64,000 nt of DNA. Source: Paraburkholderia hospita. GTDB lineage: Bacteria > Pseudomonadota > Gammaproteobacteria > Burkholderiales > Burkholderiaceae. The notes below the pieces were generated by a model, which saw nothing but the letters and a program-made list of their open reading frames with translations, searched no databases and was not told where the DNA came from. Made by a program: the position numbers and the translations under genes. Positions 1 through 64,000 of the stretch are shown one piece after another (the first letter of the stretch is position 1; every line of letters starts with the position of its first letter). The DNA is taken from NCBI RefSeq assembly GCF_002902965.1, contig NZ_CP026109.1:248001-312000 (forward strand). The letters are read 5' to 3'.

Positions 1-303
1 GCGGGTGAATGCATGGATGAAGACGCGATCGCCCGTCTCGATTGCCTCACAGTTGGGTGTACACGCATGGTTCAGGAAACGTGCACTGTTCCCGCCGCGA
101 CTGCCATCGATGACGCGACCGTCAGACAGGCCGAACACGAACGTATGGCCGGCCTCCGATCGCTGGCGTGCGGCAGCGCGCCTCCAGCTGGTCACTTCAC
201 CCTTGTACTCGATGAGCCGCTCGCCTGGGGCGATCGGCTGCAGCGCAAACACTCCCTTGCCATGTACGGAGGAACGTCGCGCGGTGATACGTCGCAGTCG
301 CAT
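1..303 (-). CDS. SET-domain protein, C-terminus beyond the window
   Basis: The reverse strand reads from an ATG at 303 to the window edge and gives about 101 residues of a SET domain. An opening ITARRSSVHGKGVFA segment is followed by RVIDGSRGGNSARFLNH and NCEAIE, the motifs that form the S-adenosylmethionine and lysine pocket. SET proteins methylate lysines; small bacterial ones have few known targets. A possible AAGGGA ribosome site lies a few bases upstream. The protein is nearly identical in layout to the second SET gene at 13178-13621, so the two are recent paralogues. The C-terminal Cys-rich post-SET part cannot be seen here. Family is confident; substrate is unknown. Confidence 0.85.
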   Translation of the reverse strand, partial: MRLRRITARRSSVHGKGVFALQPIAPGERLIEYKGEVTSWRRAAARQRSEAGHTFVFGLSDGRVIDGSRGGNSARFLNHACTPNCEAIETGDRVFIHAFTR

Positions 304-393
304 TGTTTCGTTTCCCTTCGATACGTCTCGGTCTTCGTCATTCCCGTAGGGGCGAGTTCGGAACGACGCCGAATCAAACCGGATCATGCAGGA

Positions 394-2901
394 TCAAGGA
401 TAGGCCGCCGCCGCGGCAAGATAGAGCAAGACCGCTATCACGACCACTGCGGTAAATCCCAGATGAATTGCGAGTACCGTCGCCAGAACTGCAGCGACCA
501 CGGAAGTGCACGCGTTGACGCCCCAAGCCCACGGCACGAGCGTTTCGGCGCCGGCAGCAATGCGGCTGAGCCCCAGCGGAAAGGGCATCCCCATCGCAAA
601 CGCGAGCGGCGCGACGAGCAGTACGGCGATCACGATCCTTGCCGGATCGGATAGCGGGATCAGCAACGGGAACAGCGCGGGCAGCAAGAGCAGGTAGAAG
701 AACGAGATGGAGGAGATCGCGACGATCGCCATCGCCGCGACCGACGAGCGATTCGTGCTCCTGCAGGGCCGCGGCGCGTAGCTGGCCAGGAGCGCCTCGC
801 GGCCCTGCAGGCGCTGCGTGTACCGGCTTCCAAGTCCCGCGAACGAAAGGAACACGCAAAGAACGACGGCGACAGCATAGAGCGGGTGACTCAGGAGCAG
901 GACGAACTTCTGGATGAACGCGATTTCGATGAACATGAAGGCGAAGCCAATCGCGACGAAATAGATCGCGACTCTACGTCCGGATATCGGCGCCACCGAA
1001 GGAGTGGGGTTACTGCGGGAAGAAGCCTCAAAGAGCGACGAACCATGAGCCTTGCGTTTGCGGCGCGTCATCACCCAGAGAGGAAAGAGGATCAATGCCA
1101 TGGCCGTCAACGTGGCCTGAAGCAGCGTCGCAATCAGTACCGGATAGCCCCATTCCAGCAAGGGCAAGCCGCCTCGCCCCTTCAAGGCGAGAAACTCGGG
1201 CAGCGACCGCCATTTGAAGAAGTGAAAGAAGTACGGCTTGTCGTCCGTGGCGGGACGGATGTCGAACTTGTAGCTTGCCCAGAACGTGTCTCGCCCGGTG
1301 CTCAGCAGAGCGCGCGCGGCTTCGAAGAAATAGGGCCTCTCAAGCACGTTGTATCGATTCGCTTCGGCGGCCTGCATCCCCGGGTAGTATCCGACGTCGA
1401 ACGAACGGGCACGGCAGAAGCGGCCCAGCGCGGCGATGTCCGCGTCATCGAACTCACCGTTCTTGACCAGCAGTGTCGCGGTATTCCAGCCGCGGATCAG
1501 CACGAGCCGGCGAGACGGTTGCGTCACGCCGGCGTTCTCCATGGCCAGCACGGCCGTCGCAAACAGCTTCAGGACGTCGCGCGGGGGCAACGTGACCCAG
1601 CGCGTGATCGCCAGCATGCCACCCGGGTTGAGATGGCGCAGATAGTCCTGAAACGCCTGCACCGTGTACAGATAGCTCTCGGAAAGTGCGTAAAGGCCGG
1701 CCGACGTGGCGCTGAACGAATCCAGCAGCGCGACCTGGATGAGGTCGTAGCGCTCGTCGCGTGCAGCGACGAAGCCACGCGCTTCGCCGGTGAATACGCG
1801 AACGTTGGGCGCGCTGTAAGGCTTGCCGGAAAAGTCGGCGAAGCGGCGCTGCACGGCGTCGACTATCTGCGGATTCAGTTCCACCGCGTCGATCGCGCTC
1901 GCTTCGTGGTACAGCGCCTGCAATACGTCGGCTCCCGCGCCGCTGCCAAGCACGAGGACCTTGGGTCGCCGCAGCAGGTGATAGGGAAGCGATGAGGTCA
2001 GATAGTCGAGGTAACCGAGCGGCTCGCGCCGTCCGTCATAGCGATTGAGCGCGGATAGGCCGTCGCCGTCAGTAAACACGCCGAGTTGCGGCGGCGGCTC
2101 CATCGTCGCATTGAGGCTCAGCCCGGGTGCATGGCGAAACGGGACAAAGGGGCTCTCCACCACCGTGACGAGACCCAGCGGGCTCGAGCTTTCGGCGACC
2201 ACGCGCGCGTCCTTGATGCGCAGGGCCTGACTCAATTCCTTGAACTCCGACGGCCGCAACGCAAGCCAGTCGCGCGGCAGGCCGGTGGCCAGCACGGCTG
2301 CGGCGGCGAGCAACCACAGGGCCGACAGCCACCGCCGGTGCCAGCGGCATTCGATGCATGCGAGCGCCGCTGCCGCGAACCCCGCAGCGCCCAGTAACCG
2401 CAGTGCATCCAGCGGACGCAGCGCGAACAGCGCCCCGATGACCGCGACACTGCCCAAGCCCGCTCCGCCGATGTCGAAACTGTAAATGCGGGCGATCTGA
2501 TCGTTGAACCGTGTGAAGGTGAGACAGATGCTGGTCGCGGCGCAAAAGAATGGAACGAAGAGCAGCAGATAGATCAGGAGCAGACGCAGAGGCTCGCGCG
2601 GATCCCACAGAATCTCCAGCGGGTTGAACGCGACGCGCTGGGCAAAAGCAAACGAGGCGACCGCAAAAACGCCAAACAGAATTGCGCCGCCGACGAACAC
2701 GGCTGCGAACCGGGGCACGAGCCAGCGCTGCGCCAGCGCCACCATCGCACCGGCTGCCCCGTAACCCAGCAGCGCGACGCTGATCATCATGTACGCGAAG
2801 TGATGCCACTGGATGATCGAAAAGAGGCGCATCAACAGGATCTCGTAACCGAGCGCTGCGGCCGAAAGCAGGGAGAGGGCGAACAACGGCGCGGCGGGCA
2901 T
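394..2901 (-). CDS. Membrane-embedded spermidine synthase-like protein
   Basis: About 835 residues. Hydrophobic segments fill the first ~220 residues and return in the last ~230. Between them is a Rossmann methyltransferase-like core with VLVLGSGAGADVL followed by AVELNPQIVDAV, the nucleotide-binding loop and acidic residue of the aminopropyltransferase/SAM fold. Proteins of this build are usually annotated as polyamine aminopropyltransferase-like or SAM-dependent membrane proteins, and their reaction is seldom established. The ATG at 2901 was chosen; a GTG at 2940 would add 13 residues. It is followed on the same strand lineage by an isoaspartyl methyltransferase at 3002-3748, so both genes point the same way and may be co-transcribed. 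The actual substrate cannot be inferred. Confidence 0.8.
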   Translation of the reverse strand: MPAAPLFALSLLSAAALGYEILLMRLFSIIQWHHFAYMMISVALLGYGAAGAMVALAQRWLVPRFAAVFVGGAILFGVFAVASFAFAQRVAFNPLEILWDPREPLRLLLIYLLLFVPFFCAATSICLTFTRFNDQIARIYSFDIGGAGLGSVAVIGALFALRPLDALRLLGAAGFAAAALACIECRWHRRWLSALWLLAAAAVLATGLPRDWLALRPSEFKELSQALRIKDARVVAESSSPLGLVTVVESPFVPFRHAPGLSLNATMEPPPQLGVFTDGDGLSALNRYDGRREPLGYLDYLTSSLPYHLLRRPKVLVLGSGAGADVLQALYHEASAIDAVELNPQIVDAVQRRFADFSGKPYSAPNVRVFTGEARGFVAARDERYDLIQVALLDSFSATSAGLYALSESYLYTVQAFQDYLRHLNPGGMLAITRWVTLPPRDVLKLFATAVLAMENAGVTQPSRRLVLIRGWNTATLLVKNGEFDDADIAALGRFCRARSFDVGYYPGMQAAEANRYNVLERPYFFEAARALLSTGRDTFWASYKFDIRPATDDKPYFFHFFKWRSLPEFLALKGRGGLPLLEWGYPVLIATLLQATLTAMALILFPLWVMTRRKRKAHGSSLFEASSRSNPTPSVAPISGRRVAIYFVAIGFAFMFIEIAFIQKFVLLLSHPLYAVAVVLCVFLSFAGLGSRYTQRLQGREALLASYAPRPCRSTNRSSVAAMAIVAISSISFFYLLLLPALFPLLIPLSDPARIVIAVLLVAPLAFAMGMPFPLGLSRIAAGAETLVPWAWGVNACTSVVAAVLATVLAIHLGFTAVVVIAVLLYLAAAAAYP

Positions 2902-3001
2902 GGTCGCATGAACCGGAACGGGATACGGGAAGGAGTGCACACTCAGTCAATGCTGCCGTGCGGGTTCGCGCTCCTTTGCGTCACCTGGCTCTCACTCAGA
3001 A

Positions 3002-3748
3002 TCAATGCCCGACGAGCGGCACGAAGCTGACGGGCAGGATCTGTCGGGTGGAAACGGTCCCGTCGTTCGCCTTGCTGATCAGCAGCAGATACTGCGTCAG
3101 AAACTGCGCACCTACCGGGATGACTAACCTGCCGCCCGGCTTCAACTGCCTCACGAGGGGAGGGGGAACATGGCTTGCCGCGGCGGTGACGATGATGGCG
3201 TCGTAAGGCGCGTGTGCTTCCCACCCGTAATAGCCGTCCCCTAATCGGGCCTCCACCCGCTTGTACGCGAGCCGCTGCAGACGCTCCTGCGCCGCCTTGG
3301 CCAAAGGCTCGATGATTTCGATCGTATAGACCGCACGGGCGAGGGTCGAGAGGATCGCTGCCTGGTACCCTGAGCCGGTGCCAACCTCCAGCACGACGTC
3401 AGTGGGCTTGACCATCATCAGGTCGGTCATCAGCGCGACGATGTACGGCTGCGAAATGGTCTGGCCATAGCCGATGGGAAGCGGCCGGTTCTCATAGGCG
3501 TTGCGCTCTTCGCCTGGCGGGACGAACTGGTGGCGAGGCACCAGGTCCATCGCGGCGAGCACGCGCGTATCGATGGCGGGTCTGCCGGTTGCGAGGAAGG
3601 TTTCAGTCGTGAGTTCGCCAACGTCTTTGACCATTCTCGCCCGCTGGGGCGCAAAATCGTCGGCCGCGTGAACGCCCGAAGACATCCACACCAATGCGAT
3701 TGCTGGAATCAGGGTGCGCGGCCAGCGCAGCATGACTGGTTTCACCAT
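3002..3748 (-). CDS. pcm: Exported protein-L-isoaspartate O-methyltransferase
   Basis: 248 residues. The first ~28 form a signal peptide ending near SSGVHA, so the product probably works in the periplasm, unlike the cytosolic enzyme. The PIMT body follows: GYGQTISQPYIVA, then the SAM-binding loop VLEVGTGSGYQAAIL, YTIEIIEPL, and LKPGGRLVIPVG. PIMT methylates L-isoaspartyl residues in damaged proteins so that they can revert to aspartate. It lies 100 bases upstream of the spermidine-synthase-like gene on the same strand. An internal ATG at 3733 is an alternative start. Family assignment is firm; periplasmic location rests on the signal peptide. Confidence 0.9.
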   Translation of the reverse strand: MVKPVMLRWPRTLIPAIALVWMSSGVHAADDFAPQRARMVKDVGELTTETFLATGRPAIDTRVLAAMDLVPRHQFVPPGEERNAYENRPLPIGYGQTISQPYIVALMTDLMMVKPTDVVLEVGTGSGYQAAILSTLARAVYTIEIIEPLAKAAQERLQRLAYKRVEARLGDGYYGWEAHAPYDAIIVTAAASHVPPPLVRQLKPGGRLVIPVGAQFLTQYLLLISKANDGTVSTRQILPVSFVPLVGH

Positions 3749-3778
3749 GCGATCTCTGTTGCCTGACCTATCGCAATT

Positions 3779-4012
3779 CTACGCCCGCGCATGCGAGGTC
3801 GTGCAGGACGTGTTCGCCCGCCGCGTATCAGGCGCAGCCCCCGAACCCGTCGCCACGTTCTTTGTTCCGCGCGCAATAAACCCCGCGCCCATTCCCGCTG
3901 TGCAGCCAACCACCAGAGAGCGCCGGATCGTCCATATGCCTTCATCGGACGACTCGCTGGCTACGCGGTCTGGAACCATGTTTTGCGCCGCTCGGAAAGC
4001 GACGCTGCGCAT
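3779..4012 (-). CDS. Small hypothetical protein
   Basis: 77 residues, no family recognised. The middle is glycine-rich (VVGCTAGMGAGFIARG). There is no clear ribosome site before the ATG. It sits 9 bases downstream of the small membrane protein at 4022-4246 in the same direction, which is the main reason for listing it. It could be a chance open frame. Confidence 0.25.
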   Translation of the reverse strand: MRSVAFRAAQNMVPDRVASESSDEGIWTIRRSLVVGCTAGMGAGFIARGTKNVATGSGAAPDTRRANTSCTTSHARA

Positions 4013-4021
4013 CAGGCTCGG

Positions 4022-4246
4022 TCAGGCGAAGAACACGAACGGCAGTGTCAGCATCAGGTAAATCGCAAGCCCGGTGGCTGGCAGGCCGGTGGCGATCGCG
4101 ACTGCCGCGACCGCGCTTCCGATTAGCGCGAGCGCAACCAGCCAGCGTCGGGTAGCTTGAGGAGCGCTGAGGTCTGCGCGTCGGCTAGTATCGACGCGAT
4201 GTTCGTTGTTCCGCGCCACGCATTTTCGGATGTGCAGGTCAAGCAT
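4022..4246 (-). CDS. Small membrane protein, unknown function
   Basis: 74 residues beginning at the ATG at 4246, which has GAGGGA upstream. The N-terminal half is polar and basic. The C-terminal half forms two hydrophobic stretches, WLVALALIGSAVAAVAIA and GLAIYLMLTLPFVFF, separated by a short glycine-containing turn, so a two-pass helical hairpin is likely. No family is recognised. Confidence 0.45.
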   Translation of the reverse strand: MLDLHIRKCVARNNEHRVDTSRRADLSAPQATRRWLVALALIGSAVAAVAIATGLPATGLAIYLMLTLPFVFFA

Positions 4247-4262
4247 GGCTATTTCCCTCAAG

Positions 4263-4861
4263 CTATATTCGTTCCCCCACGGACGCGAGTCTGGTCGTGG
4301 CGTCGTACTGGAACGTCAAGAGCGTCTGCGGATGCAATACATGTCGCTGCTCTCATAATAGCCGTTGGCGCATTCGGGAGTAAAAGGGCACCAGCATGGC
4401 GATCTGCAATCAGCTAATGCAAGGCCTGTCGAGAAGCAAAGCGGGTTGGGACCCGGTCGGCCCACCTAGGCGATTCCACGCTGTGTCAGTTGCTGGGTCG
4501 CAACAAGACGGAACTCGCTTGTGCTGCATTTGGTGTCTATTTGGATTAATCCGAGATTGTTCAGCATTAGCGTTTCATTGGCCAATACAAGGCGCCGCCG
4601 GAATCGGTCCGGTCGAGACGTCCACGGGAAACGTCCGCTACTTTGTTTTGCCACTCCGGGGGGGCGGAAGAAGGCGAAAGACTTGCCGCGGTTCTGTAGA
4701 AAAAGTCGTTGGCCAACCTTGGGATCATTTGTTCTCGGTGATTGTCGGCATGTGCAGCGCGGCTTGTCTCCGTCGCGTGCCCTGAATTCGACCAGATCCG
4801 GCTGGGCCGTATCGCCTTATAATATTTATTGAACGGTCTGGTCGCGTGAATATGCCGGGGT
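4263..4861. other. Gene-poor stretch
   Basis: About 600 bases with no open frame that looks coding. Its right end holds the likely promoter of the toxin-antitoxin pair. Confidence 0.5.
4818..4823 (+). promoter_or_regulatory. Likely -10 box of the parDE-type operon
   Basis: An exact TATAAT lies 38 bases upstream of the antitoxin ATG, in a short AT-rich patch. No good -35 is visible at the usual spacing. Such operons are normally repressed by their own antitoxin. Confidence 0.4.
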
Positions 4862-5125
4862 ATGGCTATGATCAATGCAGATCTTGGGCAACAGCTTGAG
4901 GCCTACGTCGCGAAGTTGGTCGAGTCGGGTCGCTATGGCTCGGAAAGCGAGGTTCTGCGCGAAGGCGTAAAGCTCATTCAGGATCGCGAAATGCAGCTCG
5001 TCGCGCTGGATGCGGTCATTGAGCGCGGCATTGGCGATTCGAAGGCGGGACGGGGCAACCTCGCCGAGGACGTGTTTGACCGGCTTGAAGCAAAATATCA
5101 TGCAGCGGCGGGCAGCAAGCGATGA
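4862..5125 (+). CDS. parD: ParD-family antitoxin
   Basis: 87 residues. The N-terminal ~45 match the ribbon-helix-helix type: a short basic strand, then VAKLVESGRYGSESEVLREG, the hallmark of ParD/CC2985 antitoxins. This half should bind DNA as a dimer and repress the operon; the rest should wrap the toxin. The stop overlaps the toxin start (ATGA), so translation is coupled. A second ATG at 4868 is an alternative start. The partner gene and layout strongly support the call. Confidence 0.9.
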   Translation: MAMINADLGQQLEAYVAKLVESGRYGSESEVLREGVKLIQDREMQLVALDAVIERGIGDSKAGRGNLAEDVFDRLEAKYHAAAGSKR

Positions 5126-5424
5126 TTGTCCAGATCCTTCCTGATGCCGAGGCCGATCTTGAGGCCATCGGCGATTACATGGCCCGCGACAACCCCCGTC
5201 GCGCCCTGAGTTTCGTGCGCGAACTGCGCGAGAAGTGCATTCGCCTCGCCGACATATACGTCGCATTCCCAATCGTGCCGCGCTACGAAGACCGTGGCGT
5301 GCGTCACCGGGTTCACGGCGGCCACCAGATTTTCTATCGTGTTGTTGGCGAGCCTCCCGAACGCGTCGACATCATTCACATCCTGCACAGCGCGCACAAC
5401 TACGCCGCGGTCCTTTTTCGCTGA
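5122..5424 (+). CDS. parE: ParE/RelE-family toxin
   Basis: 100 residues with the ParE pattern: an opening strand ILPDAEADLEAIGDYMA, a helical middle around RALSFVRELREKC, and the closing RVHGGHQIFYRV and VDIIHILHSA strands. ParE toxins poison DNA gyrase, while the related RelE toxins cleave mRNA. The sequence fits ParE better because the helical hairpin at the start is long. It overlaps the antitoxin by four bases. Length is normal and no lesion is seen, so the pair looks functional. Confidence 0.9.
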   Translation: MIVQILPDAEADLEAIGDYMARDNPRRALSFVRELREKCIRLADIYVAFPIVPRYEDRGVRHRVHGGHQIFYRVVGEPPERVDIIHILHSAHNYAAVLFR

Positions 5425-5906
5425 ATTCGCGCGAGTTGCCCGACGGCGATCCGTTTATTTCCGCAGGTCTGTCTTGTGTTTGAGCGCGAGTACAGACGCC
5501 TGCCCGACAAGTCCATACATCGCGAGGCTATCTGATTGATCGACGGGCTCCAATGGAAGCGAGCCGGGCTCTTCACATCCGGGCGGCGACGTTCTGCACA
5601 AAGGTGACTTTGCCGATCGGCAATACCTCACTGTCCATCGGGAGCCCGAATTCCGACGTCCGTAAGCGTGAAAACGCGCCTCACTTCGCCGCTTCCAGCG
5701 GTGCCCACACCGACGGGTTTCCGGATGCCAATGAATTGTCTGCGCACGCAGGCTATGCCGGGTTGCACCAGACCTGGAGATTGAACGCCAATACAAAAGA
5801 CCTGGACTGATTTAGATCTTACGAATTTTCGCGCGCACGCATCGATGGGTGCGACGGGCTACTGCGTCTATCGCGACAAGAGGACGTTTCATACCTGATG
5901 GGTTTC
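5425..5906. other. Intergenic region, no supportable gene
   Basis: About 480 bases between the toxin and the convergent zinc-finger gene. Short frames exist on both strands but have neither ribosome sites nor protein-like composition. Confidence 0.5.
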
Positions 5907-6290
5907 CTATTGACGGGTGGGGCGGTGCTGTTCGAACGCCGTCTGGCATGAAACGCAGCGGGCCGTGTAGGGCGCGGCGACAAGGCGCTCATAACCGATC
6001 GGGTCGCCGCAATCGACGCATGCCCCGTAGCGGCCGGCGGCGACGCGAGCCAGCGCCGCGTCGATCTGCTGCAGTTCGTCGAATTCGTGCCGCGCGAGCG
6101 CAGTGCGCAACTGATCGCTCGCTTTGCGCGATGCGGTCTCGTCGGCATGCGACTCGGGGCCCAGCTCTTCGGGCGGCCGTGCTCCAGCGAGATCGCCGTA
6201 TTCGCCGCGCAGCGTCGCCAGCAGCTCACGACGGCGCTCGCAGAGCCTTTGTTGTAACAGCCCGAGTTCGGAACAGGTGAGGGTGATCAT
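5907..6290 (-). CDS. DksA/TraR-type zinc-finger protein
   Basis: 127 residues from the ATG at 6290. An N-terminal coiled-coil hairpin rich in Arg, Glu and Leu is followed by a four-cysteine finger: CVDCGDPIGYERL then ARCVSC. This is the DksA/TraR layout. Such proteins reach through the secondary channel of RNA polymerase and modulate initiation with ppGpp. An upstream in-frame ATG at 6335 would add 15 unconvincing residues. It is a single gene between the toxin-antitoxin pair and the AraC regulator. Whether it acts on RNA polymerase is inferred from the family. Confidence 0.85.
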   Translation of the reverse strand: MITLTCSELGLLQQRLCERRRELLATLRGEYGDLAGARPPEELGPESHADETASRKASDQLRTALARHEFDELQQIDAALARVAAGRYGACVDCGDPIGYERLVAAPYTARCVSCQTAFEQHRPTRQ

Positions 6291-6631
6291 GGACAAGGCT
6301 CGATGTGTTCTGAAACGCCACGCAACGGGTGGCATCGCGAAGGCGTTCCGTCATGTGCGTACTACCACACAGGCCAAACCAAGCATGCACCCGCCGGGCG
6401 GTTAGCACAATGCGACAGTAACGATCCCGTCTGACGATCCTGAGTTTCGTCGCTAAAGCCCTACCAATGAAGCCGGACGCTGGGTGGTGAATGAGTGGGA
6501 CCCACACAATGAAATGTTTAACTCACGCGAGATTTGAGGCAGAAGCGACGCGTCACAGCGGTACGTTGAACGCCTCAAGCGCCTGTGAAACAATGGTTAG
6601 AGATCACATATAGCAGGACATAACGTGCATC

Positions 6632-7564
6632 ATGGCCCATGACCAACAGCGCCGCCGGACCGTTCTGCATTTTGCGCTCTATGGCGCGGAAGCCGACCAG
6701 TCCTGGGTCGACATGGTGCATTACGAACGCATTCCCCTGCGCGCCGGCCGTTTCGACTTCGACATCAAGCCGCACGTCCACGATGCGCTGATCCAGGTGC
6801 TCTACGTCACCGCCGGGGGCGGCGAAACCTTTATCGACGGCAAGACCTGGGTAGTCGAACCGCCATGTCTGATCGTCGTGCCAGCACGCTCGGTCCACGG
6901 CTTTCACTTCCGGAGCGACATCGACGGTCACGTGATCACCGCCGCGCAGTCTGCGCTGGAATCGCTGGCGATGACGGCCGCGCCCGAGTTGCTGGAATTC
7001 ATCCGCACGCCGACGGTGCTGTCGGTCGATCCCGACGTCGAGCGCGGCACACCTCTGGACACCCTGTTTCAGTCGATCGGGCACGAGGCGGAGAGCCACG
7101 AGCGCTGGCAGTTCACCGCAGGCGCAGCACTGACCATCGCCCTGTTCGTCAAGATCGGGCGCCTCAGCGAGAGCGCCCGGCTTTCGGCCAGTTCCGAGCA
7201 TCGGACAATGGCCGCGCGGATCGAGCGGTTCCGCGCGCTTCTTGACCGCCATTGCCGTGAGCGGCGGCCGGTCGCCAGCTATGCCGACGAGATGGGCGTG
7301 TCGACCGGCCAGCTCTCCCGCATCTGCCGCGCCACCTTCGGGGTCTCGGCAATCGAGGCAATCGATGCACGCTCGATCCATGAGGCCAAGCGGCTGCTCG
7401 GTTATTCGACGCTCAGTGTGAAGCAGATCGCGAGTGAACTGGGGTTTCAGGACGAGGCCTATTTCGGTCGTTTCTTTCGCAAGCAGACGGGACTCCGGCC
7501 AACGGAATACCGCTCTGCGGCTCACGATCGATCCTTGCCGCCCGACAAGGGGAGAGCGGGCTGA
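6632..7564 (+). CDS. AraC-family regulator, PobR-like
   Basis: 310 residues. The first ~170 form a cupin-like sensor (KPHVHDALIQVLYV, then VVPARSVHGFHF). The last ~100 hold two helix-turn-helix motifs, VASYADEMGVSTGQLSRICR and SVKQIASELGFQDEAYFGRFF, with the usual RPTEYR close. The layout is that of the PobR/HpaA subgroup, which often senses aromatic acids. It is convergent with the P450 fusion (26 bases apart), so it does not share a promoter with it but is the obvious candidate regulator. The ligand is unknown. Confidence 0.85.
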   Translation: MAHDQQRRRTVLHFALYGAEADQSWVDMVHYERIPLRAGRFDFDIKPHVHDALIQVLYVTAGGGETFIDGKTWVVEPPCLIVVPARSVHGFHFRSDIDGHVITAAQSALESLAMTAAPELLEFIRTPTVLSVDPDVERGTPLDTLFQSIGHEAESHERWQFTAGAALTIALFVKIGRLSESARLSASSEHRTMAARIERFRALLDRHCRERRPVASYADEMGVSTGQLSRICRATFGVSAIEAIDARSIHEAKRLLGYSTLSVKQIASELGFQDEAYFGRFFRKQTGLRPTEYRSAAHDRSLPPDKGRAG

Positions 7565-7589
7565 CTCTACCTCGCCCCCGTCATCCGAT

Positions 7590-10379
7590 TTAGGCCGATA
7601 AGCCACCCAGCTTCACGAACATATGCTCCGGCCCGGAATTGGTCAGATTGTTGCCCCGCACATACTGGATCGGCCTTGCCGGATCGAACGCTATGTCGCC
7701 GACCTTGCGGGCCAGAGCCTTCGTCGCGATCAGTGTCTCCAGCTTGGCGAGCGGCGCGCCAAGGCATTTGTGCATGCCGTTGCCGAAACCCAGGTGGCCG
7801 CTGGAGTCGCGGTCGATGTCGAACGTCTCACCCTCGGCAAACTTTCGGCTGTCGCGATTTGCGGCCGACAGCAGCAATCGCACCACCGCGCCCTTGGGCA
7901 GATCAACGCCCGCGACGGTGGTCGCCTCGGTGGTGATGCGGCTCACGCGCTGGACCGTTCCACGATAGCGCGCCACCTCTTCGACAAAACGGTCAGCGTC
8001 GGCGGGGTTTTCGCGGATACGTCCCAGCAGATCCGGCTGTTCGGCGAACATGCGAAAAGCGTTGGCGACAAGGATAGTCGTCGTGTCGTGCCCGGCGATG
8101 AAGACGAAGGCGCACAGCTCCTTCGCTTCCTTTTCCGAAAGCAGCCCGTCCTTCCACATGCGCGCGATATGCCCGCCGATCGACTGGCTGTCGGTGAGAA
8201 CGAGCCGTTCCAGCGCCCGCTTCAGGTAAGCGAAGAAAGCCTGCGCGCTCTGCTCGTCGGTGCCCGTCCCCGGCGCATTGCGGGCGAGGCGCCCGAAGTA
8301 GCTAAAGGTCTCGTCCGACCAGAACTTCATCTTCTCCTCATCCTCGTTCGGCACGTCGATCATCGTGGAGATGGTCGAGATGCTGAGCGGGATAGCGAAA
8401 TCGTTGACGACATCACCGCCGCCTTTGGCAATCATCGCGTCGAGCAGGTCCTCCGCCCTTTGCGCGATCTGCCTGATAAAAGGATCGAGCGCCAGCGGCA
8501 GGAAGGACGGCTGGACGACCTTGCGTAACCGCGAATGGTCGGGTGCATCGAACAGCGTCAGGAACGTCAGCGGTGGCGGGCTGACGACCTCGGAGGAAAA
8601 CAGCTTCGGGTTGCGGATTGCCTGATAGACGTCGTCATAGCGCGAGAGGAACCACACGTCCGAAGTCGCCGACTGGCACCGCAGCACCGGCGCATGCTCT
8701 CGCATCCAGCGGTAGTGCTCGTAGGGGTCGCCTTGCGAGCCGTCATCGACCACCTTGAACGGCTCCAGCCCCTCGGGCCAGTCCAGTTCGTGTGAATAGG
8801 GCGGAAGGGTCCTGGACGTGAACGGGCAGACCTGCGGCGCGCTCTCCGGCACAGCAGACAGGAGAGAGGGGGGCGCTGCGACCATGGGTGTCGTCTTGAC
8901 CATCGCCATATGCTCCAGCGCCCGGCTCATCGTGGCCCTGGAATGGAGCGCATGCAGCGCGATCACGTCGCGCGCCGCGTTCAGGTCGCCCAGTTCGAAG
9001 GCAGCGACGATGTCCCGGTGCTGCTGGACGATATCGCCGACGATCTCGATCTGGTCGGTCAGCGCGCGAGCGATGTAGTCCTGCACGGTCAGTTGCCGGT
9101 AGAGCGCGATCAGCTGGGCATTTCCGGAAGCTTCGATCGTGAACATGTGGAAAGCGTGGTTTGCCTCGATGTAGCGAGGAACATCGGTAAAGCGCCGCCC
9201 GGACACGAACTGCGCCGTCGCCTCGGCGAGCTGGCGGAAGATGATCAATTGCTCGGTCGACAGCCGGCCCATGGTCAACTGAGCTGCCCCCAGTTCGAGA
9301 ACCATGCGCAGGTCGAAGGCTTCATCGACATCAACAGGAGCAATGCGCTCCTCGCCGGTCTGGACCACCAGGCCGGTGCCGGCGAACTTCTCGTAGTAGA
9401 AATTGCGCGGCGTCAGCCCTTCGGACGAGAGGAAGCTGCGTACCGCATCAACCATCGGCGGCGGGCCGCAGAGGTAGACGTCCGCATCGCCACCGTTGAG
9501 CTGGGAGGCGCTGATGTGGTGGGTCACATAGCCCTTGCTGGGATGGGCGCTGTCGGGGCTGGCCACGGTGCAGGCATAGGTGAAGTTCGGCAGCCGCTGC
9601 GCATCGATTTCAAGCCGGTCGATGCCAACCAGATCAGCATCGCTGTTCACACCCAGGATCATGTGGATCGGATACGGGCTGCCGCCGTCTTCGACGATCT
9701 TGTCCAGCATCGAGAGGAACGGCGCGAGACCCGTGCCACCCGCCAGAAACAGCACCGGCCGTTCAATCGGGCGCAGGTAGAAGCTTCCCATCGGGCCGCG
9801 AAACTCGATTGGGTCGCCTGCCTTGGCGGTTTGGCAGAGCCAGGTCGACATCATCCCTTGACGCACATTGCGCACAAGGAAGGACAGGTGCGGCTCGGAC
9901 GGCCCGGAGCTAAAGGAGTAGGACCGTGTCTGATCGGTGCCGGGCACCCGGATGTTGACATACTGCCCAGGAAGGAAGCTGAGATCTGCGCGGTTCTCGA
10001 GTTCGACCGAGAAGGCGATCGTGGTGTCTGACGCTCGATGGCAGGCGACGATCCGTCCGCGGTGGGAGCATGGGCCGGTACCCGAGACATCGGAGTTCGT
10101 GGCGATCTGGATCACGCAGTCGGAACGTGGGCTCATCTGGCAGGTGAGAACCTTGCGGGCGGTCGCCTCCTCCGGGCTAAGCGCGTCTTCGACGCAGTCG
10201 CCCAGAACGTACTCGCCGGACTCGCAGATCGCCTTGCAGGTGCCGCACACACCATCACGGCAATCGAGTGGAATATTGATCCTGGCGCGAATGGCGGCAT
10301 CGGTGACGCGCTCGCCCTCCTCGCATTCGATGAAGCGGGTCACTCCGTCCTCAAAACGGAGGGTCATCTGATGGGCCAT
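7590..10379 (-). CDS. Fusion: BenC-like reductase, FCD domain, cytochrome P450
   Basis: 929 residues from the ATG at 10379, which has AGGAG at good spacing. Residues 1-95 form a plant-type 2Fe-2S ferredoxin (Cys 40, 45, 48, 80). Residues ~105-335 form an FAD/NAD(P)H reductase (RSYS at 152, GGTGLAP at 214, CGPPPM at 304). Residues ~355-490 match an FCD domain, the ligand-binding half of GntR/FadR regulators, but no winged helix precedes it. Residues ~520-929 form a P450: AGHDTT at 762, ExxR at 801-804, and FGNGMHKC with heme ligand Cys 872. All catalytic motifs are present, so it should pass electrons from NAD(P)H to its own heme. The order, reductase first and P450 last with an FCD between, differs from the P450RhF type and is unusual. 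The FCD metal-site Asp appears to be Asn 407; His 411, 454 and 476 remain. Substrate unknown; an aromatic acid is a guess from the neighbouring regulator. Confidence 0.92.
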   Translation of the reverse strand: MAHQMTLRFEDGVTRFIECEEGERVTDAAIRARINIPLDCRDGVCGTCKAICESGEYVLGDCVEDALSPEEATARKVLTCQMSPRSDCVIQIATNSDVSGTGPCSHRGRIVACHRASDTTIAFSVELENRADLSFLPGQYVNIRVPGTDQTRSYSFSSGPSEPHLSFLVRNVRQGMMSTWLCQTAKAGDPIEFRGPMGSFYLRPIERPVLFLAGGTGLAPFLSMLDKIVEDGGSPYPIHMILGVNSDADLVGIDRLEIDAQRLPNFTYACTVASPDSAHPSKGYVTHHISASQLNGGDADVYLCGPPPMVDAVRSFLSSEGLTPRNFYYEKFAGTGLVVQTGEERIAPVDVDEAFDLRMVLELGAAQLTMGRLSTEQLIIFRQLAEATAQFVSGRRFTDVPRYIEANHAFHMFTIEASGNAQLIALYRQLTVQDYIARALTDQIEIVGDIVQQHRDIVAAFELGDLNAARDVIALHALHSRATMSRALEHMAMVKTTPMVAAPPSLLSAVPESAPQVCPFTSRTLPPYSHELDWPEGLEPFKVVDDGSQGDPYEHYRWMREHAPVLRCQSATSDVWFLSRYDDVYQAIRNPKLFSSEVVSPPPLTFLTLFDAPDHSRLRKVVQPSFLPLALDPFIRQIAQRAEDLLDAMIAKGGGDVVNDFAIPLSISTISTMIDVPNEDEEKMKFWSDETFSYFGRLARNAPGTGTDEQSAQAFFAYLKRALERLVLTDSQSIGGHIARMWKDGLLSEKEAKELCAFVFIAGHDTTTILVANAFRMFAEQPDLLGRIRENPADADRFVEEVARYRGTVQRVSRITTEATTVAGVDLPKGAVVRLLLSAANRDSRKFAEGETFDIDRDSSGHLGFGNGMHKCLGAPLAKLETLIATKALARKVGDIAFDPARPIQYVRGNNLTNSGPEHMFVKLGGLSA

Positions 10380-10403
10380 GGCGGTGTCTCCTCTAGAGCC
10401 GCC

Positions 10404-10434
10404 CGAACATGCCGCTCCGCTGGCGGTATGTTCG
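10404..10434. promoter_or_regulatory. Inverted repeat upstream of the P450 fusion
   Basis: Two 12-base arms, CGAACATGCCGC and GCGGTATGTTCG, match at 11 of 12 positions around a 7-base spacer. The repeat ends 25 bases before the start codon. It has the size of an operator for a dimeric regulator. It is GC-rich and could also act as an mRNA hairpin, but no T-run follows. Confidence 0.5.
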
Positions 10435-10593
10435 AGGGCGGGCGCGCGAGGTAGCCTTGTTTCTCGCAAGCGCCCGGTGGGTTTGGTGACACCAATCTAG
10501 AGCCTGAGGGGCGTTCCCCTCAATGGACAGAGACGACGTTCACCCGGACAAAACGTGCATGGTGATGGATGCCGGATGACCGCAGTAACCTGG

Positions 10594-11413
10594 GGTTCTG
10601 TCGCAGTAACGCGGTCCGCTATGATGTGCGGAACGACACGAACTACTGAAAGCTCGATGAAGACGTTGAATCCGGCGGTGGCCCGAGTGCTCAAGCGCCT
10701 GCATTATCCGCTCGACGTGATCCTGACTTGCGTGCGCTGGTACGTGGCCTATCCGCTGAGCCTGCGGCACCTCGAAGACATGATGGCTGAGCGCGGCGTT
10801 TCGGTCGATCATTCGACTGTGCACCGCTGGGCTATCAAGCTGTTGCCGGCACTGGAGAAAACGTTTCGCGGTCGCAAGCGGCCGGTTGGCAAGAGCTGGC
10901 GGATGGACGAAACATACATCCGCGTCAAGGCCGAATGGCGGTATCTTTACCGGGCCGTCGACAAGGACGGCAACACCATCGACTTTCTGCTACGCGCTCA
11001 TCGGGACAAGACTGCTGCCCGGCGTTACTTTGAGAAATCGATCGTCTGGAACCGTGCTCCCGAGACGGTGACCATCGACAAAAGCGGCGCCAATCTCGCC
11101 GCGCTCGAAGCGATCAATGCCGATCGTGGAGCTCCCATCAAGATCCGTCAGTCCAAATATCTGAATAACGTGGTCGAGCAGGACCATCGGGCGATCAAAC
11201 GACGAACGCGGCCGATGCTGGGGCTCAAGACATTTCGCTGTGCCCGGATCATTCTTTCCGGCATTGAGGTTATGCACATGATCGCGAAAGGACAGATGAA
11301 GTGCGCTCGCGGAACCCATTCGTCCGCCGCTGATCAATTCTACGACCTCGCAATATAAGCAGTACTTCGAATATCGATCTCGTTCGCCCCTCGATCCTTA
11401 CCGCGACAAAACC
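10594..11413 (+). mobile_element. Intact IS6-family insertion sequence, 820 bp
   Basis: The left end GGTTCTGTCGCAGTAAC (10594-10610) and the right end, read inverted, GGTTTTGTCGCGGTAAG match at 14 of 17 positions. Length is typical of IS6/IS26 relatives. The 8 bases flanking each side (taacctgg and gcttcgta) differ, so no target duplication remains, as after cointegrate or deletion events. The element lies about 215 bases upstream of the P450 fusion start. Confidence 0.85.
10657..11358 (+). CDS. IS6-family transposase
   Basis: 233 residues from the ATG at 10657, the normal size for this family. DDE residues are visible in RMDETYIRV, TIDKSGAN and VEQDHR, with the family's LNNVVEQDHRAIKRR signature and HRWAIKLLP in the N-terminal part. 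It appears intact. It should catalyse replicative cointegrate formation. A longer upstream frame exists but runs into the left inverted repeat. Confidence 0.92.
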   Translation: MKTLNPAVARVLKRLHYPLDVILTCVRWYVAYPLSLRHLEDMMAERGVSVDHSTVHRWAIKLLPALEKTFRGRKRPVGKSWRMDETYIRVKAEWRYLYRAVDKDGNTIDFLLRAHRDKTAARRYFEKSIVWNRAPETVTIDKSGANLAALEAINADRGAPIKIRQSKYLNNVVEQDHRAIKRRTRPMLGLKTFRCARIILSGIEVMHMIAKGQMKCARGTHSSAADQFYDLAI

Positions 11414-11641
11414 GCTTCGTATCAAGTAGCGGCCGCTTGCGCAATCGTGGCCCGCTCAGGAATCAGGAGTGAGTCGCCGTCACACCGGCGGGATGACGCC
11501 GCGCAGACTGATTCGCAGCTTGAGGACGGAGGTCGTTTCGGATGGTCGGTAGTAACTTACTATGAAAACTCCCATCGCCCTATTCGCGGGCCCGACTTTA
11601 GCCCCAGCTTTGGCGCGGTCTCCGTAGTAGATCATTCTCCT

Positions 11642-12718
11642 TTACAGGCTTTCGATCCAAACCACGACGTGCTTCAGGTCGCTCAGATTGGTGTCTCCCA
11701 CGGTATGTCTGCCCGCAAGAATTGTCTTTGCCTTACCGTCAACCAACTTCTTCTTGGAATACCTATCGGTGCCGCCGTCGTAGCCGCCAACGTCGCGCTT
11801 CTCTAACCGCGCCGTCAATAATTTGCGAAGTACAAAGAGGTTGCTGGAGTCCTGCTCCTTGAATTGCGCCTCCGGTCTGTAATTTTTGCGTGTCAATGCC
11901 GTATTCATGTCCTCGGGCGCGTTGAATGTGTTCGCGGTCCACGCGACGGTCCCCAAATTGAGCGCTTGTTTCTCCGACGATAAGTTGTCTAAAAGGGCCA
12001 CCCACATGTACAACTTGAGGTTAGTCGGAATGTTCGTTGTTCCGAGCGTACTCTTGAACCACATCTTCTTGTACAGATCGATTGGCTTATTGGCCAGATT
12101 CAATTCGCCCTGGGCCTTGATGATTGCATACCACTGCAATCGATGCGTGAATTCGCCATGCGCAGATTCTGCCCCTACGTCCTTGAACATGTATCCGTGC
12201 TTCAACAGGACCATGAAATCTGTAGGGTGTATATTACCGATAATCTTCGGTACGCTGGCTGGAAGACTGACGTCTTGTGCGTTTCCTCGCTTGCTTTCGG
12301 TCGTTCTTCCTTTATCTGTCAATGTCACCTGGCTGCCTTTCCCCTCGCCGAAAACCGAGTTGTCGTGCAGCAGTCCACTCTTGGCCTGGCTGAATCCAGC
12401 TTGTGTTTCGACGTCGAGCAATGCACGCGTCAATATTTTTCGGGTGACCTCTTTCGTGTCGAAGTCCGTTTTTGTAAGCGAGCTCGTGGAAGCCCGAAGC
12501 TGTTTCACATTCTCCAATGCCAATTCGCGCAGCTTGTTTTCCAATGGAATCAGCTTGTGTAATACCTCATCGGTCCGCGTCAGAAATGCGCCAATAGCGG
12601 CGTAATCGTCGGCGTAACTCGATTCCGTGCTGCTTTTGCAAAGGTCCGGGAAATAATATTCCATTATCTCCTGCTTGAACTGCTCCTTCGCCATCCCTAT
12701 TCTTAATGGGTAAGGCAT
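11642..12718 (-). CDS. Orphan protein, possibly LirA/MavJ effector-like
   Basis: 358 residues from the ATG at 12718, which has GGGAG seven bases upstream; two other in-frame starts are less well placed. No catalytic motif is recognised. The segment around residues 180-220 (DFMVLLKHGYMFKDVGA, then HGEFTHRLQWYAII) recalls, from memory only, proteins annotated as the LirA/MavJ family of type IV effectors. Base composition and codon use are clearly less GC-rich than the surroundings (many AAA, AAT, TTG codons), which suggests recent transfer. No secretion system is in the window. It stands alone between the IS6 element and the second SET gene. Confidence 0.55.
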   Translation of the reverse strand: MPYPLRIGMAKEQFKQEIMEYYFPDLCKSSTESSYADDYAAIGAFLTRTDEVLHKLIPLENKLRELALENVKQLRASTSSLTKTDFDTKEVTRKILTRALLDVETQAGFSQAKSGLLHDNSVFGEGKGSQVTLTDKGRTTESKRGNAQDVSLPASVPKIIGNIHPTDFMVLLKHGYMFKDVGAESAHGEFTHRLQWYAIIKAQGELNLANKPIDLYKKMWFKSTLGTTNIPTNLKLYMWVALLDNLSSEKQALNLGTVAWTANTFNAPEDMNTALTRKNYRPEAQFKEQDSSNLFVLRKLLTARLEKRDVGGYDGGTDRYSKKKLVDGKAKTILAGRHTVGDTNLSDLKHVVVWIESL

Positions 12719-13177
12719 GATCCTGCTCCCAGAATGATCGATCTCAACCAACGCGCGGAGCCGCACGGCCAGCCTGCGGATCTCACGCGTACCCACTCAT
12801 TCTAGGATAGTCTCATATCGACAATTTGTAGTACGCGCTCACTTGCGTTCGCAGCCAAGGTTCGATTCATCGATACGAGAGCTTGAAAGGAATGACTCTC
12901 ATTGAATTCTCTCCCGCCAAGTCGCTGAGTTACGACGCTGTCGTCAACACCACGTATGCGTCCGCACAAGAGGGGGACATCGAGGTCGGCTATCAGTTCT
13001 GATCGGTCGGGCCGTTTAGCCGGTCGACCTGTCGAAGACTGTGCCCAGGCATCTTGAGTTCAGCGTCCGGTTGACTTCCCAAACCGGCCTCCCGAGTCGC
13101 TGCAATTGGAAGGACCGGTCAGGGTCCGCGAAGAGGCGTTCAGCAACGCCGGTAACTGTCATTCGCGTCGGCCGACG
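12719..13177. other. Intergenic region with one tiny frame
   Basis: No convincing gene. On the plus strand 12893-13003 encodes 36 residues ending in an alternating pattern and terminal Phe (GDIEVGYQF), like the last strand of an outer-membrane barrel. It may be the tail of a lost porin-like gene. Confidence 0.3.
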
Positions 13178-13621
13178 TCAACCATCTGACACGCTGAGCA
13201 TGGTTTGCCGACATCCCGTTGAACCACAACGGCACGCATACTGTCGCCTGATCTCATCGGTGGGTTCCCCGTCGACGGCCAGCGCATAGTCAATAAACAA
13301 CTCGCAGCCGGGCGCGATGTCGGCGAGCGCATGAATGAAGACACGATCGCCCGACTCAATGGCTTCGCAATTCGGTACGCATGCGTGGTTCAGGAAGCGT
13401 GCGCTGTTGCCGCCGCGGCTGCCATCAATCACCCGTCCGTCCGCGAGTCCGAAGACGAACGTGTGGCCAGCGTCGGCGCGCTGGCGCGCGGCGGCCCGCC
13501 GCCAGTTGGTCAGCTCACCCGTGTACTCGATAAGCCGCTCGCCGGCAGCGATGGGCCGTAGCGCGAAGAGCCCTTTGCCATGCACTGACGAGCGTCGTGC
13601 AGTTATCCGTCTCTGTTGCAC
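13178..13621 (-). CDS. SET-domain protein, complete paralogue
   Basis: About 147 residues. The SET core shows ITARRSSVHGKGLFAL, RVIDGSRGGNSARFLNHAC, and a catalytic-type tyrosine in LFIDYAL, followed by a post-SET cysteine cluster (ACRCGSTGCRQ) that should bind zinc. The start at GTG 13621 has CAGGA upstream and lines up with the start of the copy at 1-303; an ATG at 13654 would add 11 residues. Small SET proteins methylate lysines; substrates in bacteria are mostly unknown. HU, a lysine-rich DNA protein, is encoded nearby, so it is a conceivable target, but that is speculation. Confidence 0.88.
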   Translation of the reverse strand: MQQRRITARRSSVHGKGLFALRPIAAGERLIEYTGELTNWRRAAARQRADAGHTFVFGLADGRVIDGSRGGNSARFLNHACVPNCEAIESGDRVFIHALADIAPGCELFIDYALAVDGEPTDEIRRQYACRCGSTGCRQTMLSVSDG

Positions 13622-13917
13622 GTGTGAAGTCCTGTTGGGTGAATGTCCAATCATCGCGGTTCAAAAATCAGGCGCGAAGCATATCGCTACTTCCACTAAA
13701 GACTCAACTCCGCATGAAGGCATTGCGCAACTAACTGTCTGATGCTCCAAGGTAGGATCCAGCTTCGCCAAAGACCTGCCGACAGGAAAGGGGGCCTTCG
13801 GGAGCGAGGCGGTGCCTCGTCAGCCAGCTCGTGGGTTGCCGGACCGACATACGTGCGGTAGGGTGGCGTCCGGTCCACCAGTATCGGGGACGTTATTGCT
13901 CAAAGGGAGACTGACAG

Positions 13918-14196
13918 ATGAACAAACACGAATTGATTGACGCCGTTGCGGCTACCACAGGCGAAAGCAAGGCCAGCACGGGCGAAACCATTGATGCCAT
14001 TCTCGAGACCGTCACGGCTGCAGTCACGCGCGGCGAAACAGTCCAACTCATCGGATTCGGCTCGTTTTCGACGGGTGCGCGCGCTGAACGTACTGGCCGT
14101 AATCCGTCGACGGGCGAAACCATCACCATTCCGGCGGCGAAGACCGTCAAGTTCGCTGCAGGCAAAGCGTTCAAGGACGCAGTGAATACCCCGTGA
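13918..14196 (+). CDS. hupB: HU-family nucleoid protein
   Basis: 92 residues preceded by AAAGGGAG. The sequence follows HU throughout: [52 protein letters not shown] in the DNA-binding arm, and [19 protein letters not shown] bends and compacts DNA as a dimer. Many megaplasmids carry extra HU copies. It is a single gene with a strong terminator about 160 bases downstream. Confidence 0.95.
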
Positions 14197-14358
14197 AAGG
14201 GTCTGCGTGGATCCTGTCGCTGGGGTGCGGTGCCCGCTGGTGCTAATGAAACGCAGCACTTTCTGGTTCCCTTTAGCGTGGATTGCCGGATCGCAGGACT
14301 CAATGTGAGGTTCGACGCACCGGAAGTGCTCGGTCATCCCTGACTTCCGCGCGTGGCC

Positions 14359-14393
14359 ATGCCCACCGACCGTACTGGCGGTGGGCATTTTTT
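14359..14393 (+). terminator. Rho-independent terminator
   Basis: A perfect 10-bp stem (ATGCCCACCG with CGGTGGGCAT) closes a 10-base loop and runs into six T residues. It sits downstream of HU. Confidence 0.85.
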
Positions 14394-14449
14394 CGTAGCG
14401 AGGGCTTCTCAGGGAACGCTTGAGACTGATGATGGCTCGCAAAGCACGC

Positions 14450-14794
14450 CTAATGGCGCTGCAGCCTCTCGGCGCATCGATCGTGGATTTCGCCGACGAG
14501 TGGCACGCGGTAATCGAGGCGCCCGCCGTCCGTAAAGAGTGACGCCAGTGCTTTCTCCGTCCTGAGCTCAAACGTCGCAAGGATGTCGGGTGCCAGGTCG
14601 ACCGCCATGCGGACGATACTGATACGGTCCGGCCATTCAGGTTGCGCGCCGTTGGCGTGCATCCAGACGAGCGAGAGTTCGACCAGATGATCCGTCCTGA
14701 GCCAGTCGCCGGTGCGTGCCATGGCCACTAGTTCACCGGCCACGAGGTAACACAGCATTTCTGCCCGTGCTTCATCGTCGAAGATTGTTGTCAT
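14450..14794 (-). CDS. Hypothetical protein, likely partner of DUF1488 gene
   Basis: 114 residues, soluble, mostly helical, with acidic and tryptophan-rich patches (TDHLVELSLVWMHANG, EWPDRISIVRMAVDLAP). No family recognised. It lies 10 bases downstream of the DUF1488 gene in the same direction, so the two should share a transcript. Composition matches neighbouring genes. Confidence 0.6.
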   Translation of the reverse strand: MTTIFDDEARAEMLCYLVAGELVAMARTGDWLRTDHLVELSLVWMHANGAQPEWPDRISIVRMAVDLAPDILATFELRTEKALASLFTDGGRLDYRVPLVGEIHDRCAERLQRH

Positions 14795-14804
14795 GGAGAC
14801 ACGC

Positions 14805-15071
14805 TCACGGGCGCGCGAAATCGGCGGCCGTCAGTTCGAGATGCGTGGATGGATGCGCCAGCACCTTGCGCTCGGCGATCGCACGGATGCAGCCATAGCC
14901 ATTGCGGAAGGCACGCAGCATCCGGGTGTCATCGGCGTTAGGTTCAAGCCAGAAGCAGTCCTGCAGTGCCCTGATCGTGACCACGCATTCGACCGTCCCC
15001 TGGGGACCGGGAAGGCTGAACGATATGCCGCGGCCGGCAAGTACCTGAGGGGCGACTTCAAGGGTGTCCAT
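14805..15071 (-). CDS. DUF1488-family protein
   Basis: 88 residues matching the usual DUF1488 length and pattern: an early GISFSLPGP strand, a central CVVTIRALQDCFW, and a C-terminal helix with RNGYGCIRAIAERKVL. The function of the family is unknown; members are frequent in Burkholderiaceae and often plasmid-borne. First gene of a two-gene unit with 14450-14794. Confidence 0.75.
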   Translation of the reverse strand: MDTLEVAPQVLAGRGISFSLPGPQGTVECVVTIRALQDCFWLEPNADDTRMLRAFRNGYGCIRAIAERKVLAHPSTHLELTAADFARP

Positions 15072-15244
15072 GAGAATCAGAAGGGAATGCGAGAGAAGTG
15101 GGTGAGTGATTGTTGCACGGAGAAAGCGGCGTGAAAATTGGGGGGGCGTTCGGTGTCAGGCTCGTTCGGCCACGTTTGCGGCGACCCCGAAGATTCTCAC
15201 CGATCACAGGCTTGGCATGTCACGCGACAAGGCACGCCACGACC

Positions 15245-16951
15245 TCATTTTCGCGCGGCGAACGCCTCTGCAAACTGGCGTGCCCGTTTGACCTCATCGC
15301 TGTGGAGGTAGATCGAGGTGGTGGAGACGGACGCATGACGAAGATTGTCGCGCACCGCGGTGAGTTCCGCGCCGCTGCCCAGCGCGTGCGTGGCGTGGGT
15401 GTGCCGCATCCAGTGCGGACTGGCGCGCCGCAGCTTGTCCGCAAGCGGCGCGTGGTCGGCCTCAATCGCTTTCGCCGCCAGCAGGAAAAACCGTCGTATC
15501 ACGACCCACAGGCGCGCACTGCTGATGGCCGAGTCGCTGTCCGTTTCCAGGGCGCCGATGATGGGGGTTGCCGGATGCCAGCGCACGGGCACGACGGGTA
15601 ATTCGCGTTCAGCCAGATAGCGCGCCAGTCCATCCCACGCGAGCGGCGGCAGCGCGACGCGCGCGGATTTCTTGCCTTTGCCGGTAACCCGTAACCAGTG
15701 CTCGCCGCGCGCGTCCGTTTCCGCCTGGCCCAGGGTCGCGCCAACCAGTTCACTGGACCGGAGCCCCGTTGCATAGCCGAAATCGAGCAGGAAACGCAGC
15801 CGCTGCGCCGCGGGTGCACTCCAGCCGTAGGACCATTCGAGCCCGTCGGCCATCGTGCGCACCAGTGCCCACTCGCCGTCCGTAAAGGCGCGCGAGGCGT
15901 CGAGCGCGGTCGGACTGCTGCCGCGCACCTTGACGCCCGCGAACGGATTGGCCAGCACGTAGCGCTGCTCCACGAGCCAGCGGAACAGCGCGCCGAGGAT
16001 CGACAGCGCGTGGGCCACCGAGCGCGTGGAGAGACTCCCATTGAAGGGTCGCCAGTCGGGTGAGGTGCGGGCCCGCCCCGGACCGACCCAGCGCGCGCGG
16101 GGCGAGGGCTGCCGCAGGAAGGCGCGGTAGGCGATGGCGTCCTCGGTGGTGAGCGAGGACAGCGCGCGGCCGTGCTCAACAATGGCCCACAGGATCAGGC
16201 GTTCGGCCTCCTTGCGGTAGGTACGCTGGGTCGCGGGGGATTCGTGCAGCGCGAGCCAGGTCTGCACCGCCTGATAGTCGTTGGTTGCATCGAGCGTGCA
16301 GGTTGCACGCGGCGCGCGGAAGGTACCGGCTGTCCCGTCGACCTCGTGCGGCAGGCGGATCGCTTCCCACGGCACGATGTCGTTGCGCTGGCGGGTGACC
16401 ACCAGCGCGCGTGCTTTCTCCGTGAGGGCAGGCCATGCGGCGAAGAACGCTTCAATGGCGCGTGCGCTGGCCACGCCGAGTCCGGGCACCGCCTTCCACC
16501 ACTGGCGCCGGCGCGGAATGCGCACGGTCAGATCCGCGAGCGTCGTGATGCCGTGTGCGTTTAACACCCGTACCGCGCGCGGTGCGAACCAGTGTGCGAT
16601 GTCGTCCGCGATCCGGGGTGCCGGCGGGCGCGCCGTGCGCAGCGCGTCGATGGCGTGACCCACGGCTTTCGCATGCTGTTCGCGCGCGGCAGATGGATGG
16701 TCCAGCAGTCCAGCGAGATCGCCGCGATGCGCGGCGCGCGCGAGCGCGACGAGCCTGCGACGGATCTGGCCGAGCACGCCGCGCGCCGACTTGCCGCCAC
16801 CCAGACATGCGGGCAGATAGCGCGCGACGGCCTGCCGCACGGGCAGGCCCGCGTACCACGCGCGCAGCACGGCGAGTTCATCCGCATCGGGAAAGCCGGG
16901 AGGAGGTTCGCTGGCGGGCGGGGCGGGAATCGGGTCAGGCCATTTTTGCAT
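15245..16951 (-). CDS. Large tyrosine recombinase (phage-type integrase)
   Basis: 568 residues. An N-terminal ~200-residue extension contains a helix-hairpin-helix-like stretch (VPGLGVASARAIEAF). A SAM-like core-binding domain follows (YQAVQTWLALHES, TQRTYRKEAERL), then the catalytic domain with Arg in ATGLRSSEL, a lysine in the VTGKGKKSARV beta-hairpin, HWMRHTHATHALG, and the nucleophile Tyr in TSIYLHS. The set of active-site residues is complete. The N-terminal extension is longer than in most integrases and is typical of a plasmid-borne group. A perfect palindrome lies 29 bases upstream of the start. Confidence 0.88.
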   Translation of the reverse strand: MQKWPDPIPAPPASEPPPGFPDADELAVLRAWYAGLPVRQAVARYLPACLGGGKSARGVLGQIRRRLVALARAAHRGDLAGLLDHPSAAREQHAKAVGHAIDALRTARPPAPRIADDIAHWFAPRAVRVLNAHGITTLADLTVRIPRRRQWWKAVPGLGVASARAIEAFFAAWPALTEKARALVVTRQRNDIVPWEAIRLPHEVDGTAGTFRAPRATCTLDATNDYQAVQTWLALHESPATQRTYRKEAERLILWAIVEHGRALSSLTTEDAIAYRAFLRQPSPRARWVGPGRARTSPDWRPFNGSLSTRSVAHALSILGALFRWLVEQRYVLANPFAGVKVRGSSPTALDASRAFTDGEWALVRTMADGLEWSYGWSAPAAQRLRFLLDFGYATGLRSSELVGATLGQAETDARGEHWLRVTGKGKKSARVALPPLAWDGLARYLAERELPVVPVRWHPATPIIGALETDSDSAISSARLWVVIRRFFLLAAKAIEADHAPLADKLRRASPHWMRHTHATHALGSGAELTAVRDNLRHASVSTTSIYLHSDEVKRARQFAEAFAARK

Positions 16952-16979
16952 GCCTCAAGTTTAGCGCACAAACAGCGCC

Positions 16980-17005
16980 ATTATGATAAGAAAACTTATC
17001 ATAAT
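16980..17005. repeat. Perfect 11-bp inverted repeat upstream of the recombinase
   Basis: ATTATGATAAG and CTTATCATAAT flank four A residues. It is AT-rich in a GC-rich region and sits just before the recombinase gene, so it may be an operator or a recombinase core site. Confidence 0.6.
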
Positions 17006-17489
17006 AGCACGGTTCGGCTGCACGTTCTTCTGAAAAATCCGGGTCCGGTCGGGTTCATGGTTCACGTGAGAAGCGCAGGCGCACCGGCGGCAGGCAGCGC
17101 TATCGAGGGCGGGGTGCCGTTGTGAGTGCGCTGATACCCGGTACTTACCTTCGCTGGCTGTTGCAGTAACTTCCCCTCGCGAAGACCCTCGATGACTACG
17201 ACGCGCTGCGATCCTGGAAGATGCCTGCCAATCTCCACTGATCATCGTCGCTTCTACAACTCATGCGCCTTCGGAACTAACTCTGAGAAGCGTCGGGCCT
17301 AGCGCAAGTATCGTCATACGTCTAACACGGCAAATGCGCGCTCGCCGCGCAGTCTGCTGATGGCAACCGGCCTTATTTAATGGTCAGAAGAACAGTCGTG
17401 AAACTGAATGACATATCTCTCTGCTTTGGTCATTTGCTGCTGTCTCGTACTATCTCGTTCGAGGTTGAGCCAATGTACGAGGCACTTTT
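17006..17489. other. Intergenic region
   Basis: No gene seen between the divergent recombinase and the membrane-protein gene. Promoters for both should lie here. Confidence 0.5.
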
Positions 17490-18113
17490 ATGAACGTGAA
17501 GCTCCCGTCTGTCGTCGTCTCCTATGTGCGCCAGCTGCGCATTTCACTTTGCATCGGTGCACTGGTTTACTTCGCCTACGGAACGGGTACGTCCATGTGG
17601 GAAAGCCCCTGGTTGTCTGGAACAGCGATGTTCATGGCGCTTTCCGCGCCACTCTTCTCGTTTCTCTGCAATTTTGCCGACGCCGCGATGGTCCGCGTAA
17701 CGCGCCTCGTCACGATGGGAAAGCTCGGCCGGTTTCTCGTACAGCTGACATTCAACCTGATTTTCATGTCAGCGGTTGTGCACGGCGGCCTGGTCAGCCC
17801 AGTCGACATCGCCCACATTGGTGGGGTGCCCGGTGCCGCACTGCTTGCCACACTCGTCTCGCAAGGTACGCAGTATGTGGCTGTTCTGATCGCCAGTTGC
17901 GGCTTCGGCACCCGCGACGGCAACGTAACTCTGGGTTATCTCGTGAGTGTCTCGGTCATCGCGTTGTCGATGCTTGGACATCCTCATCTCCAGCACGGGT
18001 TTGAAATATCGAGCATGGCATTCGGCGGCTTCATCCTTGCGCTTGGCCTGATCAAGGACGCGCGATGGCTGGCAGGGCTGGCAATGAGGCGATTGCAATC
18101 CAGTCATGCGTAA
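17490..18113 (+). CDS. Multi-pass membrane protein, unknown
   Basis: 207 residues with about six hydrophobic helices (ISLCIGALVYFAYG, GTAMFMALSAPLFSFLC, LTFNLIFMSAVVHGG, AALLATLVSQGTQYVAVLIA, YLVSVSVIALSMLG, AFGGFILALGLI). Charged loops are short and the C-terminal tail is basic. No family is recognised. The GNAT-like gene follows 50 bases later in the same direction, so the two may work together. Confidence 0.6.
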   Translation: MNVKLPSVVVSYVRQLRISLCIGALVYFAYGTGTSMWESPWLSGTAMFMALSAPLFSFLCNFADAAMVRVTRLVTMGKLGRFLVQLTFNLIFMSAVVHGGLVSPVDIAHIGGVPGAALLATLVSQGTQYVAVLIASCGFGTRDGNVTLGYLVSVSVIALSMLGHPHLQHGFEISSMAFGGFILALGLIKDARWLAGLAMRRLQSSHA

Positions 18114-18163
18114 GTTGTTTTAAGGCTCCACGTACGTGCCCGGCATTGATGAGAGTGACTTAG

Positions 18164-18922
18164 ATGAGCAGAGAGATCCAGATGATCAACACTATTGCTT
18201 CGAAAGACCTGCGCAGAATCATTGGCCAAAGCGTCGACCCCACTGTCACCGGACCGGTATTGGTTAGAAGTGACATCCCCGAGGGACCCGTAGCATTGAC
18301 GCCGACGCGTCACTACTATTGCGATGGGCGTCTTTTGGCGTACGAGATCACCGACGCTGAAGCGTTCTTGACGTTGCTTCGGCAAGCCAAGGCCGAACAT
18401 GGTGATCACGGCGCCACTGTGCTACTTCCTGCCGTTGAACTCTTCCGGAACAGGCGGCTATTCGTGTCACACGATGGCATGGCGGTATTCGCCCTCGGCA
18501 ACACGGAAGACACGCGCGGCTATCTCTCCAGTGTATGCAAATCGCCGAATTACCCAGGATCCATGACACAACTGCTTCAGCTGGCGATCCAGGAGGGCGC
18601 CAACCACCTGTACTGCTTCGATACATGCCTGACGGCTTACTATCGCAGACTGGGTTTCAGGCCGGTATGTCGCGTTTCGTTCGAGATGTTCGGCGAACCA
18701 TGTGACTGGAATCGCGAAACGTTCCGCGCATACGGACCCGCCGGGAAAGCGGGTTGCCCGGACGTGAACTACTTCTGCTATGAGCCCTGCCAGCCGCTGT
18801 CATGCGCGGCCGATCCAGTCGACGTGGCTCTCGTCAGCACCGACATCCCGTACGCTTCGTCGCTGCAGCAGGCCAAAGACATCCTGAAAGGAGAAGTGGA
18901 CAGAGTATCGGCGTTGCACTAA
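18164..18922 (+). CDS. Putative GNAT-fold acyltransferase
   Basis: 252 residues. The centre resembles a GNAT fold: YYCDGRLLAYEI and GMAVFALGN strands, a glycine/serine loop and helix at SVCKSPNYPGSMTQLLQLAI, then LYCFDTCLTAYYRRLGFRPV, the typical last helix in which a Tyr ends a stalled strand. The C-terminal third is cysteine-rich (NYFCYEPCQPLSCA), which is odd for the family. It could be an acetyl- or acyl-homoserine-type enzyme, but no substrate can be named. An alternative ATG lies at 18182. The upstream membrane protein is its likely partner. Confidence 0.5.
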   Translation: MSREIQMINTIASKDLRRIIGQSVDPTVTGPVLVRSDIPEGPVALTPTRHYYCDGRLLAYEITDAEAFLTLLRQAKAEHGDHGATVLLPAVELFRNRRLFVSHDGMAVFALGNTEDTRGYLSSVCKSPNYPGSMTQLLQLAIQEGANHLYCFDTCLTAYYRRLGFRPVCRVSFEMFGEPCDWNRETFRAYGPAGKAGCPDVNYFCYEPCQPLSCAADPVDVALVSTDIPYASSLQQAKDILKGEVDRVSALH

Positions 18923-18948
18923 CGCTGCGCGAGGGCCCTCAGCTTTGC

Positions 18949-19151
18949 TCACTGCGCCGACGCCGCGCTAGTGATCGCGTTCACGGCCGCAGCCGCCGCG
19001 GACGCCACCGACTCGACGGGATTCTCGCGCTCGTATTCGCGCAGTTCGGTGACCGCGTTGTAGAGAATCGTAGCGATCACCCGCAACACGAAACGACGAT
19101 CTACGCTGCGACACCAAGCGTCGGGTTCGTTTTCTTGGCCGGATCATTCAT
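18949..19151 (-). pseudogene. Possible frameshifted small gene
   Basis: From an ATG at 19151 the reverse strand reads MNDPAKKTNPTLGVAA and stops. A frame shifted by one then reads a coherent helical tail, VIATILYNAVTELREYEREN to ITSAASAQ, ending at 18949. Joined, it would be a helical protein of roughly 67 residues. No homologue is recognised; it may instead be two unrelated frames. Confidence 0.3.
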
Positions 19152-19247
19152 GAGTCGGGCTCTTCTTTCATGGTGATCGTCGTGGTATCACTATTGAGTG
19201 TATTGGTCCACAGATGCTTCCTGATAGTTCAAATCGGAGCGGACGCC

Positions 19248-19571
19248 GTGAGTTTTTCTCGTCGAATCCTGATTGCCGTGACGGTCTGCGCGGTTGCCGC
19301 CGGATGCCTGTCGCAGCCGATCGGCCCGGCGGTTGCCGTGAAGCCAGGGCGAGACAAGCCGTTCACGGTCTTTCTGCAGGAGGATGCGCAGTGCAAGCAG
19401 TATGCGAGGGAGCAGTTGGCGGGCGGCGCGGACACGCGCGCTGCGAGCGACGCCCAGGTGCCGCGGGCACAACTGAACGTGCAGCAAAGATACGATCTTG
19501 CGTACCTGGAATGCATGCGGGCGAAGGGAAACGAGATGTCGGAGCGTGCGGGCGCGAACCACACAGCATGA
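19248..19571 (+). CDS. Small lipoprotein
   Basis: About 107 residues from a GTG at 19248 with CGGAG upstream. The signal sequence ends in a lipobox (CAVAAGC), so the mature protein should be lipid-anchored. The rest is polar, with QEDAQCKQYAREQL and QRYDLAYLECMRAKGNEM. That tail pattern is common in glycine-zipper outer-membrane proteins, but no glycine zipper is present here. Length suggests an intact small protein. Function unknown. Confidence 0.65.
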   Translation: MSFSRRILIAVTVCAVAAGCLSQPIGPAVAVKPGRDKPFTVFLQEDAQCKQYAREQLAGGADTRAASDAQVPRAQLNVQQRYDLAYLECMRAKGNEMSERAGANHTA

Positions 19572-19684
19572 TCAAGCGACCTTTCGCAAGGCGCCATGCT
19601 AGCTGCTCGCCGATGTCCGCTCCATGCGCTTTGCGCCGCGGGAACCGGCGCACTGCCGGATCGCGCTCGAGGCCAATCGCGAGA

Positions 19685-19861
19685 TCATACTCGCCGAGCG
19701 CTTCCGTCCAACATCGCGAAGTGTGCCAACACCAGCTTCGCCTCTTCGAGCACTGCGAAGGCGTTCTGGTAGTCGTCGCTCACGAGTGCGTTGAGCACTG
19801 CAGCCCGCATGGCCCGCGCCCGCGGAGGCTCACGGCGGATAGGTGCGGGGCTTCGAGTCAT
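19685..19861 (-). CDS. Small hypothetical protein
   Basis: 58 residues from the ATG at 19861. A basic start is followed by a helical stretch (MRAAVLNALVSDDYQNAFAVLEEAKLVLAH is split here as AVLNALVSDDYQNA and AVLEEAKLVL). No family recognised; low-complexity start and no clear ribosome site. Confidence 0.35.
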   Translation of the reverse strand: MTRSPAPIRREPPRARAMRAAVLNALVSDDYQNAFAVLEEAKLVLAHFAMLDGSARRV

Positions 19862-19969
19862 TACGGGGGCCACCGAAGTAGCGGCCCTAGCTCAACAGAA
19901 TTCCGAAGAAGCGTACATGCCTACGCCCTTTCATCCGCCCTATAAATGGCAGGAACAAGGAGACATCAC

Positions 19970-20343
19970 ATGGACCCCAAAACCATCCTTTCTCATTACG
20001 ACGAGGGTTCGCTTTGGCCCGCCAGGATCAGAAGGAGGCCTACCACGCAGCACTCCTCGTGCGTGCCCTCCGAGAAGCTCGCGGCGAACATGTTGTGGGC
20101 TATAAAGTAGGTTTCACCAATCGCACAATCTTGGAGCGATACCAGGTATTCGCCCCAATCTGGGGGCCAACGTGGGATACGACCGTCATGCACTATGATG
20201 GCCGAGGCAAGGTTTGCCTGCAGCGCACCTCGCTACCGCGACTCGAGCCAGAGGTCGTATTCGGTCTGTCACGGACGCCGCCGGTGGATGCGTCCTACGA
20301 TGAGCTATTCGATTGCCTAGATTGGATCACACCGGGCTTTGAA
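19970..20343 (+). pseudogene. 2-keto-4-pentenoate hydratase-like gene, broken at both ends
   Basis: The ATG at 19970 has AAGGAG upstream and opens a correct N-terminus (MDPKTILSHYDEGS). Near 20015-20020 the frame is lost; the next frame continues with DQKEAYHAALLVRALREARG and GYKVGFTNRTI, ERYQVFAPIWGP and EPEVVFGL, the body of MhpD/HpcG-type hydratases in the fumarylacetoacetate hydrolase superfamily. The protein ends at ITPGFE, exactly where an IS6-type inverted repeat begins (20344). About half of the normal ~260 residues is missing. Such enzymes act in meta-cleavage of aromatics. Not functional. Confidence 0.8.
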
Positions 20344-20731
20344 GGCTCTGGTGCAAATAGGTGAGTTGGCCGAGATGTTTCCTATAGATATGGATACCTT
20401 ATTGATCGAACAGGACGGCATTCCAGACTGTGGGCGCAGTGGTATCCCTGAGGCCGAACTTCGCGAGGTTGAACCGCCCCTTGCGAATGCGATGCATCAA
20501 CTCGATGCCTGAAATCGTGGTCGCAGCACTGCTGAACCGTTTGAAGCCGACCATCGCGTTCGTTCTGGACTTGATGTTTCGATGGTCCTGCTCAATCAGA
20601 TTGTTCAGGTACTTTGAGGAGCGGACCTTCGCTTCTTCAGGCAGCACGCCGTCGGCCTTCATCTCACGCACCGCCCGATGCGAGGCAGCATACCCATCGA
20701 GCGTGATCGTCTTCGGCGGCTGGCCCTGATT
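20344..20731 (-). mobile_element. Truncated IS6-family element
   Basis: The end GGCTCTGGTGCAAA at 20344 is a typical IS6-type terminal repeat. The minus strand then encodes the last ~110 residues of a transposase (TITLDGYAASHRAVREM, SSKYLNNLIEQDHRNIKSRT, MVGFKRFSSA), ending at 20399. The 5' half and the other repeat are gone. It belongs to a different subgroup from the intact IS6 element at 10594. Confidence 0.8.
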
Positions 20732-20993
20732 TTTGATTCAACTGGTTGCGGGTTTTCTGAGGCGGCTAAATTTGTCTGCGAGCCGCATCAGGACTGGATC
20801 TGGCGATCTGCGCCGCCAGATCGGTTAAAGTCCGGATTTGTGGATGTTACGGATGGCTGGAAGTCAATGCGGGCAAACGATTCCAACGAAATTGAGTGTT
20901 GAGCAGTTCGAGCAATTTGTCGACATAGTCGCACGTTCGAACGGCAGGCGAGCAATCCAGGACACTCGTCGAGGAAACGTACGGAGAGTGCAA
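20732..20993. other. Scar region next to the IS6 remnant
   Basis: No recognisable gene. A plus-strand frame ending near 20902 reads FDSTGCGFSEAAKF and VDVTDGWKSMRANDSNE but matches nothing known. Confidence 0.4.
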
Positions 20994-21428
20994 TCAGCGT
21001 GATATCTCAAACAAAACCCCGCAGGCGACGCGATCCAGCAACTGTGCGTGGCGTTCGCCAGTCCACCAACGGGCGAACGGTCCGGCGCGATGATGTCCAA
21101 TGACAATCAGATCAACCCTTAGATTCCCGGCAATCGTGGCAATCCTGTCGATGGGATCCCCGACGCAATATTGTCCTTGCACCGTGAGTCCGCAATTCGA
21201 CAGTCGGTTGGTACCTTCCTCGAGAATCGATCTTGCCGCGTCCTCGTCCATCTCGAACGCCATCGATGACAGCACGTCGTATCCGCTCGTCCACCACGAG
21301 CTATCAACCACCGCTAACAGATGCGTCTCTGCTTGCAGTTCGCGTGCAAGTGCTGCACCGCAACGGAGTGCTTGACGTCCTTCCGGTGTCCCGTCATAGC
21401 AAAGCAGTATGCGGTCGAATGGCGTCAT
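20994..21428 (-). CDS. Universal stress protein, UspA family
   Basis: 144 residues from the ATG at 21428, preceded by GGAGG. The fold is clear: FDRILLCYDGTPEGRQALRCGAALA, ETHLLAVVDSS, and DLIVIGHHRAG. In ATP-binding members the last loop reads G-x2-G-x9-G-S/T; here GHHRAGPFARWWTGERHAQ departs from it, so it may not bind ATP. Universal stress proteins help survival during starvation and hypoxia. The small membrane-protein gene lies 43 bases upstream in the same direction. Confidence 0.85.
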   Translation of the reverse strand: MTPFDRILLCYDGTPEGRQALRCGAALARELQAETHLLAVVDSSWWTSGYDVLSSMAFEMDEDAARSILEEGTNRLSNCGLTVQGQYCVGDPIDRIATIAGNLRVDLIVIGHHRAGPFARWWTGERHAQLLDRVACGVLFEISR

Positions 21429-21471
21429 CCTTCGCCTCCACGAGGTACGGCTGTCCACCTGTCCATCGCGC

Positions 21472-21658
21472 TCAAGTAAAAAGCGGGACGGCCTCGATGA
21501 CAGCGACACCGAGCAGGGCGCCGAGCACCGCGCCTATCAGTTTGGGATGACACCGTTCCAGATGCACGGCGCTCAGAAGCCCCCCCAATCAGAACTACAC
21601 CTAGCAGTGCAAAAACTACAACGAGATATCCGACCTCGAAGTCACTGTCAATAACCAT
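21472..21658 (-). pseudogene. Two-helix small membrane protein with homopolymer frameshift
   Basis: From the ATG at 21658 the frame gives VGYLVVVFALLGVVLIGG, a transmembrane helix, and then hits a run of seven G residues (seven C at 21580-21586 on the plus strand). With six, the reading continues as LLSAVHLERCHPKLIG and AVLGALLGVAVIEAVPLFT, a second helix, and stops at 21472. The full product would be about 61 residues. The slip is either a real phase change or a sequencing error. Confidence 0.6.
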
Positions 21659-21751
21659 GATGTCCTCCCTCGGCGCAAACGCTTGACGAGCGATCATTGG
21701 ACTTCTACAGTAACAATATATATCATACCGTGATATATATACACGTGATAG

Positions 21752-22068
21752 CTATCCGGAAATTTTCACCCGATTGCCGTGCAGCTTGTTCCCGCCGCAA
21801 TGGCTGGCGGCGAACGGGAACGGCACGACGCCACCGAACAGATCACACAGCACTCCAAGCTTGCGTGCTTGCGCAAGCGTCAGTGTGTCGTCGGGGACCA
21901 GGTAACGATGCGCGGGATATGCAACCCTCGCATTGAACTCGCCCGCAAGCCACGTCCCCTTGAGTTCGGCGATCTGCCTGGCGAGCTCCCGGAGCGTGTC
22001 GATCTCGTGACCGGTTTGAGCCGCCTTGTGTCCTCCAGGATATACGAGCGTCAACGCGCCGATGGAAG
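21752..22068 (-). pseudogene. DUF3182-like gene fragment
   Basis: About 100 residues on the minus strand (LTLVYPGGHKAAQTGHE, TLRELARQIAELKG, YPAHRYLVPDDTLTLAQA, DLFGGVVPFPF). From memory these match the N-terminal third of DUF3182 proteins, which are ATP-grasp-like. The 5' end is lost where an IS3 remnant begins near 22070, and the 3' part ends in unrelated sequence after 21790. Confidence 0.45.
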
Positions 22069-22069
22069 G

Positions 22070-22255
22070 CTTCCCGGCTCGCTCAAGAACGACCTCGTGC
22101 ATCACGAGCGTTTCGCCACGCGTCAGCAAGCCCGCGACGCGATCACCGAATATATTTAGATCTTTCACTACCGGCAGCGCAAACAGGCTCGCCTCGACTA
22201 CCTGTCTCCTGCCGCCTTCACGCAGAAGTTCTTCAAAAATCGGCTCGCTGCTTAA
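22070..22255 (+). mobile_element. IS3-family transposase C-terminal remnant
   Basis: The plus strand reads SLKNDLVHHERFATRQQA, AITEYI, a stop codon, then RQRKQARLDYLSPAAFTQKF and ends in LAA. It parallels the last ~60 residues of the intact IS3 OrfB at 51561-52436 but is a distinct copy with an in-frame stop. Confidence 0.8.
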
Positions 22256-22376
22256 CCCGTTGGCTTCCACTATTGACGACCGACCTCGCTCGCCCCCTCT
22301 TGCATACGATGTCCACGGGCGACGGTGAGCAGAAGAAGGATCCTGGCTTCAGATGAACCACGCATTACCCTCCATC

Positions 22377-22688
22377 TCACCGGACAGTGGATGAGCTGGC
22401 CGGTAAGGTATGAAGCGAGGTCGCTACGACCCAGGACTGGGTGTTTAGCCGCCAAGCTACTTCGCGCAGATCGGAAGTTGAAACAGCCTCAAACATCAGC
22501 GTCATTTCGTCGACGTTGTGCTTCCTGCTGCAGTGAATCCTGGTCCGTCTGGCCTTCGCGGCATGGGGCCCCAGCGCCTGCCAGACAGGCAGAATTCTCA
22601 ACTGGCCGGCGGCAGCTCGCACGGTCAGGCTCGCGGTGACGCCTGCTCGTTCATGTTGAGAGGTCATCGGTTTGCTCGTTGTTGCCAT
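22377..22688 (-). CDS. Possible hemin-uptake protein HemP/HmuP relative, decayed
   Basis: 103 residues. SLTVRAAAGQLRILPVWQAL and the following TRIH recall the N-terminal half of Burkholderia HemP/HmuP proteins, but the expected RLxxTxxGKLILTK tail is missing and the C-terminal third looks non-coding. It starts 41 bases from a Fur-box-like site, which fits an iron-regulated gene. The assignment is from memory and weak. Confidence 0.25.
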   Translation of the reverse strand: MATTSKPMTSQHERAGVTASLTVRAAAGQLRILPVWQALGPHAAKARRTRIHCSRKHNVDEMTLMFEAVSTSDLREVAWRLNTQSWVVATSLHTLPASSSTVR

Positions 22689-22728
22689 GAATTTTTCGTG
22701 GAAGTATAGCTCGCGAATTTGACATTTT

Positions 22729-22747
22729 GATAATGAGAATCATATTA
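22729..22747. promoter_or_regulatory. Fur-box-like site
   Basis: GATAATGAGAATCATATTA matches the 19-base Fur consensus at 15 positions. It lies in an AT-rich gap upstream of the leftward frame 22377-22688. Confidence 0.6.
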
Positions 22748-23130
22748 AGAGAAAAGTATTAGTATTTAGATCAGGCAAATTCGGTTTAAATCGGATGTAC
22801 TTGCAAAGCTATTTTTACAGTGGCTATTTAGTCTGCTCACATCGCCTGAGCACCCCGCGGTACCGACTGAGAATACGTTTCAAACATATGCGCGTCGGGG
22901 CTCGATACGTCGGACAAAGCGCCTCTATCAACATACAAGCTTCATATATTATTTTCATCCAGCCTCGCCCTCCGTTCGGACTTAACATTTGGGTCCGGCT
23001 TTGAAAAACCGAATTCGCAATGCCGGCTATAAGAACTGGAATAAATGCGGAATATCGACAGCGAGAATGGTGCGTCACCGGTCATTGATGCGTCAGCACG
23101 ACTGATAATCCAGATAACGGAGAGACATGC
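22748..23130. other. AT-rich intergenic stretch
   Basis: About 380 bases, markedly AT-richer than the rest, with no coding frame of note. It holds promoter-like sequence but nothing specific can be assigned. Confidence 0.45.
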
Positions 23131-23328
23131 ATGCTAAGCCCTCACGAATTCGCCACGCTAATGCTGGTCAAGGCAGCACCTGACCAGATCGACCTGAACC
23201 GCGAAGAACTGGACACCCTGCTGGAACAGCAACTGGTCGCGCTGGAACGACTCGCGTCCGGAGATCAGCGCCCCCGCCTCACCCGCGACGGCGATTCAGT
23301 GCTTCGGGCCGTTGCCCGAAAACGCTAG
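23131..23328 (+). CDS. Small hypothetical protein
   Basis: 65 residues beginning MLSPHEFATLMLVK, with CGGAGAGA upstream at suitable spacing. A leucine-rich acidic helix (LNREELDTLLEQQLVALERLA) precedes a basic tail. No family is recognised. The ribosome site, compact helix and codon use make it likely real. It stands 250 bases ahead of the first phasin. Confidence 0.65.
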   Translation: MLSPHEFATLMLVKAAPDQIDLNREELDTLLEQQLVALERLASGDQRPRLTRDGDSVLRAVARKR

Positions 23329-23578
23329 GTAGCAGCCGTCGGCGAGTCCGATCCCGCGCACTGGCGCAACACCGTGACGTCGCGTCTACAGCTGCGCACA
23401 CTCGGTGGCGTTCGACATCGGATATATCGGTCGCCCGATTCAACGTTGACCTGCGGACTATCTGCGTGTGCCCCGAGCCACGCACTTCACCGGCTTCACG
23501 CGATCCCGCCGTTTCCCGTTGTGACCCGTCCAGGGCGGCACAACGTTCGCGCGGATCGTCCTTACAGGAGTTTTCATC

Positions 23579-24139
23579 ATGCTGACCCCGGAACAGGTAG
23601 CAGCAACGCGGAAGGCCAACCTCGACATCCTGTTCGGCCTGGGCAACCAGGTCGTCGAAAGCGTTGAGAAACTGGCTGAACTGAACATGCAGGTGACCCG
23701 CTCGACGCTGGCGGATTCGTTTGATCTGGCGCAGAAGGCACTATCCGTGAAGGAACCGCAGGACTGGCTCGCGCTGAAGGACAGCCTCGCCGCGCCGACG
23801 GCAGAAAAGGTGCAAAGCTACAACCGGCAACTGTTCGACATCATGTTGTCGACCCAGACCGAATTCGCGAAAGTCGCGCAGACGCAATGCGAAGCGTACG
23901 TCCGCCAGATGCAGTCGGTAGTGGAGGATGTCGCCAAAAACGCGCCGGCTGGCTCGGAGGCGGCCGTCGCCGCGCTGGACTCCGCGATCAAGGCGGCCCA
24001 AACGCTGGTCGAAACCGTACAGAAAACCGGCCAACAAGCGGTCGAAGTCGCCAGAAGCAACCTTGACATGGCCGCGGCGGCCGCATCAAGGAACACCAAG
24101 TGTGCGAGCGAACCGGTATCACAGGCCGCAAAGCGATAG
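23579..24139 (+). CDS. phaP: Phasin (PhaP family)
   Basis: 186 residues preceded by CAGGAG. Phasin pattern: LTPEQVAATRKANLDILFGL, VVESVEKLAELNMQ, FDLAQKALS, SYNRQLFDIMLSTQTEF, and an alanine-rich helical C-terminus. Phasins coat polyhydroxyalkanoate granules in the cytoplasm and control their number and size. A second, divergent phasin lies at 35815-36387, with a depolymerase-like esterase after it. No polymerase gene is in the window. Confidence 0.92.
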   Translation: MLTPEQVAATRKANLDILFGLGNQVVESVEKLAELNMQVTRSTLADSFDLAQKALSVKEPQDWLALKDSLAAPTAEKVQSYNRQLFDIMLSTQTEFAKVAQTQCEAYVRQMQSVVEDVAKNAPAGSEAAVAALDSAIKAAQTLVETVQKTGQQAVEVARSNLDMAAAAASRNTKCASEPVSQAAKR

Positions 24140-24356
24140 CCACCTGGGAATCCGGAGGGATGCTCTATGTCAAGGATTCCTTTATATTTTGCCACTACCG
24201 TCATGGCAAGCTGACCGGGCGGAGCGATCTGATCGTCATCCGACTCATCGAGAGGCCGTCAAGCGGTCCGTGTCAGGCGTTAGCCGCTGAACCGCACTCG
24301 ACAGCACGCGCGCATCGACGACCAGAGCAGGTCATTGCACATTGCAGGAGGTAAGG

Positions 24357-24506
24357 ATGGATGAAGCCTGGCTAAGCACCGCCATAGGTTCGGCCGTCCT
24401 GCTGTTCGCGGTCATCTTTGTGTTCGGCCACTATCGACGCGAACATCGGCGGACGCAGTTGCTGCGGCAACTGGAATCTGTTGTCTGGCGTCAGCACATG
24501 AATTGA
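24357..24506 (+). CDS. Single-span membrane micropeptide
   Basis: 49 residues with a strong ribosome site (AGGAGG) six bases before the ATG. The first half is one transmembrane helix, TAIGSAVLLFAVIFVFG; the rest is a basic, arginine-rich tail (HYRREHRRTQLLRQLE) that should stay in the cytoplasm. No family is recognised. Ribosome site and clean membrane topology argue that it is real despite its size. Confidence 0.6.
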   Translation: MDEAWLSTAIGSAVLLFAVIFVFGHYRREHRRTQLLRQLESVVWRQHMN

Positions 24507-24654
24507 TATTACGCATGACGTGCCTGGACCCGACGGACGCTGCATGAGGGGCGCGCACCATCTACAGGTCCGACTTCCCGCACGTGCTGCACGACCAAGA
24601 ACGTCGTGCGGAAAGGACTGGCAGGCAGAACAACAAGCAAGGGGCTAAGAACAC

Positions 24655-24912
24655 ATGAACCACGCTGATCAGGCCGCACGGGACCTGGTGCACATCCGCT
24701 CCATGATCCTGCAACTCGAGCATCTGCTTCACGACGACGATACCGGGGAGGCGAGTCCCGTCACGTCGCCGGATTACTGGCGTTCGCGGATCACTGTGCT
24801 CCTGGCGACGAACCTGCCGCCTGCGCTTGAGACGAAGGCCCGCGTCCTGCTTGCCCGTCTGGACACGCTCAGCGCGGCGTCGCACAGCCGCACGCAGCAA
24901 CATCCACATTAG
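24655..24912 (+). CDS. Small hypothetical helical protein
   Basis: 85 residues, no family recognised. Two acidic and leucine-rich helices (RDLVHIRSMILQLEHLLH and LETKARVLLARLDTLSA) flank a central SPDYWRSRITVLL. It is in the same direction as the micropeptide upstream. Composition looks coding. Function unknown. Confidence 0.55.
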   Translation: MNHADQAARDLVHIRSMILQLEHLLHDDDTGEASPVTSPDYWRSRITVLLATNLPPALETKARVLLARLDTLSAASHSRTQQHPH

Positions 24913-25259
24913 ATATCGAAATACAGATCGACGTGCCTCGGAGCAGGGTAGCGAAGGTACGGGCCGGGCCCGCCCCGACGTCACTGGCGCATTCGATTCC
25001 AAGTGGCGTGAGTATTGAGTCGCACTGCCGTGGCCAACCGGATCAGCTCGCTCTCATCGTCGGGGAAGGCGAACAGCTGGAAACGTTGTGCAGGCGTCAG
25101 CACCTCCTCGCGGCGAGGCATGGCTTTCCCCGGGCACGGTAACGCAGTAGCATGGCATTTAACTAATGTTTATGGCCATGCCTACACGGTGGCCGCTCAG
25201 ATGCGCGCCCATGCGCCTGCCAGGCCGTCGATTTTCCAGGGTTTTTGGCCATGGAGGAA

Positions 25260-25789
25260 ACCTCATCGATCCGTGATCGAACTGCATGGCGGGGAGATTT
25301 CGGCGACGAGTGCAGGCCAGGGCAAAGGCAGCAGGTTTACCGTGCGACTGCCGGTTGTCCCGGCGCCCGTAGCCGATGCGCCTGGGCCCGCCGCTGTCAT
25401 AGCAAACCGCGTCAGCCAGCCGTTGCGAATATTGATCGTCGACGACAACCGGGACAACGCTGACTCGCTCGCCGTCATCCTGCGCATACATGAACACGAG
25501 GTCAGGACGGCTGAGGGTGGTCCCAGCGGATTGCAGGCGGCGACCGCATGGCCGCCCGATGTGATGGTACTGGACAATCGGCCTACCCGGAATGACCGGA
25601 TACGACGTGGCCCACGAACTCAGAGCGTCGCCGCAAACCCGCGGCTCAGTATTGATCGCCCTGTCGGGTTTCGGCAGTGACGCGGACGTTGCCCGCTCGA
25701 CAGAGGCCGGCTTCAGACAGCATCTGGTCAAGCCGGTGGATCCCGACCTGCTCATCGAACTGTTGCGCGACGTTGGCGTTTCCCGATAA
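25260..25789 (+). pseudogene. Remnant of a hybrid histidine kinase
   Basis: The fragment opens inside the ATPase domain (SVIELHGGEISATSAGQG, SRFTVRLPV), passes a linker, and enters a receiver domain (RILIVDDNRDNADSLAVIL). Just after VMVLD an extra A at about 25576 shifts the frame; the receiver continues as MTGYDVAHELR, LIALSGFGSDADV and HLVKPVDPDLLIELL, ending at 25789. The sensor and phospho-His parts upstream are missing. Removing one base restores the expected LDIGLPGMTGYD. Confidence 0.8.
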
Positions 25790-25822
25790 CCGTGCGACAA
25801 CGTGACTAACAGAGGCACTGCA

Positions 25823-26005
25823 ATGAATGCTATGACCGTTGAAGAAAGGATCCGTGCGCGCGCGTACGAACTCTGGCAACAGGACGGCGCTCTTGAAGGA
25901 TGCGCAGACGAGTACTGGCACATGGCCCGTGTGCTCGTGGAAAAAGAGACGGCAATTCCAGACGCTGCGCGGAAGGTTGATCCGGAGGCCCAGGCCGAAC
26001 AGTGA
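25823..26005 (+). CDS. DUF2934-family small protein
   Basis: 60 residues from the ATG at 25823. The core IRARAYELWQQDGALEG followed by ADEYWHMA is the DUF2934 signature, a short helical motif in many proteobacterial and plasmid proteins. Function is unknown. It stands alone; a GAGGC a few bases upstream is a weak ribosome site. Confidence 0.75.
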   Translation: MNAMTVEERIRARAYELWQQDGALEGCADEYWHMARVLVEKETAIPDAARKVDPEAQAEQ

Positions 26006-27038
26006 TCGGCCCTCCGGTATCTGGCATTTGTGACCCAACGCCCATAGAGTGAAAATCTGCGTGCAACCCACGCCAGGACTGGTTTCCAAGGTCATGTACC
26101 TGCGTGAGAGCTGTCGAACAAGTGCCGATCTCTGACCGGTTCATCTACGCCCTCGGTCATTGCTGAAGCCCGCACACCCTTCGCGGGATCACGAGGGCCG
26201 GATTTCTAAGCTATGGACGGCTGTCCTGAATTTACTTTGGAGAGCGTGCAAAAGTTGGGGAGGTCGATTTCGTGAGGCATCCCTGGCTCACGGCACGATT
26301 GCACGGTCTGTGCTGTCCGCTGGCGCGCCTGCTGACACTGGCCCGATGCATTTTCCACTACCCGAGTCGGCAATCTTGAGCGCCGAGATGCGACGCGGCG
26401 AGAATTCCCCGTTCAGAACCGCTAACCTGACCTGCACCATGGGGTATTCGTCCTTCGGGTGCAAAAAATGGCGGTCGCGGGGCGCGGAGCTACCTATGGC
26501 AAGGCTTCGCAAATATGCGAGTCGCGACAGATTGGGCGATCCGCAAGTCATTGATAAGGCGGCATTTTTCGATCCTAACCGCCAGAATTTGCACCAAAAG
26601 GACGATTACCCCGATGTCGGGACCACATCGGCACGTGTCTGTCCGCTGTTTCGTGGCGTGGGTCGGGAGCTGGATTCGGCAATGCGATCCAGAAGTCTTG
26701 AACGCGGTGTTGGCCGTTGTGGCCGGGATGCGCCGTGAGCCGGGCTTTCCAGGTTACTTCATTGACTTCATGCGGGCAGCTAGCTGTTTCGCCCGGATTT
26801 CTTCCTATCACATGACACTTCGATGAAAGTTGTGCACAGAAAAAGTGGATGAAGCTGTGGACAACTTGTAGTGGAAGGCCTGTAAGGGTTTGATTGCAGG
26901 CGGGTTTGTTGCATTGCGCTATGAAATGGCGTGTGGCCTGAACGAGGCCAGAAACCAACGATCTGTTCGGAAAGGTGATAAAAACAACTGTCAAGCAAAA
27001 CAGGGCCGCGGATCGGCTGTCCAACTGCCCCGTGCTGA
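26006..27038. other. Gene-poor kilobase with two DnaA-box-like sites
   Basis: Overlapping frames exist on both strands but none is recognised or has a good ribosome site. TTGTGCACA (26830-26838) and TGTGGACAA (26856-26864, inverse TTGTCCACA) resemble relaxed DnaA boxes and sit 17 bases apart. No iteron array or replication gene is nearby. Confidence 0.35.
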
Positions 27039-27344
27039 CTATCGACGATCTCCGCAGGCCTTGGCAGCCATCTGGGCATAGATATCGTTGTTGACTCCCT
27101 GAAGAGACCGCAGCAGGCAGGCGTAGTAGCCTTTCTCGGCATCGCTCATCATTGACGACTGCCGGTAAAGCTTCAGACACGCATTCTGCATGATCTGAAA
27201 CACGAGCATACTGCCGGTGCTTCGCGCCGATTGTGCGACACACTGGCGAAACGCATTGTCGTTGTCCTGTCCGTCAAATTCATCCGCCCGTGCCGAGCTG
27301 CTGACGCACGTAGCCAGCACGAGCGCGATGCACAGACTTCGCAT
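27039..27344 (-). CDS. Secreted four-cysteine protein
   Basis: 101 residues from the ATG at 27344, which has GGGAG upstream. A signal peptide (LCIALVLATCVSSSARA) is followed by a ~77-residue mature domain with four cysteines (FRQCVAQ, QNACLKL, YYACLLR, AKACGD), probably paired in two disulfides in the periplasm. The spacing recalls a small family of four-cysteine secreted proteins (VF_A0006-like, from memory). Function unknown. Confidence 0.6.
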   Translation of the reverse strand: MRSLCIALVLATCVSSSARADEFDGQDNDNAFRQCVAQSARSTGSMLVFQIMQNACLKLYRQSSMMSDAEKGYYACLLRSLQGVNNDIYAQMAAKACGDRR

Positions 27345-27536
27345 GATTTCTCCCAATGCCGTCAACTCGCTGAGCGATGGCCAACCACAGATGGCGAATT
27401 TTGACCGGCGACAGATCGGCAGGGTACGTTTTCCACAATCTGGTTAAGCTAGCAGCAAGCTTCGCTCGTCTATGTCGTCATGGGCTGGTGGTTTCTTTCT
27501 TCACTTTGGTTGATCCCGGTAGAAGCGACCATGTAG

Positions 27537-28256
<720 letters not shown>

Positions 28257-28944
28257 GATGTCCTCAGGTTTAGTGGGTTCCTGCGGTGCCCTGCATGATG
28301 ACCGTCCCGCGCTCGCCGACGCGACGTTGAGCATCCTCGGCCTCGCGCAACATACTCACTTCGGCCGCCGACGTGCGCGTGCTCACTGGCGCCGACGATT
28401 CGCCGGCGGAGAGCGCCATTTTCTCCGGATCGCCAACGGTGCTGCGCGACGGCGAATCGGCGCTGAAACAGTAGATCAGCGGACAGCGCGTCGTTCGGGT
28501 CGACGTGTGTGCGTCCATGATAGGCGAACACGCATCGCGCCAGCCTCTCCCTGAAGAGGTAGGCGGGAATACCCCGGGCGGCTCGGTGAAAGGGTCGTCA
28601 CGGCCGGCGCAGACGTGCAATATGGTGCGTACCGGCATGTGATCACCAACCGTGCGCATTTGCTTGAGACCCGCTTGCGTGCGGGACAGGCAGACGTCGA
28701 CGCGGTGGTGTCCGATAAGCGCGGCGGGCCGAACTTCCCGACTGCAAAACAGGTTGGATACAGGTCGCCGATAGGACTGTTGTTCGACAGGCCGTGCGTG
28801 GTGCCGATCCTGCAGCAAGAACGCGCAAGGCATCCGTCGTCGATCGTCGACCCGAAACGGGGTGATTTCTCGCGCGCCGGGCCCAGGCCACCCCGATGCG
28901 CTTTATGCGTCATGGCACGAGGGGACTGGCACGCTGCCACGGAC
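28257..28944. other. Degraded region
   Basis: About 690 bases. Frames on both strands overlap and none is recognised; composition suggests decayed coding sequence. Nothing specific can be assigned. Confidence 0.4.
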
Positions 28945-30333
28945 TCACAACAGGGCCGCTTGCTGCAGAAGTTCCAGCGCTTTCAATTCGTCCAATCGAC
29001 CCGTGCGTGCTTTACCTGCCAGCGTCTTGATCAATGCTTCCGCTATTGGTTCAATACCGTGAAGATTGTCCACGCTGGTCACGGTAGCGAAGGGGACCGG
29101 TACCGGGTTTCGCTGCGGTATTGCGGAGGCGGGGAGCGACTCAAGGGTTGCCGGTGTGGCTGCCGGTGCCTCGTCATTACGTTCTTCAGGTGAGCGGCCG
29201 GCGAGCTCGTCGGGGAAATCATTGACATGAGCTTGCGGGCTGACGACGATCGTCTCCTGCTCTCCTGCGGCATCCGCCAAAACAGGCGAGGGGCTTTCCG
29301 AATCGCCCAGGTCGCCCGCACGTGAGCGCGTCGTGTGCGCCTTCGCTTTGGCGAGCTTCTTCCCTGGCGCGCCATCGTCTGTTGCAATCGCAAGCGGCTC
29401 GTGTTGTTGAACGGATACGCGACCGCGCGAAGCAGGGGTAAGCATGTGCGACACCGACTCTGGAATGTCGGCTTCGGAGCGCGGCGTGTCCAGCCAGCCA
29501 GGTGGCAAACCCAGTCGATCCGTGAACCGGTTTGCTTCGAGACTGTCCATGCGTTTCTTGCCATGTAGCCGATCGGCTATGTTGAATCCGCTCATCTCCA
29601 TGACCACGCCAAGTCTTACTTTCGATCCATTGCGACTCGTGAGAACGTGGAGGTTAGCGCGTCGGATGTTTTCTACCTCGGCGCTGTCGCTCAATGCCAG
29701 CGGTTGCTGTTGGGGCGTTTTAGGAGACGCCCTGTCTTTCGAAGGCGAAGCTTTGAGCGGCGCATGAGGTTCAGGCTGTTCGGGCATTTCGCTTCGACTG
29801 TTCTTGACGGCTCTGGGCGACCCGCCCGCTACTTTCTTTGGCATTTGCGCTTCCTGGGACAAACTATCTTTAGGAAATGGTTGCTGGTCGACGTTCAGGG
29901 CAGAAGCCGGCTTAAGTGCTTCCGACTCCACGTCGGGTCCGTCGTCCGTTTGAATGAAGTCGAGCGGTGACTTCAGGCGTGCAATGGTCTCGGCCGCGAG
30001 CGCAGGATTGGGCTGGTCAAAAAAGCCATGCGGTAACCCAAGCGTGGTTTCCATGTGAAAGGCAGTCTCGGGCGTAAACCTCTCGCCCTTCATCAGTTCG
30101 CCCACGCGCGTTATGTTCGATTCGAGTGCTATCGCGATATTCTCTGCGCCTACCGCATCGACCAGAAACTGAAACGATCGTGTTTTGAAAATGGAGGCAG
30201 TCTGGGCGGAGTCGCGGGGAGGCGCCTTCACGTATGGTGGTCCCTGCCGGTTCGGCGGAGATTTACTTTCGTGGCGAGGATGGTGTTGGCCGTTGTCCCG
30301 GGATCCCGCATATCGCCCGCGGGCTTGACTCAT
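28945..30333 (-). CDS. Protein with two degenerate helix-turn-helix modules
   Basis: About 462 residues from the ATG at 30333 (GGAG nine bases upstream). Two related modules appear: residues ~50-105 (FLVDAVGAENIAIALES, VGELMKGERF, LGLPHGFFDQP) and ~230-290 (GSKVRLGVVMEMSGFN, IADRLHGKKR, LGLPPGWLDTP). Each looks like a Xre-type helix-turn-helix ending in an LGLPxGxxD turn. Long polar, proline-rich linkers separate them, and a helical C-terminus (IAEALIKTLAGKARTGRLDE) may dimerise. It could be a transcription or nucleoid factor. It is followed upstream by the Sel1 gene on the same strand. Confidence 0.6.
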   Translation of the reverse strand: MSQARGRYAGSRDNGQHHPRHESKSPPNRQGPPYVKAPPRDSAQTASIFKTRSFQFLVDAVGAENIAIALESNITRVGELMKGERFTPETAFHMETTLGLPHGFFDQPNPALAAETIARLKSPLDFIQTDDGPDVESEALKPASALNVDQQPFPKDSLSQEAQMPKKVAGGSPRAVKNSRSEMPEQPEPHAPLKASPSKDRASPKTPQQQPLALSDSAEVENIRRANLHVLTSRNGSKVRLGVVMEMSGFNIADRLHGKKRMDSLEANRFTDRLGLPPGWLDTPRSEADIPESVSHMLTPASRGRVSVQQHEPLAIATDDGAPGKKLAKAKAHTTRSRAGDLGDSESPSPVLADAAGEQETIVVSPQAHVNDFPDELAGRSPEERNDEAPAATPATLESLPASAIPQRNPVPVPFATVTSVDNLHGIEPIAEALIKTLAGKARTGRLDELKALELLQQAALL

Positions 30334-30489
30334 AAAGTACGGCTCCATGCCATGTTGATATTCTGGGTATCCTGATTATAGAGGAGGCGAAGTTGTCATC
30401 TGATGCGTCAGTCGCTTCCCATTGATGAGAGAAACCGGTCGCGTGCCTCTCAGGATCTTCCCCCCGAGTGGCTCACTGGCGGTAGGACC

Positions 30490-31110
30490 TCAGCGCAGCG
30501 CTTGCAGACGGCGTTGGCAACGTTTGTCATCGCCACCGCGTCGATAGCTCTGCATGGCCTTGGTGCGGTCCGGGACAACGCTCCTGTCTTCTGCACCCCA
30601 TACGCCCTCCCAGAAAAGTCCGAGACTGTGCGCTGAGGCTTTGTGTCCAAGTTCAATGGCCTGCTCATACAGCGAACGCGCACGGCTCACATCCACCTGC
30701 ATACCCCGCCCAAGCCGTGCGCTGTCGGCCAGCGCGGCGGCGGCCAAGCCGCGCAGACGATCCTCTGCGGTTTCATCCTTCATCACGTCTTCAAGAATCG
30801 CGTTGTCTCTCTCAAAGTCCGCCTCCCCTCCGGTTGGTGTGACGAGGGAGATGGCCATTGCCGTTCGCCAGGCCGGATGGCGGTTCGCGCCAACGCGCTC
30901 CAGTAACCAGCGGCCCAGATAGGGTGCATGGCTTAACGTGCTGGTGAGAAGGGCGTTTGCGATTGCGGCGAGCGACTCCGGTGACAGGAATCCAGTCTTG
31001 TTTGCCGCAATGACGTGGCGGGAGAACTTTTCGACATCCAGTGTAGGGTCGGCGCGGCGCAACTGATGCCATTCGCGCTCGATTGCTCCGACCCAGCTTT
31101 CCATTTGCAT
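30490..31110 (-). CDS. Sel1-repeat protein
   Basis: 206 residues from the ATG at 31110. The C-terminal part has Sel1/TPR-like helical repeats: ARSLYEQAIELGHKASAHSLGLFWEG and DRTKAMQSYRRGGDD (quoted in parts: ARSLYEQAIELGHKASAHSL). The N-terminal ~110 residues are helical and unrecognised. Sel1 repeats mediate protein contacts. No signal peptide, so it is likely cytosolic. It lies upstream of the two-module HTH gene in the same direction with 140 bases between. Confidence 0.65.
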   Translation of the reverse strand: MQMESWVGAIEREWHQLRRADPTLDVEKFSRHVIAANKTGFLSPESLAAIANALLTSTLSHAPYLGRWLLERVGANRHPAWRTAMAISLVTPTGGEADFERDNAILEDVMKDETAEDRLRGLAAAALADSARLGRGMQVDVSRARSLYEQAIELGHKASAHSLGLFWEGVWGAEDRSVVPDRTKAMQSYRRGGDDKRCQRRLQALR

Positions 31111-31288
31111 GGTGAGCGATCCCGTGGTGAAGAATGCACCTGATTCTAGCTCACCTTTTGCCGATTGCAACCTGCGGATCTAGCGCGCCTTTAGTCGCAA
31201 ACGAGTCTGCGCCAATGGTGCTCTGAATGCACTGGATCCGCAAAGCCTGCGATGCACCGGTTTAAGAAGTTGTTGAATGAGTGATCAT

Positions 31289-31320
31289 GGAGGTATAGAT
31301 ATTTGAGTATTTATACCTCC
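31289..31320. promoter_or_regulatory. Palindromic operator candidate
   Basis: GGAGGTATA and TATACCTCC, perfect 9-base arms, flank a 14-base AT-rich core. It lies between the divergent Sel1 gene and the two-gene unit starting at 31439 and is a likely self-repression site for the coiled-coil protein. Confidence 0.5.
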
Positions 31321-31438
31321 GGATATGGCACAATCCTGGCAAAGCGGGCGACGGCGCGCAGGCTGTACGCCGCGTGGTTCGATTCATCCGTCCCGCCCGA
31401 GCGCAACACGACGTTACAGAAGGGGAGTCCGATTCACG

Positions 31439-31792
31439 ATGGCCGATGCATTCGAACTCGTTGCGCTGGCGCTGCCCGGCGACACCGCCCCCGAGTCACT
31501 GCCCGCGACCGTCCGGCAGTTCGTTGCCGAGTGCTGGCCCGGCATGAGCCGGGGGCAACTCGTGGCCCGCGCGCGGCGCCTGGCGTTGCGCCCGTCGCTG
31601 CGAGCCTGCCGCGCGAGCGCGCCCGGCGAAATTGGACTCTTCGCGCTCACGATTACGGTCGGCACACAGATCGTGTCGCTGGTCGCGCATCTGCGCCGTG
31701 TCGCGACGCGCCGCGCATCCGCGCGCCAGCGCAAGGTGGCCGCCGCGTCGCGGCCGCCCGCGCGCGATCCGCGCCAGGCGTCGCTGTTCTGA
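31439..31792 (+). CDS. Small basic hypothetical protein
   Basis: 117 residues from the ATG at 31439 with AGGGGAG upstream. The N-terminal part is acidic and helical (ESLPATVRQFVAECWPG); a central hydrophobic helix (FALTITVGTQIVSLVAHL) precedes an arginine-rich tail. No family recognised. It lies 10 bases ahead of the coiled-coil gene and shares its promoter. Confidence 0.6.
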   Translation: MADAFELVALALPGDTAPESLPATVRQFVAECWPGMSRGQLVARARRLALRPSLRACRASAPGEIGLFALTITVGTQIVSLVAHLRRVATRRASARQRKVAAASRPPARDPRQASLF

Positions 31793-31802
31793 AGGCGCGC
31801 AC

Positions 31803-32729
31803 ATGGGCCGTCCCCGCATCAAATGGAACGACGCGCAGCTACGCGCGATCATGGGCGCGCTCGCCGCGCTCGATCGGGATTTCCCGCTGGACAACACGCG
31901 TTTTCTGGACGGGCTGGTCGCGACGGTGCGTGCGATCACGGGCCGCGTCTATGGCGCGATGACGTACGGCCGGCTGCTGCGGGATGTCGCGCCGCAGTCG
32001 GGTGTCGCCCGGCGGCCGAGCACGCCAACCATCCAGGCGGCGGTGCTGCGCGCACAGGCCCTCGAGCACGGCGCGGTCGAGGCCGCAGCTGAAGCGACGG
32101 CGCTGGTCCCGGTCGCGTCACGTTTCGCGTCGACGGGTGGAAGCATGATGCGCCTTGCGGCAGCACAGGGCGGGGCAGGCGAAGAAGCCGGCTATCCCAT
32201 CACCCTCAACGCCGATGCACTGCGCGGGGCGCTGGCGCCGCTGGTGCGCGAGCTGCTGCGCGAGAGCATCGCGCCTGTGCATGCGCTGCTCGTCCAACCG
32301 GGGAAGTCCGCCGTTGCTGGCGACGGGGACGGGCGCCAGCCGCAGCGGACGACGGCGGCGCTCGAGGATGCGCACGCGCGGATCCGCCAGCTGGAAAAGG
32401 AAATGGGGGAGCTACGCCGCGAACTCGGCGCCGCGCAGGCCGCGCGCGATCTCGCGGGTGAACACGTCAATGCCATGCTCGCGGACCTGCGCGAGACGAT
32501 CGCGGCGTCGGGTCGGGATGCGGAGTTGCTCGCCCGGGCGGCCGGGCAGCTCGCCGGGACCGAGAACTTCCTCAAGGCGCAGAACGACACCGTACGGCTG
32601 CAGGTGTCTGCCGAAGCGGAAGCGCTGCGCACGCAGAACCGGCAGCTGCGCGAGCGGATCGACCACCTCATTGTCGACAACGACCAGTACCGGCGCGCGA
32701 TCGCCAGTCGTGGGACGGAGCGTAGCTGA
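31803..32729 (+). CDS. KfrA-like coiled-coil DNA-binding protein
   Basis: 308 residues. The first ~80 look like a small DNA-binding domain (IKWNDAQLRAIMGALAALD, RVYGAMTYGRLLRDVAP). The last ~130 form a long coiled coil rich in Glu, Arg and Ala (ARIRQLEKEMGELRRELGAA, RLQVSAEAEALRTQNRQLRER). This resembles KfrA-type plasmid proteins, which bind their own operator and spread along DNA to aid stability. Sequence identity to KfrA is not evident. A palindrome lies upstream of the unit. Confidence 0.5.
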   Translation: MGRPRIKWNDAQLRAIMGALAALDRDFPLDNTRFLDGLVATVRAITGRVYGAMTYGRLLRDVAPQSGVARRPSTPTIQAAVLRAQALEHGAVEAAAEATALVPVASRFASTGGSMMRLAAAQGGAGEEAGYPITLNADALRGALAPLVRELLRESIAPVHALLVQPGKSAVAGDGDGRQPQRTTAALEDAHARIRQLEKEMGELRRELGAAQAARDLAGEHVNAMLADLRETIAASGRDAELLARAAGQLAGTENFLKAQNDTVRLQVSAEAEALRTQNRQLRERIDHLIVDNDQYRRAIASRGTERS

Positions 32730-32898
32730 TGTCCCAGCCATTCGTTGTTGCCGAACGGTTTACGGGAACGCTGTCGCGCGACGTGTTGCGGGAAGCAGAC
32801 TGCGTGAAGGACGCGCTTCCGGCGACGGCGAGGGCTTCCGCGGTGGCGCGAAACAGGCGGGCGGTCCGGCCAACGGAGGTCAGCTGGCCGCGCTGTGC

Positions 32899-33087
32899 TC
32901 AGAACCCGACACCGACGCCGACGCCCACCCCACCGCCGAGGCTGCCGCCTCCCACTACCACGCCGATGGTGGGGCCCGGCGCGTAATAGCCTGGGCCGTA
33001 CGCGGGATCGCTGTATCCGTACGGCGGAGCAGCCACGCATCCCGAGACGGCAGCCGCTAGTGCCAAGATGCCGAAAAGTCTGAGCAT
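32899..33087 (-). CDS. Small glycine-rich lipoprotein
   Basis: 62 residues from an ATG at 33087 preceded by GGGAG. The signal sequence ends in a lipobox (AVSGC), so it should be lipid-anchored. The mature part is rich in Pro, Tyr and Gly, with a GVGVGVGVGF tail. It resembles other short surface lipoproteins of Burkholderia but has no assigned function. Confidence 0.7.
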   Translation of the reverse strand: MLRLFGILALAAAVSGCVAAPPYGYSDPAYGPGYYAPGPTIGVVVGGGSLGGGVGVGVGVGF

Positions 33088-33388
33088 GATCGTCTCCCGT
33101 GCGCGAATTGCGCACCAAGACCTGATCCTGTTTCCGGACGGATCAGTCGGGCTTCCAGCGTACACCTCACGAACGCGGTGTTCGCGGCACTGATCGTCGG
33201 CGCGATCATAGCGATCGTTTCGGGCCACGCGGGCTTCAGGCATCAACCGCCGTTCGAGGAAGCCGCAGGCGTTTCGACCGACAACGTTCCGCTGCGCCGC
33301 GATCCGACTCGCGCGACGCTCTCGGGCCGCGCCGTTCGCTGATCGCAGGAGCGCGGCTAGAGGCCGAGCGGATCCCGTGGAGAGCATC

Positions 33389-33667
33389 ATGGCATTGCGC
33401 GCAATTACTCACGTTACCTGTCCGTGCGGACACTGCGGCTCGATAGTCGAAAGCCGGTACGACGATTCCCGTTCGCATTGGTATCTCGCGACACTGCGGG
33501 ATCTGTCGCACAACGGGCTCTATGACGGCCTCGATTCTCTCTTTTCGGAAAACACGCCGTCGTGTCCGGCGTGTGGGCAATCGTTGGGACCGGAATACGT
33601 CACGCGGCGCGAATATCGTGCCTTCAAGGACGCGCGTGAAGGGCACGAGAGCGCGCGTCGGACTTGA
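33389..33667 (+). CDS. Small zinc-ribbon protein
   Basis: 92 residues from the ATG at 33389, which has GGAGAG upstream. Two cysteine pairs, CPCGHCG near the start and CPACG near residue 65, suggest a zinc ribbon. The middle is SRSHWYLATLRDLSHNGLYD. No family recognised. It is isolated from its neighbours by about 100-300 bases. Confidence 0.6.
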   Translation: MALRAITHVTCPCGHCGSIVESRYDDSRSHWYLATLRDLSHNGLYDGLDSLFSENTPSCPACGQSLGPEYVTRREYRAFKDAREGHESARRT

Positions 33668-33771
33668 AGTTGACGTGGCTGCGGGCACTTCCCGGTTGAA
33701 AAGGAAGTTGTCGCTCTTGCGGTACAGCGATTGCGCTTACATGGGAGCCACAAACTTTCGAGGAGTGAACC

Positions 33772-34023
33772 ATGACGCATACGCCTGTTGAGCAACGCGC
33801 GCCGGACGAAAAACCCGACGACGCTATTGACCAGACAATCGAAGACACCTTTCCTGCAAGCGATGCACCGGCGACGGGTGGAGCGACGCGGATCGAGGAT
33901 GAGGAAGACAGTGACCCGTCCGGCATCGATCCGGACGAGGACGTCCCCGAAGAAGACACTCCCGGTGAGCCGTCACCTGGCGATGTTCCACCCGACGAGG
34001 TTGCACCTCAAGGGAAGAAGTAA
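33772..34023 (+). CDS. Small acidic disordered protein
   Basis: 83 residues with GGAG upstream. Roughly 40 percent Asp, Glu and Pro, with the common motif DDAIDQTIEDTFPASDAP, seen in many uncharacterised stress-linked bacterial proteins. The rest is low-complexity and should be disordered. Function unknown. Confidence 0.65.
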   Translation: MTHTPVEQRAPDEKPDDAIDQTIEDTFPASDAPATGGATRIEDEEDSDPSGIDPDEDVPEEDTPGEPSPGDVPPDEVAPQGKK

Positions 34024-34124
34024 CGCAGTGCGCGGCCACACGAGATGCGGTCGCGCCAATCTCATCAAGCGCCGATTTTCTGGAATGCTGATCTTTCTTA
34101 CCTGTAGCATCTACACGAGACGTC

Positions 34125-35156
34125 ATGCCCACTTCTTTCAGGAAAGCCGGTTTATCTCGGGCTACGGCCGGAGCGGTCGCAGCCACGGCGGTCGCCGGTG
34201 CAGCCACCGCGCTGTGGGTTTTGCATCGGGCAAGGAAAGCCGAACGCGATAATCCCCCAATAGGCCGCTTTATCGAAGTGGACGGTATTCGACTCCACCT
34301 CATCGACAAAGGGAAAGGACCAGCCGTCGTGTTGCTGCACGGGAACACCGTCCAGTTACAGGATTTTGTCGGCTGCGGTTTGATTGACCGGTTAGCCGAA
34401 CATCACCGGGTGATCGCATTCGACCGCCCGGGATTCGGACACAGCGAGCGTCCGCGAGATCGCCTCTGGACCGCGCAAGCCCAAGCCGCGGTCATTCGGC
34501 GGGCACTCGTGCAAATCGATGTGAAGCAGCCTGTCGTGGTCGGGCATTCGTGGGGCACTTTGGTCGCACTCGGCCTGGCAACAGAATTTCCGACGGATGT
34601 GAGGGGCCTCGTGCTGATTTCAGGCTATTACTATCCGTCGGCCCGCATGGATGTGGCGCTGGCGACACCGGCGGCGCTTCCGCTATTAGGCGACGCGTTG
34701 CGCTACACGGTTTCGCCGCTAACCGGTCGCGTCATGCTACGGCGCAGCGTGGAGGCGATGTTCGCGCCCGCGCCGATGCCCGACAGGTTTTTCGATGTCG
34801 TGCCCCGTGAAATGTTGTTGCGTCCCGTGCAGATCCGGGCAGCGGCAGAGGACGCCGCGTTCATGATCCCGTCCGCAGCACATTTTTGCACTCACTACGC
34901 CACGCTAAAAATGCCAGTGAGTCTCTTCGCCGGCGACGGCGACAAGGTCGTCGCCCCCGAAGCGCAGTCCGTCCGGCTGCATCGGGATCTGCCACACAGC
35001 GACCTGACTGTGATGCCCGGAGCGGGGCATATGGTCCACTACGCGCTGGCTAATGAAATCAGCAACACGATTGATCGTATGAGCGTCGATCCGGATACGA
35101 AAAAGATCGAATCTCACATGTCCGTAGACGACGTTCCCCTGACGGTTGCTGATTGA
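34125..35156 (+). CDS. Alpha/beta hydrolase
   Basis: 343 residues. An N-terminal helix (TAGAVAATAVAGAATALWVL) may anchor it to the membrane. The hydrolase fold follows: VVLLHGNTVQ oxyanion loop, nucleophile in GHSWG, Asp in FAGDGDKV, and His in PGAGHMVHY. The catalytic triad is complete. Substrate unknown; haloalkane-dehalogenase-like and esterase families share the pattern. It lies in a stress and storage gene block. Confidence 0.85.
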   Translation: MPTSFRKAGLSRATAGAVAATAVAGAATALWVLHRARKAERDNPPIGRFIEVDGIRLHLIDKGKGPAVVLLHGNTVQLQDFVGCGLIDRLAEHHRVIAFDRPGFGHSERPRDRLWTAQAQAAVIRRALVQIDVKQPVVVGHSWGTLVALGLATEFPTDVRGLVLISGYYYPSARMDVALATPAALPLLGDALRYTVSPLTGRVMLRRSVEAMFAPAPMPDRFFDVVPREMLLRPVQIRAAAEDAAFMIPSAAHFCTHYATLKMPVSLFAGDGDKVVAPEAQSVRLHRDLPHSDLTVMPGAGHMVHYALANEISNTIDRMSVDPDTKKIESHMSVDDVPLTVAD

Positions 35157-35251
35157 GCAGTTCTGTCTCGCTGCCTGGATTCATGCTGGATCACTCGCAT
35201 CACGCTGCACTCATCCCGGGTGCAGTTCCGAAATTCAATCAAGGAACAGTC

Positions 35252-35746
35252 ATGCCTACGAAGACCCTCAAGGATTTGTTTATCCACTCGCTATCGGATA
35301 TCTATAGCGCCGAAAAACAGATGACGAAGTCTCTGCCCAAGATGGCACGCGCGTCGAACAACCCGGATCTCAGAGCCGCATTCGAGAAACACCTGGAAGA
35401 GACTCAGGGGCAGGTTCAACGGATCGACCAGATTGTCGAGACGAGTGGAATCAAGCTCAAGCGCGTCAAGTGCGTCGCAATGGAAGGTCTTGTCGAGGAA
35501 GGGCAGGAGGAAATCGACGAGATCGAGAAGGGCCCTGTCCTCGATACGGCGCTTATCGCCGCCGCTCAAAAGGCCGAGCACTATGAAATCGCCTCCTACG
35601 GTTCGCTGATCGCAATGGCCAAACAGCTGGGAGAAGCAGAGACGGTGAAACTACTGGCTGAAACGTTGAAGGAAGAGAAGGCGACGGACGAGGCGCTTTC
35701 GTTGCTGGCAGAAGAGAAGTTGGCAGCAGAAGCAATGGGCAAGTAA
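35252..35746 (+). CDS. YciE/YciF-family protein (DUF892)
   Basis: 164 residues from the ATG at 35252 with AAGGA upstream; the longer upstream frame is unlikely. The family opening TLKDLFIHSLSDIYSAEKQM and the helical body with QKAEHYEIASYGSL fit DUF892, a ferritin-like four-helix protein. The Glu/His pattern (E...EHYE) suggests a di-iron site. Family members are induced by general stress. It precedes the second phasin by about 70 bases. Confidence 0.85.
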   Translation: MPTKTLKDLFIHSLSDIYSAEKQMTKSLPKMARASNNPDLRAAFEKHLEETQGQVQRIDQIVETSGIKLKRVKCVAMEGLVEEGQEEIDEIEKGPVLDTALIAAAQKAEHYEIASYGSLIAMAKQLGEAETVKLLAETLKEEKATDEALSLLAEEKLAAEAMGK

Positions 35747-35814
35747 CGGGTCGATGCGGTTAGCCCTACCTCTAACAGGTATCGAACGACGCTTATCCCA
35801 ACACGGAGTATCAA

Positions 35815-36387
35815 ATGTTCTTTTATTCGCCACAGCAGATTGCGGATCTTCATAAAGCCAATTACCAGTCATTCGTCAATCTGACTGGAAAATACATGAA
35901 CGGACTTCAGGAACTCGCGGAACTGAATGTTCAAACGATCAGGACAATCATTGAGGAGAGCAATAATTTCCCGAAGGACGACGTCACCGAAAACGTCGAC
36001 AATCTTCCGGAATGGCAATCCAGCATGCTGACCCAGCTTCCCGGAAAGGCGGCTTCCTATAATCGCCATTTACACACGATCATTCTGTCGACGGGTGCCG
36101 AAGTCGCGCGAGAGGTCCGACGCCAGTACGAAAGTCGTGGTGGCCAGGTCAACGCGATGTTCATCGAGGCGATAGAAAAAGCGAACGCGGCGTCGACAAG
36201 AACGGCTGAAACGCTGGAGAACACTATTGCAAAGGCAGCGCAGGACGCGCTCAGCACCACGGTTAAAGACGCAGTGGAAAGCGCTTCATCGGATGGCGTT
36301 TCGCAAACAGCGAAGGCGACGGGCGACTTCAAGGCCGGGGGCGAAGCGATGCTGCCCCAGCCCAATAAATCCGGCAACAAGCGCTAA
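35815..36387 (+). CDS. Phasin, second copy
   Basis: 190 residues with CGGAG upstream. Phasin features: SPQQIADLHKANYQSFVNL, GLQELAELNVQTIRTII, AASYNRHLHTIILSTGAEV, and an alanine- and threonine-rich helical end. It is clearly diverged from the phasin at 23579, notably in the DDVTENVDNLPEW insert. It should bind polyhydroxyalkanoate granules. A terminator follows, then an esterase gene of the depolymerase family. Confidence 0.88.
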   Translation: MFFYSPQQIADLHKANYQSFVNLTGKYMNGLQELAELNVQTIRTIIEESNNFPKDDVTENVDNLPEWQSSMLTQLPGKAASYNRHLHTIILSTGAEVAREVRRQYESRGGQVNAMFIEAIEKANAASTRTAETLENTIAKAAQDALSTTVKDAVESASSDGVSQTAKATGDFKAGGEAMLPQPNKSGNKR

Positions 36388-36429
36388 GCGACAGATCTTT
36401 CCCGTGCAGGATCTGGATGCAAGCAAACA

Positions 36430-36455
36430 AGACCCGCTGAAGGCGGGTCTATTTT
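36430..36455 (+). terminator. Intrinsic terminator after the phasin
   Basis: An 8-bp perfect stem (AGACCCGC with GCGGGTCT), a 5-base loop and an ATTTT tail. Confidence 0.75.
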
Positions 36456-36495
36456 GCAAGCATGCGATGCGCGACCGTTAACCGACAAGAGCATC

Positions 36496-37599
36496 ATGAA
36501 TAATTCCAACCCGTTTCTATTCGCACAGGACCTGACGTTCGCGCTTTTTATACGAGGACCTGTGGAAGCGACTACAAGTTTTTTTTGCGGAATCATCCCA
36601 GAGTACGCTTCGGCCGATCCGGAGCCGTCTCACTGTGATGAGCAATGCGCAGATTCGCCGACGAGGCCATCGCTACCGAGAGCGCCGGCTGAGTCCGTCT
36701 GGCTGCATAAGACGTTTCGGGGAAAGGCGGGAGCGCGAAACTACAAAGTTTATGTTCCGACTTCGTACGGTCGCGAACCACTCCCGATGATCGTCATGCT
36801 CCATGGGGCCAACCAGGATCCTGACGATTTCGCCACCGGGACAAGGATGAATATTCTGGCCGAGGAGGCGCGATACATCGTCGTTTATCCGGAACAACCG
36901 CAAAGCGCCAATGCCGCGAGATGCTGGAACTGGTTTCGTCCAGGCGACCAGGTTCGCGAGTCGGGCGAAGCGGCGCTCATTGCCGAGCTCACTCGCGAGG
37001 TGATGTCCACGTATAACGCGGATTCCACCCGCATCTACGTGGCCGGCATGTCGGCTGGGGGCGCAATGGCAGTCAATCTTGCCGTCACTCATGCCGATCT
37101 TTACGCGGCCGCCGGGATTCACTCCGGGATACCCTACGGAACTGCAGATGACGCATTGTCCGCCATGTCCGTGATGAATTACGGGTCGACCGATTTTCAA
37201 TTTGAACTGTTGCAGAAAAAGTCGGGGCAACGCGCCTACACACCTCTGATCGCTTTTCACGGCGATCAGGACAATGTCGTGCATCCCCGCAATTGTGACG
37301 AGCTAATGCGCATGAACCGCATCTTCGCACTCTCGCAAGAAAGCACGCCGTCTCAAGTCACGACATTTGCGCCAGAGGCGGACGGGATCTATGGGCATAT
37401 GCGTTGTCTTTCATGCGACGACACGGGCGAGGTGATCGGAGAGCAATGGATTATTCATGGTCTCGACCATGCGTGGTCCGGCGGCGACAGCGCGGGAAGC
37501 TACACCGACTGTAATGGACCGGATGCATCTCGCGAAATGCTTCGCTTCTTCGATTCGGTCAAGCTAAATACCGGCGAGGACCGGGAGGTCTCGGCCTGA
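36496..37599 (+). CDS. PHB-depolymerase-family esterase (LpqC-like)
   Basis: 367 residues. After a ~65-residue N-terminal part the esterase begins: YKVYVPTSYG, PMIVMLHGANQDPDDFATG, CWNWF, the nucleophile in AGMSAGGAM, Asp in FHGDQDNVV, and His in GLDHAWSGG. This is the PHB depolymerase/LpqC esterase family. The N-terminus has no clear signal peptide, so it may act on granules inside the cell, which suits the nearby phasins. The natural substrate (polymer, oligomer or xylan ester) is not settled by sequence. Confidence 0.85.
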   Translation: MNNSNPFLFAQDLTFALFIRGPVEATTSFFCGIIPEYASADPEPSHCDEQCADSPTRPSLPRAPAESVWLHKTFRGKAGARNYKVYVPTSYGREPLPMIVMLHGANQDPDDFATGTRMNILAEEARYIVVYPEQPQSANAARCWNWFRPGDQVRESGEAALIAELTREVMSTYNADSTRIYVAGMSAGGAMAVNLAVTHADLYAAAGIHSGIPYGTADDALSAMSVMNYGSTDFQFELLQKKSGQRAYTPLIAFHGDQDNVVHPRNCDELMRMNRIFALSQESTPSQVTTFAPEADGIYGHMRCLSCDDTGEVIGEQWIIHGLDHAWSGGDSAGSYTDCNGPDASREMLRFFDSVKLNTGEDREVSA

Positions 37600-37838
37600 T
37601 CGAACGGTGGGCGTTGTTTCCACTTCTCAACGTATTTTGACCAAGCCTGGTTGCTCGCTACTACTTCCTGCCACTTGGACGCGGCACAACGATTGCGGTT
37701 GATAGTCGTATTGCAGGAACTCGCAGTCAAACACGAATGAGACATCCGAGGCAGCGCGCACCGAGATCGACTGCGTTGTCGTAGCGGCCATAAGATCCGG
37801 ACTACGTCGTCCATGACCGCGAGGCCGGGGTAAATAAT

Positions 37839-38218
37839 ATGCAGACCGAAACTGTGGCAAATCTCCTTCTGGTCGACGATGATGCAGAAAACCTGGCGTC
37901 GCTGCAACTGGCGCTCGAAAGCGTCGGTCATCACGTAAGCATTGCTGGTGACGCATCGCGGGCGATGGAAATGCTGATGCGCGAACCGATTGAGCTCGTT
38001 GTGACAGACTATGAAATGCCCGGCATGGACGGTGCTGAATTCTGTCGTCAGGTGCGCGCGCAACCCGCGCATCGTGATCTGCCCATCGTGATGCTGTCCG
38101 CAGGTCCCGAACCCGTGTGCGTCCTGCGTTGCTGGACGCTTTTTTTCGCAAGCCTGCACCTTTCGAGCGTCTCACGGCCGCCATCGGGGCCCAGATTGCC
38201 GGGCGCACTACCCTGTAA
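37839..38218 (+). pseudogene. Frameshifted response regulator
   Basis: A receiver domain from the ATG at 37839: LLLVDDDAENLASLQLAL, TDYEMPGMDG with the phospho-Asp, and LPIVMLSAGPEP. The frame then drifts. The +1 frame from about 38115 restores a normal end: ALLDAFFRKPAPFERLTAAI, ending at 38218. A one-base slip near 38114 separates the two. The restored protein would be a standalone receiver of about 125 residues. Confidence 0.75.
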
Positions 38219-38496
38219 CACGGGCCAGACGATCCGATGACGTACGGAAGCCTGAAAGTAGGGGGCCGGCGCCAGTTCATTGATGAGCGACAGATGTAGA
38301 CGGCTGAGGAGGCGGAATGAAGAATTGGATGCTGGCGTATCAGGTTGTAGTCTGGCTGAGCGCTGCCTTGTTTTCAATAGCGGGTTGCCTTTGAATCGTG
38401 ACGCACGTGCCGCGGTAATCATGAGAGTTCATCGCTCCTGTCCCGACGCGCGCGCCACGCGCGGATGTCTCTACTTTCCAGAATCGTGGTGAATCC

Positions 38497-39714
38497 ATGC
38501 GCAAGCCTCTGAAACCGAAAGTGCCACGCCATGCGCGCCGGCAGGACGTATTGACGGCCAAACGCAATGTGAAGATGGCCAGTTCTACGCACGCCTACCT
38601 GCGTGGCAACACGGTCAAATTCTATGACTGGTTGAAGGAAGCGGAAATTCGGGGGTTGCCTGAAGGGCCTGCCATCTGGATCTGTGGCGACTGCCACACA
38701 GGCAATCTTGGCCCGATAGCAAATTCTCAGGGAAAAATCGAAGTTCAGATTCGCGATCTCGATCAAACCGTCATCGGTAACCCCGTGCATGATCTTGTTC
38801 GCCTCGGATTGTCTTTAGCGACCGCCGCGCGCGGATCGGCACTTCCGGGCGTTACCACCATCAACATGATCGAAGCGCTCTTCGAGGGGTACTTGCAACC
38901 GTTCTCGAAAGAGACGACTTCGCGGGAGCCTGGCGAGAGACCAGAGGTGGTGCGTGTGGTGATGCGTGAGGCCGTGCGACGCACGTGGAAGCATCTTGCG
39001 CGCGAGAGACTGGACGATGTCCAGCCAACTATACCGTTCGGCAAGCGTTTCTGGCCAGTCAGTCAGAAAGAGCGAACCGAAATCGAATCGCTTTTTCAGA
39101 TCCATACCCTGGCAGAACTCGCTACGGGTTTGCGCGGGCGTCCAGACACGGGCGATGTGACGGTGCTCGATGCGGCTTACTGGGTCAAGGGTTGCAGTTC
39201 GCTCGGACGACTCCGCTACGCGGTTCTTCTCGATGTGGATGGTGGCGCGATAGAGGGTGATGACCTGTGCCTGATAGATATCAAGGAAGGTGTGCAGGCA
39301 GTGGCTCCGCGTTACGCGGACGCGGTGATGCCCAGAGACAATGCGGAGCGCGTCGTTGAGGGCGCCCGCCACCTGTCGCCTCATCTCGGGGAACGTATGC
39401 GTTCGGCGACTCTCCAGGATCGACCGGTTGTGCTGCGGGAGCTATTGCCGCAGGATCTGAAGCTCGAAATCGAGCAGCTTGGACAGAAAGAAGCCATGGA
39501 GGTTGCGCGATACTTTGCCCTCGTGGTGGGCCACGCACATGCACGGCAAATGAACCGCGCTGATCGAAAGCGCTGGAGCTCCGAGTTGCGACGTACAAAA
39601 TCCAAATCAATCGAAGCGCCCACGTGGCTGTGGAAAAGCGTTGTCGAACTGGTGGGCAGCCACGAGGTCGGCTACCTCGAACATTGTCGACGCTACGCGC
39701 TGGATGCTAACTGA
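38497..39714 (+). CDS. DUF2252-family protein
   Basis: 405 residues. The family motif ICGDCHTGNLGPIA and IRDLDQTVIGNPVHDLVRL lies at ~60-110; it resembles the catalytic loop and DxD of aminoglycoside-phosphotransferase-like kinases. Further on are DAAYWVKGCSSLGRLRYAVL and VRELLPQDLKLE-type segments (seen as VVLRELLPQDLKLE). DUF2252 function is unknown. Length is typical and no lesion is seen. Confidence 0.85.
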   Translation: MRKPLKPKVPRHARRQDVLTAKRNVKMASSTHAYLRGNTVKFYDWLKEAEIRGLPEGPAIWICGDCHTGNLGPIANSQGKIEVQIRDLDQTVIGNPVHDLVRLGLSLATAARGSALPGVTTINMIEALFEGYLQPFSKETTSREPGERPEVVRVVMREAVRRTWKHLARERLDDVQPTIPFGKRFWPVSQKERTEIESLFQIHTLAELATGLRGRPDTGDVTVLDAAYWVKGCSSLGRLRYAVLLDVDGGAIEGDDLCLIDIKEGVQAVAPRYADAVMPRDNAERVVEGARHLSPHLGERMRSATLQDRPVVLRELLPQDLKLEIEQLGQKEAMEVARYFALVVGHAHARQMNRADRKRWSSELRRTKSKSIEAPTWLWKSVVELVGSHEVGYLEHCRRYALDAN

Positions 39715-39908
39715 TTTGACGCAGACCGGAGTGCGTACTGTGCAGAAGTCTGACTGGATAAGTCGTATGACACATACGGATCGCATGAGGGCATGTCGGA
39801 TCGCTGTTTTTCCGCCACTGCCCTCCCGGGAACAACGGTTGCGCTGCGAACATCGACGGCGCTCTTTCGCGAAAAGTGTGTTCTGGTCAGGGCCATCCTC
39901 TGTCCGCC

Positions 39909-40097
39909 TTATCCTCTTCGGCTGAAAACTTTCGGGAGAGCGAGCAGAATAACCGCGCCGATCAGCGCCGTAATAAGCGAGGCGACGGTGCCGCTTCCAA
40001 GATGCAGGCCGAGAGCGCCGCCGAGCCATCTCCCTATTAAGGCTCCGACAATTCTGACGATGACATCGAGGGCGATGCCAAAGCCGCCGCCGTCCAC
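39909..40097 (-). pseudogene. GlsB/YeaQ-like membrane protein, 5' truncated
   Basis: 62 residues beginning at a GTG. GFGIALDVIVRIVGALIGRWLGGALGL and LITALIGAVILLALPKV (quoted in parts: VRIVGALIGRWLGGALGL) are helices two and three of the three-helix GlsB/YeaQ/YmgE family. The first helix should precede RIVDGGGFG, but an in-frame stop lies upstream. It is probably a truncated gene, unless the short form is used. Confidence 0.65.
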
Positions 40098-40149
40098 GAT
40101 ACGACCTGGTACAGCGGCAGCAATGCCTCATCTACAAATTGAAGCCGCG

Positions 40150-40431
40150 TTACCGGGCGATCAGCATACCGATGACGACTCCGCCGATGAGCGCCATTGC
40201 GACGGATTTCCACGGGCTCTCATGAACAAAATCGTCGGTCGTTTCGGAAACAACGCGGTACTTCGTTTGGACGAGATCCTGCGCACTCGCAATTTTGTCC
40301 TTCACATCTGATATCGCCTTGGAAACGTTTCCTCGCTCTGTGTCGCTACCGTCCGACTTCACCGCAGCGTTGCTGTTCTGTTGAAACGAACCGGCGGAGC
40401 CGGGGGACGTAGATTGATATGACTCGGCCAT
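40150..40431 (-). CDS. DUF883 (ElaB/YqjD-like) ribosome-linked membrane protein
   Basis: 93 residues from an ATG at 40431 preceded by GGGAGG. A polar Ser/Gln-rich start, a helical middle (SKAISDVKDKIASAQDLVQT), and the family-typical C-terminal anchor VHESPWKSVAMALIGGVVIG. Relatives YqjD and ElaB tether ribosomes to the membrane in stationary phase. It lies upstream of the truncated GlsB gene in the same direction. Confidence 0.85.
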   Translation of the reverse strand: MAESYQSTSPGSAGSFQQNSNAAVKSDGSDTERGNVSKAISDVKDKIASAQDLVQTKYRVVSETTDDFVHESPWKSVAMALIGGVVIGMLIAR

Positions 40432-41049
40432 TTGAACCTCCCACTTCCGTTTGATTGGTTCCTTGAACGAGCAAGTGACATGCCTCGCGAACGTCCCGAA
40501 CAGGCGCAGGGGAAACGCGCAGGCGGATTCGCTCACGCCCGGCCCGGACACCTGCGAGTTGCGCTAGCATGGCTCGGACTTCTCCGTTTCCACGAAGCGA
40601 ATCTCGTGTCGCTAACACGAACGAACGCCTATGGCACGATCTTCATTCGAACTCACATAAGGACATTGTCTCGACAACAATCCCGGACGCGATCGTCACA
40701 CGGACGGTTCTGCGGGGCGCGAAGGCAACCGCGGATCTTTATATCGGTCCACAACCACGTGGCGTTCATCGCATGGAAAGACAACGCCAGGCTTCTGACG
40801 TTGAACCGTTGAATCTGCTCGGGGACAGTTCGTCCTGATGTCGGCGATAAGCGGACGCACTCGGTTTCGCATCGCCCTAAACGCCACATATGGTCGGCGC
40901 ACACTCTAATTGGTCTGCGACTGAGGCGTGCATGCCAGCCGTGCGGAAACAAGGTGCGACGCACGAACCTGGCTGTCGCGTCCGACGAGCGACTGTCGAT
41001 CTGCCGACTTGTCAGTAGACAGCGAACCATCGCGCCGCCGATAGTGATA
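40432..41049. other. Gene-poor stretch
   Basis: About 600 bases with no supportable gene. Its right end blends into the decayed transposase described next. Confidence 0.45.
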
Positions 41050-41316
41050 ACCCTTAAGGCGGATAGAGGAGTACTCTCGCATCGTGCTTGACCAACCCGC
41101 GCGACCTGAGCGTGCGGCACGACCTGCTGCAGGAACCGGAAATCCCAGAGCGAGGTGAACTGATAGGGACCCGTGGCCAGCCGGTGAAGATCCGAGCGCC
41201 GCGAAAATGCTGGCGAGTTCGCGTCTGGAAAACGTGAAGAACGTATTGAGTCGGAATTCGCTGCGTTCGCGCGGCGCCTGTCGGATCCCGAGATAAGCCA
41301 TTCGCCAGTGGTCCAT
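41050..41316 (-). mobile_element. Tn3-family (IS1071-like) transposase N-terminal remnant
   Basis: From 41316 the minus strand opens with MDHWRMAYLGIRQAPRERS and FRLNTFFTFSRREL, which from memory parallels the start of the IS1071 transposase (a LGMRGLPRDISDFE... FFTF pattern). After ~42 residues the frame breaks; the next frame reads LATGPYQFTSLWDFRFLQQV. No terminal repeat was found. The rest of the large transposase is absent. Confidence 0.5.
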
Positions 41317-41543
41317 TTCGAGTGCTCCGCACCGACGACGGGAGCGAGTTAGCGTACCGAGTCAAATCAGTCGCGCTGCAGTAGAAATCGGGATAGCTGT
41401 CCCAGAGAAACGACTAAGGATGACGTCGGACACGGCACTGAGCGATTCGCAGTTCATGCACGAGCTCGCGCACCGAGCGAGCCGCGGAACATCAGCCGCG
41501 AGACAGAGCGCTGGCGGAAATGTTGAAGTTTCAGGGTCGTCCT

Positions 41544-42674
41544 TCAGACAGGCGGACATGAACGAGGGAGCCCAACTGTAAATACGGTTTCGGCTTCGTC
41601 GGAGCGAACCTGAATCTCACCGCCGTGAGCACGCGCGATCTCGCGCGCAATGTAGAGTCCGAGACCAAGGCCGTCCTGTGAACCGGCCTGCGTTTGTGCC
41701 CCGGGACCCCGCTCAAGAGGTTCGAATATGCGGTAAAGAGCGGACGGTGGTATCGCCGGTCCCCGGTTCTTCACCTCAATCAATATCTCCCTGTCCCCTC
41801 CGGTGATAACCACCTGCACGGGGGCCGTCGGCTCCCCATATTTGATCGCATTGCCCACCAGGTTGCCAAGCATCTGCTGGATGCGACGGCCGTCCCAAAG
41901 CGCCCCGGTGTCCCCTGTCACATGAAGTTCCACCGCACGTGTTTCGTGCGCCGCCCTTAGCTGGTCCAGTTCGTCGTCGACCACGGCTGCAACATCGACA
42001 GGCGCTGGCGCCACCCGGATGCCGAGTCCGAGCTTTGTGCGGCTGAAATCCACCATGTCGTCGAGCAGCGCCTGCATTCGCGCGCCGCTCCTGATCAACC
42101 GGGCCGCAGCGGCGGAGACGTCCTCGCCATTGTTTAATTTCCCAAGATGCTGGGCGGTCATATGGATGGTCTGCAGGGGGCTGCGCATATCATGCCCGAG
42201 CATCCCGAGTAAGAGGTTGCGCGACCGCTCGACCTGGCTGCTGAAAAAGCTTACCGACTCCGTGAGCGCCTGATCAATCGCTTCGTTAAAGCGGATGATG
42301 TCGTCCAGCTCATGCGGCGCCACACCGCCATGATCCAGCCACAGCCGCAGCACGGCGGCGCGCAACGCGCGGTATTCGGCGCACAGCTGGTTGATATCGA
42401 AGCCGCGGCGGGCGCGCAGCACGGCATGGGTCTGGGCGGCCGTTTCCGGGGCGCCCTCCGGTACAGCGGCAAGACCTCTCGATTTGTCGAACTGCTCCTG
42501 TCTCGTCTGCGGCGCAGAGAGGTCCTTTGCGATCGCCTCGAGGATTTGCCGGGCATGGTCGCGCAGTTCGAAGGCCGACATGCCCTCTGCTATGGGCAGC
42601 AACGTGGAGGCAAAGCTTTCCCATTCCGCGAGAATCGCTTCCATTTCGGTCGAGATGAATTGCGCCAGTCTCAT
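41544..42674 (-). CDS. Sensor histidine kinase with RsbRD-type sensor
   Basis: 376 residues, soluble. Residues ~1-150 resemble the RsbRD N-terminal sensor (AEWESFASTLLPIAEGMSAFELRDHA quoted in parts: FASTLLPIAEGMS). The phosphoacceptor is in LLGMLGHDMRSPLQTIH. The ATPase domain shows NLVGNAIKYG, EVKNRGPAIP and GLGLGLYIAREIARAHGG. It is divergent from the hybrid kinase at 42839, about 160 bases away, so they share a promoter region. No membrane segment, so it senses a cytosolic signal. No response-regulator partner is adjacent except the hybrid kinase receivers. Confidence 0.88.
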   Translation of the reverse strand: MRLAQFISTEMEAILAEWESFASTLLPIAEGMSAFELRDHARQILEAIAKDLSAPQTRQEQFDKSRGLAAVPEGAPETAAQTHAVLRARRGFDINQLCAEYRALRAAVLRLWLDHGGVAPHELDDIIRFNEAIDQALTESVSFFSSQVERSRNLLLGMLGHDMRSPLQTIHMTAQHLGKLNNGEDVSAAAARLIRSGARMQALLDDMVDFSRTKLGLGIRVAPAPVDVAAVVDDELDQLRAAHETRAVELHVTGDTGALWDGRRIQQMLGNLVGNAIKYGEPTAPVQVVITGGDREILIEVKNRGPAIPPSALYRIFEPLERGPGAQTQAGSQDGLGLGLYIAREIARAHGGEIQVRSDEAETVFTVGLPRSCPPV

Positions 42675-42838
42675 GGCTTTTCCGAAGTTGAAATACTGGT
42701 GGGGGCAGCGATTCCGCCCGAGTCATCCTACCCGATCAGAGGTAGGACCCGCAGATGCGTGCACTGGCCGATGCATCATTCGGGCCCAACAATTGCTGCG
42801 GCGTTTGGATTGTTTTCTCCCGTAGCAAGCGTGATCAA

Positions 42839-45235
42839 ATGAACGACGCCTCTCCCCAATCCGCCGGATTCAGTTCCGCGTGGCTCCGGCTATGGGCTGA
42901 ATCCACACAGGATTATTCAATCTTTGCCCTCTCGCCCGACGGCGTCATACTGACGTGGAACCCGGGCGGCGAACGCATCCAAGGCTATCAGTCCGAGGAA
43001 ATTATAGGGCAGTCGTTCTCCCTCTTCTATCCGGACACGGACCGCGCCTCGGGCGCACCCAGGGCCGCGCTTCGGGCGGCGGCCGACTCAGGACGTCATG
43101 TCGCCGAAGGCTGGCGTGTACGCAAGGACGGCACAACGTTCTGGGCAAGTGTTGTGATGACCGCGCTGCGCGACGGGACGGGCCAGCTTATCGGCTTCGG
43201 GAAGGTGGTTCAGGACGTCAGTGACAAGAAGGCTGCTCACGACGCGGTGCTCCAGAGCGAACGGAGTTTCCGCCTCCTCGTTCAGGGGGTGACCGACTAC
43301 GCGATCTTCATGCTGTCACCCTCCGGGCACATCACAAGCTGGAACGCCGGGGCGCGGCGGATCAAGGGGTATGCCGAAAGCGAAATTATCGGGTCGCATT
43401 TTTCCCGGTTTTACACGCCGGAAGATGTGGCGGCGGGCGTCCCTTTCCGGGGGCTCGAGACAGCAAGACGTGAGGGGCGTTTCGAGGCGGAGGGCTGGCG
43501 TGTGCGGCGGGACGGCAGTCGTTTCTGGGCGCATGTCGTCATCGACGCCATCCACGAAGACGGCGAGCTGGCCGGATTTGCAAAAGTCACACGGGATATC
43601 ACCGAGCGCCGGCGCGCAGGCGAGCTGCTTGAGCAGACGCAAAGGGCGCTGTTCCAGTCGCAGAAGATGGAAGCAATGGGCAAGCTCACCGGGGGCGTGG
43701 CGCACGATTTCAACAACGTTCTGCAGGTATTACGCGGAAATCTGGAGTTGCTTGAAAGCCGGCATGGCCGCGACGGCTGGAGCGCCGAGCGTCTGGGTAA
43801 CGCGATCGACGCCATAGACCGCGGAGCCAAGCTTTCGTCACAACTGCTTGCCTTCGGCCGCCAGCAACCTTTGGCACCCGTCGTCATCGACCCTGCGCGC
43901 CAGCTTCGCGCCCTCGACGACCTGCTGCGACGGGCACTGGGTGAGGCCGTCGAGATTGAATCCGTGGTTGCGGGCGGCCTGTGGAACACCATTGTCGATC
44001 CGCATCAGCTGGAAAATGTGATCCTGAATCTGGCGATCAATGCGCGCGACGCAATGCCCGACGGCGGCAAGCTCACTCTCGAACTGGCCAATTCAACGCT
44101 TGATGACGAATATGTATCGTCACTCAACGACGTTTCCGCCGGACAGTACGTGATGCTGGCCGTCACGGACACCGGAACCGGGATGACCCCGGATGTGGTG
44201 GAACGTGCTTTTGATCCGTTCTTCAGCACGAAACCGGAGGGCCGGGGCACCGGGCTTGGCCTGAGCATGGCCTATGGCTTCGTCAAGCAGAGTGGCGGCC
44301 ACATCCGGCTCTATAGCGAAGTAGGCGAGGGGACAACCGTCAGGATCTATCTGCCCCGTTCCACCGGCACCGCGGTGGAAACCGGGGCGCGCGCAGGCGG
44401 CGGGCTGAAGCACGGCAACGAGACGATTCTGGTCGTGGAAGACGATTTAAAGGTTCAGTCGACCGTTGTCGAACTTCTCACCGGACTCGGGTATGCGGTG
44501 CTCAAGGCCAACGACGCGGAGCAGGCGCTGGCCGTCGTTGCGAGCGGCGTGCATATCGATCTGCTGTTTACGGATGTGGTAATGCCTGGAGCGTTGCGCA
44601 GTCCGGAGATGGCTCGAAGAGCAGTCAAGATATTGCCCGGACTGAAGGTACTTTATACGTCGGGCTATACACAGAACGCGATCGTGCACGGTGGCCGGCT
44701 GGATCCCGGTGTGGAACTGCTGAGCAAGCCATACAGTCGTCAGCAGCTTGCCTTCAAGGTGCGGCAGGTGCTGGGAAACCGAGACGCCGAAGGGTTCCAA
44801 CCGGCGGGGCGCGGTGCGCACAATGGTGATGGGGCCGAGCAAACCTGGCGCCCTGAGGGCTTGCGCGTACTCGTCGTTGAAGACGACGTCGCATCATTGG
44901 ACGCAGCGTGCGAACTCCTGATGCTGATGGGTATACGCCCTGAACGCGCCGCGAACGCAGCGGCGGCTCTGAACGCGCTCGACGCAGACGACTTCGACAT
45001 TCTGTTCACAGACGTCGTCATGCCCGAGATGTCAGGCATTGAACTGGCGCGGCGCGCGATTGCTATTCGTCCAGAGCTCGGGATTATCTTCGCTTCGGGA
45101 AACGCAATCCCGGATCACGAGAAGTTGGAGTGCAGCTGGTCGGCGCTGCGCAAGCCCTATACCCTTGATCAATTACGTGTCGCGGTGCAGTCGGTCAACC
45201 GCCCGCAGGCGGAGAGGGATGCCGACCATGGGTAG
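42839..45235 (+). CDS. Hybrid histidine kinase with two PAS and two receiver domains
   Basis: 798 residues from the ATG at 42839. Two PAS domains (DYSIFALSPDGVILTWNPGG and DYAIFMLSPSGHITSWNAGA) are near-duplicates. The kinase core has His in GGVAHDFNNVLQVL, NLAINARDAMPDGG, DTGTGM and GTGLGLSMAYGFVKQSGG. Two receivers follow: TILVVEDD with LLFTDVVMPG, and RVLVVEDD with ILFTDVVMPEMSG. No membrane segments. PAS pairs of this type often bind flavin or heme; the NCRFL flavin motif is absent, so the ligand is unknown. All phosphotransfer residues are present. It should pass phosphate to its own receivers; the final output protein is not in view. Confidence 0.9.
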   Translation: MNDASPQSAGFSSAWLRLWAESTQDYSIFALSPDGVILTWNPGGERIQGYQSEEIIGQSFSLFYPDTDRASGAPRAALRAAADSGRHVAEGWRVRKDGTTFWASVVMTALRDGTGQLIGFGKVVQDVSDKKAAHDAVLQSERSFRLLVQGVTDYAIFMLSPSGHITSWNAGARRIKGYAESEIIGSHFSRFYTPEDVAAGVPFRGLETARREGRFEAEGWRVRRDGSRFWAHVVIDAIHEDGELAGFAKVTRDITERRRAGELLEQTQRALFQSQKMEAMGKLTGGVAHDFNNVLQVLRGNLELLESRHGRDGWSAERLGNAIDAIDRGAKLSSQLLAFGRQQPLAPVVIDPARQLRALDDLLRRALGEAVEIESVVAGGLWNTIVDPHQLENVILNLAINARDAMPDGGKLTLELANSTLDDEYVSSLNDVSAGQYVMLAVTDTGTGMTPDVVERAFDPFFSTKPEGRGTGLGLSMAYGFVKQSGGHIRLYSEVGEGTTVRIYLPRSTGTAVETGARAGGGLKHGNETILVVEDDLKVQSTVVELLTGLGYAVLKANDAEQALAVVASGVHIDLLFTDVVMPGALRSPEMARRAVKILPGLKVLYTSGYTQNAIVHGGRLDPGVELLSKPYSRQQLAFKVRQVLGNRDAEGFQPAGRGAHNGDGAEQTWRPEGLRVLVVEDDVASLDAACELLMLMGIRPERAANAAAALNALDADDFDILFTDVVMPEMSGIELARRAIAIRPELGIIFASGNAIPDHEKLECSWSALRKPYTLDQLRVAVQSVNRPQAERDADHG

Positions 45236-45503
45236 TCAGACGCGAGTACACGTTTCCGACGACTGTCTTTCCCGATTCGTGCTTTCGCCGTTGGACAGGA
45301 CCATCCAACCCATGTGTCGATGTGATCCCTAGCTGGCGCGCTGGCCAGCGTCGCGTGGCGGCACCCGTCGCGGCAGGGTCCGCGCCGACGTTAATCGAGG
45401 GAGGCATCGCTGACGCCATCAATCGTCTGTTCCAATCGCGGGCGCGGCTGTTTGGCACACCGTATGCTGCGCTCCGGTGTTTTCATCGCGTTGACCGGAC
45501 CAG
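45236..45503. other. Intergenic region
   Basis: No gene seen. It should hold the promoter of the oxidase operon. Confidence 0.5.
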
Positions 45504-46569
45504 ATGACTGCCCGCAGCCGTGTTCGACGAGTTCACCCGCGCGTGTATGTAGCGCTGCGTGCGTGCGTCCCGGTGCTTGCGGCGCTGGTCGCACCCGACG
45601 TCGCCGCCGCGTCGCAACAGAGCGCGCTTGAGCCAGCAGGCGTGCAGGCCGCACATATCCTGAACCTGTGGAACGTGACGCTGATCGTCTGCGGAACCGT
45701 TTTCGCAGCCGCTTCTCGCCACGCTCGTCGCGCTCATCCGCAACCGGCGCAACGATGACTCATCGCCGCCCGCTCCTCCACCCGACGAGCAAACTTCGAC
45801 GCGCACGCGCAACGCGGTCATCGCGGCGACGGCTGCATCGGGCGTGCTGCTCGTCGGCCTGGTGATCGCCGACGTGATGACGGATCGCGCACTCTCGAAG
45901 CTGCCCGTCGAGAACGCTGTGCGTATCGAAGTCACGGGGCAGCAATGGTGGTGGCAAGCAGTCTATTCGCCGGATGCCGGGCAGCCCGGTTTCGCGACGG
46001 CAAATGAGTTACACGTGCCCGTCGGCCGGCCTGTCATCGTTGCGCTTAAGGCGGGTGATGTGATCCACACGTTCTGGGTGCCGAATCTGCACGGTAAGAA
46101 GGACATGCTGCCGGGCATCCAGACCACCATCGAGTTTCGCGCCGACAAGCCCGGCATATATCGCGGCCAGTGCGCGGAGTTTTGCGGCGCCGAGCATGCG
46201 CTAATGGCGATGCTCGTCGTTGCGCAATCGCCCGAGCAATACGCGGCGTGGCGCGGCCAGCAGGCGACATCCGCTTCCGGTCCGTCCGACGCGCTCGAGC
46301 AACGCGGACGGCAAATCTTCGAACAGTCGAGTTGCGCCGGATGTCATACGGTGCGTGGAGCCTCCGCACAAGGCACGCTCGGCCCCGACCTCACGCATCT
46401 GATGAGCCGCCAGATGATCGCAGCAGGCGCGCTCGCAAACACGCCCGCCGATCTGCTCCGATGGATACGCGATCCGCAAGCGGTTAAACCGGGCACGACG
46501 ATGCCGGCGGTGCCGCTGGCCGCCGACGATCTGCGTGCCGTCATCGCATGGCTGGGGACATTGCAATGA
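45504..46569 (+). pseudogene. coxB: Cytochrome c oxidase subunit II (caa3 type), frameshifted
   Basis: The frame from 45504 gives a signal peptide and the first helix (ALEPAGVQAAHILNLWNVTL) and fails near 45710. The next frame continues LLATLVALIRNRRN, a second helix (VLLVGLVIADVM), then the CuA domain (TGQQWWWQAVYS, VIHTFWVPNLHGKKDM, GQCAEFCGAEHALM) and a fused cytochrome c (SSCAGCHTVRG). Deleting one C in GCAGCCGCTT restores the frame. CuA ligands and the heme motif are all intact, so this may be a sequencing error; if real, the whole oxidase lacks a working subunit II. Its stop overlaps coxAC. Confidence 0.85.
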
Positions 46570-49163
46570 GTACCGCGGAACCACGAATCGCGATTGATGT
46601 GAACCTCAACCTGAAGGACGGACCGGACGCGCCGCAGCACGTAAGGGATGCGCTCGAGCAAACCTGGCGCGACCCGGGCGGCTTTATCGGCATGCTGTCC
46701 GCCGTCAATCACAAGACCATCGCGCGCCGCTTCATCGTCACGACATTCGTTTTCTTCCTGCTGGCAGGCCTGCTTGCGCTCGGCATGCGCACCCAGCTCG
46801 CCCGCCCGGACAACCGGCTGATCGGACCGGACTTCTACGACCAGCTCTTCACGGTGCACGGTTCGACAATGATGTTCCTGTTCGCCGTGCCCGTCATGCA
46901 GGCGGTTGCAGCGTGGCTCGTGCCCCTGATGGTCGGTGCGCGCAGCATCGCGTTTCCGCGCGTCAACGCCTACGCCTATTGGGTGTTTCTGTTCGGCGGC
47001 CTGACGTTATACGTCGCGTTCGCACTGGGCGCCGGGCCGCGCGCGGGCTGGTTCAGCTATGTGCCGCTCGCGGGTCCCGACTATTCGACGGGCAAAGGCA
47101 CGGACATCTGGGCGCAGATGATCACGTTCACGGAGGTCTCCGGGCTGCTTGAGGCCGTGGTGCTGATTGCGACGATCCTCAAGATGCGCGCGCCCGGCAT
47201 GTCGCTCAACCGCATGCCGCTGTTTGTCTGGGCGACGCTGGTGACACAGTTCATGGTGCTGTTCGCGATGCCCGCCGTGATGCTGGCAAGCACGGCGCTG
47301 ATCCTTGACCGCCTGGTCGGCACGCAGTTCTACAACCCTGCGCTCGGCGGCGACGTGTTGCTATGGCAGCACCTGTTCTGGTTCTTCGGCCACCCGGAGG
47401 TGTACCTGATCTTCATCCCGGCGCTCGGCTTCATGTCGTCGATCATCGCGACGTTCGCGCGCCGTCCGGTATTCGGCTATCCGGCGATGGTGCTCTCGTT
47501 GATCGCAACGGCATTCCTTGCGTTCGGGCTCTGGGTTCACCACATGTTCGCAACGTCGGTGCCCGTTCTCGGCAAGAGCTTCTTCACGGCGGCGAGTGTG
47601 ATGATCGCGATTCCGTCCGGCGTGCAGATTTACTGCTGGCTCGCGACCCTGCTGACGGGCCGGCTGAATATGAAAGCGCCGCTGTACTTCGTGCTGGCGT
47701 TTTTCTTCAATCTTGTGCTGGGCGGATTGACGGGCGTGATGCTCGGATCGGTATCGCTCGATCTGCAAGTGCACGATACGTACTTTGTCGTCGCGCACCT
47801 GCATTACGTGCTGATCGGCGGCGCCGTGTTTCCTCTGTTCGGCGCGATCTACTACTGGTTTCCGAAAGTGATGGGCCGGATGCTGGACGAACAGCTCGGT
47901 CGATGGCACTTCTGGCTCTTCTTTATCGGCTTCAACGTGACGTTCTTTCCGATGCACCTGCTCGGTCTGCGTGGGATGCCGCGCCGCGTTTGGACGTATC
48001 CGCACGGCATGGGTTGGGACGCGATGAACCTGGGCGCGACCGTCGGCGCGTACATGATGGCCGCCGGCATGCTGGTCTTCATCTATAACATCGTGCACAG
48101 CAGCAGGCGCGGATCGCGCGCGGGCGCCGATCCATGGGGCGGCGGCTCGCTCGAATGGAGCGTGCCGAGCCCGCCGCCGCCTCACAACTTCGACGCGCTG
48201 CCCGTCGTCCATGCACAGGAGCCGCTTTGGGCGCCACCGCGCGAGCCGCGCTGGGTGTCGGGACTGACAGCGAGCGCGCGCGAAGTGCTGACGACGACCG
48301 CGCTCGACGCGCAGCCCGACACGCGCCCGCTGTTTCCGACGCCGTCCATCTGGCCGTTCCTAAGCGCGATCGCGACCACGGTCTTCTTCATCGGCTCGAT
48401 CTATACGCCGTCGGCCGTGTGGTGGGGCACCGTGCCCGTCGCGATCGCGATGATCGTCTGGTTCTGGCCGACGCGGCACAACAATGCGATTGCGCGCGCA
48501 CTGGAACGCTGGCCCGACGATACGGCGAGCAGCGACGCAAAGAAAGTGGCGATGCCGCCCGCGCAACCGTCGACGCTCGACGTGCGCGGCCTGCCGAGCT
48601 TCGGCTTTGGTTCACGCAGCCTGATGTGGTGGGCGACTGTGGGACTGATGCTGATCGAGGGCACGGCGTTCGCGCTCGCCATCGCGATGTACTTCTATCT
48701 GCGCGCCGTCAACGCCGTGTGGCCGATGCATGCGCCGCCGCCAACGCTGCTGTGGGGCTCGCTAAATACGGCGGTGCTGATCGCGAGCATGGTGCCCAAC
48801 GAACTCGCGCGGCGAGCGGCGAACAAGGGCAATCGCGAAGGCGCACGCCTGTGGCTTGTGATTTGCCTTGCGTTCGCGCTGATCTTTCTGGTGTTGCGCG
48901 GTTTCGAGTTCGCCGCGCTGAACGTGATGTGGTACGCGAACGCGTATGGATCGATTGTGTGGCTGCTGCTTGGTCTTCATACGACCCACCTGATCACCGA
49001 CACCGTCGATACGGCCGTCCTTGCCGCGCTACTCTACATCGGCCCATACGAGGGTAAGCGGCTGGTCGACACGAGCGAGAACGCGGTCTACTGGTATTTC
49101 GTCGTGTTGAGCTGGCTGCCGATCTATCTGGTGATCTATTTTGTGCCACGGATGTCGCCATGA
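46566..49163 (+). CDS. coxAC: Fused cytochrome c oxidase subunits I and III
   Basis: 865 residues from the ATG at 46566 (ATGA overlap with coxB). Residues ~1-545 are subunit I: twelve helices, HPEVYLIFIPALG with CuB His and Tyr, HHMFATS, and HDTYFVVAHLHYV with the heme His ligands. A linker leads to ~590-865, which is subunit III-like (MLIEGTAFALAIAMYFYLRA, HTTHLITDTVDT). Such CoxA-CoxC fusions occur in caa3 oxidases. The complex reduces O2 and pumps protons in the inner membrane. No lesion is seen. Confidence 0.93.
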   Translation: MSTAEPRIAIDVNLNLKDGPDAPQHVRDALEQTWRDPGGFIGMLSAVNHKTIARRFIVTTFVFFLLAGLLALGMRTQLARPDNRLIGPDFYDQLFTVHGSTMMFLFAVPVMQAVAAWLVPLMVGARSIAFPRVNAYAYWVFLFGGLTLYVAFALGAGPRAGWFSYVPLAGPDYSTGKGTDIWAQMITFTEVSGLLEAVVLIATILKMRAPGMSLNRMPLFVWATLVTQFMVLFAMPAVMLASTALILDRLVGTQFYNPALGGDVLLWQHLFWFFGHPEVYLIFIPALGFMSSIIATFARRPVFGYPAMVLSLIATAFLAFGLWVHHMFATSVPVLGKSFFTAASVMIAIPSGVQIYCWLATLLTGRLNMKAPLYFVLAFFFNLVLGGLTGVMLGSVSLDLQVHDTYFVVAHLHYVLIGGAVFPLFGAIYYWFPKVMGRMLDEQLGRWHFWLFFIGFNVTFFPMHLLGLRGMPRRVWTYPHGMGWDAMNLGATVGAYMMAAGMLVFIYNIVHSSRRGSRAGADPWGGGSLEWSVPSPPPPHNFDALPVVHAQEPLWAPPREPRWVSGLTASAREVLTTTALDAQPDTRPLFPTPSIWPFLSAIATTVFFIGSIYTPSAVWWGTVPVAIAMIVWFWPTRHNNAIARALERWPDDTASSDAKKVAMPPAQPSTLDVRGLPSFGFGSRSLMWWATVGLMLIEGTAFALAIAMYFYLRAVNAVWPMHAPPPTLLWGSLNTAVLIASMVPNELARRAANKGNREGARLWLVICLAFALIFLVLRGFEFAALNVMWYANAYGSIVWLLLGLHTTHLITDTVDTAVLAALLYIGPYEGKRLVDTSENAVYWYFVVLSWLPIYLVIYFVPRMSP

Positions 49164-49504
49164 TCCGGACTTCTTTTGCCGCGTGGCTCGGTCTGGTCGT
49201 CGCGCCGTTTGTCGTGCTCGGTGCGCAGAGCCTCAACTATGCGCTGGTGCAGGTGGCGTGCGCACAGCGAAGCACGCTGGCGCTCGATCTCGTCAGTGCG
49301 GTCGCATTTCTGTTTTCGGTGGCGACGACGGTGCTTGCTTACACGCGATGGCGTCTCGTATCGCACGTACGCGATGCCGACGCTGCGCCGGATACCGCGC
49401 AGGCCGCTTTCTTCGCGCTGATGGCGATGCTGGTCGCCGCGCTGTCGGCGTTGATCCAACTGATGATGTGGTTCCCGCAATGGTTGCTCTCGCCCTGTCG
49501 CTGA
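49160..49504 (+). CDS. Small oxidase-linked membrane protein
   Basis: 114 residues with three hydrophobic helices (AAWLGLVVAPFVVLGAQSLNYA is quoted in part as LGLVVAPFVVLGAQS; LVSAVAFLFSVATTVLAY; LMAMLVAALSALIQLMM). It overlaps coxAC by four bases, so it belongs to the operon. It may be an accessory or subunit IV-like protein, but no family is recognised. It ends just inside or before the ctaG-like start. Confidence 0.7.
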   Translation: MIRTSFAAWLGLVVAPFVVLGAQSLNYALVQVACAQRSTLALDLVSAVAFLFSVATTVLAYTRWRLVSHVRDADAAPDTAQAAFFALMAMLVAALSALIQLMMWFPQWLLSPCR

Positions 49505-49515
49505 ACCCAGCGCGC

Positions 49516-50469
49516 ATGCGAATCGGACGCGTTGTCGCGGCGGCGTGCGTCGCGTTGCTCACGCCCGGAATTACGATGGCACACGTGCTGTTCGCGTCGA
49601 GCGCGGCTGTGCCTTCGTTCGGATGGACGGGCGAGCCGTGGGTGCTTGCGCTGATGATCGCGAGCGTCGTTGCGTACGGGATCGGCTATTGGCGTCTGCG
49701 CAGACGCGGCTCTGCGCACGCGCGCAGCACCCGCGTACGCGCGATCCATCTCGCCGCGTTTGCCAGCGGCTGGCTAGGGCTCGCGCTCGCACTTTTCTCG
49801 CCACTCGATCCTCTCGGCGCAGCGCTTTTCTCCGCGCATATGGTGCAGCATGAATCGATGATGCTGATTGCCGCACCGTTGCTGGTGATGGGCCGGCCGC
49901 TCGGCGTATGGATATGGGCGCTACCGAAGCGTGCGCGGTTGCGGCTTGGACGGCTAGTCAGGACGCACCCGTTTTCCCGGTGCTGGTACGCGCTGACCTT
50001 GCCGCTCGTCGCCTGGCTGCTGCATGCGGCGGCGCTATGGGCGTGGCATGCACCTGCGTTGTTCCAGGCGGCGCTGCGGCATCAATGGGTGCATTCGCTA
50101 CAGCACGCGAGCTTTCTGCTGACGGCCTTGCTTTTCTGGTGGACAGTGGCAGGCCACGGCGCGCGGCAACGGACGGACGGCCACGCCATGCTGTCGCTAT
50201 TTACGACGATGGTGCACACGGGCGCGCTCGGCGCGCTGATCACGCTCGCGCCCGGCCTCTGGTATCCGCTCTACGTCGAACCGTGCAGCGCGCTGGGCGT
50301 CGATCCGCTGCATGATCAGCAGTTGGGCGGGCTCATTATGTGGGTGCCGGCGGCAACGGCATACCTCATTGGCGGACTGGCGATTGCCACGCGCTGGCTG
50401 ACGCGCCGCAGCGCGCCGTTGCTCACGACGCGGCATGCGGTGATCGTGCCGCGGGATGGTACGCGATGA
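49516..50469 (+). CDS. CtaG-family cytochrome c oxidase assembly protein
   Basis: About 317 residues from the ATG at 49516, which gives a signal-like start; an ATG at 49480 is possible. The caa3_CtaG pattern is clear: seven or so helices with MVQHESMMLIAAPLLVMGRPL, HQWVHSLQHASFLLTALLFWW, TMVHTGALGALITLAPG and LHDQQLGGLIMWVPA. Conserved His residues may bind copper, in line with a role in CuB insertion. Its stop overlaps the following cytochrome c gene. Confidence 0.85.
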   Translation: MRIGRVVAAACVALLTPGITMAHVLFASSAAVPSFGWTGEPWVLALMIASVVAYGIGYWRLRRRGSAHARSTRVRAIHLAAFASGWLGLALALFSPLDPLGAALFSAHMVQHESMMLIAAPLLVMGRPLGVWIWALPKRARLRLGRLVRTHPFSRCWYALTLPLVAWLLHAAALWAWHAPALFQAALRHQWVHSLQHASFLLTALLFWWTVAGHGARQRTDGHAMLSLFTTMVHTGALGALITLAPGLWYPLYVEPCSALGVDPLHDQQLGGLIMWVPAATAYLIGGLAIATRWLTRRSAPLLTTRHAVIVPRDGTR

Positions 50470-51560
50470 AGCTTCGCTGCACGCCGCCCATCCGTTGGCT
50501 CATAGTGTGCGCGTTGTCGGGCGGCTGCATGCTCGCCCTGCTGCTCATTCCACCGACACCCGATGAAGCCGCCGTCGCCGCTCCTGCGCAGGCGCCGCTG
50601 GCGGATAACGCAACGCTCGCGCGCGGCGAATACGTCGCGAAGGCGGGCGATTGCGCAGGCTGCCATACGGCGGCCCAGCGCGGCGCACCGCTCGCCGGCG
50701 GACTAGGGCTCGCTTCGCCGTTCGGCACGATCATGTCAAGCAACATCACACCCGACAAACAATTCGGCGTTGGCCAGTACAGCTACGAGGATTTCGCGCG
50801 CGCGATGCGCGAGGGCGTCGCGCGGGGCGGCAAGCGCTTGTATCCGGCGATGCCGTATGCGTCGTTTGCCAAAGTATCGGACGACGATATGCGGGCGCTC
50901 TACGACTACATCATGCATCGCGTCGCGCCCGTTGCGAAGCCGACGCCCCCTTCGGACGTGGCGTTTCCGTTCGATCAGCGCTGGGCGTTGCGCTTCTGGC
51001 AGCTTGTATTGGTGCCGCGCGGTGTGTACCGGCCGCGTGAAGACCGTGACGCGCAATGGAATCGCGGTGCGTATCTGGTGCAGTCGCTCGGCCATTGCGG
51101 CGCTTGCCACACGCCGCGCGGTGAAGCGTTCCAGGAGCGCGGCTACGACGAATCCTCGAAGGGTTATCTCACGGGCGGCGTCAACGATCACTGGTTCGCG
51201 CCGAACCTCACAGGCGATAAGGGATCCGGCCTCGGCCGGATGAGCGCCGCTGGCATCGCGTCGTTCGTGAAGACGGGGCACGCTGGCGGCCTGATCGCCT
51301 ACGGCAGTATGGTCGAGCAGATCGAAGACAGCTCTCAATACCTCACCGACGGGGATGCACAGGCAATCGCGCGCTATCTGAAGTCGCTGCCCGCACAAAA
51401 GCCATCCGGGACTTACACGCCGAACGCCGTTCCGGCGCGCGCATCCGTCAATGGCAACCGCGTGCCCGATGAACTGTCGCTCGGCTTTAATGTGTATCGC
51501 AGTTTTTGCGCGCGCTGTCATCGCGATGTGAAGTCGGTCGGAACTCGTGGACGCCAACGG

Positions 51561-52436
51561 TTAAGCAGCGATCTTGTTCAAGTAGAAACGCTGCGTGAAC
51601 GCGGCGGGAGACAGGTAGTCAAGCCGCGCTTGTGTCCGCTGCCGGTTATAAAAGATCTCGATGTATTCCGTGATCTCTTGCTGCGCCTGCTGCCGAGTGG
51701 CGAACCGTCGATGATAGACCAGCTCGCTCTTCAGCGTCCCCCAAAATGATTCGATCGGTGCATTATCAAAACAGTTTCCTCGTCTGCTCATCGATGCTTG
51801 CATGCCGAACTGGCTAACAAGGTTCTGGTACGCGTGCGCACAATATTGACTGCCGCGGTCGGTGTGGTGAATCAGGCCAGGCGATGGTCGGTGCGACGCG
51901 ACCGCCCGAAACAGCGCCTGCATCACCAAATGCTTGGTCATACGCTCGTTCATCGCATAGCCGACCAGCTCTCCGCTGAACAGGTCCTTGAGCCCGGCCA
52001 GGTACAGCCAGCCCTCGTCGGTTGCGATGTACGTAATGTCTCCACACCACGCCTGGTTCGGCGCGCTCACCGAGAAATTCTGATTCAGTTGGTTCGGCGC
52101 GACTGGCAGGTCGTGCTTCGAATTGGTTGTCGCTTTGAACTTGCGCTTCTGCTTGCAACGCAATCCAAGCTTCTTGCGCAATCGCTTGATGCGATGCACG
52201 CCAACCTGCACACCATGTTCTGTCAAATCTTTCTGCAGTCGTTCAGCGCCGAATGTCTCCCGCGTGCGCTGGTGCGCGGCGAGGATTTCTGCTTCCAGAC
52301 GGGGTTCCTGTTGCGTACGGGACGAGGGTGGCCGTTTGAGCCATGCATAGTAGCCGCTGGTCGACACACCCAGCAGCCGACACATCGGCGGCACCGGGTA
52401 GTCCCGTCGCATCTGCTCAATCACGCCGTACTTCAC
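51561..52436 (-). CDS. IS3-family transposase OrfB
   Basis: 291 residues. An HTH_21-like region is followed by the integrase core: WCGDITYIATDEG, IHHTDRGSQYCAHAY, and RGNCFDNAPIESFWGTLKSE with the three catalytic acids D, D and E. The end is LDYLSPAAFTQRFYLNKIAA. It overlaps OrfA by four bases. A slippery A-AAA-AAG (inverse at 52466-52472) near the end of OrfA should give the OrfAB fusion by -1 shifting. Intact. Confidence 0.93.
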   Translation of the reverse strand: MKYGVIEQMRRDYPVPPMCRLLGVSTSGYYAWLKRPPSSRTQQEPRLEAEILAAHQRTRETFGAERLQKDLTEHGVQVGVHRIKRLRKKLGLRCKQKRKFKATTNSKHDLPVAPNQLNQNFSVSAPNQAWCGDITYIATDEGWLYLAGLKDLFSGELVGYAMNERMTKHLVMQALFRAVASHRPSPGLIHHTDRGSQYCAHAYQNLVSQFGMQASMSRRGNCFDNAPIESFWGTLKSELVYHRRFATRQQAQQEITEYIEIFYNRQRTQARLDYLSPAAFTQRFYLNKIAA

Positions 52437-52738
52437 CGCGACTCCTTCGCGAAGTAGGCCGCAAACTTTTTTAACAGATCGCGCTCCATCTTCACTTCCG
52501 CCAGCTCCCGTTTGACGCGGTTCAGTTCCATCTCCAGGTCAGTCAGTGGTTTTTGCCCTTGCCCAACCGTCTTCAGCTTGCCCGCTTTCGCGGCGCGCAC
52601 CCAGTTCGCCAGCGACTTCATCGGGATCGACAACCGGCGTGCCGCTTCCGACACGCCGACGCCTTCCGTCAGCGCGAGCTTGACTGCCTCTTCGCGAAAT
52701 TCCTTCGTGTAGACCGCTTTCGGGATCCGATTCATCAA
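52433..52738 (-). CDS. IS3-family transposase OrfA
   Basis: 101 residues. The Tnp HTH_8 domain (YTKEFREEAVKLALTEGVGV, SEAARRLSIPMKSLANWVRA) is followed by a leucine-zipper-like helix (LEMELNRVKRELAEVKMERD). It binds the terminal repeats and, through frameshifting, joins OrfB. Confidence 0.93.
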   Translation of the reverse strand: MMNRIPKAVYTKEFREEAVKLALTEGVGVSEAARRLSIPMKSLANWVRAAKAGKLKTVGQGQKPLTDLEMELNRVKRELAEVKMERDLLKKFAAYFAKESR

Positions 52739-53088
52739 TGCCTCCGTTCCTCTATTTTACGAAACGTTGGCATCCACTTTTTTCAGCCGGCCTCAATGAC
52801 GGTATGGGCGTTCCCAACGCCTTTCCTTCGCTGGCAGGCAACCCTTCTGTGCTGACGGAACATACGACGTCGCTGATCAGGCTGCTTGTCGAAGGCGGCA
52901 ATAGCCCGACGACGCTCACGGGGCCGCCGCGCCAGTCGATGCCCGGCTTCGTCGGGACGCTGGCCGATGTGCAGATTGCCCAGGTGCTGACATATATCCG
53001 CGGTGCGTGGGGCAACAATGCGCAACCGGTCACCGCCAACGATGTAAGCACGCTGCGCAGCGAACTGCACAAGTGAGAGAGGGGAGCC

Positions 53089-53592
53089 ATGAACGTGGCA
53101 CGACAGGTGGTGTCTTTTCTCAGCTCGCGCGGCCTCAAGCTCGCGACAGCCGAATCGTGCACGGCGGGGCAGATCGCATCCTATCTCGCCGAAGTTCCGG
53201 GAAGCGGGGCGTGCCTCGACGTAGGCTTCGTTACGTATTCCCCGTCGGGCAAGGCGGGCTTCCTCGGCGTGCAGCACGCGACCATGCAGGCACATGGCCT
53301 GACGAGCGAAGCCGTCGCCCGCGAGATGGCGGAAGGCGCATTGCAGCAGGAGGCGAGTTGCGCCGATGTTGCCGTAGCCAACACGGGTGTTGCCGACGCA
53401 TTGCCATCGGACGGACCGCCGCCCGGTACACAATGCTTCGCGTGGGCGTACCGCGTGCGCGATGGTCACATCGTCACGTTTACAGAAACCCGACGCTTCA
53501 CCGGCAGCCGCAACGAAATCCGTCATCACGCTGCGCGTTACGCGTTGTCCCGCATCGAGCATTACTTCAACACCTTGGGCTCGCGGCGCTGA
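53089..53592 (+). CDS. pncC: CinA C-terminal family, nicotinamide-nucleotide amidase
   Basis: 167 residues with AGGGGAG upstream. The family motifs LATAESCTAGQIASYLAEVPG, GFVTYS and a KAGFLGV, HGLTSEAVAREMAEGAL and VANTGVAD are present. PncC deamidates nicotinamide mononucleotide to NaMN, recycling NAD. The usual GPxG around the last motif is changed here (VADALPSDGPPPG). It follows the cytochrome gene by 12 bases and may share its transcript. Confidence 0.88.
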   Translation: MNVARQVVSFLSSRGLKLATAESCTAGQIASYLAEVPGSGACLDVGFVTYSPSGKAGFLGVQHATMQAHGLTSEAVAREMAEGALQQEASCADVAVANTGVADALPSDGPPPGTQCFAWAYRVRDGHIVTFTETRRFTGSRNEIRHHAARYALSRIEHYFNTLGSRR

Positions 53593-53660
53593 CCGGGCGT
53601 TGCAGCAAGCTGCGAGGCACGGCGGATGCTTGCATCGTCTCCAGGCAATTCATGGAGCGC

Positions 53661-55967
53661 ATGATGAGCACCATCCATAAAAAGTCAGATGCGTATCAGC
53701 ACGCAAGCGGAGGCTGGGGTTCCGTCAAGGCTGTGGCAAGCGCCCTTGCGCACGAGCATGCGCCCGTCGCGACGAGCCGCGTGCTGGTTCATCAGAACAA
53801 GCCCGACGGTTTCATATGCGTGAGTTGCTCGTGGGCCAAACCTGCCCACCCGCATCCGTTCGAGTTCTGCGAAAGCGGCGCCAAGGCGACCGCATGGGAC
53901 CTGACGTCGCGCCGCGTCGATCCGGAATTTTTCGCGGCACATACCGTGAGCGAACTCGAGGCATGGCATGACCACGACCTCGAAGAAGCGGGACGTCTCT
54001 GTGCTCCAATGCGCTGGGACGCCGCCACCGACCGGTACGTCGAAACCAGCTGGGAACATGCGTTCGGCGAGATCGGGGGCGAGTTGCGGACACTCGATCC
54101 CGATTCCGTCGTGTTCTACACGTCGGGGCGTGCATCGCTCGAAACCTCGTACATGTACCAGCTTCTCGCGCGCATGTACGGCACCAACAACCTGCCCGAC
54201 AGTTCGAACATGTGTCACGAAAGCACGAGCGTCGGCCTGAAAGAAGCGATTGGCGTCGGCGTCGGGACCATCACGCTCGACGATTTCACCCAGACCGATC
54301 TGATGTTCTTCTTCGGCCAGAACGTCGGCACCAACAGTCCGCGCATGCTGCACGACCTGCAGGCGGCGCGCGAGCGCGGCGTGCCGATCATTACGTTCAA
54401 TCCGATACGCGAGCCGGGGCTGGTCAGCTTCGTGAATCCCCAATCGCCGTTGCAGATGCTCAAGCCGGGCGCTACGCAGATCAGCACGCAGTACCACCAG
54501 GTGAAGGCGGGCGGCGACTCCGCCGCGATTGCCGGCATTTGCAAGGCAGTGATCGAAACGGACGACCGCGCGCAGTCGCAAGGGGGCGCACGCATTATCG
54601 ACGTTGCCTTCATCGCAGAGCACACGACGGGCTTCGACGCGTTTGCCGCGTATGTCCGCAACGTCGGCTGGGAAGAAATCGAACTGGCGAGCGGCCTACC
54701 GCGGCAAGCGCTGATGGCCGCCGCCGACGAGTACATGCGAGCCAAGGCCGTCATCGCGCACTTTGGCATGGGGCTCACGCAACATCGTATGGGCGTGCAG
54801 AACGTGCGGATGATCGTGAACCTGCTGCTTCTGCGTGGCAACATCGGCAAGCCGGGCGCAGGTCCATCGCCGATACGCGGACATTCGAACGTGCAAGGCC
54901 AGCGTACGGTCGGCATCACGGAAAAGCCGTCTCTTGCGCCGCTCGACAAGCTCGCCGAGCAATACCATTTCGAGCCGCCACGCCATGAGGGCATGGCGAC
55001 TGTGGATGCGTGCAAGGGTGTGATCGACGGTCGCGTGCGGGCGGTGATGCAGCTTGGCGGCAACCTCGTCAGGTCGGTTCCGGACCGTTACGCGATCGAA
55101 CCGGCATGGCGCAAGCTACGCCTGACCGTGCACGTCGCGACCAAACTCAACCGGAGTCATCTCGTGCATGGCGAGGTGTCCTATCTGCTGCCGTGCCTGA
55201 GCCGTATCGAGATCGACGCGCGCCTCGGCAAGCCGCAGGCGGTTTCGATGGAGGACAGCACGGGATGCATGCACGGTTCGCGCGGTGTCGCGTTGCCTGC
55301 AAGCGACCGTCTGCTGCCGGAACAGGCCATCGTGGCGGGCATCGCGATGGCGACGCTCGATAAATCGTCGGTCGACTGGGAAGCATGGAGCAACGACTAT
55401 ACGTTGATCCGCGATGCGATCGCTCAAACCTACCCCGACATCTTTCACGACTTCAACGCGCGGCTATGGACGCCCGGCGGCTTTCACCGCCCGCTGCCGG
55501 CGCGCGACCGGAAGTGGCAAACGAAGAGCGGTAGAGCGGAGTTTCTGGTACCCGAGACATTGAACGAAGACCCCGACATGCCGGAGCGCAGTCCCACCGA
55601 TTTACGTCTGTTCACGTTGCGCAGCGACAGCCAGTTCAACACGACGATCTATCGGCTTGACGACCGCTTTCGCGGCATCAGCGGCACGCGGATGGTCGTA
55701 TTGATGAATCCCGCGGACATCACGCGTCAAGGGCTCGAAGCGGGCATGTCGATATCACTCGAAGCCGTATCGCCCGATGGAGTGAAGCGACAGGTAGATG
55801 GTTTCAGGGTCGTGAGTTTCGATCTGCCTGAAGGCTGCCTCGGCGGTTACTACCCCGAATGCAATCCGCTAATTCCGCTGTCGCACCACGCGAAGGAGAG
55901 CAAGGTGCCTGCAGCGAAGTCGGTGCCTGTGCGGATCGTGCGTGAACGGCATGTGAAACTCGCTTGA
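53661..55967 (+). CDS. YdeP/FdhF-family molybdopterin oxidoreductase
   Basis: About 768 residues from an ATG at 53661 with GGAG upstream. The opening cysteine pair ICVSCSWAKP is consistent with this family's weak or absent 4Fe-4S site. Molybdopterin-binding segments follow: FYTSGRASLETSYMYQLLAR, NNLPDSSNMCHESTSVGLKE, FFFGQNVGTNSPRM, NLLLLRGNIGKPGAGPSPIRGHSNVQG (quoted in parts: RGNIGKPGAGPSPIRGHS), and DSTGCMHGSRG. Family members such as YdeP aid acid resistance and are formate-dehydrogenase-like; substrate is unproven. It lies just after pncC. Confidence 0.88.
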   Translation: MMSTIHKKSDAYQHASGGWGSVKAVASALAHEHAPVATSRVLVHQNKPDGFICVSCSWAKPAHPHPFEFCESGAKATAWDLTSRRVDPEFFAAHTVSELEAWHDHDLEEAGRLCAPMRWDAATDRYVETSWEHAFGEIGGELRTLDPDSVVFYTSGRASLETSYMYQLLARMYGTNNLPDSSNMCHESTSVGLKEAIGVGVGTITLDDFTQTDLMFFFGQNVGTNSPRMLHDLQAARERGVPIITFNPIREPGLVSFVNPQSPLQMLKPGATQISTQYHQVKAGGDSAAIAGICKAVIETDDRAQSQGGARIIDVAFIAEHTTGFDAFAAYVRNVGWEEIELASGLPRQALMAAADEYMRAKAVIAHFGMGLTQHRMGVQNVRMIVNLLLLRGNIGKPGAGPSPIRGHSNVQGQRTVGITEKPSLAPLDKLAEQYHFEPPRHEGMATVDACKGVIDGRVRAVMQLGGNLVRSVPDRYAIEPAWRKLRLTVHVATKLNRSHLVHGEVSYLLPCLSRIEIDARLGKPQAVSMEDSTGCMHGSRGVALPASDRLLPEQAIVAGIAMATLDKSSVDWEAWSNDYTLIRDAIAQTYPDIFHDFNARLWTPGGFHRPLPARDRKWQTKSGRAEFLVPETLNEDPDMPERSPTDLRLFTLRSDSQFNTTIYRLDDRFRGISGTRMVVLMNPADITRQGLEAGMSISLEAVSPDGVKRQVDGFRVVSFDLPEGCLGGYYPECNPLIPLSHHAKESKVPAAKSVPVRIVRERHVKLA

Positions 55968-55975
55968 GAGAGACC

Positions 55976-56005
55976 AAAGCAGACGGCCGGGTGGCCGCCT
56001 GCTTT
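55976..56005 (+). terminator. Hairpin after the molybdoenzyme gene
   Basis: A 13-base stem with one mismatch (AAAGCAGACGGCC with GGCCGCCTGCTTT) and a 4-base loop, starting 9 bases past the stop. It lacks a long T-run. Confidence 0.6.
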
Positions 56006-56298
56006 CGTGGCTATTGCGCCTGCCGGTGTCTCGCCGGACGGCTGGCCGCCGCCAGTTCCCTGCAACACCTGCGCTGGCACGGGCGATCCTGCGTCGCCGG
56101 CTTAAGCGTTGTCTCATTGGGTTACATGCAGGTTCCGTCGAGTCCGGCTATGCGCGTCAATACGCCAGCAGTATTCCCGCACGGTCCCGCGCGGCGACTG
56201 GAATCGTGCAGCCGAAGGCTGCTGCTTGAACGCGCCAGCCCTTGGGGCACCCGTCGGTCGTCGACAGCGGTCGTACGCACCTGTTGCCGCGCTGGGGC
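56006..56298. other. Intergenic region between convergent genes
   Basis: No gene seen. Confidence 0.5.
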
Positions 56299-57243
56299 TT
56301 AACGTCGCGTCGCGGTATCAGATACGGGAACGCGCAGTGGCGTGTCGTTGTCGTCGCGAGAAGGCGTCCCGTTTAGCGCGGCGACTACCTCTGCGCCCAG
56401 CAGGAAAACCGCAGCGCAAAAGTACAGCCACATCATCAACACCGCAAGCGAGCCGGCCGCGCCGAATGAGCCCGCGGTGCCTGCATGTGCCAGATAAAAG
56501 CCGAACAGATGGCGCCCCACCGTAAAAAGTACCGCCGCAACAAGCCCTCCGATCATCGCGGGCCGAACCGCGACGTGAGTGTCGGGCAGCCACTTGATGA
56601 GTGCGCCCAGTCCAACCGTCAGTATCACAAGGCCGAACAGCGTCTGTGCTACCTCGGCGAAAACGGTTAGCGCCATGCTGCCAAAGAGTGCGTTTCCTAC
56701 TGTCTGAACTGCGGCGTCGAGGACGAGCGAAACGACGAGCAGGAATGCAAGACCCATCACGAGACCGAGCGAAACGAGCCGCGCTCGCAACAGCAGTGCG
56801 ACGCCTGCGAGTCCTTTCGGCGAACTGGTCCGGAACACGACGTCGAGGGCCGTGTTGAGCGACGAGAAGGTTGCCGAGGCGCCGACGGCAAGCAGCACGA
56901 CGGATATCAGCGCCGCGATGCCGCCGCTGCCCGAGTAGTGCGCATGTTCGACGATCGACTGTATCGCGCTTGCCGCGTCCGCGCCGAGAATACCTTTGAT
57001 CTGGTTGAACAGTTTTCCCTGCGCGGCGTCGCGTCCGAAGAACCAGCCAATGATCGCCAGCACGATCAGAAGCGTCGGCGCGAGTGAGAATGCGGAGTAG
57101 AAGGCGACGCCGGCCCCCAGCGTCGTACACCGGTCGCTGGAGAACCGGCTCGCGACCTCTTTCACAAACGCGACAATGCCGCGGCCGCCGCGTGGCGAAG
57201 GTCGGGAATGACGCAATGACTTTAGAACGTTGGTCGGTTGCAT
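56299..57243 (-). CDS. YihY/BrkB-family membrane protein
   Basis: 314 residues from the ATG at 57243. Six helices in the family order: TLGAGVAFYSAFSLAPTLLI, IAALISVVLLAVGASATF, LVMGLAFLLVVSLVLDA, LFGLVILTVGLGALIKWLP, AMIGGLVAAVLFTVGRHLFG, and LAVLMMWLYFCAAVFLLGAE. The family was once linked to RNase BN and serum resistance; its role is uncertain. The C-terminal tail is polar. No lesion seen. Confidence 0.88.
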   Translation of the reverse strand: MQPTNVLKSLRHSRPSPRGGRGIVAFVKEVASRFSSDRCTTLGAGVAFYSAFSLAPTLLIVLAIIGWFFGRDAAQGKLFNQIKGILGADAASAIQSIVEHAHYSGSGGIAALISVVLLAVGASATFSSLNTALDVVFRTSSPKGLAGVALLLRARLVSLGLVMGLAFLLVVSLVLDAAVQTVGNALFGSMALTVFAEVAQTLFGLVILTVGLGALIKWLPDTHVAVRPAMIGGLVAAVLFTVGRHLFGFYLAHAGTAGSFGAAGSLAVLMMWLYFCAAVFLLGAEVVAALNGTPSRDDNDTPLRVPVSDTATRR

Positions 57244-57461
57244 GGCGGACGTCCTGAGCGCGTCGATGAAGACGTTCGACATTCAGCAATGGCTGTGCCC
57301 TGCATATCGGATTACCCATGCGACGCGTCGAAGTTCCGAGCCGTCGCCCGTTCGGTCACCCTCCTGCGCGTTCGCGCTGCAACACTGGCTCGGGGTGCCC
57401 GATCTGCGTGCCCGACGCACGTGAAACCGGATACGTTTCTCCAGGCCCGCTTCGAGCGACG

Positions 57462-58035
57462 TCACAGGCATCCATTATCGGGCTGCCGATGCCACGGGTC
57501 GTCGATCGGTAGCGGACGAAACCCGATTTCCGACTTCGAGGCCCGTAATCTCGCCGATCTGTTGCGCGATCTGCAGCATCGACACTTCATGCGGATTGCC
57601 GAGATTGACGGGACCGTCTGGATATTTCCGCAGGTTCATCAGCCGGATGAACGCGTCGATCATACCGTCGACGTAACAGAATGGGCGCATCTGGGAGCCA
57701 TCGCCATACACTGTCAACGGTTCGCCGTTACGCGCTTGCATCACGAAGTTCGACACGATCCGCCCATCGGCGGGATGCATGCGTGGCCCATAGTATTGAA
57801 AAGACGCGTGATGCGGATGTCGAGTCCATGCTGACGGCGATAGTCCATGAACAGCGTCTCGGCGCAGCGTTTGCCTTCGTCGTAGCAGGAGCGTGGGTCA
57901 ATGGGATTCATGTGTCCCCAGTAGTCCTCCGTCTGCTGATGCACGCGCGCGTCGCCATACACCTCGCTCGTCGCGAAGTTCGCGCAGTCGAACAGATGCG
58001 CGATATTGTCCTTCGTGCCCGTGTAGAAGTCGACG
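57462..58035 (-). pseudogene. UDP-glucuronate decarboxylase-like epimerase, broken
   Basis: On the minus strand a segment [16 protein letters not shown] is joined directly to [20 protein letters not shown] and [19 protein letters not shown] (the YxxxK site is intact). About 75 residues between them are missing compared with UXS1-type enzymes. A missing T near 57787 shifts the frame before [16 protein letters not shown] and GDGSQMRPFCYVDGM. A second slip near 57520 precedes FRPLPIDDPWHRQPD. The N-terminal Rossmann motif is also absent. Clearly inactive. Confidence 0.8.
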
Positions 58036-58279
58036 TCGTATTCACCGATAATGCGATGCCCAGCGGGATCAACGGGAATGGAACTAGCGCGTCTGCACAG
58101 GATGATTATCCGCAGATCAAGATCGTGCTGACGTCGGGGGACGTCTGCCCGCTGCATTGCGCAGTGAGCTTGGCTCGCTGCATGACTTCGCATTCGTCCA
58201 CGCGCCGCACCGGTTGGCCGATCTCGCAAGGCGCTGCGCGCCAGATAGCGTTTGCCACTTCGACAGATCGGCGCAGTGA
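58029..58279 (+). pseudogene. Response-regulator receiver fragment
   Basis: The plus strand reads [23 protein letters not shown], then in another frame [18 protein letters not shown] and stops at 58279. This is the second half of a receiver domain with a frameshift. It begins where the UXS-like fragment on the other strand ends, marking a breakpoint. Confidence 0.65.
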
Positions 58280-58284
58280 GTTCG

Positions 58285-60084
58285 TTAGCCGGAAAACTGC
58301 GCTGGCTGATGCGGGACGCCGTGCCCGGCTTCAACGGCCTTGACGAACCGGGCGAGAAAGGTGCGCGTGGTTCCGTCAGGAAACAGCACAGCCACCTGGT
58401 CTGTCGTCGCGAACGTCACCTGGCCCGTCCCGTACTTGCGCACCCGCACGCACTGGCCGCGCGTAAAACCGTGTCGCCGGTCGCGCGTGCCGGATGCGGC
58501 ATTCATCATCCCGTCTTGAGCCGGCGCTATTGCCTTCACGGGCTCCCGGAATGGTTCGACGTGCGGCGGATTCCGGCAGTTGTCGCATGTGCCGCACCGA
58601 TCGACCTCGCCGGCATAGCCGAAATGCTCGAGAATGGTGTGCCAGCGGCAACCGCCCGTTTGCGCATAGTCGATCATTTGTTGAAGTGCCTCGCGATCGC
58701 GCTTCGCCAGTTCGTCGTACCGTTGCAGCGCTGCGGCAAACGCATCGCTGCCCGGCATGCCGTCGCGGCACAGATAGCGGCGCGCGCGATTGCGACGCAC
58801 AAGCCCTGCGTCGAGCAGAATTTTCAACGCGACCAGGAGTTTGTTGCGCCCGATGTCCGCGAGTGTGCGCGCGAGTTCGTCCGTGCTGATGCCCGGCGCG
58901 GTCGCGTTGTCGTGCTTGCCCAGCGCCTCGCGCACGCGCTCGACGAGTTCGCGCTCCGGATAGCGGCCAAGCTGCAGGAACTGCTGGACACGCCTGTCGT
59001 TCAGATCGAACAGCAGGATGCAATCCGCAGCTTCGCGGTCGCGACCCGCGCGCCCGGTCTCCTGATAGTACGCGTCGATACTGCCCGGCATCTGGTCATG
59101 CACGACGAAACGTATGTCGGCCTTGTCGATGCCCATGCCGAACGCGTTGGTCGCGATCATCACACGCACGTCGCCGCGCATGAAGCGGTCCTGTGCATCA
59201 TGCCGCTCGCGGGAACCGATTCGGCCGTGATAAAGGGCAGCCGGCACGCCCCATTCGCGGACCGCTGTCGCCAGCCGTTCCGCTTCGCGTACCGTCGCCG
59301 TGTAGATGATCCCGGCATCGCTGCGCGACTCGAGCAACGCGCGAACCGCGGCGAGCTTCGCCTGCGCGGAACGCGTGGATGCACGTCCTGTCGCGCCCGC
59401 CACCGACACCTGCATGACGCTGTACCGCAGATTCGGCCGATAGACGCCTGTGTGCAGCACGTGCGGCTCGCGCATGCCGAGCGTGCGCACGATATCGTCG
59501 ACGACAGCCGTCGTCGCCGTAGCTGTGAGCGCGAGGACGGGCGGACCTCCAAGGCTGCGCACCGCATCGGCGATCTGCAGGAAGGCCGGCCTGAAGTCAT
59601 GTCCCCACTGCGCAATGCAGTGAGCTTCGTCGACAACAATCAGACTCACGCGTGGCTGCGCGCACGGGCCGCGATGCCCGTGAAGCGCTTCCAGCAGTGT
59701 CGGTTTGGCGAGTTGCTCGGGTGTCACGAACACAATCGCGCGCGCTGCGGTGTTCAGCTTTTCATACGTCTGCCGTTCCTCGGCGGCGCTCAGTGTGCTG
59801 TTGATCTGCATCGCCTCCACGTCAGCGGCGAGCAGCTTGTCGCGTTGATCCTTTATCAATGCGATCAATGGCGATACGACGAGGGTCAGGCCGCTCAGAT
59901 GCATGGCGGGCAGCTGGTAGCACAGCGATTTGCCAGCGCCCGTCGGCATGATGGCGAGCGTGTCGCGTCCCTGCATCACGCTGTCGATAATCTCGCGTTG
60001 TCCCGGACGCAGCGATTCGAAACCGAACACCTCGCGTAGCGTCCGGTGCATGGCCTTCGTGCTCGTTTCTGTTGAAGCTGGCAT
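58285..60084 (-). CDS. recQ: ATP-dependent DNA helicase RecQ
   Basis: 599 residues from the ATG at 60084 with AAGGAAG upstream. Helicase motifs: [34 protein letters not shown] (Walker A), [20 protein letters not shown] (DEAH), LALTATAT, and QETGRAGRD. The RQC zinc site is complete ([20 protein letters not shown]). The HRDC domain is replaced by a short domain with [16 protein letters not shown]. RecQ unwinds DNA 3' to 5' in repair. Length matches short RecQ proteins found outside the main chromosomal copy. Confidence 0.93.
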
Positions 60085-60312
60085 CGGTGCTTCCTTCACG
60101 GGTGTCGCCGTCGGCGCTCTGACATCCGGTGCAAGCAATGGGCATTCCGTCTGGCTGGCTACGCGTTCTCGTGGTGTCCACGGAAGGCTACGCAGGCGGC
60201 GAACGACAGAAGCAGCACGCCGCGCACCCAGCGGGCCGGGCGCTTGCTAGATACATGACACAACCGTGCAAGCCGGCACGCCGGACGCGCGGCGATTTCA
60301 TGGGAGAAAGCA

Positions 60313-61179
60313 ATGACCGGGACCACATATGCAGCGCCGCCTTTCCCGCCGCAACAGCAAGACGCTGTGCCGGGCCGTACCGCGCCGATGATTCCGCAGC
60401 CCGATCATGGCGAAGAGAGTTATGTCGGACACAACCGGCTCGCAGGCAAGGCGGCGATCATCACGGGCGGTGACAGCGGCATTGGACGCGCCGTGGCGAT
60501 TGCCTTCGCCCGCGAAGGGGCGGACGTGCTGATCTCCTATCTGAACGAGCATGATGACGCACAGGAGACGCAGCGCTGGGTCGAAAAGGCGGGTCGCCGT
60601 GCGGTGCTGATGCCGGGTGACATCAGGGACACCACGCAATGCAGCGGGATCGTCGAGCGCGCAATGGCGGAATTCGGACGGATCGACATCGTCGTCAATA
60701 ACGCGGCCTATCAGATGACCTACGATTCGCTCGACGAGATCACCGATGAAGAATGGAACAAGACATTCGATACGAACATCGGCGCGATGTTCAGGATCGT
60801 GCGCTCTGCCGTCAAGCATATGAGACCGGGCGGCTCGATCATCAACACGACATCAATCAATGCGGACAAGCCCAATCCCGGTTTACTCGCGTATGCAACA
60901 ACAAAAGGTGCAATCCAGAACTTTACAGGTGGTCTTGCGCAAATGCTTGCCAAACAGGGTATTCGCGTCAACTGCGTCGCGCCCGGACCTATCTGGACGC
61001 CCCTGATCCCGTCCACGATGCCGACAGAGAAAGTCGAAAACTTCGGCAAGCAGGTACCGATGGAGCGGCCGGGGCAGCCCGTCGAAGTCGCACCTGCTTA
61101 TGTGATGCTCGCGACAGACGAGGCCAGTTATGTGTCGGGCGCGACGATTGCCGTGACGGGCGGCGCACCGATTCTCTAG
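60313..61179 (+). CDS. Short-chain dehydrogenase/reductase
   Basis: 288 residues with GGGAG upstream. After a ~45-residue proline-rich lead (common in stress-linked YhdF-type SDRs), the Rossmann core begins: KAAIITGGDSGIGRAVAIAF, then VVNNAAYQ, INTTSINADKP, the YATTKGA active site (Tyr and Lys), and CVAPGPIWTPLIP. The cofactor is probably NAD(P)H; the substrate is unknown. No lesion seen. Confidence 0.92.
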   Translation: MTGTTYAAPPFPPQQQDAVPGRTAPMIPQPDHGEESYVGHNRLAGKAAIITGGDSGIGRAVAIAFAREGADVLISYLNEHDDAQETQRWVEKAGRRAVLMPGDIRDTTQCSGIVERAMAEFGRIDIVVNNAAYQMTYDSLDEITDEEWNKTFDTNIGAMFRIVRSAVKHMRPGGSIINTTSINADKPNPGLLAYATTKGAIQNFTGGLAQMLAKQGIRVNCVAPGPIWTPLIPSTMPTEKVENFGKQVPMERPGQPVEVAPAYVMLATDEASYVSGATIAVTGGAPIL

Positions 61180-61288
61180 GCGGGGCGAGGCGCGGCCTGG
61201 CGGCGTGCTGAACGGCCTTCACCCCCATGCGAAATTCAAGGTCTATTTCCTGATCCGACGAATAGACACAACCATCTGGGGCGCGGAC

Positions 61289-61660
61289 ATGGAAAGCCAA
61301 CATTCAGGGCGACGGGTACCGAATGGTGTGGTACATGGACAGGTAAGACTTCTCACGCTGCTCGTGGCTTTACATTTAGTCGTGTTTTCTGAGTCACGAA
61401 CGTGGTTGTCGCCTGCACAGTCAGTAGGTGTTATGCGACGATGGCACGTCGCCGATTCCACCGTGCTCGATGTCCTTCAACGCGTTAGCATTTCGAGTCG
61501 GGCGTTACCCATTGCGGTCCGTTTGGCGGAGTGTCACGGCTGTTTGCTGGACCCAGTTCGCATGCGTGCGGTATTTGATAGTCGGGGATCTATCGATGCG
61601 GATGCGGTTCTATACCGGATCATCCGGCGTGCGTGCGAAGCAGCGCTGCTGCGCGACTGA
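61289..61660 (+). CDS. Hypothetical protein
   Basis: 123 residues. A polar start, a hydrophobic stretch (LLTLLVALHLVVFS), then a soluble helical part (VADSTVLDVLQRVSISSRAL, IDADAVLYRIIRRACEAALL). A later start at 61433 would give the soluble part alone. No family recognised and no strong ribosome site. Confidence 0.4.
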   Translation: MESQHSGRRVPNGVVHGQVRLLTLLVALHLVVFSESRTWLSPAQSVGVMRRWHVADSTVLDVLQRVSISSRALPIAVRLAECHGCLLDPVRMRAVFDSRGSIDADAVLYRIIRRACEAALLRD

Positions 61661-61674
61661 CCTTGAGGAACGCG

Positions 61675-61977
61675 ATGTTTGTCGGCGCGTCACCAACCGT
61701 ACCGACGCTGGCCACGTCACTGTCGATCGTGCTGATCCATCGCGCCCCTGCATGGGTGTGTGTTTGCTCACCAGCACTTGAGTCATTTGTGGTAGCGGCC
61801 GAGAAAGAAGTTTTCGGTTCCACAGCAAACAGATTTCTGCCGCACTCACTACGAACGGATGTATTCGAGGCCGCGAGGCAAATACTGCGTAACCGTGATC
61901 TCAATGATGTGGAGTTGGCCGGCCTCGAGCGCAATGGACGGGGGCGGTCTCATTTGGAAAAGCTGCGGGCAGCTTGA
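61675..61977 (+). CDS. Hypothetical protein
   Basis: 100 residues with GAGGAA upstream of the ATG. The first half is hydrophobic with two cysteines (PAWVCVCSPALESFVV); the second half is helical and charged (FEAARQILRNRDLNDVELAG). It starts 14 bases after the preceding hypothetical gene. No family recognised. Confidence 0.4.
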   Translation: MFVGASPTVPTLATSLSIVLIHRAPAWVCVCSPALESFVVAAEKEVFGSTANRFLPHSLRTDVFEAARQILRNRDLNDVELAGLERNGRGRSHLEKLRAA

Positions 61978-62238
61978 CGTCGCTTCGTTACGCTGTCAGG
62001 CGGTTCCCGCAACGATCCGTTTTCTCCTTGTCGCCAGCACCGGCCCTAAGGCAACGGGTCGCGCGCGCCGTCGCGTCGCCGCAGTGACGACACCGACTGG
62101 CGAACTCGATGCAACGTTGTCCGGCACGCTGCGACCTCGCGCGATATGTGTCGGCACAGCGGTTGCTGCATCGTTGAGCCGGGTGGACTTTCATACCCCT
62201 ATGACGGCCGCGCGCTGCTACGCATCAGGAGGACCCAG
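61978..62238. other. Intergenic region
   Basis: No gene seen. Confidence 0.45.
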
Positions 62239-62529
62239 ATGTCATTCCAATCCTATCTTCCTTACCGCCACTGCACCGTCGATGTCTGCGTGACGCCCGC
62301 GAAAACATACGCGCTCGGCGGCCCATATCGGCGGTACCGTGTAACCTGGACCGTTTCTTCGCCTGGCCGAACTGGAAATCAGGTGATCAGTTTCCCCGAG
62401 CAGTTCGATTTCCTTTCCGAACAGGAAGCCTTTCGCTACGGAGAGAAGCGGGCGCACACGTTTATTGATTCCGTTCTTTCGACACCGTCGCAAGAGCACG
62501 GCTTAAGCGACGGATTACTTCAAGGATGA
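62239..62529 (+). CDS. Small hypothetical protein
   Basis: 96 residues with an excellent ribosome site (AGGAGG). A beta-rich start (CTVDVCVTPAKTYALGG, YRRYRVTWTVSS) is followed by FLSEQEAFRYGEKRAHTFID. No family recognised. Ribosome site and composition support it as a real gene. Confidence 0.6.
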   Translation: MSFQSYLPYRHCTVDVCVTPAKTYALGGPYRRYRVTWTVSSPGRTGNQVISFPEQFDFLSEQEAFRYGEKRAHTFIDSVLSTPSQEHGLSDGLLQG

Positions 62530-62939
62530 CGTCCTCGACGGTCTTGTGCATTCGCCGGGTGGCGCCTGCGGCTGCGCCGAGGCATCCTCCGTTACGGGCT
62601 TGAGGTTGCTGTCAACGACACCCGAATCCGCGCATTACCGCATGGGCAGCAAGTGCATGGTTCAGGCCGCCTGGACACGCCACAGCGCGTTCATCGCATC
62701 AGTTCGCTTAACGAGTTCCGATCCGTCCGCAAGACTCCGTTTGCGCAAGCCGCCAGACGGTTGATGTCGGTCGAGGCATCCGGAGTGCAGAGCGCGGTGT
62801 CGATGGCCACGGTAGCGACGACGAGAATCTCCATCGCTGCCAGCGGCAGCGACAGCTTAAACAGTTCCGGCACGCGGGGAAATGTCTTCATCGATGCAAT
62901 CCTCAAGCAGTGCAGCTTCTGCGATGCCAGTAACTCATT
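62530..62939. other. Unassigned region
   Basis: A minus-strand frame runs through 62691-62939 as the tail of the iron-permease remnant but does not resemble that family. No other gene is seen. Confidence 0.4.
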
Positions 62940-63119
62940 GAGCTTGAGGTGCACGGCGACCGAGTCCTTGTTCTGGCGTTGCTGGATGAGGAACACCATG
63001 AGGAAGGTGATAACGGTCGTCCCGGTGTTCACGACGAGCTGCCAGTTTTCGGAAAAGTGGAAAACGGGTCCGCAAACCAGCCAGATCACAATGGACATGG
63101 ATGCAAGCCCAAAGGACAC
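62940..63119 (-). pseudogene. Low-affinity iron permease-like fragment
   Basis: About 60 residues: SIVIWLVCGPVFHFSENWQL, VVNTGTTVITFLMVFLIQ, and SVAVHLKLNELLAS. These match the middle of the small FET4-like (low-affinity iron permease) family. The N-terminal Trp-Arg segment and the C-terminal acidic tail are replaced by unrelated sequence. The 5' break lies near 63120, where a NUDIX fragment starts on the other strand. Confidence 0.65.
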
Positions 63120-63125
63120 TTTTCT

Positions 63126-63511
63126 GTTCGTGCCTCATCGCATCCGTTGGACTCTGCCTGGTGGCGCTGTCCGCGCGAACGAAAGTCCACGGCAGTGCGC
63201 GCACCGCGAGCTTGAGGAAGAGACTTCGCTGGTCGCAGCGTCGTCAGCAGATCTGTGGCAGTTCGTCGGCTTCAACAGGCGCCATCACGTATTCATCGTA
63301 GAGATAGCAGACAGTGCAGACCCGCAGCCTCGAAACGAAATGCGGAGTTGCAGATGGTTCGTTCCAACGCGACATCGAAACACTATTTGTAAGTGTGCTG
63401 ACGAGGCCAACTCCGGAACTGGTGTCGGGGCGTCGTGGCCAAGCCTGGCAGTGGACGACTCAAGGACCATGGAAAGCTGGATCACACGATGAGCATCGGC
63501 GATGGGAATGA
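63126..63511 (+). pseudogene. NUDIX hydrolase, truncated and frameshifted
   Basis: The plus strand reads RWTLPGGAVRANESPRQCAH and RELEEETSL, a complete Nudix box (G-x5-E-x7-R-E-x2-E-E), then WQFVGFNRRHHVFIVEI and MRSCRWF. A slip near 63360 is needed to continue as RDIETLFVSVLTRPTPELVS. The start is missing. NUDIX enzymes cleave nucleoside diphosphate derivatives. The catalytic box survives but the gene is broken. Confidence 0.7.
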
Positions 63512-63712
63512 CGGGCAGCCGGCCGGTGTCTTCGCCGCTGTGCGGCCAGAGGGCGCTTCTCTGGCCGTGTGCAGGAAGGCGAAGGTTGCACAACCTGATT
63601 GGAAAAGTAACGCGAAGCGACTGCAAACCCTGGCGTTGTGCAGCAGGCGCACGCGATGCTGGCTTTGCATACACGCGCTCCTATGCGGTGTGCTATCAAC
63701 CCAGGAGGAAGA

Positions 63713-64000
63713 ATGGCAATGACGCGCGAAGAATTCGAGCAAAAGATCGGAACCATATTGCGCGATCACGGTACCGGCGTGACGGCTGATCTGACCGACG
63801 AACTGCTCGCTTACTGGAACGGCCATGCGGTCGCCTACGTACTGATTTGCGCGGCGCCGCCGGACACCTGCTATGAAGAATTTGCCATGGACGACGCGCA
63901 GTGGAGAAACTGGCGATCGTGGCTTGAGGCATGGATAGAGGCGCCGATGTTTAGCGTGCGCCCTGAAGTGCACAACTGGCTGTCGGAAGAACCGCCTGCC
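63713..64000 (+). CDS. Hypothetical protein, runs off the window
   Basis: 96 residues so far, with AGGAGGA upstream of the ATG at 63713 (a second ATG at 63719). The start is helical and charged (TREEFEQKIGTILRDHGTG); a beta-strand AVAYVLICAAPP and a tryptophan-rich stretch (WRNWRSWLEAWIEAP) follow. No family recognised. The stop lies beyond the window. Confidence 0.6.
   Translation, partial: MAMTREEFEQKIGTILRDHGTGVTADLTDELLAYWNGHAVAYVLICAAPPDTCYEEFAMDDAQWRNWRSWLEAWIEAPMFSVRPEVHNWLSEEPPA

Follow-up and report, generated by a model that had tools for sequence, protein, structure and literature searches.

A single gene in the 64,000-nucleotide stretch of Paraburkholderia hospita DNA analysed here (the window) joins a reductase, an FCD domain and a cytochrome P450 in one chain, and we are highly confident that its product belongs to the P450CHC (ChcA) class: a self-sufficient hydroxylase that starts the aerobic degradation of cyclohexanecarboxylate, present in the window as an orphan. 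Its FCD would modulate or stabilise the enzyme, and its gene is probably regulated by the convergent AraC-family protein. We take P450CHC, or ChcA, to be the enzyme that Yamamoto, Hasegawa and Iwaki reported in 2022 from P. terrae KU-64. According to the excerpted text of PMC9687028, the KU-64 enzyme carries an N-terminal [2Fe-2S] ferredoxin domain, FAD and FCD-like domains and a C-terminal P450 domain in a single chain, and carries out the initial hydroxylation in cyclohexanecarboxylate degradation (Yamamoto et al. 2022, as cited there). The order in the window protein ([2Fe-2S], FAD, FCD, P450) agrees with that excerpted description, and the protein also has the complete redox and heme motifs expected of the class; membership is assigned on architecture and pathway context, with the KU-64 enzyme known here by its description.

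The earlier note had contrasted the fusion with known self-sufficient P450s such as P450RhF. We reject a novel architecture because an enzyme with the same domain order is in print (PMC9687028, from the excerpt describing KU-64), and since a function has been published as well, the window enzyme is one more member of a published class. The results added here concern the FCD, which probably shares its origin with that of certain benzoate dioxygenase reductases (BenC-FCD) and has been lost in one lineage. The coordinates of all features are collected in Table 1.

Table 1. Features of the fusion gene and its flanks, in window positions
Feature	Position	Strand	Residues	Remarks
Reductase-FCD-P450 fusion gene (P450CHC/ChcA type)	7590..10379	minus	929 aa	ATG at 10379
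[2Fe-2S] ferredoxin domain (Fer2)	10128..10352	minus	10-84	Pfam
FAD-binding domain (FAD_binding_6)	9777..10052	minus	110-201	Pfam
NAD(P)H-binding domain (NAD_binding_1)	9438..9749	minus	211-314	Pfam
FCD domain	8952..9323	minus	353-476	Pfam; metal-type ligands N407, H411, H454, H476
Linker	8811..8900	minus	494-523	pLDDT < 50
Cytochrome P450 domain	7593..8744	minus	~546-929	Pfam p450 match 746-885
AraC/XylS-family regulator, HpaA-like	6632..7564	plus		convergent to fusion; 165 bits, below HpaA cut-off 274.65
Candidate ribosome-binding sequence AGAGGAG	10388..10394	minus		read by eye
Possible -10	10494-10499	minus		read by eye
Possible -35	10518-10523	minus		read by eye
Direct repeat TGTCC-N16-TGTCC, 21-bp period, probable AraC-type operator	10525..10550	minus		conserved across loci
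ORF with IS6-family transposase match	10555..11358	plus		237 bits, cut-off 125, residues 47-245

An intact single-chain enzyme and its class

The frame is unbroken from its ATG, with zero internal stops in the ORF translation, in keeping with the claim that one open frame holds reductase, FCD and P450; it lies on the minus strand, a point the earlier note leaves unstated. The same five Pfam domains occur in a single chain of similar length in 67 of the 120 relatives listed (593 were found, and domain counts refer to those 120), at 67-96% identity, and the frame is therefore genuine. Values of dN/dS stayed below 0.45 for every region of the fusion except the linker in 11 of 11 comparisons, reaching only 0.04-0.14 for the P450 domain of the window copy (eleven comparisons), which indicates that the window copy is under purifying selection. 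On the strength of these full-length relatives and dN/dS values, we reject the possibility that sequencing errors had joined three separate genes. The candidate ribosome-binding sequence stands directly before the ATG in the window copy and likewise in 8 of 14 upstream sequences compared.

The genome survey of this domain order proposed earlier was run, and in addition to the listed relatives it gave fusion matches at E 1e-130 or better in 33 of 144 genomes of the genus; among these 33, one (G167) has the FCD-less form only, another (G067) both forms, and a third (G147) pieces only. The source genome carries two fusion copies that are 92% identical to each other, and P. atlantica CNPSo 3155 has FCD-bearing and FCD-less forms together (L029, L063). 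Sources of the fusion include Paraburkholderia, Burkholderia, Caballeronia, Cupriavidus, Trinickia, Kluyvera, Enterobacter, Pseudocitrobacter, Amaricoccus and Sphingomonas. Several records show other arrangements: BenC-FCD-SDR fusions (P0110, P0114); a BenB-like-BenC-FCD fusion (P0097); a related P450 (P0096), aligned to 44% of the query at 69% identity, with a different FAD ferredoxin reductase after it in the chain, on a single 5.2-kb contig, where a gene-call artefact may be involved; and proteins from Kluyvera and Pseudocitrobacter (P0090-P0095) recorded as FCD-P450 without the reductase, through either a real split or annotation, while loci such as L053-L059 match the whole query.

Within the window protein, Fer2, FAD_binding_6, NAD_binding_1, FCD and p450 follow one another in that order, all above their Pfam cut-offs. 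The earlier reading of these parts stood up in detail: the first 333 residues score 492.5 bits as a BenC equivalog (NCBIfam; cut-off 430), and the middle segment scores as FCD (Pfam E 7.5e-16, 59.1 bits against a cut-off of 24.3) in the form described, that is, without its DNA-binding half, as the Pfam scan of the protein found no winged HTH of a GntR/FadR regulator ahead of the FCD and no HTH at all at E <= 0.001 in the 929 residues. The P450 is complete as claimed, with AGHDTT at 762 and the heme motif FGNGMHKCLG beginning at residue 865, which places the heme Cys at 872 (window 7764-7766); Arg152-x-Tyr154-Ser155 is complete as well. Cysteines 40, 45, 48 and 80 of the [2Fe-2S] domain are kept in 40 of 40 FCD-bearing and 7 of 7 FCD-less rows of our alignment (A1; 66 of 121 proteins, query included, with near-copies and most fragments left out).

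Many public records of the relatives listed bear the name "benzoate 1,2-dioxygenase electron transfer component", in agreement with the BenC score. A role as benzoate dioxygenase reductase, as such records would have it, nevertheless appears very improbable for the window gene: its reductase is fused to a P450 with complete motifs, BenA and BenB are absent among the ten neighbouring ORFs scanned, and the source genome also has standalone BenC-like reductases.

The window protein also differs from other P450 systems. Enzymes of class VII, CYP116B (P450RhF, CYP116B46), are also self-sufficient P450s with an iron-sulfur reductase, but they place the P450 first and use FMN, not FAD (PMC9687028, in its excerpted text), whereas the window protein has a BenC-type reductase first and the P450 last, an order opposite to that of P450RhF, as had been noted. 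Class VIII (CYP102) combines a P450 with a diflavin reductase, and the Pfam scan found no flavodoxin-type domain in the window protein. GcoAB (5ogx is GcoB) is a related reductase-P450 system but differs from the window fusion in consisting of two separate proteins, and neither GcoAB nor CYP116B is known to contain an FCD.

Pathway neighbourhood and control

In 45 of 46 loci, an AraC-family gene faces the fusion in convergent orientation, and in 30 of 46 a short-chain dehydrogenase (SDR) and an FAD-dependent desaturase adjoin the fusion gene. Another 15 loci lack one or both of the latter although 4.5 kb or more of sequence is available for them, and two of these 15 have the dehydrogenase alone; in the one remaining locus, the contig is too short to score these neighbours. 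In locus L021, the best match of the dehydrogenase is a generic SDR model, several named SDR models outscore ChcB2, and the ChcB2 score itself (175.6 bits) is below the cut-off of 350; the desaturase best matches generic FAD oxidoreductases and then ChcC2, of cyclohexanecarboxylate aromatisation, at 544.7 bits (cut-off 900). Because both Chc models score below cut-off and no single match decides, we read the pathway from the combination of genes. Full clusters also hold NIPSNAP, a PcaK-like transporter (below cut-off), a porin and PobA (688 bits in L063, cut-off 538.7).

This neighbourhood fits a cyclohexanecarboxylate pathway, although the window copy itself is adjoined only by the AraC gene. 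Both the substrate reported in print and the gene context indicate cyclohexanecarboxylate instead of the aromatic acids suggested earlier as candidate substrates. In the proposed mechanism, electrons would pass from NADH through FAD and [2Fe-2S] to the heme, and the substrate would be hydroxylated, probably at the 4-position. Where the cluster is intact, the dehydrogenase, desaturase and PobA-type enzymes encoded alongside would carry the resulting hydroxycyclohexanecarboxylate on towards 4-hydroxybenzoate and protocatechuate. The window copy would probably hydroxylate as the KU-64 enzyme does, and the 4-position and the later steps are proposed on the same footing.

In 41 of 44 loci scanned, the direct repeat TGTCC-N16-TGTCC stands less than 350 bp ahead of the fusion gene; its exact form is absent from L047, L049 and L060. 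Another 35 matches occur in these loci, and 28 of them fall 3.7-3.8 kb downstream of the start of the fusion; where a dehydrogenase gene is present, they immediately precede it. Across 45 loci, the scan gave 77 matches, whereas ten mononucleotide shuffles averaged 2.0. It is likely that the convergent AraC-family protein reads this repeat, and the regulator would probably switch on transcription through it; the common repeat predicts a regulon.

Origin, loss and role of the FCD

The FCD is well conserved among the fusions. Its mean identity to 24 distant fusions is 75%, compared with 65-72% for the reductase domains and 45% for the linker (P0069 is an exception, with 57% for the FCD against 65-67% for the reductase), and residues 486-535 are the least conserved stretch among FCD-bearing fusions. 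FCD dN/dS ranges from 0.07 to 0.19 in ten comparisons with FCD-bearing fusions and is 0.40 against the FCD-less L063, which points to purifying selection on the domain. The putative ligands N407, H411, H454 and H476 correspond to the Asn/Asp-x3-His...His...His set of metal-binding FCD domains: Asn 407 is kept in 39 of 40 FCD-bearing rows (Thr in P0069), each His in 40 of 40, and the actinobacterial BenC-FCD rows retain the complete set (14 of 14). In Ps5454, the excerpted text of PMC7674646 gives Asn144, His148, His192 and His214 as Ni2+ ligands, a spacing of 4/44/22 compared with 4/43/22 in the window FCD. The set is not peculiar to fusions, as 8 of 40 regulators have Asn at 407 and 34-36 of 40 have each His.

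The actinobacterial BenC-FCD proteins, benzoate 1,2-dioxygenase reductases with a C-terminal FCD, share the reductase type, FCD clade and N/H/H/H ligands of the window fusion, but lack a P450 and adjoin BenA: in two such loci BenA lies upstream (837 and 805 bits, cut-off 781), and in one of them, L068, BenB is also present (272 bits, cut-off 226). A literature search for an FCD on a reductase returned P450CHC and Rhodococcus benC, which carries the name "FCD domain-containing protein" in the excerpted text of PMC11858498. Searching with the actinobacterial FCD among proteins of ~282-898 aa, a size limit that kept ordinary regulators from appearing, returned 89 proteins, all except P0181 and P0193 with reductase domains. 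When 73 FCD sequences were placed in one tree, a branch with support 100/99 separated the 33 rows of fusions and BenC-FCD proteins from 40 regulators, which are a narrow, one-genome sample (the source genome has 45 further FCD matches, of which 40 were used and five left out). Since the FCDs of fusions and BenC-FCD form one clade apart from regulators, the FCD was likely captured once by a BenC-type reductase, an old attachment shared with the actinobacterial benzoate-dioxygenase reductases. Fusions and actinobacterial BenC-FCD proteins do not group together in the reductase tree, and a single capture would therefore require, in addition, that other BenC lines lost the domain or that it was transferred.

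Loss of the FCD is seen in P. youngii-type fusions (857-871 aa), where reductase and P450 are still 131-133 residues apart and parts of the first and middle helices of the FCD survive in that interval. N407, H411 and H454 are deleted in 7 of 7 rows and the redox motifs kept, and the reductase is nested within those of FCD-bearing fusions (quick tree, SH-aLRT 99). Genome G167 has an FCD-less copy within an AraC-SDR-desaturase-NIPSNAP cluster; no other intact copy was found in this genome, the FCD-bearing one being a two-piece remnant. Because these fusions keep their redox motifs and G167 its cluster, the pocket can, on sequence evidence, be lost without the rest of the enzyme.

This bears on what the FCD does. 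The earlier note had proposed, as its own inference, that ligand binding in the FCD gates electron flow, and we leave that idea at the same strength. In its strict form, in which electrons reach the heme only with a carboxylate bound in the FCD, an obligatory gate would accord with an FCD more conserved than the reductase, its low dN/dS and its retained metal-type ligands, but it is unlikely, and distinctly so, given that seven of seven P. youngii-type fusions have shed three of these ligands from within an FCD-bearing clade and that such a copy, in a pathway cluster, is the only intact one found in G167. The residual spacing in the FCD-less lineage, together with the predicted disorder of the linkers on both sides of the FCD, would suit a domain that serves only as spacer or dimerisation element with a relic pocket; this we consider doubtful, since a relic would hardly keep its three histidines throughout the fusion and BenC-FCD rows, or evolve more slowly on average than the reductase. 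The reading we favour is of an FCD in which a divalent metal and a ring carboxylate are probably bound and which would modulate or stabilise the enzyme, not act as an obligatory switch.

Benzoate and cyclohexanecarboxylate are alike in shape, and modulation by a ring carboxylate bound in the FCD is possible. Tentatively, a regulator FCD captured once may have become a metal-dependent ring-carboxylate sensor in the electron supply of two unrelated oxygenases, the BenAB Rieske dioxygenase and P450CHC, tuning NADH use to the supply of substrate, and later been lost in the P. youngii lineage. FCD-bearing and FCD-less enzymes of one genus, along with benzoate reductases bearing the same FCD, make the role of the domain testable.

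Structure prediction (AlphaFold2), which had been suggested for positioning the FCD relative to both redox centres, succeeded in part: seven helices are predicted at residues 348-494, in the FCD region, but the domain was not placed relative to the redox centres (pTM 0.38). Matches listed in a structure comparison are reductases only, and a sequence search of the PDB with the FCD alone gave a single match, 6az6_A (E 2.6e-5).

The orphan window copy

Unlike the KU-64 system as described, the window copy is an orphan with an IS6-type gene beside it, on its upstream side: of the pathway set, only the AraC regulator lies beside it among the ten neighbouring ORFs scanned, and pathway genes are elsewhere in the genome. 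Contig C2 has a dehydrogenase/desaturase/NIPSNAP/transporter set with open frames, and a search of the source genome with the fusion gave no match on that contig; the window enzyme might feed the C2 set. At the second fusion copy (L100; G000:C4:133001-152900), the desaturase gene is interrupted by an IS21-type element; at 2324-7512 of that locus, the gene is split by IstB-like and Mu-transposase-like genes and also has a frame break.

DNA resembling the upstream sequence of other loci continues past 10555, which would put the start of the IS6 element itself on the far side of the direct repeat, at a greater distance from the fusion gene. Together with a DUF3701 and tyrosine recombinase (phage-integrase type) gene at window 15245-16951, the IS6-type gene points to a possible location of the orphan fusion at the edge of a mobile region. 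Also in the window are a small SET-domain protein at 13178-13654 (Pfam 74 bits; NCBIfam match far below cut-off), seemingly unusual for a bacterium, and, at 394-3748, a large protein with a spermine-synthase-like domain that adjoins a protein-L-isoaspartate methyltransferase on the same strand.
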